Positions 1 to 23,843 of a DNA stretch of 23,843 bases are shown here, piece after piece. The notes under the pieces are model-generated. The model saw only the letters and a program-made list of their open reading frames with translations. It made no database searches and was not told where the DNA came from. This DNA comes from a virus, in IMG/VR virus record IMGVR_UViG_3300009136_000034, positions 1 through 23,843 of that record; one strand, given 5' to 3'. The first letter of the stretch is position 1; each line of letters begins with the position of its first letter. Position numbers and translations under genes: made by a program.

Positions 1-44
1 TGGTCCCCACTCCAGTTCCCACTTTAGGACTCTTGTAAGTTTCC
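1..44 (-). CDS. -1 frame extension of the tail chaperone (gpGT-like T part), truncated by the window edge
   Basis: After slippage at 39-45 the -1 frame reads on as LTRVLKWELEWGP with no stop up to base 1, passing the zero-frame stop at 24-26. In lambda the T domain of gpGT binds tail tube protein, and the same role is inferred here. Only 13 codons are visible, so the extension cannot be compared with known T domains. Confidence 0.45.
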
Positions 45-509
45 CTCGTCAGCCTCGTCCAACTCCTTCCGGTAGTTGGCAGACTTAACTGCGTAACTCT
101 GGAGGGAACTGAAAAGGTCTGGCAAGTCAAGGAGAAGTCTTACGCACTCTTCCTTGGAAAACTTGACGTTCTTTCCTTCTTTGTTCTCGATGGTGTCAAC
201 CCACTTCTCTTCGCCCTTAGCGTCGAGAATTGCGTCACCATGCTCGTCTTCCTTACGAGTGTGCCAGCTGAGAATAACTGCTTCCGCATAGGACTCAGCC
301 ATGATGCGGTCAGCCATTTCGTCTGACATAGTCTCGTTGTCGATTTGGGTACGGTGCTTCTTGGTCTTAGCTTGGAACGTATCCTTGAATGCTTTGTTGC
401 GACCACCCGCACGGGCAATCTGGAACTTCACACTTCCGTAGTTTACGGTAATACCTTCACGCTCAAGGTCCGTGTCCATTTCGAACAGTTGGTACAGTTT
501 TGCAGACAT
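24..509 (-). CDS. Tail assembly chaperone (zero-frame product)
   Basis: This 161-residue protein is most likely the phage tail assembly chaperone, the counterpart of lambda gpG, which keeps the tape measure protein soluble and recruits tail tube subunits in the cytoplasm. What is seen: a start such as MSAKLYQLFEMDTDLEREGI, an RAGG-N motif near residues 34-38, an LPDLF motif near residue 129, and a charged C-terminus. These fit my memory of chaperones of this family, whose genes follow the tail tube gene. ATG at 509 is preceded by GGAG eight bases upstream. A GGGAAAC heptamer lies five codons before the stop in the phase needed for -1 slippage, so a longer fusion product is expected. The family call is moderately firm; the position after the tube gene strengthens it. 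Confidence 0.72.
   Translation of the reverse strand: MSAKLYQLFEMDTDLEREGITVNYGSVKFQIARAGGRNKAFKDTFQAKTKKHRTQIDNETMSDEMADRIMAESYAEAVILSWHTRKEDEHGDAILDAKGEEKWVDTIENKEGKNVKFSKEECVRLLLDLPDLFSSLQSYAVKSANYRKELDEADEGNLQES
39..45 (-). promoter_or_regulatory. Candidate -1 ribosomal frameshift site GGGAAAC
   Basis: On the minus strand the heptamer GGGAAAC is read in the chaperone frame as G GGA AAC, the X XXY YYZ arrangement that lets both tRNAs slip back one base. Lambda uses GGGAAAG at the same place in gene G to make gpGT. The zero-frame stop is at 24-26, four codons after the heptamer. I did not identify a downstream stimulatory structure, because only 38 bases follow before the window ends. Confidence 0.65.
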
Positions 510-529
510 CGTAGTCTCTCCATCTTAGT

Positions 530-712
530 TTAAACAAGAGCAGCCAATGCCGCTCTCGCACCCTTATCATTAGGGAATCTTTTGATACGTCTCTTCAGCT
601 TCTTCCGCTTGTTAATCTCGCGGGTTCCTGCCTTGCGATACGCCTCACACCATCGTCGGTTGCGACCACCTTTCTTGCAACCTTTTACCTTAGCCTTTTG
701 AAGCTTAGCCAT
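530..712 (-). CDS. Small highly basic protein of unknown function
   Basis: This encodes 60 residues very rich in Lys and Arg, with blocks such as KGCKKGGRNRRWCEAYR and NKRKKLKRRIKRFPND. It has no signal peptide or membrane segment. ATG at 712 is preceded by a strong GAAGGAG six bases upstream, so it is very probably translated. It sits between the tail tube and tail chaperone genes, where I recall similar short basic ORFs in other siphoviruses without assigned function. The charge suggests binding to nucleic acid or to an acidic partner, but nothing in the sequence proves this. Confidence 0.75.
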   Translation of the reverse strand: MAKLQKAKVKGCKKGGRNRRWCEAYRKAGTREINKRKKLKRRIKRFPNDKGARAALAALV

Positions 713-738
713 AACTTTCTCCTTCGCGCTTTATTGCG

Positions 739-756
739 CTACATAAAGATTGTCAT
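739..756 (-). CDS. Possible five-codon leader ORF (MTIFM)
   Basis: An eight-base AAAGGAGG (763-770 on the minus strand) stands six bases before an ATG whose frame reads MTIFM then TAG. It lies between a hairpin (777-804) and the ribosome binding site of the basic 60-residue protein. Such a perfect binding site in front of so short a frame could be a leader that recruits ribosomes, or a remnant of a lost gene. No product is expected to be functional by itself. Confidence 0.25.
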   Translation of the reverse strand: MTIFM

Positions 757-776
757 GACTAGCCTCCTTTGTTAGT

Positions 777-804
777 GGGCTATCGGCCAAATTACCGATA
801 ACCC
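777..804 (-). other. Intergenic hairpin behind the tail tube gene
   Basis: Arms GGGTTATCGG (795-804) and CCGATAGCCC (777-786) form a ten-base stem with one mismatch and an eight-base loop in the minus-strand RNA. It starts 23 bases past the tail tube stop. No T-run follows, so it is not a classical intrinsic terminator; it may protect the 3' end of the tube message or act with the strong ribosome binding site just after it. Confidence 0.4.
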
Positions 805-827
805 GTGTTTATCGCCCTACAGACCTA

Positions 828-2081
828 TTAGATCGCTGCAGGAATCTTGTCGATTTGCATGATGACACCGACGAAATCGCCAGTACCCTCGTTTCCTTCA
901 AGCTCGAAGTCCGACACGATGTCTGTGTCAGGTCCGCCAGCTACGACAGTCGGGTTCATCAGAGTCGCGCCCGGAAGCGTGAAGATGTAACCTGCGCCTG
1001 TGTTGTCCAGAGCAGCGAAGCTGATGATGTGATCAGTCTCTGCCTTGTACAATGCGTACTGCGTGAAGTCGGTGAAGTAAATGCTCATTGTGCCACTTAC
1101 GTCAATCGTACCTCGCGCCATACCCTGAGCGTTTGAAGCACCCAGTCCGTACTGCGCACGAGCGTTGTTCTTCGTTACCGTCCAGCTGATGCCCTGTACG
1201 ACAGCGGTAATCGCTGCGTCATCGACCTCAAGGTTGCTGAAGCCCGCTACCGTGTCGATTACTCGACCAGTCGGAGCCGCAACCGCAGGACCAGTACCCG
1301 CTGTTGATGTGCCTGAGTTCTCAGAAGCACACAGGAAGTTGAACGTGCCTTCAAGGAAGCCACCAACCTGCGCATTCAAGTTACCATCGTTGATGTACGA
1401 TCCGCTGTACACGAGGAACAGAGCCGCAGCAAGCTGCTTTTCGAAGTAGAAGCTTCGGAAGTCTACGCCGTTACGAAGGTTGCTACCCTGAATGTTAACT
1501 TCTGTAGCCGTTGAAACTTCACCGTCAACCAGACCAGCACCACCACCAGCAGTGTCGGAAATCTGAATCTCGTCGTTGGTTGTGTCAACCGCTGTAACAC
1601 GGAACAGACCGTTGTTGCCGGGGTTGGTTGCGTATCCTGAGACACGAATCCAAGAGCCGGGAACTACCAAGTCGAACAGTGTCGCGTGGTTCGTTGCGAA
1701 TCCAGAACCACCCAAGTTAGGCAGCGGTGTGCCACCCGTTGTGTGGACCGTGAAGATCGCTGTTGTTGCGACACTCTGAATAGCCAATGCTGTTGAGAAC
1801 GAGCTGTTAAGCAGTCCACCCAGAAGGTCATCGTATGTGCCGAAAGAAAGGGCAAAGTTCAGCCCACCAGTAGCCTGTACCTGAGTAGTCAGGGCGTGCG
1901 ATACGAAACCGTCAGCCTTGATTTCTTCAGGACGTGTGCGTGTCTTTTGCTCCGAGAAGGATTCGCCAGTTGTGCGAACCTCTTGGAAGGCGATAGCAGG
2001 AACCGTGTCCCATGTAACTTCCTCGCCATAGCGGACGACTACGTCACTGCTGTCCAATCCTGCATTAAAGCCTGTGCTCAT
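828..2081 (-). CDS. Major tail tube protein
   Basis: The 417-residue product is the likely tail tube subunit, which stacks as rings around the tape measure to form the DNA conduit of the tail. The N-terminus has the pattern seen in siphovirus tube proteins: an acidic YGEEVTWDTVPAIAFQEVRT stretch followed by segments with SEQKTRTRPEEI and GFVSHALTT. Residues about 100-190 hold a beta-rich insert (VVPGSWIRVSGY, then FRVTAVDTTNDEIQIS) that looks like a small accessory domain. The C-terminus (DIVSDFELEGNEGT) fits the last strands of the tube fold. ATG at 2081 has GGAG eight bases upstream. The gene follows the tail terminator gene and precedes the chaperone, the usual order. Confidence 0.82.
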   Translation of the reverse strand: MSTGFNAGLDSSDVVVRYGEEVTWDTVPAIAFQEVRTTGESFSEQKTRTRPEEIKADGFVSHALTTQVQATGGLNFALSFGTYDDLLGGLLNSSFSTALAIQSVATTAIFTVHTTGGTPLPNLGGSGFATNHATLFDLVVPGSWIRVSGYATNPGNNGLFRVTAVDTTNDEIQISDTAGGGAGLVDGEVSTATEVNIQGSNLRNGVDFRSFYFEKQLAAALFLVYSGSYINDGNLNAQVGGFLEGTFNFLCASENSGTSTAGTGPAVAAPTGRVIDTVAGFSNLEVDDAAITAVVQGISWTVTKNNARAQYGLGASNAQGMARGTIDVSGTMSIYFTDFTQYALYKAETDHIISFAALDNTGAGYIFTLPGATLMNPTVVAGGPDTDIVSDFELEGNEGTGDFVGVIMQIDKIPAAI

Positions 2082-2102
2082 TTTTTATACTCCAGATACC
2101 AT

Positions 2103-2522
2103 TTAATGATACGAATCCCGAATGTACGGGATAACCACGTTGATATGGAAGTACCCTTCATCGGTGATTCCAATCGGTGTTACGGTCGGCGCACGAAACA
2201 GAATCCTTCCATCAGTAAACGTCGAACTTTGTCGTCTGAAAATTGCTGCTGCAGTGTCGGCTAGTGCCAGTCCTGCCGCGTTACCTTTATCAGGCGGCGA
2301 AAAAATCATAATAAAAATCAAACCCGGATGTCTGAAATGCGCCCCTGCTGAGTCTCCCAGTTCATGCTGAAAAGCATCGTCAGGTCGAATCACCAAGCTC
2401 GCATACGCAGCATCCGTAGGTGGTGTGAACTTCTCGTTCTCGAAAGCAACGGGAGTCGCACCTGCCCAACCCGCGTTGAATAGCGTCCGGATCGCAGTGT
2501 TTTCATCTACATATCCGACCAT
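2103..2522 (-). CDS. Tail terminator protein (DUF4128 / gpU-like)
   Basis: The 139-residue protein resembles DUF4128 tail terminators, which cap the growing tail tube and form the joint with the head. Seen features: an N-terminal helix with AIRTLFNAGW, the strand-loop VAFENEKFTPP, a central HPGLIFIMIFSPPDKGNAAG typical of the family, and a C-terminal DEGYFHINVVIPYIRDSYH. Length fits the family. Its ATG overlaps the stop of the upstream neck gene as TAATG at 2520-2524, so translation is probably coupled. The tail tube gene follows after 21 bases. Confidence 0.8.
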   Translation of the reverse strand: MVGYVDENTAIRTLFNAGWAGATPVAFENEKFTPPTDAAYASLVIRPDDAFQHELGDSAGAHFRHPGLIFIMIFSPPDKGNAAGLALADTAAAIFRRQSSTFTDGRILFRAPTVTPIGITDEGYFHINVVIPYIRDSYH

Positions 2523-2995
2523 TAGTCCAGCCCCGGTATTGAACGTATATCTACTTGTAAACCATCCAAAGTATTTATGATAGTCCCCTGAACCATAGCG
2601 TTAGGTGGGGCTTTCAATGATCTACCGTCTTCCAGACCCTGAATGTAGGGCTGGTTGTTGGTAATAAATACTGTCTCAGCCCCTAATGGTAAAGCCTTCA
2701 ACTTTCGAGTGACAGTGTTAATTCGTGCCACTTCTTCTGCTGTTGCTGCCTGCCCAGTAGCAGACACACCTGCTGTCTCCTCGACTGCCATTGGTGACGG
2801 AGTACCCGTTGAGGGGAACCAGTTGAAACGCGCACGACCTGTCAGCACGGGAGTCTTCTGTACGATCCCCCGGTACATAGCTGTAGACACAGCGGCGTGA
2901 ACCGCTTTGCCTATCATCGGCACATTCTTGACAGCCCACTTGGTCATTTCCATGTGGAACTGCTGGTGTGTCATGTTGTGGTTAACTGTCGCCAT
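2522..2995 (-). CDS. HK97 gp10-like neck / tail completion protein
   Basis: This 157-residue protein matches the HK97 gp10-like family that bridges the head-closure ring and the tail. The diagnostic stretch is TPVLTGRARFNWFPS near residues 48-62, preceded by a long amphipathic helix and followed by VFITNNQPYIQGLEDG and a C-terminal strand region. The segment EETAGVSATGQAATAEEVAR in the middle is an Ala-rich insertion. Its start overlaps the preceding stop as TAATG. Neighbours on both sides are neck genes, which supports the call. Confidence 0.8.
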   Translation of the reverse strand: MATVNHNMTHQQFHMEMTKWAVKNVPMIGKAVHAAVSTAMYRGIVQKTPVLTGRARFNWFPSTGTPSPMAVEETAGVSATGQAATAEEVARINTVTRKLKALPLGAETVFITNNQPYIQGLEDGRSLKAPPNAMVQGTIINTLDGLQVDIRSIPGLD

Positions 2996-3393
2996 TACTT
3001 TCTAATCTGTAGCCTGTACAGGAGTGAGATTCCGCCCGGTTGGGTCGGTGTCACTCGCATTACAGTGTAGGTTTCGCCCTTGGCAATTAATTGCATTGAC
3101 GTGTCCGGATCAATGCCTGCCGTGTGCAGGTTGTTCGCCTCGATCAAAGCCTGAATGTCGTTGGCAAGAATGTCCTGTCCGTGACCCAGCTGCTTTGTAA
3201 TCTCGTCCTGTGAGTAGAATCTGAAGATGCCGTTCACAGTCGTGTCCACCGTTGTCGCCGCAGTCGTGATCATCCCCGTGTCCGGATCAATCACAGGCTC
3301 GCGGGACGAGCGGATCACCATAGGGAACCCCAGCTTAACCAGCAGCGGCTTTACAGTGTTGTCTCTCAGGTCTGTGTAAAAAGCATCAGCCAT
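2995..3393 (-). CDS. Head-closure / stopper protein
   Basis: The 132-residue protein is probably the head-closure protein that plugs the connector after DNA packaging. It starts with helix MADAFYTDLRDNTVKPLLVKL, continues with VDTTVNGIFRFYSQDEI, and ends in beta strands with GETYTVMRVTPTQPGGISLLYRLQI, a layout like head-closure (stopper) proteins. The family call rests mainly on this layout and on the position between connector and gp10-like genes. ATG at 3393 follows the upstream stop by three bases. Confidence 0.68.
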   Translation of the reverse strand: MADAFYTDLRDNTVKPLLVKLGFPMVIRSSREPVIDPDTGMITTAATTVDTTVNGIFRFYSQDEITKQLGHGQDILANDIQALIEANNLHTAGIDPDTSMQLIAKGETYTVMRVTPTQPGGISLLYRLQIRK

Positions 3394-3396
3394 TGG

Positions 3397-4044
3397 TTAC
3401 ACCAACAGCGACTGGAACCATCGGTCGAAGGCACCAGTGTCGTCCAGAGAATCCTGCTCTGCCTCGGTAAGTCCGATGCTTGCGCCCAGCATAACGGGTG
3501 CGCTGTTCGCCAGCGTAGACAGCAACGCATCAACGTGCGGGAACTGTACAACTGCCGGAGCGTTGCGGAGCCACTCCTGCTCAATAACGTCAACACGCTG
3601 GTACTTCAGCATGTCGTCGCGAGAAAGCTGGATGCTCACAAACGGCTGACTGATTTCAATCAGGCAGACTTCTTGGTATGCCTGTACGACCAGTGCTGGA
3701 ATCTCGTTCACTGGGTAAGCAATTCCGTCGAAGTCTTTGAACTCAGTCATCGTTGCGGCTGTGAAGCCATTGGCACGAGACTCGTCTATATCGTCACGTC
3801 TCGGCCAAGCTAAAAATTGCGGTGCTGTCGCAGCATTGTGGTCTGCTTTGTATCCAAGCCACCGAGAACGGTACTTCGATTCCAGACCAGCAGTGGCTCG
3901 CAGCATTGCCGCCTCTTTGGTTTCGTCGTCGGCACTAGTCCAGATCGTATTCAAACGATCCTCGTGATAAGTATCAGCCTCTGCAAGCGTGCAGTAGGCA
4001 TTAGCCCCGGCTACGATAGCTCCTGTTTCAGGTATGATAGTCAT
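3397..4044 (-). CDS. Head-tail connector protein, DnaT-like family
   Basis: The 215-residue product matches the family named 'putative DnaT-like ssDNA-binding protein', whose phage members sit at the connector (adaptor) position below the portal. Seen: VAGANAYCTLAEADTYHEDR at residues 11-30, then AAMLRATAGLESKYRSRWLGY, then QFLAWPRRDDID near residue 76, and the IPALVVQAYQEVCLIEI helix near residue 115. All are hallmarks of the adaptor fold. The name DnaT reflects a distant profile similarity; a replication role is unlikely here. Its start overlaps the upstream stop (TAATG). The C-terminal part (about 160-215) is an extra helical tail. Confidence 0.78.
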   Translation of the reverse strand: MTIIPETGAIVAGANAYCTLAEADTYHEDRLNTIWTSADDETKEAAMLRATAGLESKYRSRWLGYKADHNAATAPQFLAWPRRDDIDESRANGFTAATMTEFKDFDGIAYPVNEIPALVVQAYQEVCLIEISQPFVSIQLSRDDMLKYQRVDVIEQEWLRNAPAVVQFPHVDALLSTLANSAPVMLGASIGLTEAEQDSLDDTGAFDRWFQSLLV

Positions 4045-4379
4045 TATTTGCTAATGTCCTGTGTATATGTGTACTTGCCCTTCTCAATCGTCTTGATACG
4101 AGCAGCCCCATCCGTCATCTGGATGTCGTAGTAGTACTCTGCGGGCAACTGATCAGACTGCACCCCGGAAGGTACGAACTCGACCGTGCCACTAGCAGCC
4201 ACCAGAATGGTGCCCGTCACTGAGTACAGTTCCGATGTGTTGTCAGGTGGGTTCTCCAAGGTGCTGATAGTCATCACGAAGGCGTACCCACTGATATTAA
4301 TTGCAACCCCTGCACTGTTCTGAACAGTTATCAGGTCTGCAGCGGTGTCGCCTCGTGTGCGGGAGATATCTGTTGCCAT
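4044..4379 (-). CDS. BppU N-terminal-like small beta-sandwich structural protein
   Basis: The 111-residue protein opens with MATDISRTRGDTAADLITVQ, then INISGYAFVMTIST, and ends with AEYYYDIQMTDG and GKYTYTQDISK. This pattern (RGDT, an IsG-x-mTi strand, YYYDIQ, a final DIS/DIT) is common in small phage proteins resembling the N-terminal domain of baseplate upper protein BppU and in docking domains of fibres. A role as adaptor holding a fibre on the virion is likely, since the upstream genes encode fibre-like proteins. TAATG junctions at both ends suggest coupled translation. Confidence 0.62.
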   Translation of the reverse strand: MATDISRTRGDTAADLITVQNSAGVAINISGYAFVMTISTLENPPDNTSELYSVTGTILVAASGTVEFVPSGVQSDQLPAEYYYDIQMTDGAARIKTIEKGKYTYTQDISK

Positions 4380-5905
4380 TAGTCTGGTACCTTAATCGTC
4401 GTGTTTGAGTTCCAAAGTTCCGTCTTGACAGCGAACTCTCTGTCCACGATCACTTGGCTCGAATTAAATTCATCGATCTTGAGTATAGTGCTTCCAACTA
4501 AGCGTATGTCGAATACCTGATTCTCCAACCCTACGGGTAGGTCAAGCTCAAGATTCTCCAGTCCGAAGAGTCGAGGAAACTCAGTTGGCTCCACAGCACC
4601 CTTGTAGCTATTATTCACAGCGTACCCAAACGTAGCGGTGGTTTCTCCCCCGCTCGTGCCAGCGGAAGCATGACGCACCAATGGTCCCATCGGAGCGTCA
4701 GAGTCATACTCTATTTGGGCACCACCAACGAACATTGTGTCGCCGACTCCACTGTAGGACTGATCCTCTTTGGTAGGACCGTTGCACATGCCAATGTAGA
4801 TGTTGTCGTAGGCACCACTAGCTACTGCACTGACCCAACTGATTCTCCACACCCCACTTCCAAGGTCCACAGCCTCTTCCATTCCGATGTACAGTGTGCC
4901 ACCGAACGTCCAGACACCATCCTGCGTGTCAAAGATATTACTCCACTGCACGTTGGTTATGCTCGGTGCTCGGTCGGTGAAATACACATAGCGACCAGTT
5001 CCCGCTTTGACGTGTATAGACAATCTGCGTCGGGTGGCATCGGCAGTGTACTGATTCACCTGTCCGACATGGTGATACCCTGCGGTAGCGTCATCAGTGA
5101 TCCGTGCCAATGGAATCCCATTGATACTATCTTTGTGGTCCTCCACCGTAATGTTCAACTGCTGGAACCAGTCTTCCATCGTGTGCGAGTAACCACAGCT
5201 ATTCGTGACAGTCTGCTTAGCTGGGGGAGTACCCAGAGTCAAGAATCTTTCTGTTACTGGGAAGCCTGTGTACTGAACGTCTTCCGTCTTCACAGAAGGT
5301 CCTGCTCTCATACCCTGCTCAAGCTGATAGCCACCAACCAACAGGGCTGTCTGCCCCAACACACCATCGAAGGTGTTGTCATTGTCCGCCACTGCAACCT
5401 GAATCGTGTGGTCACTGACTACCCCTGTCGGAGTGAATACAACTTCACAGCGATAGACACCTGAGTCCACCTCTTCAATGTACGCAGCATCAACGCCAGC
5501 AAGAGAACTTCCAATCACTCCGGACCCGGACAAGTTGAAATAGGTGTACGCACTTGGAACCGTGTTCTGCCCTATCCTGATCCACGTCCGTGCCGCTGGC
5601 TTGACGTAACACGAGATAACCATTGGGTGCCCAACCGCATTGGTGTTGCCAATCGTGTTGTGCAGGTAGTGTGACAGTCCCGGTGTGTCATCTTCGATGA
5701 ACGGAGACAGGGGAATCGTTACGCCGTTATGCACGACAGAGTCGGTAGGAGCATCTACAGTGATTCTTATTTTTGACCAGCGGAAACTGGCAAGGTCTTC
5801 TGATTTCTCAGCGTAGTTGGTTACGAAAATGTCAGACTCAACTGTTCCGGGTTCAACCGCACCCTTCCAGCGACGGATCAAATTCTTTCTTGGTTGCCAT
5901 GACAT
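4379..5905 (-). CDS. Virion surface protein with two tandem jelly-roll (carbohydrate-binding-like) modules
   Basis: The chosen start is ATG at 5905, which overlaps the upstream stop as TAATG; another ATG four codons earlier lacks a spaced ribosome binding site. The 508-residue protein contains two similar modules of about 180 residues (about 30-210 and 235-410). Aligned marks are ISCYVKPAARTWIRIG with LSIHVKAGTGRYVYFTD, VDSGVYRCEVVFTP with LGSGVWRISWVSAV, and VGGYQLEQGMRAGP with VGGAQIEYDSDAPMGP. This pattern is typical of carbohydrate-binding beta-sandwich domains in phage fibres and head spikes. A KGAVEP motif occurs near both ends. A sugar-binding role on the capsid, neck or tail is inferred. 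Confidence 0.65.
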   Translation of the reverse strand: MSWQPRKNLIRRWKGAVEPGTVESDIFVTNYAEKSEDLASFRWSKIRITVDAPTDSVVHNGVTIPLSPFIEDDTPGLSHYLHNTIGNTNAVGHPMVISCYVKPAARTWIRIGQNTVPSAYTYFNLSGSGVIGSSLAGVDAAYIEEVDSGVYRCEVVFTPTGVVSDHTIQVAVADNDNTFDGVLGQTALLVGGYQLEQGMRAGPSVKTEDVQYTGFPVTERFLTLGTPPAKQTVTNSCGYSHTMEDWFQQLNITVEDHKDSINGIPLARITDDATAGYHHVGQVNQYTADATRRRLSIHVKAGTGRYVYFTDRAPSITNVQWSNIFDTQDGVWTFGGTLYIGMEEAVDLGSGVWRISWVSAVASGAYDNIYIGMCNGPTKEDQSYSGVGDTMFVGGAQIEYDSDAPMGPLVRHASAGTSGGETTATFGYAVNNSYKGAVEPTEFPRLFGLENLELDLPVGLENQVFDIRLVGSTILKIDEFNSSQVIVDREFAVKTELWNSNTTIKVPD

Positions 5906-6936
5906 TACACAAACCATCCACCGGGAACGTGACCTTCCCTGATGTTGCCTAGGTCTACAGGACTGAAGTCACCATTAGCAGCATCGGTGAACGGTGACGC
6001 TGTCAGGATTTCGTTGTCGCCGAAGTCTTCAACAACTGGTTGGTCATGCAGGTATGGGGTCGTGCAATCAAACATAGCATTACCACCTATTGCATGCGTA
6101 CGCCCCGCAGTAGACTCACTGTAAATACCTCGACCCCCAACACCGTTAAGACCTTCAACAAGGTTGTTGAGGCAAGTACCATGTCGAGCGGCAGAACTAG
6201 CTCGAATACCAATACCAGTACCACCCCCGAAACAGTACACAGAGTTGTTAACGACCGGGGCACTTGCGCCTATGATGCCAGTAGCGTTACTGTTCGCTCC
6301 TATTGTGATAATGTTTCCGGAAGCCTCAGACCCAAAAGCATAAATGCCCGAAGTCATTGTCAGGTTACCGTCTTCTACTCGATTATATCTTGCCGCTGAC
6401 CCTGTACCGTTGAGCGCGATGCCGTGCCCACCGGGGTTACGAACCAGACAACCCATAACCATGCAGTAGTTCGTTACATGGATGCCGTTCTGTGTAGTCT
6501 CATCTACATAGCAACGTAGAACCGAACTACCAGCAGCCACCTTAATAGGAATCTCTGCCCCACAGTTTTGCACATGCAGGTCTATGCAGTGGACGTAGTT
6601 TTGGTTAGCTGCCCCGAACAATCCGTGAGCACCAGCACCATCGATACCTGCCTTGCCCCCGTCGTACCCTACCCCATCGTAGCCCCTGAGTACCGCTGGT
6701 TGTCCAGCTGAGGTAACCCAAGCTGCCGTTACGCTGGTGTCAGTAAACGCAGCATACAAATCCTCAGATAGGACTTCATACGCCCCACTTTTTAGGTGGA
6801 TGACCGTTCCGTTTGAGGTATCAAAAACCGTGTTTTTAATACCGTACTCAAGGTCTCCGAAAGGATCGGCAAGCGTGCCCGTCCCCGTGTCTGAATCGAG
6901 ATTTGGGTCAACAAAAATTTCGCTGAACGCACCCAC
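5905..6936 (-). CDS. Right-handed parallel beta-helix protein (spike-like)
   Basis: The 343-residue protein begins with IFVDPNLDSDTGTGTLADPF, the entry motif of DUF1565-like beta-helices, and continues with many short strand-turn repeats containing GIHVTN, GHGIALNG, SGIYAFGSEASGN, TGIGIRAS and GRGIYSES. It ends with ASPFTDAANGDFSPVD, a frequent closing motif of this fold. Such proteins serve as tailspikes or capsule-binding or capsule-cleaving subunits. I cannot pick out catalytic acids, so enzyme activity is open. The start is GTG at 6936, three bases after the upstream stop codon, with a weak ribosome binding site, so translation probably depends on coupling. Confidence 0.72.
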   Translation of the reverse strand: MGAFSEIFVDPNLDSDTGTGTLADPFGDLEYGIKNTVFDTSNGTVIHLKSGAYEVLSEDLYAAFTDTSVTAAWVTSAGQPAVLRGYDGVGYDGGKAGIDGAGAHGLFGAANQNYVHCIDLHVQNCGAEIPIKVAAGSSVLRCYVDETTQNGIHVTNYCMVMGCLVRNPGGHGIALNGTGSAARYNRVEDGNLTMTSGIYAFGSEASGNIITIGANSNATGIIGASAPVVNNSVYCFGGGTGIGIRASSAARHGTCLNNLVEGLNGVGGRGIYSESTAGRTHAIGGNAMFDCTTPYLHDQPVVEDFGDNEILTASPFTDAANGDFSPVDLGNIREGHVPGGWFV

Positions 6937-6939
6937 GGG

Positions 6940-7278
6940 TTACAATCCCGCAGTAGGTCCAGCAGCTTTCGCCATTAGCTCTTTGATCGCTGTTGTGTTG
7001 GTTGCCAGAATAAACGCATCGAGCACGTCCACCAGATCAGACCATTCCTGCTTGGTAAGGTCATGGGCACCCGCTAGTCCGGAAGTGTTTGGTACTTCCT
7101 CGTCAGCATCAAGGGACGTGATTATATCTCTAGGTCCATTGCTAGCGTTTAGCGCAGACTGCAGAGCAATAGCTTGGTGCAACAACTTTGCGTCACCATT
7201 GAACCACGCACGAGTGTTACTTTCCCACGCGTTCAGGATGCCCTTCTGTTCGTCAGTCAAATTGTCGTAAGTTACCAT
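6940..7278 (-). CDS. Small helical virion-cassette protein, function unknown
   Basis: The 112-residue product is predicted mostly helical: MVTYDNLTDEQKGILNAWE, then WFNGDAKLLHQAIALQSALN, and a C-terminal helix with QEWSDLVDVLDAFILATNTT. No membrane segment or signal peptide is visible. The gene is wedged between a fibre-tail adaptor-like gene and a beta-helix spike gene, with a TAAATG junction to the former, so it is probably a virion component or a chaperone for the spike. I do not recognise a named family. Confidence 0.7.
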   Translation of the reverse strand: MVTYDNLTDEQKGILNAWESNTRAWFNGDAKLLHQAIALQSALNASNGPRDIITSLDADEEVPNTSGLAGAHDLTKQEWSDLVDVLDAFILATNTTAIKELMAKAAGPTAGL

Positions 7279-7587
7279 TTACTTTTCCTTGATCTTGATT
7301 TTCACACGACGAACGACGGTACGCACTGGAGTGCCTGTGTCGGTCGCTGTGATCTTGAATGTGTACGTCTCACCGTTGGTGCCAGCGGACAGCCATGTGA
7401 CAATTGCCTTACCAGAAACAAACACTCCGTCCACGACGAGGTCAGTGAGTGCGCCCGGAGTTGAGGTACCTTCCTGCACGACAGTTGCACCCGACGCAAT
7501 GTCGAGACCAGCGATCAGCCAGTCATCAAACTGTACGGGATAATCCAGTACTTCTTCCGGGTCTTTATTCGGCCAAACTAGTGCCAT
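7279..7587 (-). CDS. Fibre-tail adaptor-like protein
   Basis: The 102-residue protein starts MALVWPNKDPEEVLDYPVQF and continues with DDWLIAGLDIASG, VTWLSAGTNGETYTFKITAT and RRVKIKIKEK. This WPNKDPxEVLDY opening followed by an Ig-like sandwich with a W-L-S-G-G-T-x-G-x-x-Y core is a widespread small phage protein, often named phage fibre-tail adaptor protein. It probably attaches a neighbouring fibre or spike to the particle. Start and stop codons form coupled junctions (TAATG, TAAATG) with the genes on both sides. Confidence 0.72.
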   Translation of the reverse strand: MALVWPNKDPEEVLDYPVQFDDWLIAGLDIASGATVVQEGTSTPGALTDLVVDGVFVSGKAIVTWLSAGTNGETYTFKITATDTGTPVRTVVRRVKIKIKEK

Positions 7588-8081
7588 TACAGGTCCTCGA
7601 TATTGTTAGAGCGGTCTTCATTTTCTGGTGCCGCAGTACGATCTTCAACGCCTGCTGACTGTGCACGAGTTTCCGCTTCTACTCGCGCAGTATTATCCAC
7701 CGACTCTACTGCATTCAATCGGTCCTGTGTTGCAACTAAGTTCAATCTGTCTTCCGCGTCCACAGAGCTACCACGATCCTCGAACACAATCGTCGCAGCG
7801 CGATTCTGGGGGTCTAGGTCGGCTTCACGAACTTCGCCCACTAGGACAGCAACTCTACCCTCATCGTCCAGTACGCGGGTTCTCAGTTCGCCTGAGACGC
7901 TATTACCACGGTCTTGCTCTTCTAGTATTGCCATTCTCGCCTCCGCAGCGGCATAATTCTCAAATCGTAGAGGTACCCAAGCTGGCTGAACCAATTGCAG
8001 ATTGTTGATACCAAAGCCGTAAGCCACCGTAAAGTCGGCTGTGTCTATATCCCGACCTAGCCCATACCCGACGATACTCAT
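7587..8081 (-). CDS. Structural protein with thirteen nine-residue repeats (R every ninth position)
   Basis: After a 40-residue head (MSIVGYGLGRDIDTADFTVA, then AWVPLRFENY) the protein is a run of nine-residue units. Arg stands at 49, 58, 67, 76, 85, 94, 103, 112, 121, 139, 148 and 157; only position 130 (Asn) breaks the series. The unit is roughly E/D-x-E-D-R-x-x-x-V, as in FEDRGSSV, AEDRLNLV and TQDRLNAV. I recall phage structural proteins with nine-residue R-T-Y-T-V-P-A-E-x repeats, and this looks like a divergent member. A beta-solenoid or shaft-like fold is inferred. ATG at 8081 has AAGGA six bases upstream. It ends with a TAATG junction to the adaptor-like gene, so the two probably act together. 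Confidence 0.72.
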   Translation of the reverse strand: MSIVGYGLGRDIDTADFTVAYGFGINNLQLVQPAWVPLRFENYAAAEARMAILEEQDRGNSVSGELRTRVLDDEGRVAVLVGEVREADLDPQNRAATIVFEDRGSSVDAEDRLNLVATQDRLNAVESVDNTARVEAETRAQSAGVEDRTAAPENEDRSNNIEDL

Positions 8082-8090
8082 GTTCGTTCC

Positions 8091-8693
8091 TTACGGACGA
8101 GCGAGATATGTTCTGTTGATCGTCAGCGCGAACGTGTGGAAATCCATGTCCGACACTGGAGTGATGTAAAGCTCACCCCCGTTAGCAAGGAAGTCGTCGC
8201 CCACGAACAGAGGAGCCGTGAAGTTGAAGCTTTGATCAACCCCGGCACCCTTCGCCATAACTCCAGTCTCCTGAAAGATGATAGGAGTCGCCCCACCAAC
8301 GTCCACCTCGACCAAGAAGTTATTCTCGTTGGCTGCGACTGACTGTGCGGTAACGGCAAAACGACCAATGGCAAAGTTGTTGATTGCCGTTGGTACAACC
8401 TTGTTCGTAGCCACGTCCCAGAAGTGATTCGGAGAGTGACCCGTAGCCGGGTGACCGAAGTCTCCAGCCGCACCGTCGATTGTCACCTTCGTGCGCACAC
8501 CAGCCAAGATTCTTCGGGCAGCACTAGGGGGCAGGTATTCTCCATCCAAGTGGAACTCCCAACCACCTCCGTTGAGGTACTTGATGCTCACGATCAGGTC
8601 TCGAATATCCTGCGCTGTTATGGAACTGTCCGGTTGCCCATCCTGAAATAGGTTCGCCAGCAGTTCCGCCTCTGTTCTTACGATATCAACCAT
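8091..8693 (-). CDS. Fibre-like protein with N-terminal helical plug and C-terminal jelly-roll-like domain
   Basis: The 200-residue protein opens with VRTEAELLANLFQDGQPDSS and ITAQDIRDLIVSI, a short segment I know from the start of many phage tail fibre proteins. From about residue 90 it turns into a beta-rich domain with NNFAIGRFAVTAQ, ENNFLVEVDVGGATPIIFQE and NFTAPLFVGDDFLANGGELYITP, and ends in LTINRTYLARP, a layout like trimeric receptor-binding jelly rolls. The start overlaps the upstream stop (TAATG). Receptor binding is plausible but not shown. Confidence 0.62.
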   Translation of the reverse strand: MVDIVRTEAELLANLFQDGQPDSSITAQDIRDLIVSIKYLNGGGWEFHLDGEYLPPSAARRILAGVRTKVTIDGAAGDFGHPATGHSPNHFWDVATNKVVPTAINNFAIGRFAVTAQSVAANENNFLVEVDVGGATPIIFQETGVMAKGAGVDQSFNFTAPLFVGDDFLANGGELYITPVSDMDFHTFALTINRTYLARP

Positions 8694-10267
8694 TAGTCAA
8701 ACTCCGGTCCAAATTCTGCTGCAAATGTGTCTGTCACAAGTACCAGCCTGTCTCGACGCTCCATGCCTCTGCCACGATAAATCTGGGCGGCAAGAACGTC
8801 CTCAAATATATTACCTCTCAAGAGCACTGTAACACTATCATCATCGTAGATGGTCATGATGCCAGTGATCGGGTCTGTGACCATTTTGTTCGTCATCAGC
8901 TTGCGCAGGTTCTGCAGGTCTGTTCCGGTCAGCATTTCGTTCTGAACTAGTGTATTCCCAAGGTAAGACTCACCACCTTGCCACTTACCCACACCACGCA
9001 GCACTAGGGTGCCGCCGACATTGTCGTTGTCTACAACAACCTGCCCGGAAGACATGTCCCATGACATAGGCATGCTACTCATCTTGCCCTTGAAGTGGAT
9101 ACCACCAGAGTAGTTTCTACCCAACAGCGCAGCGGTGCCAATGAAAATCTGGGGTGTGCCTGCTCCCCCGGCAACTTCACTGTGACAGTTGATGAACTCT
9201 CCCTCACCACCAGCCTTTAGACGGATGAACCCGGTCAAGCCACAGTCCACCATTTCTCCGTCCAAGTCTGTAACGTCTACCAACGTGCACCTACTGCAGG
9301 CACTGATGCCATCCATAGTGCCAGTGATCGTCGCGTCGATGTATTCGCAGTCATCCACAATAGCCCCGTTGGGTATCGTGATAAGGGTCTTCCGCAGAGA
9401 CTGCCCAACAAACTCAATGCTGTTCATGTCCAGCCCCACTGGGAATACTGCGTCTCCGTGAACGAAAATGCGTTCGAAGCCTCTCTCCGTAGCAATCGTC
9501 AACGCATCTGTGAAGTTGTCGCATGGTTGTCGAGGCGTGCCTGTCGGGAAGTCAGTCCCTGATGTTGCAAACCCGTTCGTGTTGCCTTGATCAACGTGTA
9601 CACCTCCACCAAAGGAAGAGAACTGAACGTCGATCTGCTCCTGAATTGTGGCAGAGGCTGACGATGTCAATACAACCTGTGTGAACGCTGTCGGCAGGAT
9701 AGCCGCAATCGTAGCCTGCAGGGCATCTACCGCTGTCAGGTTTCCGCCCGTTGCACTTACTTGCACAATGTTGAAGACGTGATACACGTCGGCAACGTCA
9801 TAGGTGTTGCCTGTGCCGTTGACCAGCGTCTTCGTTGTCAGGGTGTTCAGATCGTCAACAGAGATAACGTCGGCGATAGAGAAGTCGGTGAAGTTGATTA
9901 CCAGTGACCCACGCTGTACGTTCGCTGTCACGAAGTCCGCAGAAGTATCTACGAACTGGTCGCGACCTGCGATTGATGAGCCGGGGTTGCTTGTGACCGT
10001 GCCTGTCTCTGCTGGAGTTGTGCGTCCCGCGAAAGCGAGCAGCAGGTTCTGCATGGCAACCGTGATTCCAACCTTAACACCACCACCCAAGTCTTCCTTA
10101 CCAGAAGCGTTGACCAGTTTCTTAAATGTGTTGCCCTGCCACGAGTACTCCGCGTCACGCAAAGTATCCACCAAGTCCTGCATGATTATCTCAGCAGACG
10201 GTGCTTGTACTTCGGCTACACGGGGGTCGTCGTTGTAGGTGATGTCAAGGTCATTACGGCTCGCCAT
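8693..10267 (-). CDS. Large virion structural protein with central beta-helix
   Basis: The 524-residue protein has three parts. Residues about 1-100 carry MASRNDLDITYNDDPRVAEV and a helical stretch. Residues 100-175 hold a small beta module (DTSADFVTANVQRGSLVINF, then ADVISVDDLNTLTTKTL) resembling one in the 848-residue protein upstream. Residues about 240-430 show short strand-turn units with Cys and Asn (VDDCEYIDATITG, GISACSRCTLVDVTD, EMVDCGLTGFIRLKAGG) like a beta-helix. The C-terminal part (LLRGNIFEDVLAAQIYRGRG) is more compact. It follows a coiled-coil gene with a TAAATG junction. A fibre, spike or large decoration protein is the best guess. Confidence 0.6.
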   Translation of the reverse strand: MASRNDLDITYNDDPRVAEVQAPSAEIIMQDLVDTLRDAEYSWQGNTFKKLVNASGKEDLGGGVKVGITVAMQNLLLAFAGRTTPAETGTVTSNPGSSIAGRDQFVDTSADFVTANVQRGSLVINFTDFSIADVISVDDLNTLTTKTLVNGTGNTYDVADVYHVFNIVQVSATGGNLTAVDALQATIAAILPTAFTQVVLTSSASATIQEQIDVQFSSFGGGVHVDQGNTNGFATSGTDFPTGTPRQPCDNFTDALTIATERGFERIFVHGDAVFPVGLDMNSIEFVGQSLRKTLITIPNGAIVDDCEYIDATITGTMDGISACSRCTLVDVTDLDGEMVDCGLTGFIRLKAGGEGEFINCHSEVAGGAGTPQIFIGTAALLGRNYSGGIHFKGKMSSMPMSWDMSSGQVVVDNDNVGGTLVLRGVGKWQGGESYLGNTLVQNEMLTGTDLQNLRKLMTNKMVTDPITGIMTIYDDDSVTVLLRGNIFEDVLAAQIYRGRGMERRDRLVLVTDTFAAEFGPEFD

Positions 10268-10834
10268 TTAGTCCACAGCCACTCCGAGTTCCTTTAGCTC
10301 ACGGTCACGCTGATGAATTTGCGTCAGCAATTCCTTGAACCTAGAAATGTCGTTGTGCTCCTTGTCAATAACGATGTCGGAGCGCACGATAGCCTCTTTG
10401 CAGAGACGTATCTGTGTCTTCATTGCCTTCACATCGTAAGGTGGGAATCTCAGCTTGAGAGACTTAATTTCGTCCTTGTCCTTTTCAGCATCCAGACGAG
10501 CGAGTTCACCGTCGCGGAACTTGCACAGGCTGATATGACCAGAGTAGTCTGTGATCATCACACTCTGGTCATCCTTCAGCTTGCGAACATTAGTGATCGT
10601 TGCCTCACACTCTCTGATCGCACCGTGCACCCACGCAGCAGATTGCTTCGGGTACTTAGCCCGAATGTTCTCAATCTTGTTTTCCTTTTCTTCCTGCCAC
10701 TTCTGTGGCATCTGCTCTGCCGTTATGGCACCTTCGCGGATGGGTAAGTTGTCTATCTTCATGCCGCCGAGGCGGATTGATTCTACACCAGTCTTACCTA
10801 TGTTGCTGTTGTCGTTAGGTACGTCTTGTCCCAT
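10268..10834 (-). CDS. Coiled-coil protein of the virion cassette, function unknown
   Basis: The 188-residue protein is largely charged helix. Seen are AITAEQMPQKWQEEKENKIE, then AKYPKQSAAWVHGAIRECEA, a short YSGHISLCKFRDGELARL segment, and a final long helix RFKELLTQIHQRDRELKELG. No signal peptide or membrane segment. ATG at 10834 has AGAGGA seven bases upstream. Its stop touches the next start (TAAATG). Helical trimers of this sort often connect fibre subunits or assist their folding, but no named family is recognised. Confidence 0.68.
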   Translation of the reverse strand: MGQDVPNDNSNIGKTGVESIRLGGMKIDNLPIREGAITAEQMPQKWQEEKENKIENIRAKYPKQSAAWVHGAIRECEATITNVRKLKDDQSVMITDYSGHISLCKFRDGELARLDAEKDKDEIKSLKLRFPPYDVKAMKTQIRLCKEAIVRSDIVIDKEHNDISRFKELLTQIHQRDRELKELGVAVD

Positions 10835-10859
10835 TGTATTATCCTCTTTAGTCGTTAAA

Positions 10860-13406
10860 TTATACCGCGATTGAATCAGGTGTTCGTACAGCCGTTACAG
10901 TCGTGTCTCCGTCGCCCTGAGTCTGGTTCTGCTCGAATGGCAGGATAGTCTTGCCAAGTCGAACCTGAACTACGGTACCAAAGTTTGCAGCCGGAGTCTT
11001 AACGAACGTGTTGCTCATTGAACCCGGAGAACCGTCAGTACCTGTGTCTTCCTCAGCGTCGAGGATCAGGTCGTAGATGTCGTCGCCAGTCGCGTACAAC
11101 TGGATCGTTTCGTTGATCGTGAACGCGTCAGTAGAGACAAAGCCACCCGCACCGTAAAGGAGACGGATAGTCAATATGTCCGCACTGTCAACACTCACAA
11201 CTTCGTAAGTTGAAGAGCGACCAGTTACAAAGACCAACATGCCCGGAAGAACACCCTCTGTTACGAACGATGGTCCGCCCGTCTTGTCGAGTGTCGTGTC
11301 AGATGTGCCTGTGTCAGCAGATGCAGCCGTGATGTCAGTCAGGTTGAATACCGCACCACTCCATGTGTCGTAGAAGTACTTGTGCTCTTGCTGCAGAGTG
11401 TTCTCAACTACGCGGATGTAACCAGCAGTTGGCACCTCAGCGTCCATTGAAGCCTGAGCCGTAACCGTCTTGCTTGAAACAGCAACAGCAGTCATGCCTG
11501 TGAACTGGTCCTTATCGATAACACCAGCAGTACCCGTGTCACGAGCAACCTGAATGCGGTCGAGTGCGCGAGTGTTAGCTACTGTGTACGTTACCGTGTT
11601 AGGCGGCAGACGCAGAGTACCAAGGTTGTCAGTCAGCTTGTAAGATTGTGCATCACCTGCTCCGGGGTTACGGAAGTCGATACCGGGTGCTCCGAAAATT
11701 TCAGAACCCGTGAACGAGCCGAATGGGCTAGCCTTCACTGAGGCGTGAGAAACGATGACGTTAGGTGTTGTGTCAACCGTGAACTGGTCAGCCGCTTCGT
11801 CGTCAATAACGTCACCGTCAACCAGAGACTCCAGAGAAGTCTGCTGGTCAGTAACTGTAACGTACGCTGCTGGAGTGTCTTCACCACCAGCTGCTTGGTT
11901 GTCCGCCAGAAGAACAGCAGTCCAGTTACCACCAGTTGTCTGTGTCAGGTCGTCACCCTCTGTCATAGAAACAGAGTGAGTGTTCGTGTAGATAGTCGCT
12001 TCCAGTCCGCGATAAGATTCACCGACAAGGTTCACGCCTGCACCGAACAGATCGGCAGCAGCGTCAGCACCACGTCGAGTCCAGTACTTGATGCGCTCGT
12101 ATACCTTCGCCACTGGCACGTTGCTCTGTGCGTCAACGATAGCTGAGAACGCTTCGGCTGTGCCGGAGTTGTCGTGGTCACGGGTTGTGTAACCGAGTGT
12201 AAGGGTAACAGTTCCGCCTTCACCAGATGCGGGATCGGTAGGTCCGAGTAGATTCGCTACTGAACCACCGACCGCACCCGTTGCTGTCGCGTCCCCGTCG
12301 CCTTCTGCAACGAAATCGTATTCCTTGATAGCCTCTGAACCAGTCAAGTCCGTCAGGTCTCCAATCAGGTAGTACTCGATTGTGCCTGCATTTTCCGCTG
12401 TGATCACCCCCTTCATAGTAGCTGCGGCGAATGAAGCACCAACGTACAGAGCGTTGCCCACAGTCCATGTTCCAGAAGAACCCGTCATAACATTTCGACG
12501 GTACCCGGTCGTGTTGTTAATATCAGTAGCCGAAGCGAGCGGCAGGGCAGAGAATCCACCAGCCGCGACGTTCAGTCGGAAGTTGTCGTACAGCGAACCG
12601 TACTTGCGAGCGAAGACTTCAAGGTCAGCCGCTGCAATGGTTGCACCCGCAGTTTCTGTGCGGATAAGTACAGAGATAATTCCCAAAGCCTGCGCTTGGT
12701 CAGTAGCCCAGAACTGGAAGTTGGTGCTATCGACAGAGTCGCCAAGCTTCAAGCGGTTCTGAACGATGTAAACTTCGGTCGCAGTCGAGACACTACCAAT
12801 CGCTTGGATAGCAGTGTATGTGTTCTGACCGTTGGAAGCCGCACCGACAGCAGTTACTGCCATGCCACCAGTAGAAGTGATTGACGAGTCAACGTCTTCC
12901 CATGTGTCGCCTGTTGACGGTGTTGTGTCGTCAGGGCGAATCCACAGAATTGTAGTACCATCCGGCTCCATTTCGAAGTCGAGCAACGTACCCGTGTCAC
13001 CTGAGTCAACCTCAGTAACCGGACGACCGATGTCGTCAGAGTCAGGAGGTGTAGCACCACCAGACCAAACCTTGCGGACTACTCCGCGACCAGCGTTGTT
13101 GCCAGCGATACCGACGATGCTCAGGTTCATGATGATCGTACCCTCTTTCAACATTTCTGTTGAGGCACGAGACATGAACGCTTGAGATTCCAGAGTGAAC
13201 TGGTTTGGCGTTACAGGCAGGATAGGGTTCTTGAAGCCCATAGCTTGGAACTCGTCACTGTTAGCAGCGATTTCGGAGTACAGGGCAAGGCTCGTGCGAA
13301 TAGGTCCAGAGACGTAGCGCAGCATGCGTGTGCCGACAACGGCTCCGTTGCTCTCGTCTTCGAACTCGTAAGTCCAGTCGCCGCCAAATAGGGATAGTAC
13401 AGTCAT
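10860..13406 (-). CDS. Very large virion structural protein, repetitive beta-rich
   Basis: The 848-residue protein is low in Lys and Cys and rich in Thr, Gly, Asp and Ala, as surface structural proteins of phages are. The N-terminus (FGGDWTYEFEDESNGAVVG, then FTLESQAFMSRASTEMLKEG) seems a compact anchor. Many beta-strand modules follow; one near residues 700-760 (FVTEGVLPGMLVFVTGRSST then YEVVSVDSADILTIRLL) resembles a module in the 524-residue protein and, more loosely, one in the tail tube protein. ATG at 13406 has GGAG nine bases upstream. The product may be a fibre, whisker or large decoration protein; its position after the capsid gene favours the head or neck. Confidence 0.62.
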   Translation of the reverse strand: MTVLSLFGGDWTYEFEDESNGAVVGTRMLRYVSGPIRTSLALYSEIAANSDEFQAMGFKNPILPVTPNQFTLESQAFMSRASTEMLKEGTIIMNLSIVGIAGNNAGRGVVRKVWSGGATPPDSDDIGRPVTEVDSGDTGTLLDFEMEPDGTTILWIRPDDTTPSTGDTWEDVDSSITSTGGMAVTAVGAASNGQNTYTAIQAIGSVSTATEVYIVQNRLKLGDSVDSTNFQFWATDQAQALGIISVLIRTETAGATIAAADLEVFARKYGSLYDNFRLNVAAGGFSALPLASATDINNTTGYRRNVMTGSSGTWTVGNALYVGASFAAATMKGVITAENAGTIEYYLIGDLTDLTGSEAIKEYDFVAEGDGDATATGAVGGSVANLLGPTDPASGEGGTVTLTLGYTTRDHDNSGTAEAFSAIVDAQSNVPVAKVYERIKYWTRRGADAAADLFGAGVNLVGESYRGLEATIYTNTHSVSMTEGDDLTQTTGGNWTAVLLADNQAAGGEDTPAAYVTVTDQQTSLESLVDGDVIDDEAADQFTVDTTPNVIVSHASVKASPFGSFTGSEIFGAPGIDFRNPGAGDAQSYKLTDNLGTLRLPPNTVTYTVANTRALDRIQVARDTGTAGVIDKDQFTGMTAVAVSSKTVTAQASMDAEVPTAGYIRVVENTLQQEHKYFYDTWSGAVFNLTDITAASADTGTSDTTLDKTGGPSFVTEGVLPGMLVFVTGRSSTYEVVSVDSADILTIRLLYGAGGFVSTDAFTINETIQLYATGDDIYDLILDAEEDTGTDGSPGSMSNTFVKTPAANFGTVVQVRLGKTILPFEQNQTQGDGDTTVTAVRTPDSIAV

Positions 13407-13421
13407 TTAGTTATGCTCCGC

Positions 13422-15518
13422 TTAAAATGTGGAAATCTTGTCGAGTGCCCATGAAGCGTTGTCAGCCAAGCCGTTACCTGTGACAATTTCACGGTTTTCA
13501 TCGTATGGGAAATATCTTGACACATCCAACGTGACTTTCCTACCCACAGGAACTTGAGTCACTGTGGTAGTAGCAGACAGTCTAGCTCGGACGTAGAATA
13601 GGTCGCCAACATTCTCTTGGTTAGCCAGTGATCTTGCCACCCAGTCGCCCGGAGCAGTCCACGAGACTATGTTATTACCTGCGGTCTCCAGCCCATCAGT
13701 GCCATCCGTCACACCGGATAGAGCCACCCACGCGCCATTCCAGTACTCCCAAACCACAGTGTTGCCCGTGCCAGTCAGTACTGTGCTTACGTCCAGCTTC
13801 AGTTGTGTAAATTCTTCGTCGTGCCCGAAGTTGTACGCGTCACTAGCCACAGGTACTGCAGGCAGCAGTGTCATGTCCGCTGTTGTGTTCGAGTGAGCTT
13901 CGTCTGTCTCGTCCACGAATACGCCACCGTCCTCTGCCATAGCCGCAACTGCGACACCTTGGTTTCGTGCGACCACAGAAATGTCCAGCGAGCCTTCGTC
14001 GTTGTGGCTGTATGCGAAATCACCGCTGGCATCAGCAAACCCTGTTGTAAGAGTATCACCGTCTGTAACACTGCCCAAAGTCTCGCGTGCAATTAACTTC
14101 ACAGGAGTGCCACGAGTCAGACCAGCGATTGACACTGACACGGATGAGTTTACCTGTGTGCTTGCGCTCGTGCCGTTGCGGTAGGTAGTACCTGCCCCGC
14201 TCTCGGTCACGTCGATGACTACCAGACCAGAGCCTGTGTTGTTGTAGACCGCTGCGTCGTTCGTGCCATTAGCACCGTACCCGTCGAAGATGTTGCCCTT
14301 CGATGTCTGTGTCAGGTCTTGCGGTGTTGTCAGTTCGACAGCGTGCCCGTCAGAGAATGTGAACGTAGTAAATACGATGTCAGTCAGGTCGTCGGTCGTC
14401 ATGAACGCAACACCGTCCGCAGTGTTAGCGTCAATGATGTTGCATCGAAGAACGTCGCCAGCGTTTGTTACAGTGGCAGAGGTGCAATCAATCCACGCAC
14501 AACTGATCCATGAATTTGCTGCCGTATCAAGCTGGAAGTCCGCACCGTGAATAAGCTGCACACCATACATATTGACCGAATCAATGTTGGCAGCATCGGA
14601 ATCCCAGAACCAACGCACACTCGCTGCTGCTGCCTGAATAGCACCACCCTGAGAACCAGTCGCAGCATCACCCGTACCAGACTTGATGCCCATCTTGAAA
14701 TCGGCAGTACCGGAGGCAGCACCTAGAATGGTAATGCCATAAAAGTCAGTCGCAATGAACTCGTGCTCATTCCACAACACCAGTTCGTTCGTACTATCAA
14801 ATTCGTGGTCAGCCGCGTCATCAGCAAAGAACTCAACAGGACCATTCAACAGGACAGAACCACCGGGACCTATCTGAGCAGCACCAGAAGCAACACCCAG
14901 TTCAGCAGGCAAGTCAGCCCATGTCCACGGAGTCACACCACCGTTCTGCCCTTCAACTATTACAGCAGGCACACCGTCAGCTAGGCTGTACATAGCGTCC
15001 ATCCAAGTATTGTTCACCATTCGTGGCATCGTAGGAGTCTGGAACGAAATACCCAAACCTAGAACTGCGGTAGTTGATGGGGCTGTACCAGAGGTCCGCG
15101 ACGGGGTTGACTCAAGGTCGATGCAGAACAGCGTCCAACCACCCTGAATAGCATTCGGCCAACTATCTGAGCCAGCTATATCCCACTCCGCGTAATCCGT
15201 TGTTGGATCAGTGGTGTAGATGCGGAAGGTCATACCCTGCGAGGCTTTTGCGTTCAGCAGACCTACAACACCGCACAGCACCCAGATATAAATGTGATTG
15301 TCGGAGAGGTCTTGCGTAGTCGCGTACTCGTAAAAGATGCCCGCACGCGAAGACCCAGCAACTTCACCAATAGAGGCAGTGCCTTCAAGAAAGATTTCAT
15401 CATCGAGGTTACCAGTCGCCATAGCAGCAGCACCGATGTCAACCCAGTACGGAGCAGTACCCGGTACAGAGTCTGCATCAGAGATTTGCGCTCTGTTGTC
15501 TACAATGTTATCAGCCAT
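13422..15518 (-). CDS. Large fibre/adhesin-like protein with beta-helix and W-rich C-terminal domain
   Basis: The 698-residue protein begins with a ConA/jelly-roll-like region (about 1-200: YWVDIGAAAM, GWTLFCIDLESTPSR). Residues about 215-450 have a beta-helix character with NSWISCAWIDCTSATVTNAG and DVLRCNIIDANTADG. Residues about 560-680 form a separate domain with VVWEYWNGAWVALSG, NIVSWTAPGDW and FYVRARLS, which I associate with beta-sandwich domains of phage baseplates and fibres. AGGAAAG stands upstream of ATG 15518, and the start overlaps the end of the upstream gene by eight bases. Surface attachment is inferred. Confidence 0.62.
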   Translation of the reverse strand: MADNIVDNRAQISDADSVPGTAPYWVDIGAAAMATGNLDDEIFLEGTASIGEVAGSSRAGIFYEYATTQDLSDNHIYIWVLCGVVGLLNAKASQGMTFRIYTTDPTTDYAEWDIAGSDSWPNAIQGGWTLFCIDLESTPSRTSGTAPSTTAVLGLGISFQTPTMPRMVNNTWMDAMYSLADGVPAVIVEGQNGGVTPWTWADLPAELGVASGAAQIGPGGSVLLNGPVEFFADDAADHEFDSTNELVLWNEHEFIATDFYGITILGAASGTADFKMGIKSGTGDAATGSQGGAIQAAAASVRWFWDSDAANIDSVNMYGVQLIHGADFQLDTAANSWISCAWIDCTSATVTNAGDVLRCNIIDANTADGVAFMTTDDLTDIVFTTFTFSDGHAVELTTPQDLTQTSKGNIFDGYGANGTNDAAVYNNTGSGLVVIDVTESGAGTTYRNGTSASTQVNSSVSVSIAGLTRGTPVKLIARETLGSVTDGDTLTTGFADASGDFAYSHNDEGSLDISVVARNQGVAVAAMAEDGGVFVDETDEAHSNTTADMTLLPAVPVASDAYNFGHDEEFTQLKLDVSTVLTGTGNTVVWEYWNGAWVALSGVTDGTDGLETAGNNIVSWTAPGDWVARSLANQENVGDLFYVRARLSATTTVTQVPVGRKVTLDVSRYFPYDENREIVTGNGLADNASWALDKISTF

Positions 15519-15930
15519 TCTTTACTTTCCTATCCCACAGTGTCATGTACGCAGCAGCGTGTGAAAAGCACTCGCTCTCCACTAGAGGCAAATACACATA
15601 GTGTTCAGCTACTCTTCCGCCCATGTGCTCCTCGTCATTCAGGTTGAGGTGCGAAGGTCCAAAAAGGTAGATCGCATTCTCAGGGTGTATGAAGTCCTTC
15701 AGGTTCTCATTGCCCTGAATGAACCTACCTTCCTGCGGTGCCAACACAACGAGCGGTCGCTTAGGCAACTCAGCAGCAGTGGCAATCTTGATCGAAGGTT
15801 GGTAGATGTCCCAATTACGGTTACCATCGTCCCCCAGTTCCCAGATTTCTGATACACCAAGGTTAGAGAATAGGTACGACCATTGGTCCTGTTCCCAATC
15901 CTTCTCACGGTGAAAGCATACACCTACCAT
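15511..15930 (-). CDS. Small globular protein, weakly SPOUT-methyltransferase-like
   Basis: The chosen start is ATG at 15930, because GGAG stands six bases upstream; an upstream in-frame GTG at 15942 lies against the T-run of a terminator. The 139-residue product has RPLVVLAPQEGRFIQG, then HPENAIYLFGPSHLNLNDEE, then EHYVYLPLVESECFSHAAAY and a final helix. The order of a G-x-E/FG-P loop, a VYLP strand and an S-x-A-A-A helix recalls the knotted cofactor site of SpoU/SPOUT RNA methyltransferases, but it is short and the match is by eye. Function is unproven. It is the first gene after the 15945-15976 terminator. Confidence 0.7.
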   Translation of the reverse strand: MVGVCFHREKDWEQDQWSYLFSNLGVSEIWELGDDGNRNWDIYQPSIKIATAAELPKRPLVVLAPQEGRFIQGNENLKDFIHPENAIYLFGPSHLNLNDEEHMGGRVAEHYVYLPLVESECFSHAAAYMTLWDRKVKNG

Positions 15931-15944
15931 CTTGGTCTCCACAT

Positions 15945-15976
15945 AAAAAAAGGCAGTACCTGTTAGGATACTGCCT
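15945..15976 (-). terminator. Intrinsic terminator after the acidic-tail protein gene
   Basis: In the minus-strand RNA, AGGCAGTA (969-976 of this kilobase) pairs with TACTGCCT (951-958), an eight-base perfect stem with a ten-base loop, followed by seven T. It lies 28 bases past the stop at 16004 and directly before the ribosome binding site of the next gene. Confidence 0.85.
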
Positions 15977-16003
15977 CCAACCGCAGAACGGAATTATTAG
16001 TCT

Positions 16004-16438
16004 TTAGACCTCGACAGCAGTACCGTCGTCCCGGTCCTCGTCATCTGCATCCGGATCAACTGCTTCCGGGTTTTCTTCGTCTTCTTCGTCCAGTGCAGGG
16101 TCGTCGTCATGGTCAACTACTTCAACCACGTCTTCCGAACCTTCCTCAACCACAACTTCCACTTCGTCATCAACAACGATGACTGCGTCGTCTTCTTCCT
16201 GTGCAGCCTCTGCTGCCGCCGCAATAGCAATTGCAGCCGCTCTTTCGGCAATGACTTGCTTCTCAGACTTGAGGGGCTTGACGTACGACGCGAAGTACGG
16301 TCGTCCATATTCATCTTCCTTGCGGAGCAGGATAGTCCCTTTGGACTGCCCTACGTTGTAAACTTTACCTTTCTCGTAAAGCTCGCCGCCGAAATTGTAA
16401 CGCTCGCATCCGACGAGCTTAAGTTTCATTCTACTCAT
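16004..16438 (-). CDS. Small protein with very acidic C-terminal tail, possible capsid-associated
   Basis: The 144-residue product has two parts. Residues 1-60 look like a compact beta barrel (MKLKLVGCERYNFGGELYEK, then KVYNVGQSKGTILLRKEDEY, then FASYVKPL). From about residue 80 the protein is low-complexity Ala, Asp, Glu and Val, ending in DPDADDEDRDDGTAVEV. ATG at 16438 has GGAG eight bases upstream. It lies alone between two intrinsic terminators, directly after the major capsid gene, the usual place of decoration or capsid-vertex proteins. The acidic tail could mimic DNA or bind a basic partner. No named family recognised. Confidence 0.75.
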   Translation of the reverse strand: MSRMKLKLVGCERYNFGGELYEKGKVYNVGQSKGTILLRKEDEYGRPYFASYVKPLKSEKQVIAERAAAIAIAAAAEAAQEEDDAVIVVDDEVEVVVEEGSEDVVEVVDHDDDPALDEEDEENPEAVDPDADDEDRDDGTAVEV

Positions 16439-16468
16439 TGTACTGTCTCCAATTACTTCATGTAGGTC

Positions 16469-16505
16469 AAAAAAAAAGGTAGGTCACGAAAAGTAACCTA
16501 CCTTT
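16469..16505 (-). terminator. Intrinsic terminator after the major capsid gene
   Basis: In the minus-strand RNA, AAAGGTAGGT (16496-16505) pairs with ACCTACCTTT (16475-16484) over ten bases around an 11-base loop, and a run of T continues to 16469. It begins 27 bases past the capsid stop. Strong termination here would make the capsid message the most abundant one. Confidence 0.88.
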
Positions 16506-16531
16506 AATTCTTTGTCAACTAGGGGCTAGTC

Positions 16532-17500
16532 TTACACACCCAAGTTGGCGTACTTCACTCCAGCAAGCTCTTCTTCAACCTGCATGTCCACGCGGGCAGT
16601 CAGTACAATGATGTACTCACGAGCCTGAATGTCCTTGTCTGACTCGATGTGAATCTGACGTTGGATACCGAAGATCAGGTTGAGCGGGTGAGTCATAAGA
16701 CCCTGTGCACCCGGCATCAAGCCAACACCTTCGACGGGCGTACCAGCAGCCCAAACAGTCGAAGTAGACTGGTGCTGTCCGTCACCGAAAGAAGTCTCTC
16801 GGTTAGCCAGCGTGTCGCGGTACTCGATTTCCTGCTCGGTGCTCAAGTAGTGACGCATCTGTGAACGCTGACGACGGTACTGAGTCGGCATTGTCTTCGA
16901 TCCGTTCTTCATGATCGTGCGGGAAATGTTCGCTCCACCAGCGTCAACGACGTTTGATGTGAAACGAGCAAGGTAACCGTCTGTCAAAGCAAGGTACGGA
17001 TCAGCAGAGCCAGTGTCACCAAGCAGAGCAAGCTCTTCAAGGTCAAGCGCAGCACGCTCGGCAATTAGGTCCATAATCGTTGAAACGATTCCACCAGAGC
17101 TTGCGCCACCACCGTCTCGTGAAAGACCGATGTTTCCGCGCTCAAGGTTGTCCTCGATTACTTCGTACGGCAGGCGAACTTCGGCGATTACTTCCTTCGT
17201 GTTCAGTTCGATCTGCTCAGTTGTAACCTTTGAACGCTCGCGGTTAGCGGTGTCATCAAGGGTACGGGAAAGTCCAGCCGTGTAGCCAGCCTTAAGGATA
17301 CGACTCGCGAACTGAATCTTGTTGATCTTTCGCGTAGGCGCGTTCATGACAACACGACGAGCTTGTGCAAGCAACGTAGGCTGAATAAGCAGCTTGCGAA
17401 TAAACGCATTTGCCTGCTCAGGGTTCAGCAAACCGCTGTTGGCTGTAAGGTCACCGATTGCCCAGTCTGCCTTTTGCAGCAGTGTTTCGTTGGCACTCAT
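16532..17500 (-). CDS. Major capsid protein (HK97 fold)
   Basis: The 322-residue product is the likely major capsid protein that builds the icosahedral shell. Seen: an N-terminal arm (KADWAIGDLTANSGLLNPEQ), helix PTLLAQARRVVMN, the E-loop-like region with RKINKIQFASRIL, ELNTKEVIAEVRLPYEVIED, the long spine helix IVSTIMDLIAERAALDLEEL with ALLGDTGS, and a C-terminal half ending in IQRQIHIESDKDIQAREYII and LTARVDMQVEE. These follow the layout of HK97-fold capsid proteins. Length is normal for the fold. It follows protease and scaffold genes and is followed by a strong terminator. ATG at 17500 has GGAG ten bases upstream. Confidence 0.9.
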   Translation of the reverse strand: MSANETLLQKADWAIGDLTANSGLLNPEQANAFIRKLLIQPTLLAQARRVVMNAPTRKINKIQFASRILKAGYTAGLSRTLDDTANRERSKVTTEQIELNTKEVIAEVRLPYEVIEDNLERGNIGLSRDGGGASSGGIVSTIMDLIAERAALDLEELALLGDTGSADPYLALTDGYLARFTSNVVDAGGANISRTIMKNGSKTMPTQYRRQRSQMRHYLSTEQEIEYRDTLANRETSFGDGQHQSTSTVWAAGTPVEGVGLMPGAQGLMTHPLNLIFGIQRQIHIESDKDIQAREYIIVLTARVDMQVEEELAGVKYANLGV

Positions 17501-17541
17501 AGTTATTCTACTCCGATGTAGTTTCTGTCAAAAAACGCGGA

Positions 17542-18288
17542 TTAAGCCGCATTACCTTCGATTCCCGGCAACAGACCCTTAAAGATGTCTGTAACTTCTC
17601 CGGTAGATGCGGATGCATCAGTTTTCTGGATAGGCTTCTGACCCGAAAGGGACTGAATAGCGTTTCCAAGATCGTCTGCAGCACTAGGCATAACGACAGT
17701 CTCTTCGGCTGTCTCCTGTGCTGTCTCAGCAGTCTTCTCAACTGCGTCAATTCGTGTGTTCTGCTTTTCGATGCTGTCGCCGATGTCCTTCATGCTCTTA
17801 GCCATTACGCCAAGTGCTTCGAACAACTTCGTCTCTGCATCTGTGTACTGAGTCTCTTCAGCAGCTGCGGTAGCCTCTGCGCCAGTCAGTTCAACGACAG
17901 GTGCATTCTGAATTTCTTCAGCAGACATCTTCTCAACAAATCCGCCGAAGATTTCTTCCTTCGTTTCGTCGTTGATGAAGTAAAGACCAGTCTTCTCGAC
18001 CATCTTACCTTCTTCCAATGCCTTGACCATACGCTCTTCCTTACGGAAGCCTGCAGGAACACCACCTTCGTCAAGCTGGACTGCGCCAGTGTCAGAAGTG
18101 TTCTCAACTACAGGGTTGCCCGGTGAACCACCAGACTTAGGTGCGCCTTCGTCACCCTTTTCAACTTCAGTTGCAGCAGCAGTTTCTGCAGCGGCTTCGT
18201 CCTTTTCAACAACCTCAGCGGCTGGAGCCTCGTCAAACAGACCGTCAAGGTCAGATGCAGGGGCGTGCTTCGTTACTACTGTGCTCAT
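17542..18288 (-). CDS. Nested in-frame short scaffold (Nu3-like)
   Basis: Inside the long scaffold gene an ATG at 18288 is preceded by GAGGA seven bases upstream, a good ribosome binding site in the same frame. The 248-residue product starts MSTVVTKHAPASDLDGLFDE and contains the whole acidic, helical scaffold half, leaving out the folded N-terminal half. Lambda makes Nu3 from an internal start in gene C in just this way. Expression of both forms is inferred from sequence alone. Confidence 0.6.
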   Translation of the reverse strand: MSTVVTKHAPASDLDGLFDEAPAAEVVEKDEAAAETAAATEVEKGDEGAPKSGGSPGNPVVENTSDTGAVQLDEGGVPAGFRKEERMVKALEEGKMVEKTGLYFINDETKEEIFGGFVEKMSAEEIQNAPVVELTGAEATAAAEETQYTDAETKLFEALGVMAKSMKDIGDSIEKQNTRIDAVEKTAETAQETAEETVVMPSAADDLGNAIQSLSGQKPIQKTDASASTGEVTDIFKGLLPGIEGNAA

Positions 18289-19005
18289 GTTTTCGTCCTC
18301 GTTAGATACGATGGTTTCAGTACTTGAACTAGGAACGGTAGAGCCTTCAAACTCTTTGGTCAAACTTTCTTGCTCCATCTTGAAGACGGTGCCCGGAAGT
18401 TCTGCTACTAGATTGTTCAAGTGACTGGAAAATGCCTTGACCTGCTTTGCAACGTCTGCCGCTGCGTCATCAGGACTGTCAGACTCATTCAACACGTTCC
18501 AAACTGTTTCTGCAAGTGATTCCATCGCGTTGTGCATTCCCGGCCAAAAAGAGCCTGCTGCAACATTGTCGGCGAAAGAGCTTGACGCTGGGAACGGGTC
18601 AAAGAATTTTGAGACGTGAGATAGCTGTACTGCTACGTCTGGGTTAAGAGCGATGACGGAACCGTCACACTCGTCGGTGAATCCTTCCTGCTTAAGAACG
18701 ACTATGTCACCCTCAATGGATGCATGTTCCTTCTCTACCCGGAAGCCTTGCTTGCGGATCAGTGGAAGCCACTTTTGCGCAACTGACTTGCGAACGAACA
18801 GGGCTGCAATCGCGCCCTCTTGATCTGGGGTGTGATCCTGACCGAAGACTTTGCTAAGAGTATCCTTGATGCCGGATGCCTTCGGCTCAATCTCTTTGGT
18901 CTTGAGAATCTTGAACGGTTGCTGGATGGCACCGTGTGTCACGAGAGAAATCTTTTCGATTTCGCCATTCTTGAGTTCGTGAGCCTCGACTTCTACCTTA
19001 ACCAC
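17542..19005 (-). CDS. Head scaffold protein, long form with N-terminal XkdF-tail-like domain
   Basis: The start is taken as GTG at 19005, since GGAGG stands nine bases upstream and the start overlaps the protease stop by eight bases; an ATG at 19047 would overlap it by 50. The 487-residue product begins with VKVEVEAHELKNGEIEKISL and VTHGAIQQPFKIL, which resembles the linker part of XkdF-type proteins. Two globular-looking regions follow (FVRKSVAQKWLPLIRKQGF at about 70-90; the FWPGMHNAMESLAETVWNVL helix at about 155). The second half is Ala/Glu-rich helix (MKDIGDSIEKQNTRIDAVEK), typical of scaffolds that guide capsid assembly and are then cleaved by the prohead protease. An internal start probably gives a shorter form. 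Confidence 0.72.
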   Translation of the reverse strand: MVKVEVEAHELKNGEIEKISLVTHGAIQQPFKILKTKEIEPKASGIKDTLSKVFGQDHTPDQEGAIAALFVRKSVAQKWLPLIRKQGFRVEKEHASIEGDIVVLKQEGFTDECDGSVIALNPDVAVQLSHVSKFFDPFPASSSFADNVAAGSFWPGMHNAMESLAETVWNVLNESDSPDDAAADVAKQVKAFSSHLNNLVAELPGTVFKMEQESLTKEFEGSTVPSSSTETIVSNEDENMSTVVTKHAPASDLDGLFDEAPAAEVVEKDEAAAETAAATEVEKGDEGAPKSGGSPGNPVVENTSDTGAVQLDEGGVPAGFRKEERMVKALEEGKMVEKTGLYFINDETKEEIFGGFVEKMSAEEIQNAPVVELTGAEATAAAEETQYTDAETKLFEALGVMAKSMKDIGDSIEKQNTRIDAVEKTAETAQETAEETVVMPSAADDLGNAIQSLSGQKPIQKTDASASTGEVTDIFKGLLPGIEGNAA

Positions 19006-19585
19006 TTTGCAATGCCTCCACAAATGAGAATCTGTGACGGTGACCATCTTCTTCAGAAGTTACCGTCCCTTTCGTAATGTTGTGTGAGTGACCGTTCACT
19101 GTGCTGGTCTCTCCACCTTTAAAATTTCCTTCCTCATCAAACTTGATGAAGAACTTGTGCGTGTGATCTTCCTGTAGTTCAGTATCACCCTTGACAATCC
19201 CGTCATCCGGAATCTCGATTGTGATCATGGTAGGGACACGCTCGCCCTTCCCATACATGCTGAAGCCACCTAACTCACCGGACTTCACCATCGGCCAAAT
19301 GTCATCAGGACACCAGACCGCAGCAACCCATGAGCCTTCAATAAAGTCGGGGTCACCCTTTCGTGCGATGAAGCTTTCTACAACTACCGAACCGTTGTCG
19401 CAAAGGTCGTGTTGCGTGTCAACACCACGGAGTAACCCGTTCTTCATGAAACCGTGCGCCATCTTTTCTATTTCTGTAGCAGTCATGAAGTCACCTTGCG
19501 AATCGGGGATCATTGGAATATAGACCTCACCGAAAGCCAGCTGCTTCTCTTCATCGAATTTTGAGAAATTGACTACACGTTCCAT
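18998..19585 (-). CDS. Prohead maturation protease, XkdF-like
   Basis: The 195-residue protein matches the XkdF-type putative phage serine protease, which cleaves scaffold and capsid arms during head maturation. Seen: FGEVYIPMIPDSQGDFMTAT (18-37), the helix with KMAHGFM, GVDTQHD (54-60) with a candidate catalytic His59, VVVESFIARK, EGSWVAAVWCPDDIW, and GELGGFSMYG (103-112) with candidate nucleophile Ser109. The C-terminal 60 residues add three His-rich units (DHTHKF, GHSHNI, GHRHRF) that look metal-binding. It precedes scaffold and capsid genes, the expected order. The active-site assignment is by analogy with HK97-type proteases. Confidence 0.82.
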   Translation of the reverse strand: MERVVNFSKFDEEKQLAFGEVYIPMIPDSQGDFMTATEIEKMAHGFMKNGLLRGVDTQHDLCDNGSVVVESFIARKGDPDFIEGSWVAAVWCPDDIWPMVKSGELGGFSMYGKGERVPTMITIEIPDDGIVKGDTELQEDHTHKFFIKFDEEGNFKGGETSTVNGHSHNITKGTVTSEEDGHRHRFSFVEALQSG

Positions 19586-19621
19586 TGGGTTAACTCTACT
19601 GCCTTCAAACTCGTTGCGCTA

Positions 19622-20365
19622 CTACCGGAATCTTTGCTTTCCGGAAGCCCATACAACGAGGGAGTAACGGGTGCCCTTGGTCACCGGAGTGACTTGGTGG
19701 GGCATGAATGATGGGAACACCGTAACACTTCCAAGTTCGCGTGGGGCAATGAAATCATGACCGTTGTTATCACAGACGATGTCGCCACCTTCGTAGGTGT
19801 CCGGATCAGACAGCTGAACGCTGATGCCCAGCTTGCGGTTGCCCATGTGTCCTGCGCCCATGTCGATGTGCTTGGTGTAGAACTGCCCCGTTTCGTAGCG
19901 GGCTAGCTGCAGGGCTTCGAAGAAATCGATGTCGAACTGGAACTCTTTGTTCGCAGCCATTGTGAGTGCCAGCATCTTGTCGAACAACCAGAGGTTCTCC
20001 TTGACCTGCTCAACCCATGTCTGGCTGGAGGTACGAATGTCATCCTTGATGAACGGGATGTCGCTGCTGCCGTGCTCTTGCACTGCGGAAGCCCTCCAGT
20101 CGTTGTCGTTGTCCTTGATGATCTGCGTGCATTCAGGCGGAGAGAAGACCCCTTTGTGCGTCAGCACTGCCATGCAGGTTCCTTTATGCAACTCCGGCTC
20201 AGGCTTCTTCGGGGAAATCATTGCCTTCGGGTCAACGCCCAACTCTTTCTTGAATTCTTCTGGTTCGTAGTCGCCCAGCAATTCCTTTCGCTCGGCTTCC
20301 GGGTCAACAACTTCAATCACTGGTCGATCTTCTGCATGGTTGCTCATATCAATTCTGTCCGTCAT
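19622..20365 (-). CDS. 2OG-Fe(II) dioxygenase (prolyl 4-hydroxylase-like)
   Basis: The 247-residue protein belongs to the 2-oxoglutarate/Fe(II)-dependent oxygenases, which couple decarboxylation of 2-oxoglutarate to hydroxylation of a substrate. Metal ligands are visible: H166-x-D168 in YTKHIDMGAG and H223 in SFMPHQVTPV, with R233 in KGTRYSLVVWASG as 2-oxoglutarate anchor. GVFSPPECTQII near residue 72 is the usual start of the catalytic fold. The first 60 residues are acidic and probably disordered. GAAGGA inside the end of the upstream gene serves as ribosome binding site, so it is co-translated with head genes. The substrate is unknown: a virion protein, a host protein or a nucleic acid are all possible. 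Confidence 0.88.
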   Translation of the reverse strand: MTDRIDMSNHAEDRPVIEVVDPEAERKELLGDYEPEEFKKELGVDPKAMISPKKPEPELHKGTCMAVLTHKGVFSPPECTQIIKDNDNDWRASAVQEHGSSDIPFIKDDIRTSSQTWVEQVKENLWLFDKMLALTMAANKEFQFDIDFFEALQLARYETGQFYTKHIDMGAGHMGNRKLGISVQLSDPDTYEGGDIVCDNNGHDFIAPRELGSVTVFPSFMPHQVTPVTKGTRYSLVVWASGKQRFR

Positions 20366-20368
20366 GGT

Positions 20369-21388
20369 TTATGGTCCTTCGTTATCTCCGAAGACGAGTG
20401 CTCCGCCTCCACCTAAAACTGCGTCCAGCATGTCACCGTCCACATCATCAAATTCGCCAAACATTCGAGCACCTAATTGCTCCGGTGTCAACTCTGCGCT
20501 GCCTGCGAACGCGACACCCGGTGTTACAGCACCCCCACTGAGCGAAGCTCCCGAATTTTTGACCTCCAAAGTGGCAATGCCACGACAGTTAGGATGATAC
20601 GGAGGAAGGTTTAGCCCGCCTCCCACCATCTGACTGGAAGACATGTTTGAAATTGCTTTCACGTTCGCCTTCGACTGACTCGGGAACGGGGCAATACTTC
20701 TGAGCGACTCAGGGTCCGTTGCTGCCATGATTGCACCAGACTGTGCAACTCCATCACTCACATCGAAAGTCTTGTTATGCATTTCAGCACAGATCGGACA
20801 CGTCGCAGCATCCATCACTTCACTGATTCTATAAATCTTGATTCCGGACGCTTGCGCCTGCTGCATGAATCCGGCAGTGCTCATTCGTGATATCATCAGC
20901 GCAGCTGACGCTCGTGAAAACTGAGTCCCCTGCCTGCCTACACGAGTCAGGTCAGGATCAGCCTTGATCACCACTGATAGCTTTTTTTCTTGTCTGACCC
21001 TCTCCATGTTGGCTAAGGCAATTTCAGCTGTCGTCTGAAGAGCGATGGTTGCATTCCGTTCAAGAACGATTGCCCACTGCTCGACACCGTTCTCAATGAG
21101 CCTCTCGTCAGGTTCGCCGAAGAAACTTGCGTCCTCTGGATTGACAATACGGCTAGCCCCGAGAAACAAAGCAGCCTCTGAAAGAGTTCGCGCCAAACCT
21201 CTGGTCTCTTCGACTACGTCTTCAAGATTGATGTTAATTGCAATCTGGTATGCCCCCTGCCAATCGTCCGCGTTAGCAAGTCGGTTCATTTCCTTTTCAA
21301 GTTCCCGCCACTTTGCTCGCCACAGAATGTCCACCTGTGTATGCAGTAGCTGTTCCAAATCTATGAATGCTTCGTTCTCTATTGACAT
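20369..21388 (-). CDS. Mu gpF-like minor head / head morphogenesis protein
   Basis: The 339-residue protein is a minor head protein of the Mu gpF / SPP1 gp7 group, thought to sit inside the portal vertex and help assembly or DNA ejection. The diagnostic C-terminal domain is clear: KIYRISEVMDAATCPICAEM with C197-x2-C200 and H204, followed by LPPYHPNCRGIATLEV with H265, C268 and R269. The N-terminal 170 residues are helical (LERNATIALQTTAEIALANM). The last 60 residues are Gly/Asp-rich and flexible. In most phages the portal gene stands just upstream; here an endonuclease gene and non-coding DNA do. Confidence 0.85.
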   Translation of the reverse strand: MSIENEAFIDLEQLLHTQVDILWRAKWRELEKEMNRLANADDWQGAYQIAININLEDVVEETRGLARTLSEAALFLGASRIVNPEDASFFGEPDERLIENGVEQWAIVLERNATIALQTTAEIALANMERVRQEKKLSVVIKADPDLTRVGRQGTQFSRASAALMISRMSTAGFMQQAQASGIKIYRISEVMDAATCPICAEMHNKTFDVSDGVAQSGAIMAATDPESLRSIAPFPSQSKANVKAISNMSSSQMVGGGLNLPPYHPNCRGIATLEVKNSGASLSGGAVTPGVAFAGSAELTPEQLGARMFGEFDDVDGDMLDAVLGGGGALVFGDNEGP

Positions 21389-21432
21389 CGTTTACCCAGT
21401 GCAATTAATTTCAAAGTAAAACTTTTTACGTT

Positions 21433-21960
21433 TCACAAATTTTTTTGTATCCAATCAGCGAAAAATTTCAGTTCTTCCTCTGTGGCATTGCCTTTCATGG
21501 CATTTGCCTTAAAGGATATCACTTGCACGTTGTCGAGAGTGTAACCCAGCGTGTTATCGATACGGTCAATTGATGCTGCCAACCAACGATCACCCGGCTC
21601 GTACATCAACTCGAATCCCAGTACCGGACAATGAGTCGGCCAAACCATTTCCTCAACCGTAAGGTTGAACGCGATTTTTTTCTTGATGGCTCTGTGTCGC
21701 GCTGCCTGTACTTTCGTATGCCTATAGTTCTGGCGCACCCACTCTTTGCTCTTCGCTAGGCATTTCTCCCGATTATTCCCGTAGTAGGTCAGCGAGTATT
21801 TGCGGTTGTATGCTGCCTTTTCCTCCGGAGTCCTTGCTGCATTTTTATCTATGATCCGCTGTCTCTCAGCTTGAAAGACTTCGTGATCTTTGTCGCCAGT
21901 TGGCTCAAGTATCTTGTCTATTAAATTCATTCCCCGATTGTACGCCCACTGCTCGCTCAA
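21433..21960 (-). CDS. HNH-like (His-Me finger) endonuclease, possibly homing
   Basis: The 175-residue protein resembles phage HNH-type nucleases. The C-terminal core has HCPVLGFELMYEPGDRWLAA (110-129), SIDRIDNTLGYTLDNVQVIS (130-149) and KANAMKG (151-157), the pattern D-R-x-D, G-Y, N, then N-x-x-K of a common phage family. The N-terminal half is basic (NREKCLAKSKEWVRQNYRHT) and likely binds DNA. The favoured start is TTG at 21960, with GGAGG four bases upstream; an ATG at 21930 has only GGGGA directly against it. Such genes often sit between structural genes as selfish elements. Whether it is active cannot be seen. Confidence 0.72.
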   Translation of the reverse strand: MSEQWAYNRGMNLIDKILEPTGDKDHEVFQAERQRIIDKNAARTPEEKAAYNRKYSLTYYGNNREKCLAKSKEWVRQNYRHTKVQAARHRAIKKKIAFNLTVEEMVWPTHCPVLGFELMYEPGDRWLAASIDRIDNTLGYTLDNVQVISFKANAMKGNATEEELKFFADWIQKNL

Positions 21961-22019
21961 GCAACCTCCAACTTAAAACTTTTCCCAGCGCAGAAATTTC
22001 AGACTAAGCGCGTGTTCGC

Positions 22020-22279
22020 TTAACATAATGCATCGCGTTCAAAAAGGGGTGGCAGGGGGTCGGCGTTATGTCACATGCTCTCTATGTGATTATGTTAAAT
22101 GTTATTCGCCCCGACATTATGGTAAGTGGGGTGAAATTGATTGCACTGCCCTATGCCCCTGCGCATTATGTTAAATGCAATTAGCTGCAATCCGAAAAGC
22201 ATTATGTCAAATCCCAAAACACAAAAGGCATTATGTCAAATGCACCCCCAACGGCATGCCCCCGGCATTATGTTAAATT
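22020..22279. repeat. Left block of GCATTATGTTAA-type repeats
   Basis: Eight copies of a motif with consensus GCATTATGTTAAATG lie in the non-coding gap between the HNH gene and the 154-residue gene. Copies: 22020-22031 (minus orientation), 22063-22077 (degenerate), 22087-22101, 22114-22128 (degenerate), 22163-22177, 22199-22213 and 22228-22242 (both GTCAA variants), and 22265-22279. Spacing between starts is irregular (about 24-50 bases). No ORF with a ribosome binding site is seen here. Function could be replication origin iterons or binding sites for a phage regulator. Confidence 0.8.
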
Positions 22280-22288
22280 AGAAAACCG

Positions 22289-22324
22289 AAAAAAAAATAA
22301 TGCCCCTATCCGAAAACAGGGGCA
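22289..22324 (-). terminator. Intrinsic terminator of the small-gene island
   Basis: In the minus-strand RNA TGCCCCT (22318-22324) pairs with AGGGGCA (22301-22307) over seven bases around a ten-base loop, followed by TTA and nine T. It starts 35 bases past the stop of the 154-residue gene, and separates the island from the HNH/head operon. Confidence 0.85.
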
Positions 22325-22359
22325 CGGGGTGTTGCGCTTGATGGGGTGCCGGGGTGCTG

Positions 22360-22824
22360 CTAGTCGTGGCACTCTTCCATGCGCAGCAGGTCGGTGCTGT
22401 TACGATAGAATTCTGCATGCCCCTGCTGATAGCCCTTGTCACATACCGTGTATGCTATCCACTGGCGCGTGTACCTGTCCCACCATGCAATGCGCATGCC
22501 TACACGGTACCAGCTGTCCGCCTGCACCCAATTGCGCCGATCTATAATGCTGCCCTTGCGCTTAGGGGTGCCGTACATAAACGCCCGCCTATGGTCCCCG
22601 CGTGCCTGCTGTGCGGCATCATACAGTGCACCCAGCTGGCGCGTGGCAGGCTCCGCCCTTGTCAGGCTAGGACGATAATCGCCCTTTGCATTTAGCAATT
22701 GCTCGAATGTAGAAAAAGCCGTGTTCTGCCATGTCAGCAGGTTAGCTTGTTTCTCTACGCCGACATGCGCCGCCATAATCCGCAATGCAGAATCGAAAGT
22801 ATTTAAAGCCGTTTGAGAATTCAT
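22360..22824 (-). CDS. 154-residue protein of unknown function
   Basis: The product has two halves. Residues 1-75 are helical (NTFDSALRIMAAHVGVEKQA, then STFEQLLNAKGDYRPSL). Residues 76-154 are rich in Trp, Tyr and Arg (WVQADSWYRVGMRIAWWDRY, then TRQWIAYTVCDKGYQQG) and look like a small beta domain. No signal peptide is seen. Its ATG overlaps the stop of the 27-residue membrane peptide as ATGA, so the two are probably translated together. It is the last gene of the island before the terminator. I do not recognise the family; early phage genes of this size often act on host functions, but nothing here proves it. Confidence 0.72.
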   Translation of the reverse strand: MNSQTALNTFDSALRIMAAHVGVEKQANLLTWQNTAFSTFEQLLNAKGDYRPSLTRAEPATRQLGALYDAAQQARGDHRRAFMYGTPKRKGSIIDRRNWVQADSWYRVGMRIAWWDRYTRQWIAYTVCDKGYQQGHAEFYRNSTDLLRMEECHD

Positions 22825-22904
22825 GATTGCACCCGTGCGGCTATGTAGGCAGGGGCTGCTATGGGCAGCAGGATAAAAAGAAAAACTCCGATAACGATGG
22901 TCAT
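22821..22904 (-). CDS. 27-residue single-span membrane peptide
   Basis: This short gene has a GGAG eight bases before ATG 22904 and reads MTIVIGVFLFILLPIAAPAY followed by IAARVQS and TGA. The first 22 residues are almost entirely hydrophobic, enough for one membrane span, and the only charged residue is an Arg near the C-terminus. Its stop overlaps the next start as ATGA. Ribosome binding site, coupling and hydrophobicity together support a real gene, although it is too short for routine gene calls. A membrane role such as regulating lysis, superinfection or a partner protein is only a guess. Confidence 0.68.
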   Translation of the reverse strand: MTIVIGVFLFILLPIAAPAYIAARVQS

Positions 22905-22940
22905 AATTTTAACTCCGTTTGTTTGCGAGGATTCGCACAT

Positions 22941-22964
22941 ATGCCCCCGGATTAGCAGGGGCAT
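22941..22964 (-). other. Hairpin between the first two island genes
   Basis: ATGCCCC (22941-22947) and GGGGCAT (22958-22964) form a perfect seven-base stem with a ten-base loop, 13 bases past the stop of the 74-residue gene. It lacks a T-run, so it is unlikely to terminate fully; it may protect or process the message. Its arms are nearly the same as those of the terminator at 22289-22324. Confidence 0.5.
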
Positions 22965-22976
22965 AAATTCGAAACT

Positions 22977-23201
22977 CTAGCAGAAAAGGTCTTCACGCAT
23001 GCGGATCAGATAACCGTTGTTTCCGATCATCGCCCGGAAAAGCAAAAGCTCGCCCGTGCTGCCACCGATGCATTCGTAACCGCTGTTAATTTTCGAAACC
23101 GTGAGACCTGCCGCCCGCAGTGCCTTGATCATTGCTTGCGTGTTACGTTTCGAAACTACCCGTGCCACCATGTTCAGGTTTGTGCTGATTTGCTGGTTCA
23201 T
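22977..23201 (-). CDS. 74-residue protein of unknown function, first gene of the island
   Basis: The start is taken as ATG at 23201, because GGAG precedes it and because a longer reading from 23243 would start inside the predicted promoter. The product begins MNQQISTNLNMVARVVSKRN and continues with AMIKALRAAGLTVSKINSGY and a C-terminal beta part (ELLLFRAMIGNNGYLIRMRE). The helix followed by strands and a conserved-looking GLTVSKINSGYEC suggests a small compact domain; Arg and Lys dominate among charged residues. It could be a DNA- or RNA-binding protein, but no family is recognised. It is transcribed toward the 27- and 154-residue genes. Confidence 0.7.
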   Translation of the reverse strand: MNQQISTNLNMVARVVSKRNTQAMIKALRAAGLTVSKINSGYECIGGSTGELLLFRAMIGNNGYLIRMREDLFC

Positions 23202-23229
23202 TTTTTTGCACTCCGTTAATTGAGATTCA

Positions 23230-23258
23230 ATAGTACATTGCAATTAGCTGCATTGCAA
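23230..23258 (-). promoter_or_regulatory. Candidate sigma70-type promoter of the small-gene island
   Basis: On the minus strand TTGCAA (23253-23258) and TACTAT (23230-23235) stand 17 bases apart, each four of six to consensus. Transcription would start near 23223, about 22 bases before the ATG at 23201. The spacer is almost filled by TGCAGCTAATTGCA, a 14-bp motif that recurs elsewhere in the non-coding blocks, as an operator might. Confidence 0.45.
23239..23252. repeat. Second repeated motif TGCAATTAGCTGCA (copy in promoter spacer)
   Basis: The 14-mer TGCAATTAGCTGCA is found at 22176-22189 and 23239-23252, and with one mismatch (TGCAATTATCTGCA) at 23348-23361. It is a quasi-dyad with TGCA at both ends. 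The other two copies overlap the edges of GCATTATGTTAA repeats. A shared regulator is inferred. Confidence 0.55.
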
Positions 23259-23294
23259 TACTGATCGCCCAGAAATGTGCACTATTTCACAGTT

Positions 23295-23573
23295 TTGCGT
23301 TTGTCCTGCTGAGATCGGCTTACCTATGCCGTTTAGAAATTTATTTTTGCAATTATCTGCATTATGTTAAAAAAGGGGTTGCGTTTGTCAATCAGGTAGG
23401 TATAATGAAAGCTCGAATCAAGGGAGGGGTGGACGCGGAGGGTGCCCGACTTTCGCGGAAAGCGAATAGTTCGCATTTGCGCATTATGTTAACTCGCCCG
23501 CTACCGTTTTGAATTTTTCGCACTAAGCCCCTGACCCACCCCGGTAGGATACGCGCATTGCTTGCGTTTGTCA
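23295..23573 (+). repeat. Three copies of TTGCGTTTGTC
   Basis: The 11-mer TTGCGTTTGTC occurs at 23295-23305, 23379-23389 and 23562-23572; the last two share one more base (A). In both of these a TATAAT-like or CATAAT element lies within 20 bases downstream on the plus strand. They may be promoter or operator parts facing rightward. Confidence 0.5.
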
Positions 23574-23690
23574 ACAGGAATTTAACATAATCCAGAAAAT
23601 AAAAAGTCTTTTTTTTCAATGCATTATGTTAAATGGCACGCTAATTGCCACGGCAAAAACCATGCCAGCTGCATTATGTTAAATGGCACG
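23359..23690. repeat. Right block of GCATTATGTTAA-type repeats
   Basis: Copies lie at 23359-23373, 23481-23495, 23579-23592 (minus orientation), 23621-23635 and 23671-23685. The last two belong to an exact 20-bp direct repeat, GCATTATGTTAAATGGCACG, at 23621-23640 and 23671-23690, 50 bases apart. With the left block there are about 13 copies. The non-coding stretch 23202-23779 holds these motifs, the promoter candidates and no supported gene. Confidence 0.8.
23379..23406 (+). promoter_or_regulatory. Candidate rightward promoter
   Basis: TATAAT at 23401-23406 is a perfect -10 box; TTGCGT at 23379-23384 gives a weak -35 box at 16 bases. It points toward the contig end, where plus-strand genes may begin beyond the break. 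No convincing plus-strand gene follows inside the window. Confidence 0.3.
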
Positions 23691-23779
23691 ATTCTTGACG
23701 TGCAGGCAAGCGATTCTAAGCCCTTGTGAGCGATTCAAAATACAATTGGATACTAGGGCAAGGGTATACGCTGAAAGGG

Positions 23780-23843
23780 CTGTCTCTTATACACATCTGA
23801 CGCTGCCGACGAAGGCTTAGGTGTAGATCTCGGTGGTCGCCGT
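23780..23843 (+). other. Illumina Nextera/P5 adapter read-through (not phage DNA)
   Basis: CTGTCTCTTATACACATCT at 23780-23798 is the transposase mosaic end, GACGCTGCCGACGA at 23799-23812 completes the Read 1 adapter complement, AGGCTTAG at 23813-23820 is in the i5 index place, and 23821-23843 is the complement of the P5 flow-cell sequence. Biological sequence therefore ends at 23779. Confidence 0.97.

Follow-up and report, generated by a model that had tools for sequence, protein, structure and literature searches.

What reads the short repeats that crowd two non-coding blocks at one end of a phage contig? The window, by which we mean the whole analysed stretch of 23,843 nucleotides, is a viral contig from IMG/VR whose minus strand encodes siphovirus-like structural genes. 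Its phage sequence stops at 23779, the final positions (23780-23843) being Nextera transposase/P5 adapter read-through (CTGTCTCTTATACACATCT...GTGTAGATCTCGGTGGTCGCCGT); the contig end adjoins the array and the phage genome is incomplete.

Repeat copies and island genes in the window

An earlier note, made from the letters alone, had described about 13 copies of the motif, mostly in plus orientation with two in minus. A scan with GCATTATGTTAA at up to two mismatches bears this out, with 12 copies in the window where chance would give 1.36 (none of 100 shuffles had as many) and a degenerate thirteenth at 22063 (Table 1). All 12 fall in 22020-23682, ten on the plus strand and two (22020 and 23582) on the minus strand, and the structural genes (1-21959) hold zero copies, as the note had observed. 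The core is exact in seven copies (six plus, one minus) and within one mismatch in ten. The GTCAA variant was rightly counted twice, at 22199 and 22228, and the identical 20-mer said to extend two copies is GCATTATGTTAAATGGCACG, at 23621 and 23671. Start-to-start spacing within the blocks is irregular, from 24 to 122 bp, and two copies are inverted, in agreement with the view that these repeats are unlike classical iterons. The partial dyad proposed for the outer bases (GCATT...AATGC) holds for the copies at 22163 and 22228 but not as a general feature, since G directly follows TTATGTTAAAT in 54% of sites.

Table 1. Repeat copies, island genes and control elements in the window (sequence positions, strand and basis where given).
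Position	Strand	Feature	Basis or remark
22020..22031	-	Copy GCATTATGTTAA, XerD-half-site-like	Motif scan
22063..22077	+	Degenerate 13th copy GCGTTATGTCACATG	
22087..22098	+	Copy TGATTATGTTAA	Motif scan
22114..22125	+	Copy ACATTATGGTAA	Motif scan
22163..22174	+	Copy GCATTATGTTAA, complete 15-mer GCATTATGTTAAATG	Motif scan
22199..22210	+	Copy GCATTATGTCAA, GTCAA variant, Burkholderia-type XerD half	Motif scan, dif table
22228..22239	+	Copy GCATTATGTCAA, GTCAA variant	Motif scan
22265..22276	+	Copy GCATTATGTTAA	Motif scan
22300..22325	-	Intrinsic-terminator-like hairpin and T run	End of small-gene operon
22360..22824	-	154-aa island gene, no known domain	71% identity to L098
22821..22904	-	27-aa hydrophobic ORF	AACGGAG ribosome-binding-like sequence
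22977..23201	-	74-aa island gene	54% homolog between both arrays of contig G010
23359..23370	+	Copy GCATTATGTTAA	Overlaps -10 of promoter-like site 23391-23364
23364..23391	-	sigma70-like promoter TTGACA-16-TAACAT	
23481..23492	+	Copy GCATTATGTTAA	Motif scan
23546..23574	-	sigma70-like promoter TTGACA-17-TATCCT	Aligns with TTGACA-17-TAAAAT in L098
23582..23593	-	Inverted copy GGATTATGTTAA	Immediately upstream of -35 of promoter 23574-23546
23621..23632	+	Copy GCATTATGTTAA	First half of composite element
23634..23649	+	sigma54-type element TGGCACGCTAATTGCC	1 bp after TTATGTTAA
23654..23667	-	Inverted sigma54-type element TGGCATGGTTTTTG	
23671..23682	+	Copy GCATTATGTTAA	First half of second composite element
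23684..23697	+	sigma54-type element TGGCACGATTCTTG	

The two blocks flank three small minus-strand genes of 74, 27 and 154 aa, the island that the note had recognised. Pfam and PHROG searches with the 74- and 154-aa proteins detected no domain, and specifically no DNA-binding domain. A search with the 154-aa protein returned one relative only, and the region gave no DNA similarity to INPHARED phages and no match in Rfam. The island operon is closed by the hairpin at 22325-22300, and the left block thus lies between the island operon and the structural operon. Terminator-like hairpins are not in excess here (1 found against 2.6 expected in shuffles), so that position rather than count is the support; a similar hairpin is visible in the related contig L098. 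The scan for sigma70-like promoters found 4 against 2.4 expected, two of which are listed in Table 1. Another word also recurs in the right block, TTGACAAACGCAA as read on the minus strand and GCGTTTGTCAA as read on the plus, at 23295, 23377 and 23559; it is kept in L098 (about 1242 and 1491) and may be a -35 element. A 2OG-Fe(II) oxygenase-like gene is found inside the structural operon (19622-20365).

The XerD half of dif and an adjoining sigma54-type element

The core TTATGTTAAAT is identical in every letter to the 11-mer of dif that XerD binds. The note had seen here the best candidate for an undescribed control or replication system, but the motif itself is known. In the proteobacterial dif table of Carnoy and Roten (PMC2731167), the positions at which dif sites vary are also those that vary among the phage copies, with the same changes tolerated in both (T/C/A at position 7, A/C at 9, A/G/C at 10 and T at 11). 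The phage and dif matrices agree column by column, with correlations of 0.72-1.0. The window copies carry GCA before TTATGTTAAAT, as does the dif of Dechloromonas aromatica, which includes GCATTATGTTAAAT exactly (PMC2731167). Sequences this short can also match by convergence.

The chromosomal dimer resolution site bound by XerCD shares this half and its tolerated variants, but dif is single and has an XerC half, whereas the window has about 12 copies in a phage control region and no XerC half. None lies 6 bp from the XerD half in the window, L098, G001, G010 or G013, and a general excess of XerC halves at this distance was not seen inside arrays. Elsewhere the picture differs: the exact 15-mer GCATTATGTTAAATG occurs at 86 viral sites outside arrays, and an XerC half stands 6 bp away in 10 of the 86, compared with 0-1 at each of the other spacings (2 to 12) and a single site over all of these, so at these places the 15-mer is the XerD side of a complete dif. 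In the window, the absence of the XerC half points to an array of isolated XerD half-sites rather than an integration site, with XerD as the predicted binder. The array of contig L268 does enclose a complete dif, ACTTCGCATAA-CGGCCT-TTATGTAAAAT, both halves of which are identical to those of the Methylobacillus dif.

Complete dif-like sites were also observed in a tandem 29-bp array of L338 (1047-1133), where there are three (ATYGCCGATAA-N6-TTATGTMAAGT), and in viral contigs L016, L020, L040, L055, L067, L069, L071, L076, L083 and L095, whose sites end in GCA-TTATGTTAAATG and which are candidate Xer-integrating phages. A scan for arrays of XerC halves yielded different palindromic repeats, not XerC arrays.

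In several phages, and at the right end of the window, half-sites are fused to the element TGGCAY-N5-TTGC, which is the sigma54 (RpoN) -24/-12 pattern. Among contigs not selected for this element, array DNA has 15 occurrences in 31 kb and the DNA outside has one in 382 kb, and other spacer lengths are not enriched. The offset from TTATGTHAM to TGGCAY is exactly 1 bp in 16 cases, and a direct scan for the composite TTATGTHAM-N-TGGCAY-N5-TTGC found 11 viral stretches. The window has one TTGC copy, one TTGA copy and one inverted copy; the 23-mer TTGCCACGGCAAAAACCATGCCA at the inverted element (23654) is common to the window and L289. These elements have the letters and spacing of sigma54 promoters, but differ from them in standing 1 bp from an XerD half-site, in being often tandem or facing, and in sometimes having TTGA for TTGC. 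They are partly palindromic and pairs sometimes face each other (for example 23634 and 23654), which is unusual for promoters. No sigma54 activator (bEBP, PF00158) was found in 23 array contigs; a host activator is possible. Separately, L098 has a near-perfect sigma54-type element, TTGGCACGGCACTTGCA (1685-1700), about 85 bp upstream of its island operon, which is without a half-site and not kept in the window.

Conservation in relatives and recurrence in other phages

A capsid protein search identified L098 (98% MCP identity) and more distant phages. In L098 the same two blocks contain 12 TTATGTYAA cores, all exact and on the corresponding strand, with the extra copies inserted as whole units; across the right block, aligned sites are 96% identical between the two contigs and the remainder 80%. 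The 52-kb contig G010, which otherwise has hardly any protein in common with the window, again has two blocks around an island, in which a homolog of the 74-aa protein (54%) is encoded. In relatives with MCP identity of 67% or less the motif is absent, bar scattered single copies in one. The check in relatives that the note had proposed is thus divided, as the close ones (L098 and G010) keep the sites at the locus and the distant ones do not.

Pairs of CATTATGTYAA no more than 40 bp apart occur in 24 viral stretches, about 10 of them genuine arrays and some others coding repeats or near-duplicates; our estimate of the chance expectation, about 0.6, assumes random bases and a collection of about 40 Gb. 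Since a tandem repeat can multiply any 9-mer, the triple-pattern scan was repeated with the reversed motif as a control, and arrays were counted among the matches listed in each case. Among these matches, the reversed-motif arrays are tandem repeats inside coding DNA, but most TTATGTHAA arrays are neither coding nor tandem. If only arrays of five or more copies and GC above 0.40 are counted, the matches listed include 18 TTATGTHAA arrays and 0 reversed-motif arrays.

The proteins that they share sort 20 whole array contigs into 8 groups. No family of DNA-binding proteins was detected in all 8 groups among these 20 contigs, where a small and diverged phage regulator may have escaped detection; the most widely shared protein, which by eye looks like a DNA polymerase/UDG, is present in 5 of the 8. 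A Phage_integrase domain, marking a tyrosine recombinase, was found in 0 of 23 array contigs and 4 of 23 comparison contigs, a difference that is not significant alone. Cultured relatives (Xanthomonas phages CP2 and Olaya, DLP5, RHph_TM16 and Vibrio phages) lack host-specific half-site arrays. We found no description of phage XerD half-site arrays in the open-access literature, and one may exist elsewhere.

Other repeats came to light in these scans. A triple-array scan of bacterial genomes returned iteron-like repeats and, for the most part, repeats without relation to the motif in Lachnospiraceae or AT-rich genomes, and is for that reason not used as evidence; ends of IS21-like transposons were considered for these repeats and rejected, as no transposase was apparent beside the ones inspected. 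The TTATGTAAA arrays of L307 and L371 were dropped as GTTTAYRTAAAC-type repeats. Viral contig L515 (1286-1450) has about 10 palindromic TTATGCGCATAA-type repeats in non-coding DNA, and L139, L146, L151, L183 and L228 (Lachnospiraceae and other MAGs) have TTATGTCAACC-type arrays at 20-45 bp spacing, some intragenic (for example in a biotin ligase-like gene), which resemble a dispersed repeat family.

Candidate occupants of the array

That one site recurs in phages whose genes differ indicates a host factor and, since the motif also matches XerD, host XerD is the most likely occupant. We lean towards an array of isolated XerD half-sites occupied by host XerD, with no binder supplied by the phage, which would gate two operons and may also mark the phage chromosome. 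The half-sites occupy two non-coding blocks that contain promoters, the first upstream of the small-gene operon and the other between the small-gene and structural operons, and XerD bound beside or over the promoters would gate transcription of both. The predicted contacts are a copy over the -10 of 23391-23364, a copy against the -35 of 23574-23546, and two copies fused at 1 bp to sigma54-type elements. An effect on transcription of both operons is probable on this arrangement.

Bound XerD might further serve as a marker of the phage chromosome or as a roadblock near the replication region, where the array could unload SMC complexes of the host, an activity of XerD in Bacillus, or form a platform that shields phage DNA from host chromosome machinery. 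XerD is described as the SMC unloader of Bacillus (Karaboja 2021, as reported in PMC12322038 and PMC8357415), and resembles our proposal in that XerD there works by binding a specific sequence and not by recombination. Its place of action in that case is a Firmicutes chromosomal terminus, and no such role is known in phages. XerD may also take part in replication or in the handling of the chromosome, because arrays lie near the GC-skew minimum, two of them have DnaA boxes, and XerD unloads SMC in Bacillus.

The main rivals that remain are iterons of a phage initiator and operators of a phage repressor. We think it unlikely that the blocks are an origin in which a replication initiator encoded by the phage reads the copies like iterons. 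The GC-skew profile that the note had recommended does place the array 0.03-0.11 of the genome from the minimum in 8 complete circular array genomes, although these represent about 4 independent groups and the result is suggestive only. DnaA boxes (TTATCCACA) lie inside the arrays of L306 (2350-2390) and L135 (3749-3827), the array is about 300 bp from a primase gene in one phage group, and in L192 TTATGTCAA repeats stand, by eye, beside a gene like a plasmid replication initiator; plasmid iterons such as these can also read TTATGTCAA, which counts against XerD. Against an initiator are the irregular spacing, the lack of a DnaA box in the arrays of the window, L098 and G010, and the occurrence of one 9-mer in 8 groups with different replication genes, which is unexpected for initiator-specific sites; iterons would also leave the dif identity and the sigma54-type composite unexplained.

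Rather less likely is that the copies serve a repressor encoded by the phage as operators or stoperators, in the manner of L5-like mycobacteriophages. The sites are asymmetric, mostly in one orientation and in promoter regions, two overlap or abut promoter elements, and the core TGTCAA resembles the end of the L5 stoperator. They are, however, confined to 1.7 kb of 23.8 kb rather than dispersed, no repressor or integrase was recognised in the incomplete phage genome, and the motif recurs in unrelated phages and matches dif instead. The stoperators of L5 and TipsytheTRex (PMC9283540) are likewise many short asymmetric sites with an orientation bias in phage intergenic DNA, but they are genome-wide, read by a phage repressor and of another consensus than the window's.

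It is very improbable that the array serves Xer-dependent integration or dimer resolution, as in an IMEX. XerD half-sites are present, and other viral contigs with the 15-mer carry a full dif, and L268 has one within its array; yet the XerC half at 6 bp is missing from the window, G001, G010 and G013, and recombination does not need a dozen half-sites. An IMEX has an attP with both halves and no integrase of its own, and the related array contigs have no integrase and no full attP. CTXphi and other IMEX are also phage DNA with sites for host Xer proteins, but they need XerC and XerD halves for integration, and the window offers only XerD halves, arrayed.

Recognition sites for packaging (pac/cos) have even less to commend them: in one group a small gene at a terS-like place (judged by position only) is about 130 bp from the array, but there is no terminase gene near the window array and the motif is common to phages with different terminases. 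The note was right to see a region of control or replication type whose repeats are real and unlike iterons; its options of a nucleoid-like protein and of packaging are unsupported. Chance or assembly artefact, for which one could cite the adapter at the contig end, is refuted by conservation of the sites in the independent contigs L098 and G010 and by the 12 copies found against 1.36 expected.

Returning to host XerD, its half-sites cluster at gene-control regions of many unrelated environmental phages, which suggests a widespread and apparently undescribed recruitment of a host protein. We raise more tentatively the prospect that a widespread phage class recruits host XerD as a DNA-bound regulator or SMC-unloading marker, and not to recombine DNA, by means of isolated half-sites, with XerD-gated sigma54 promoters where a half-site is fused at 1 bp to a sigma54-type element. 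If this is true, a conserved chromosome-maintenance protein would be a common target of phage recruitment, in at least 8 genome groups; the host dif variant would provide a sequence handle for matching uncultured phages to their hosts; and non-recombinase roles of XerD in proteobacteria would become testable on a short cloned fragment.
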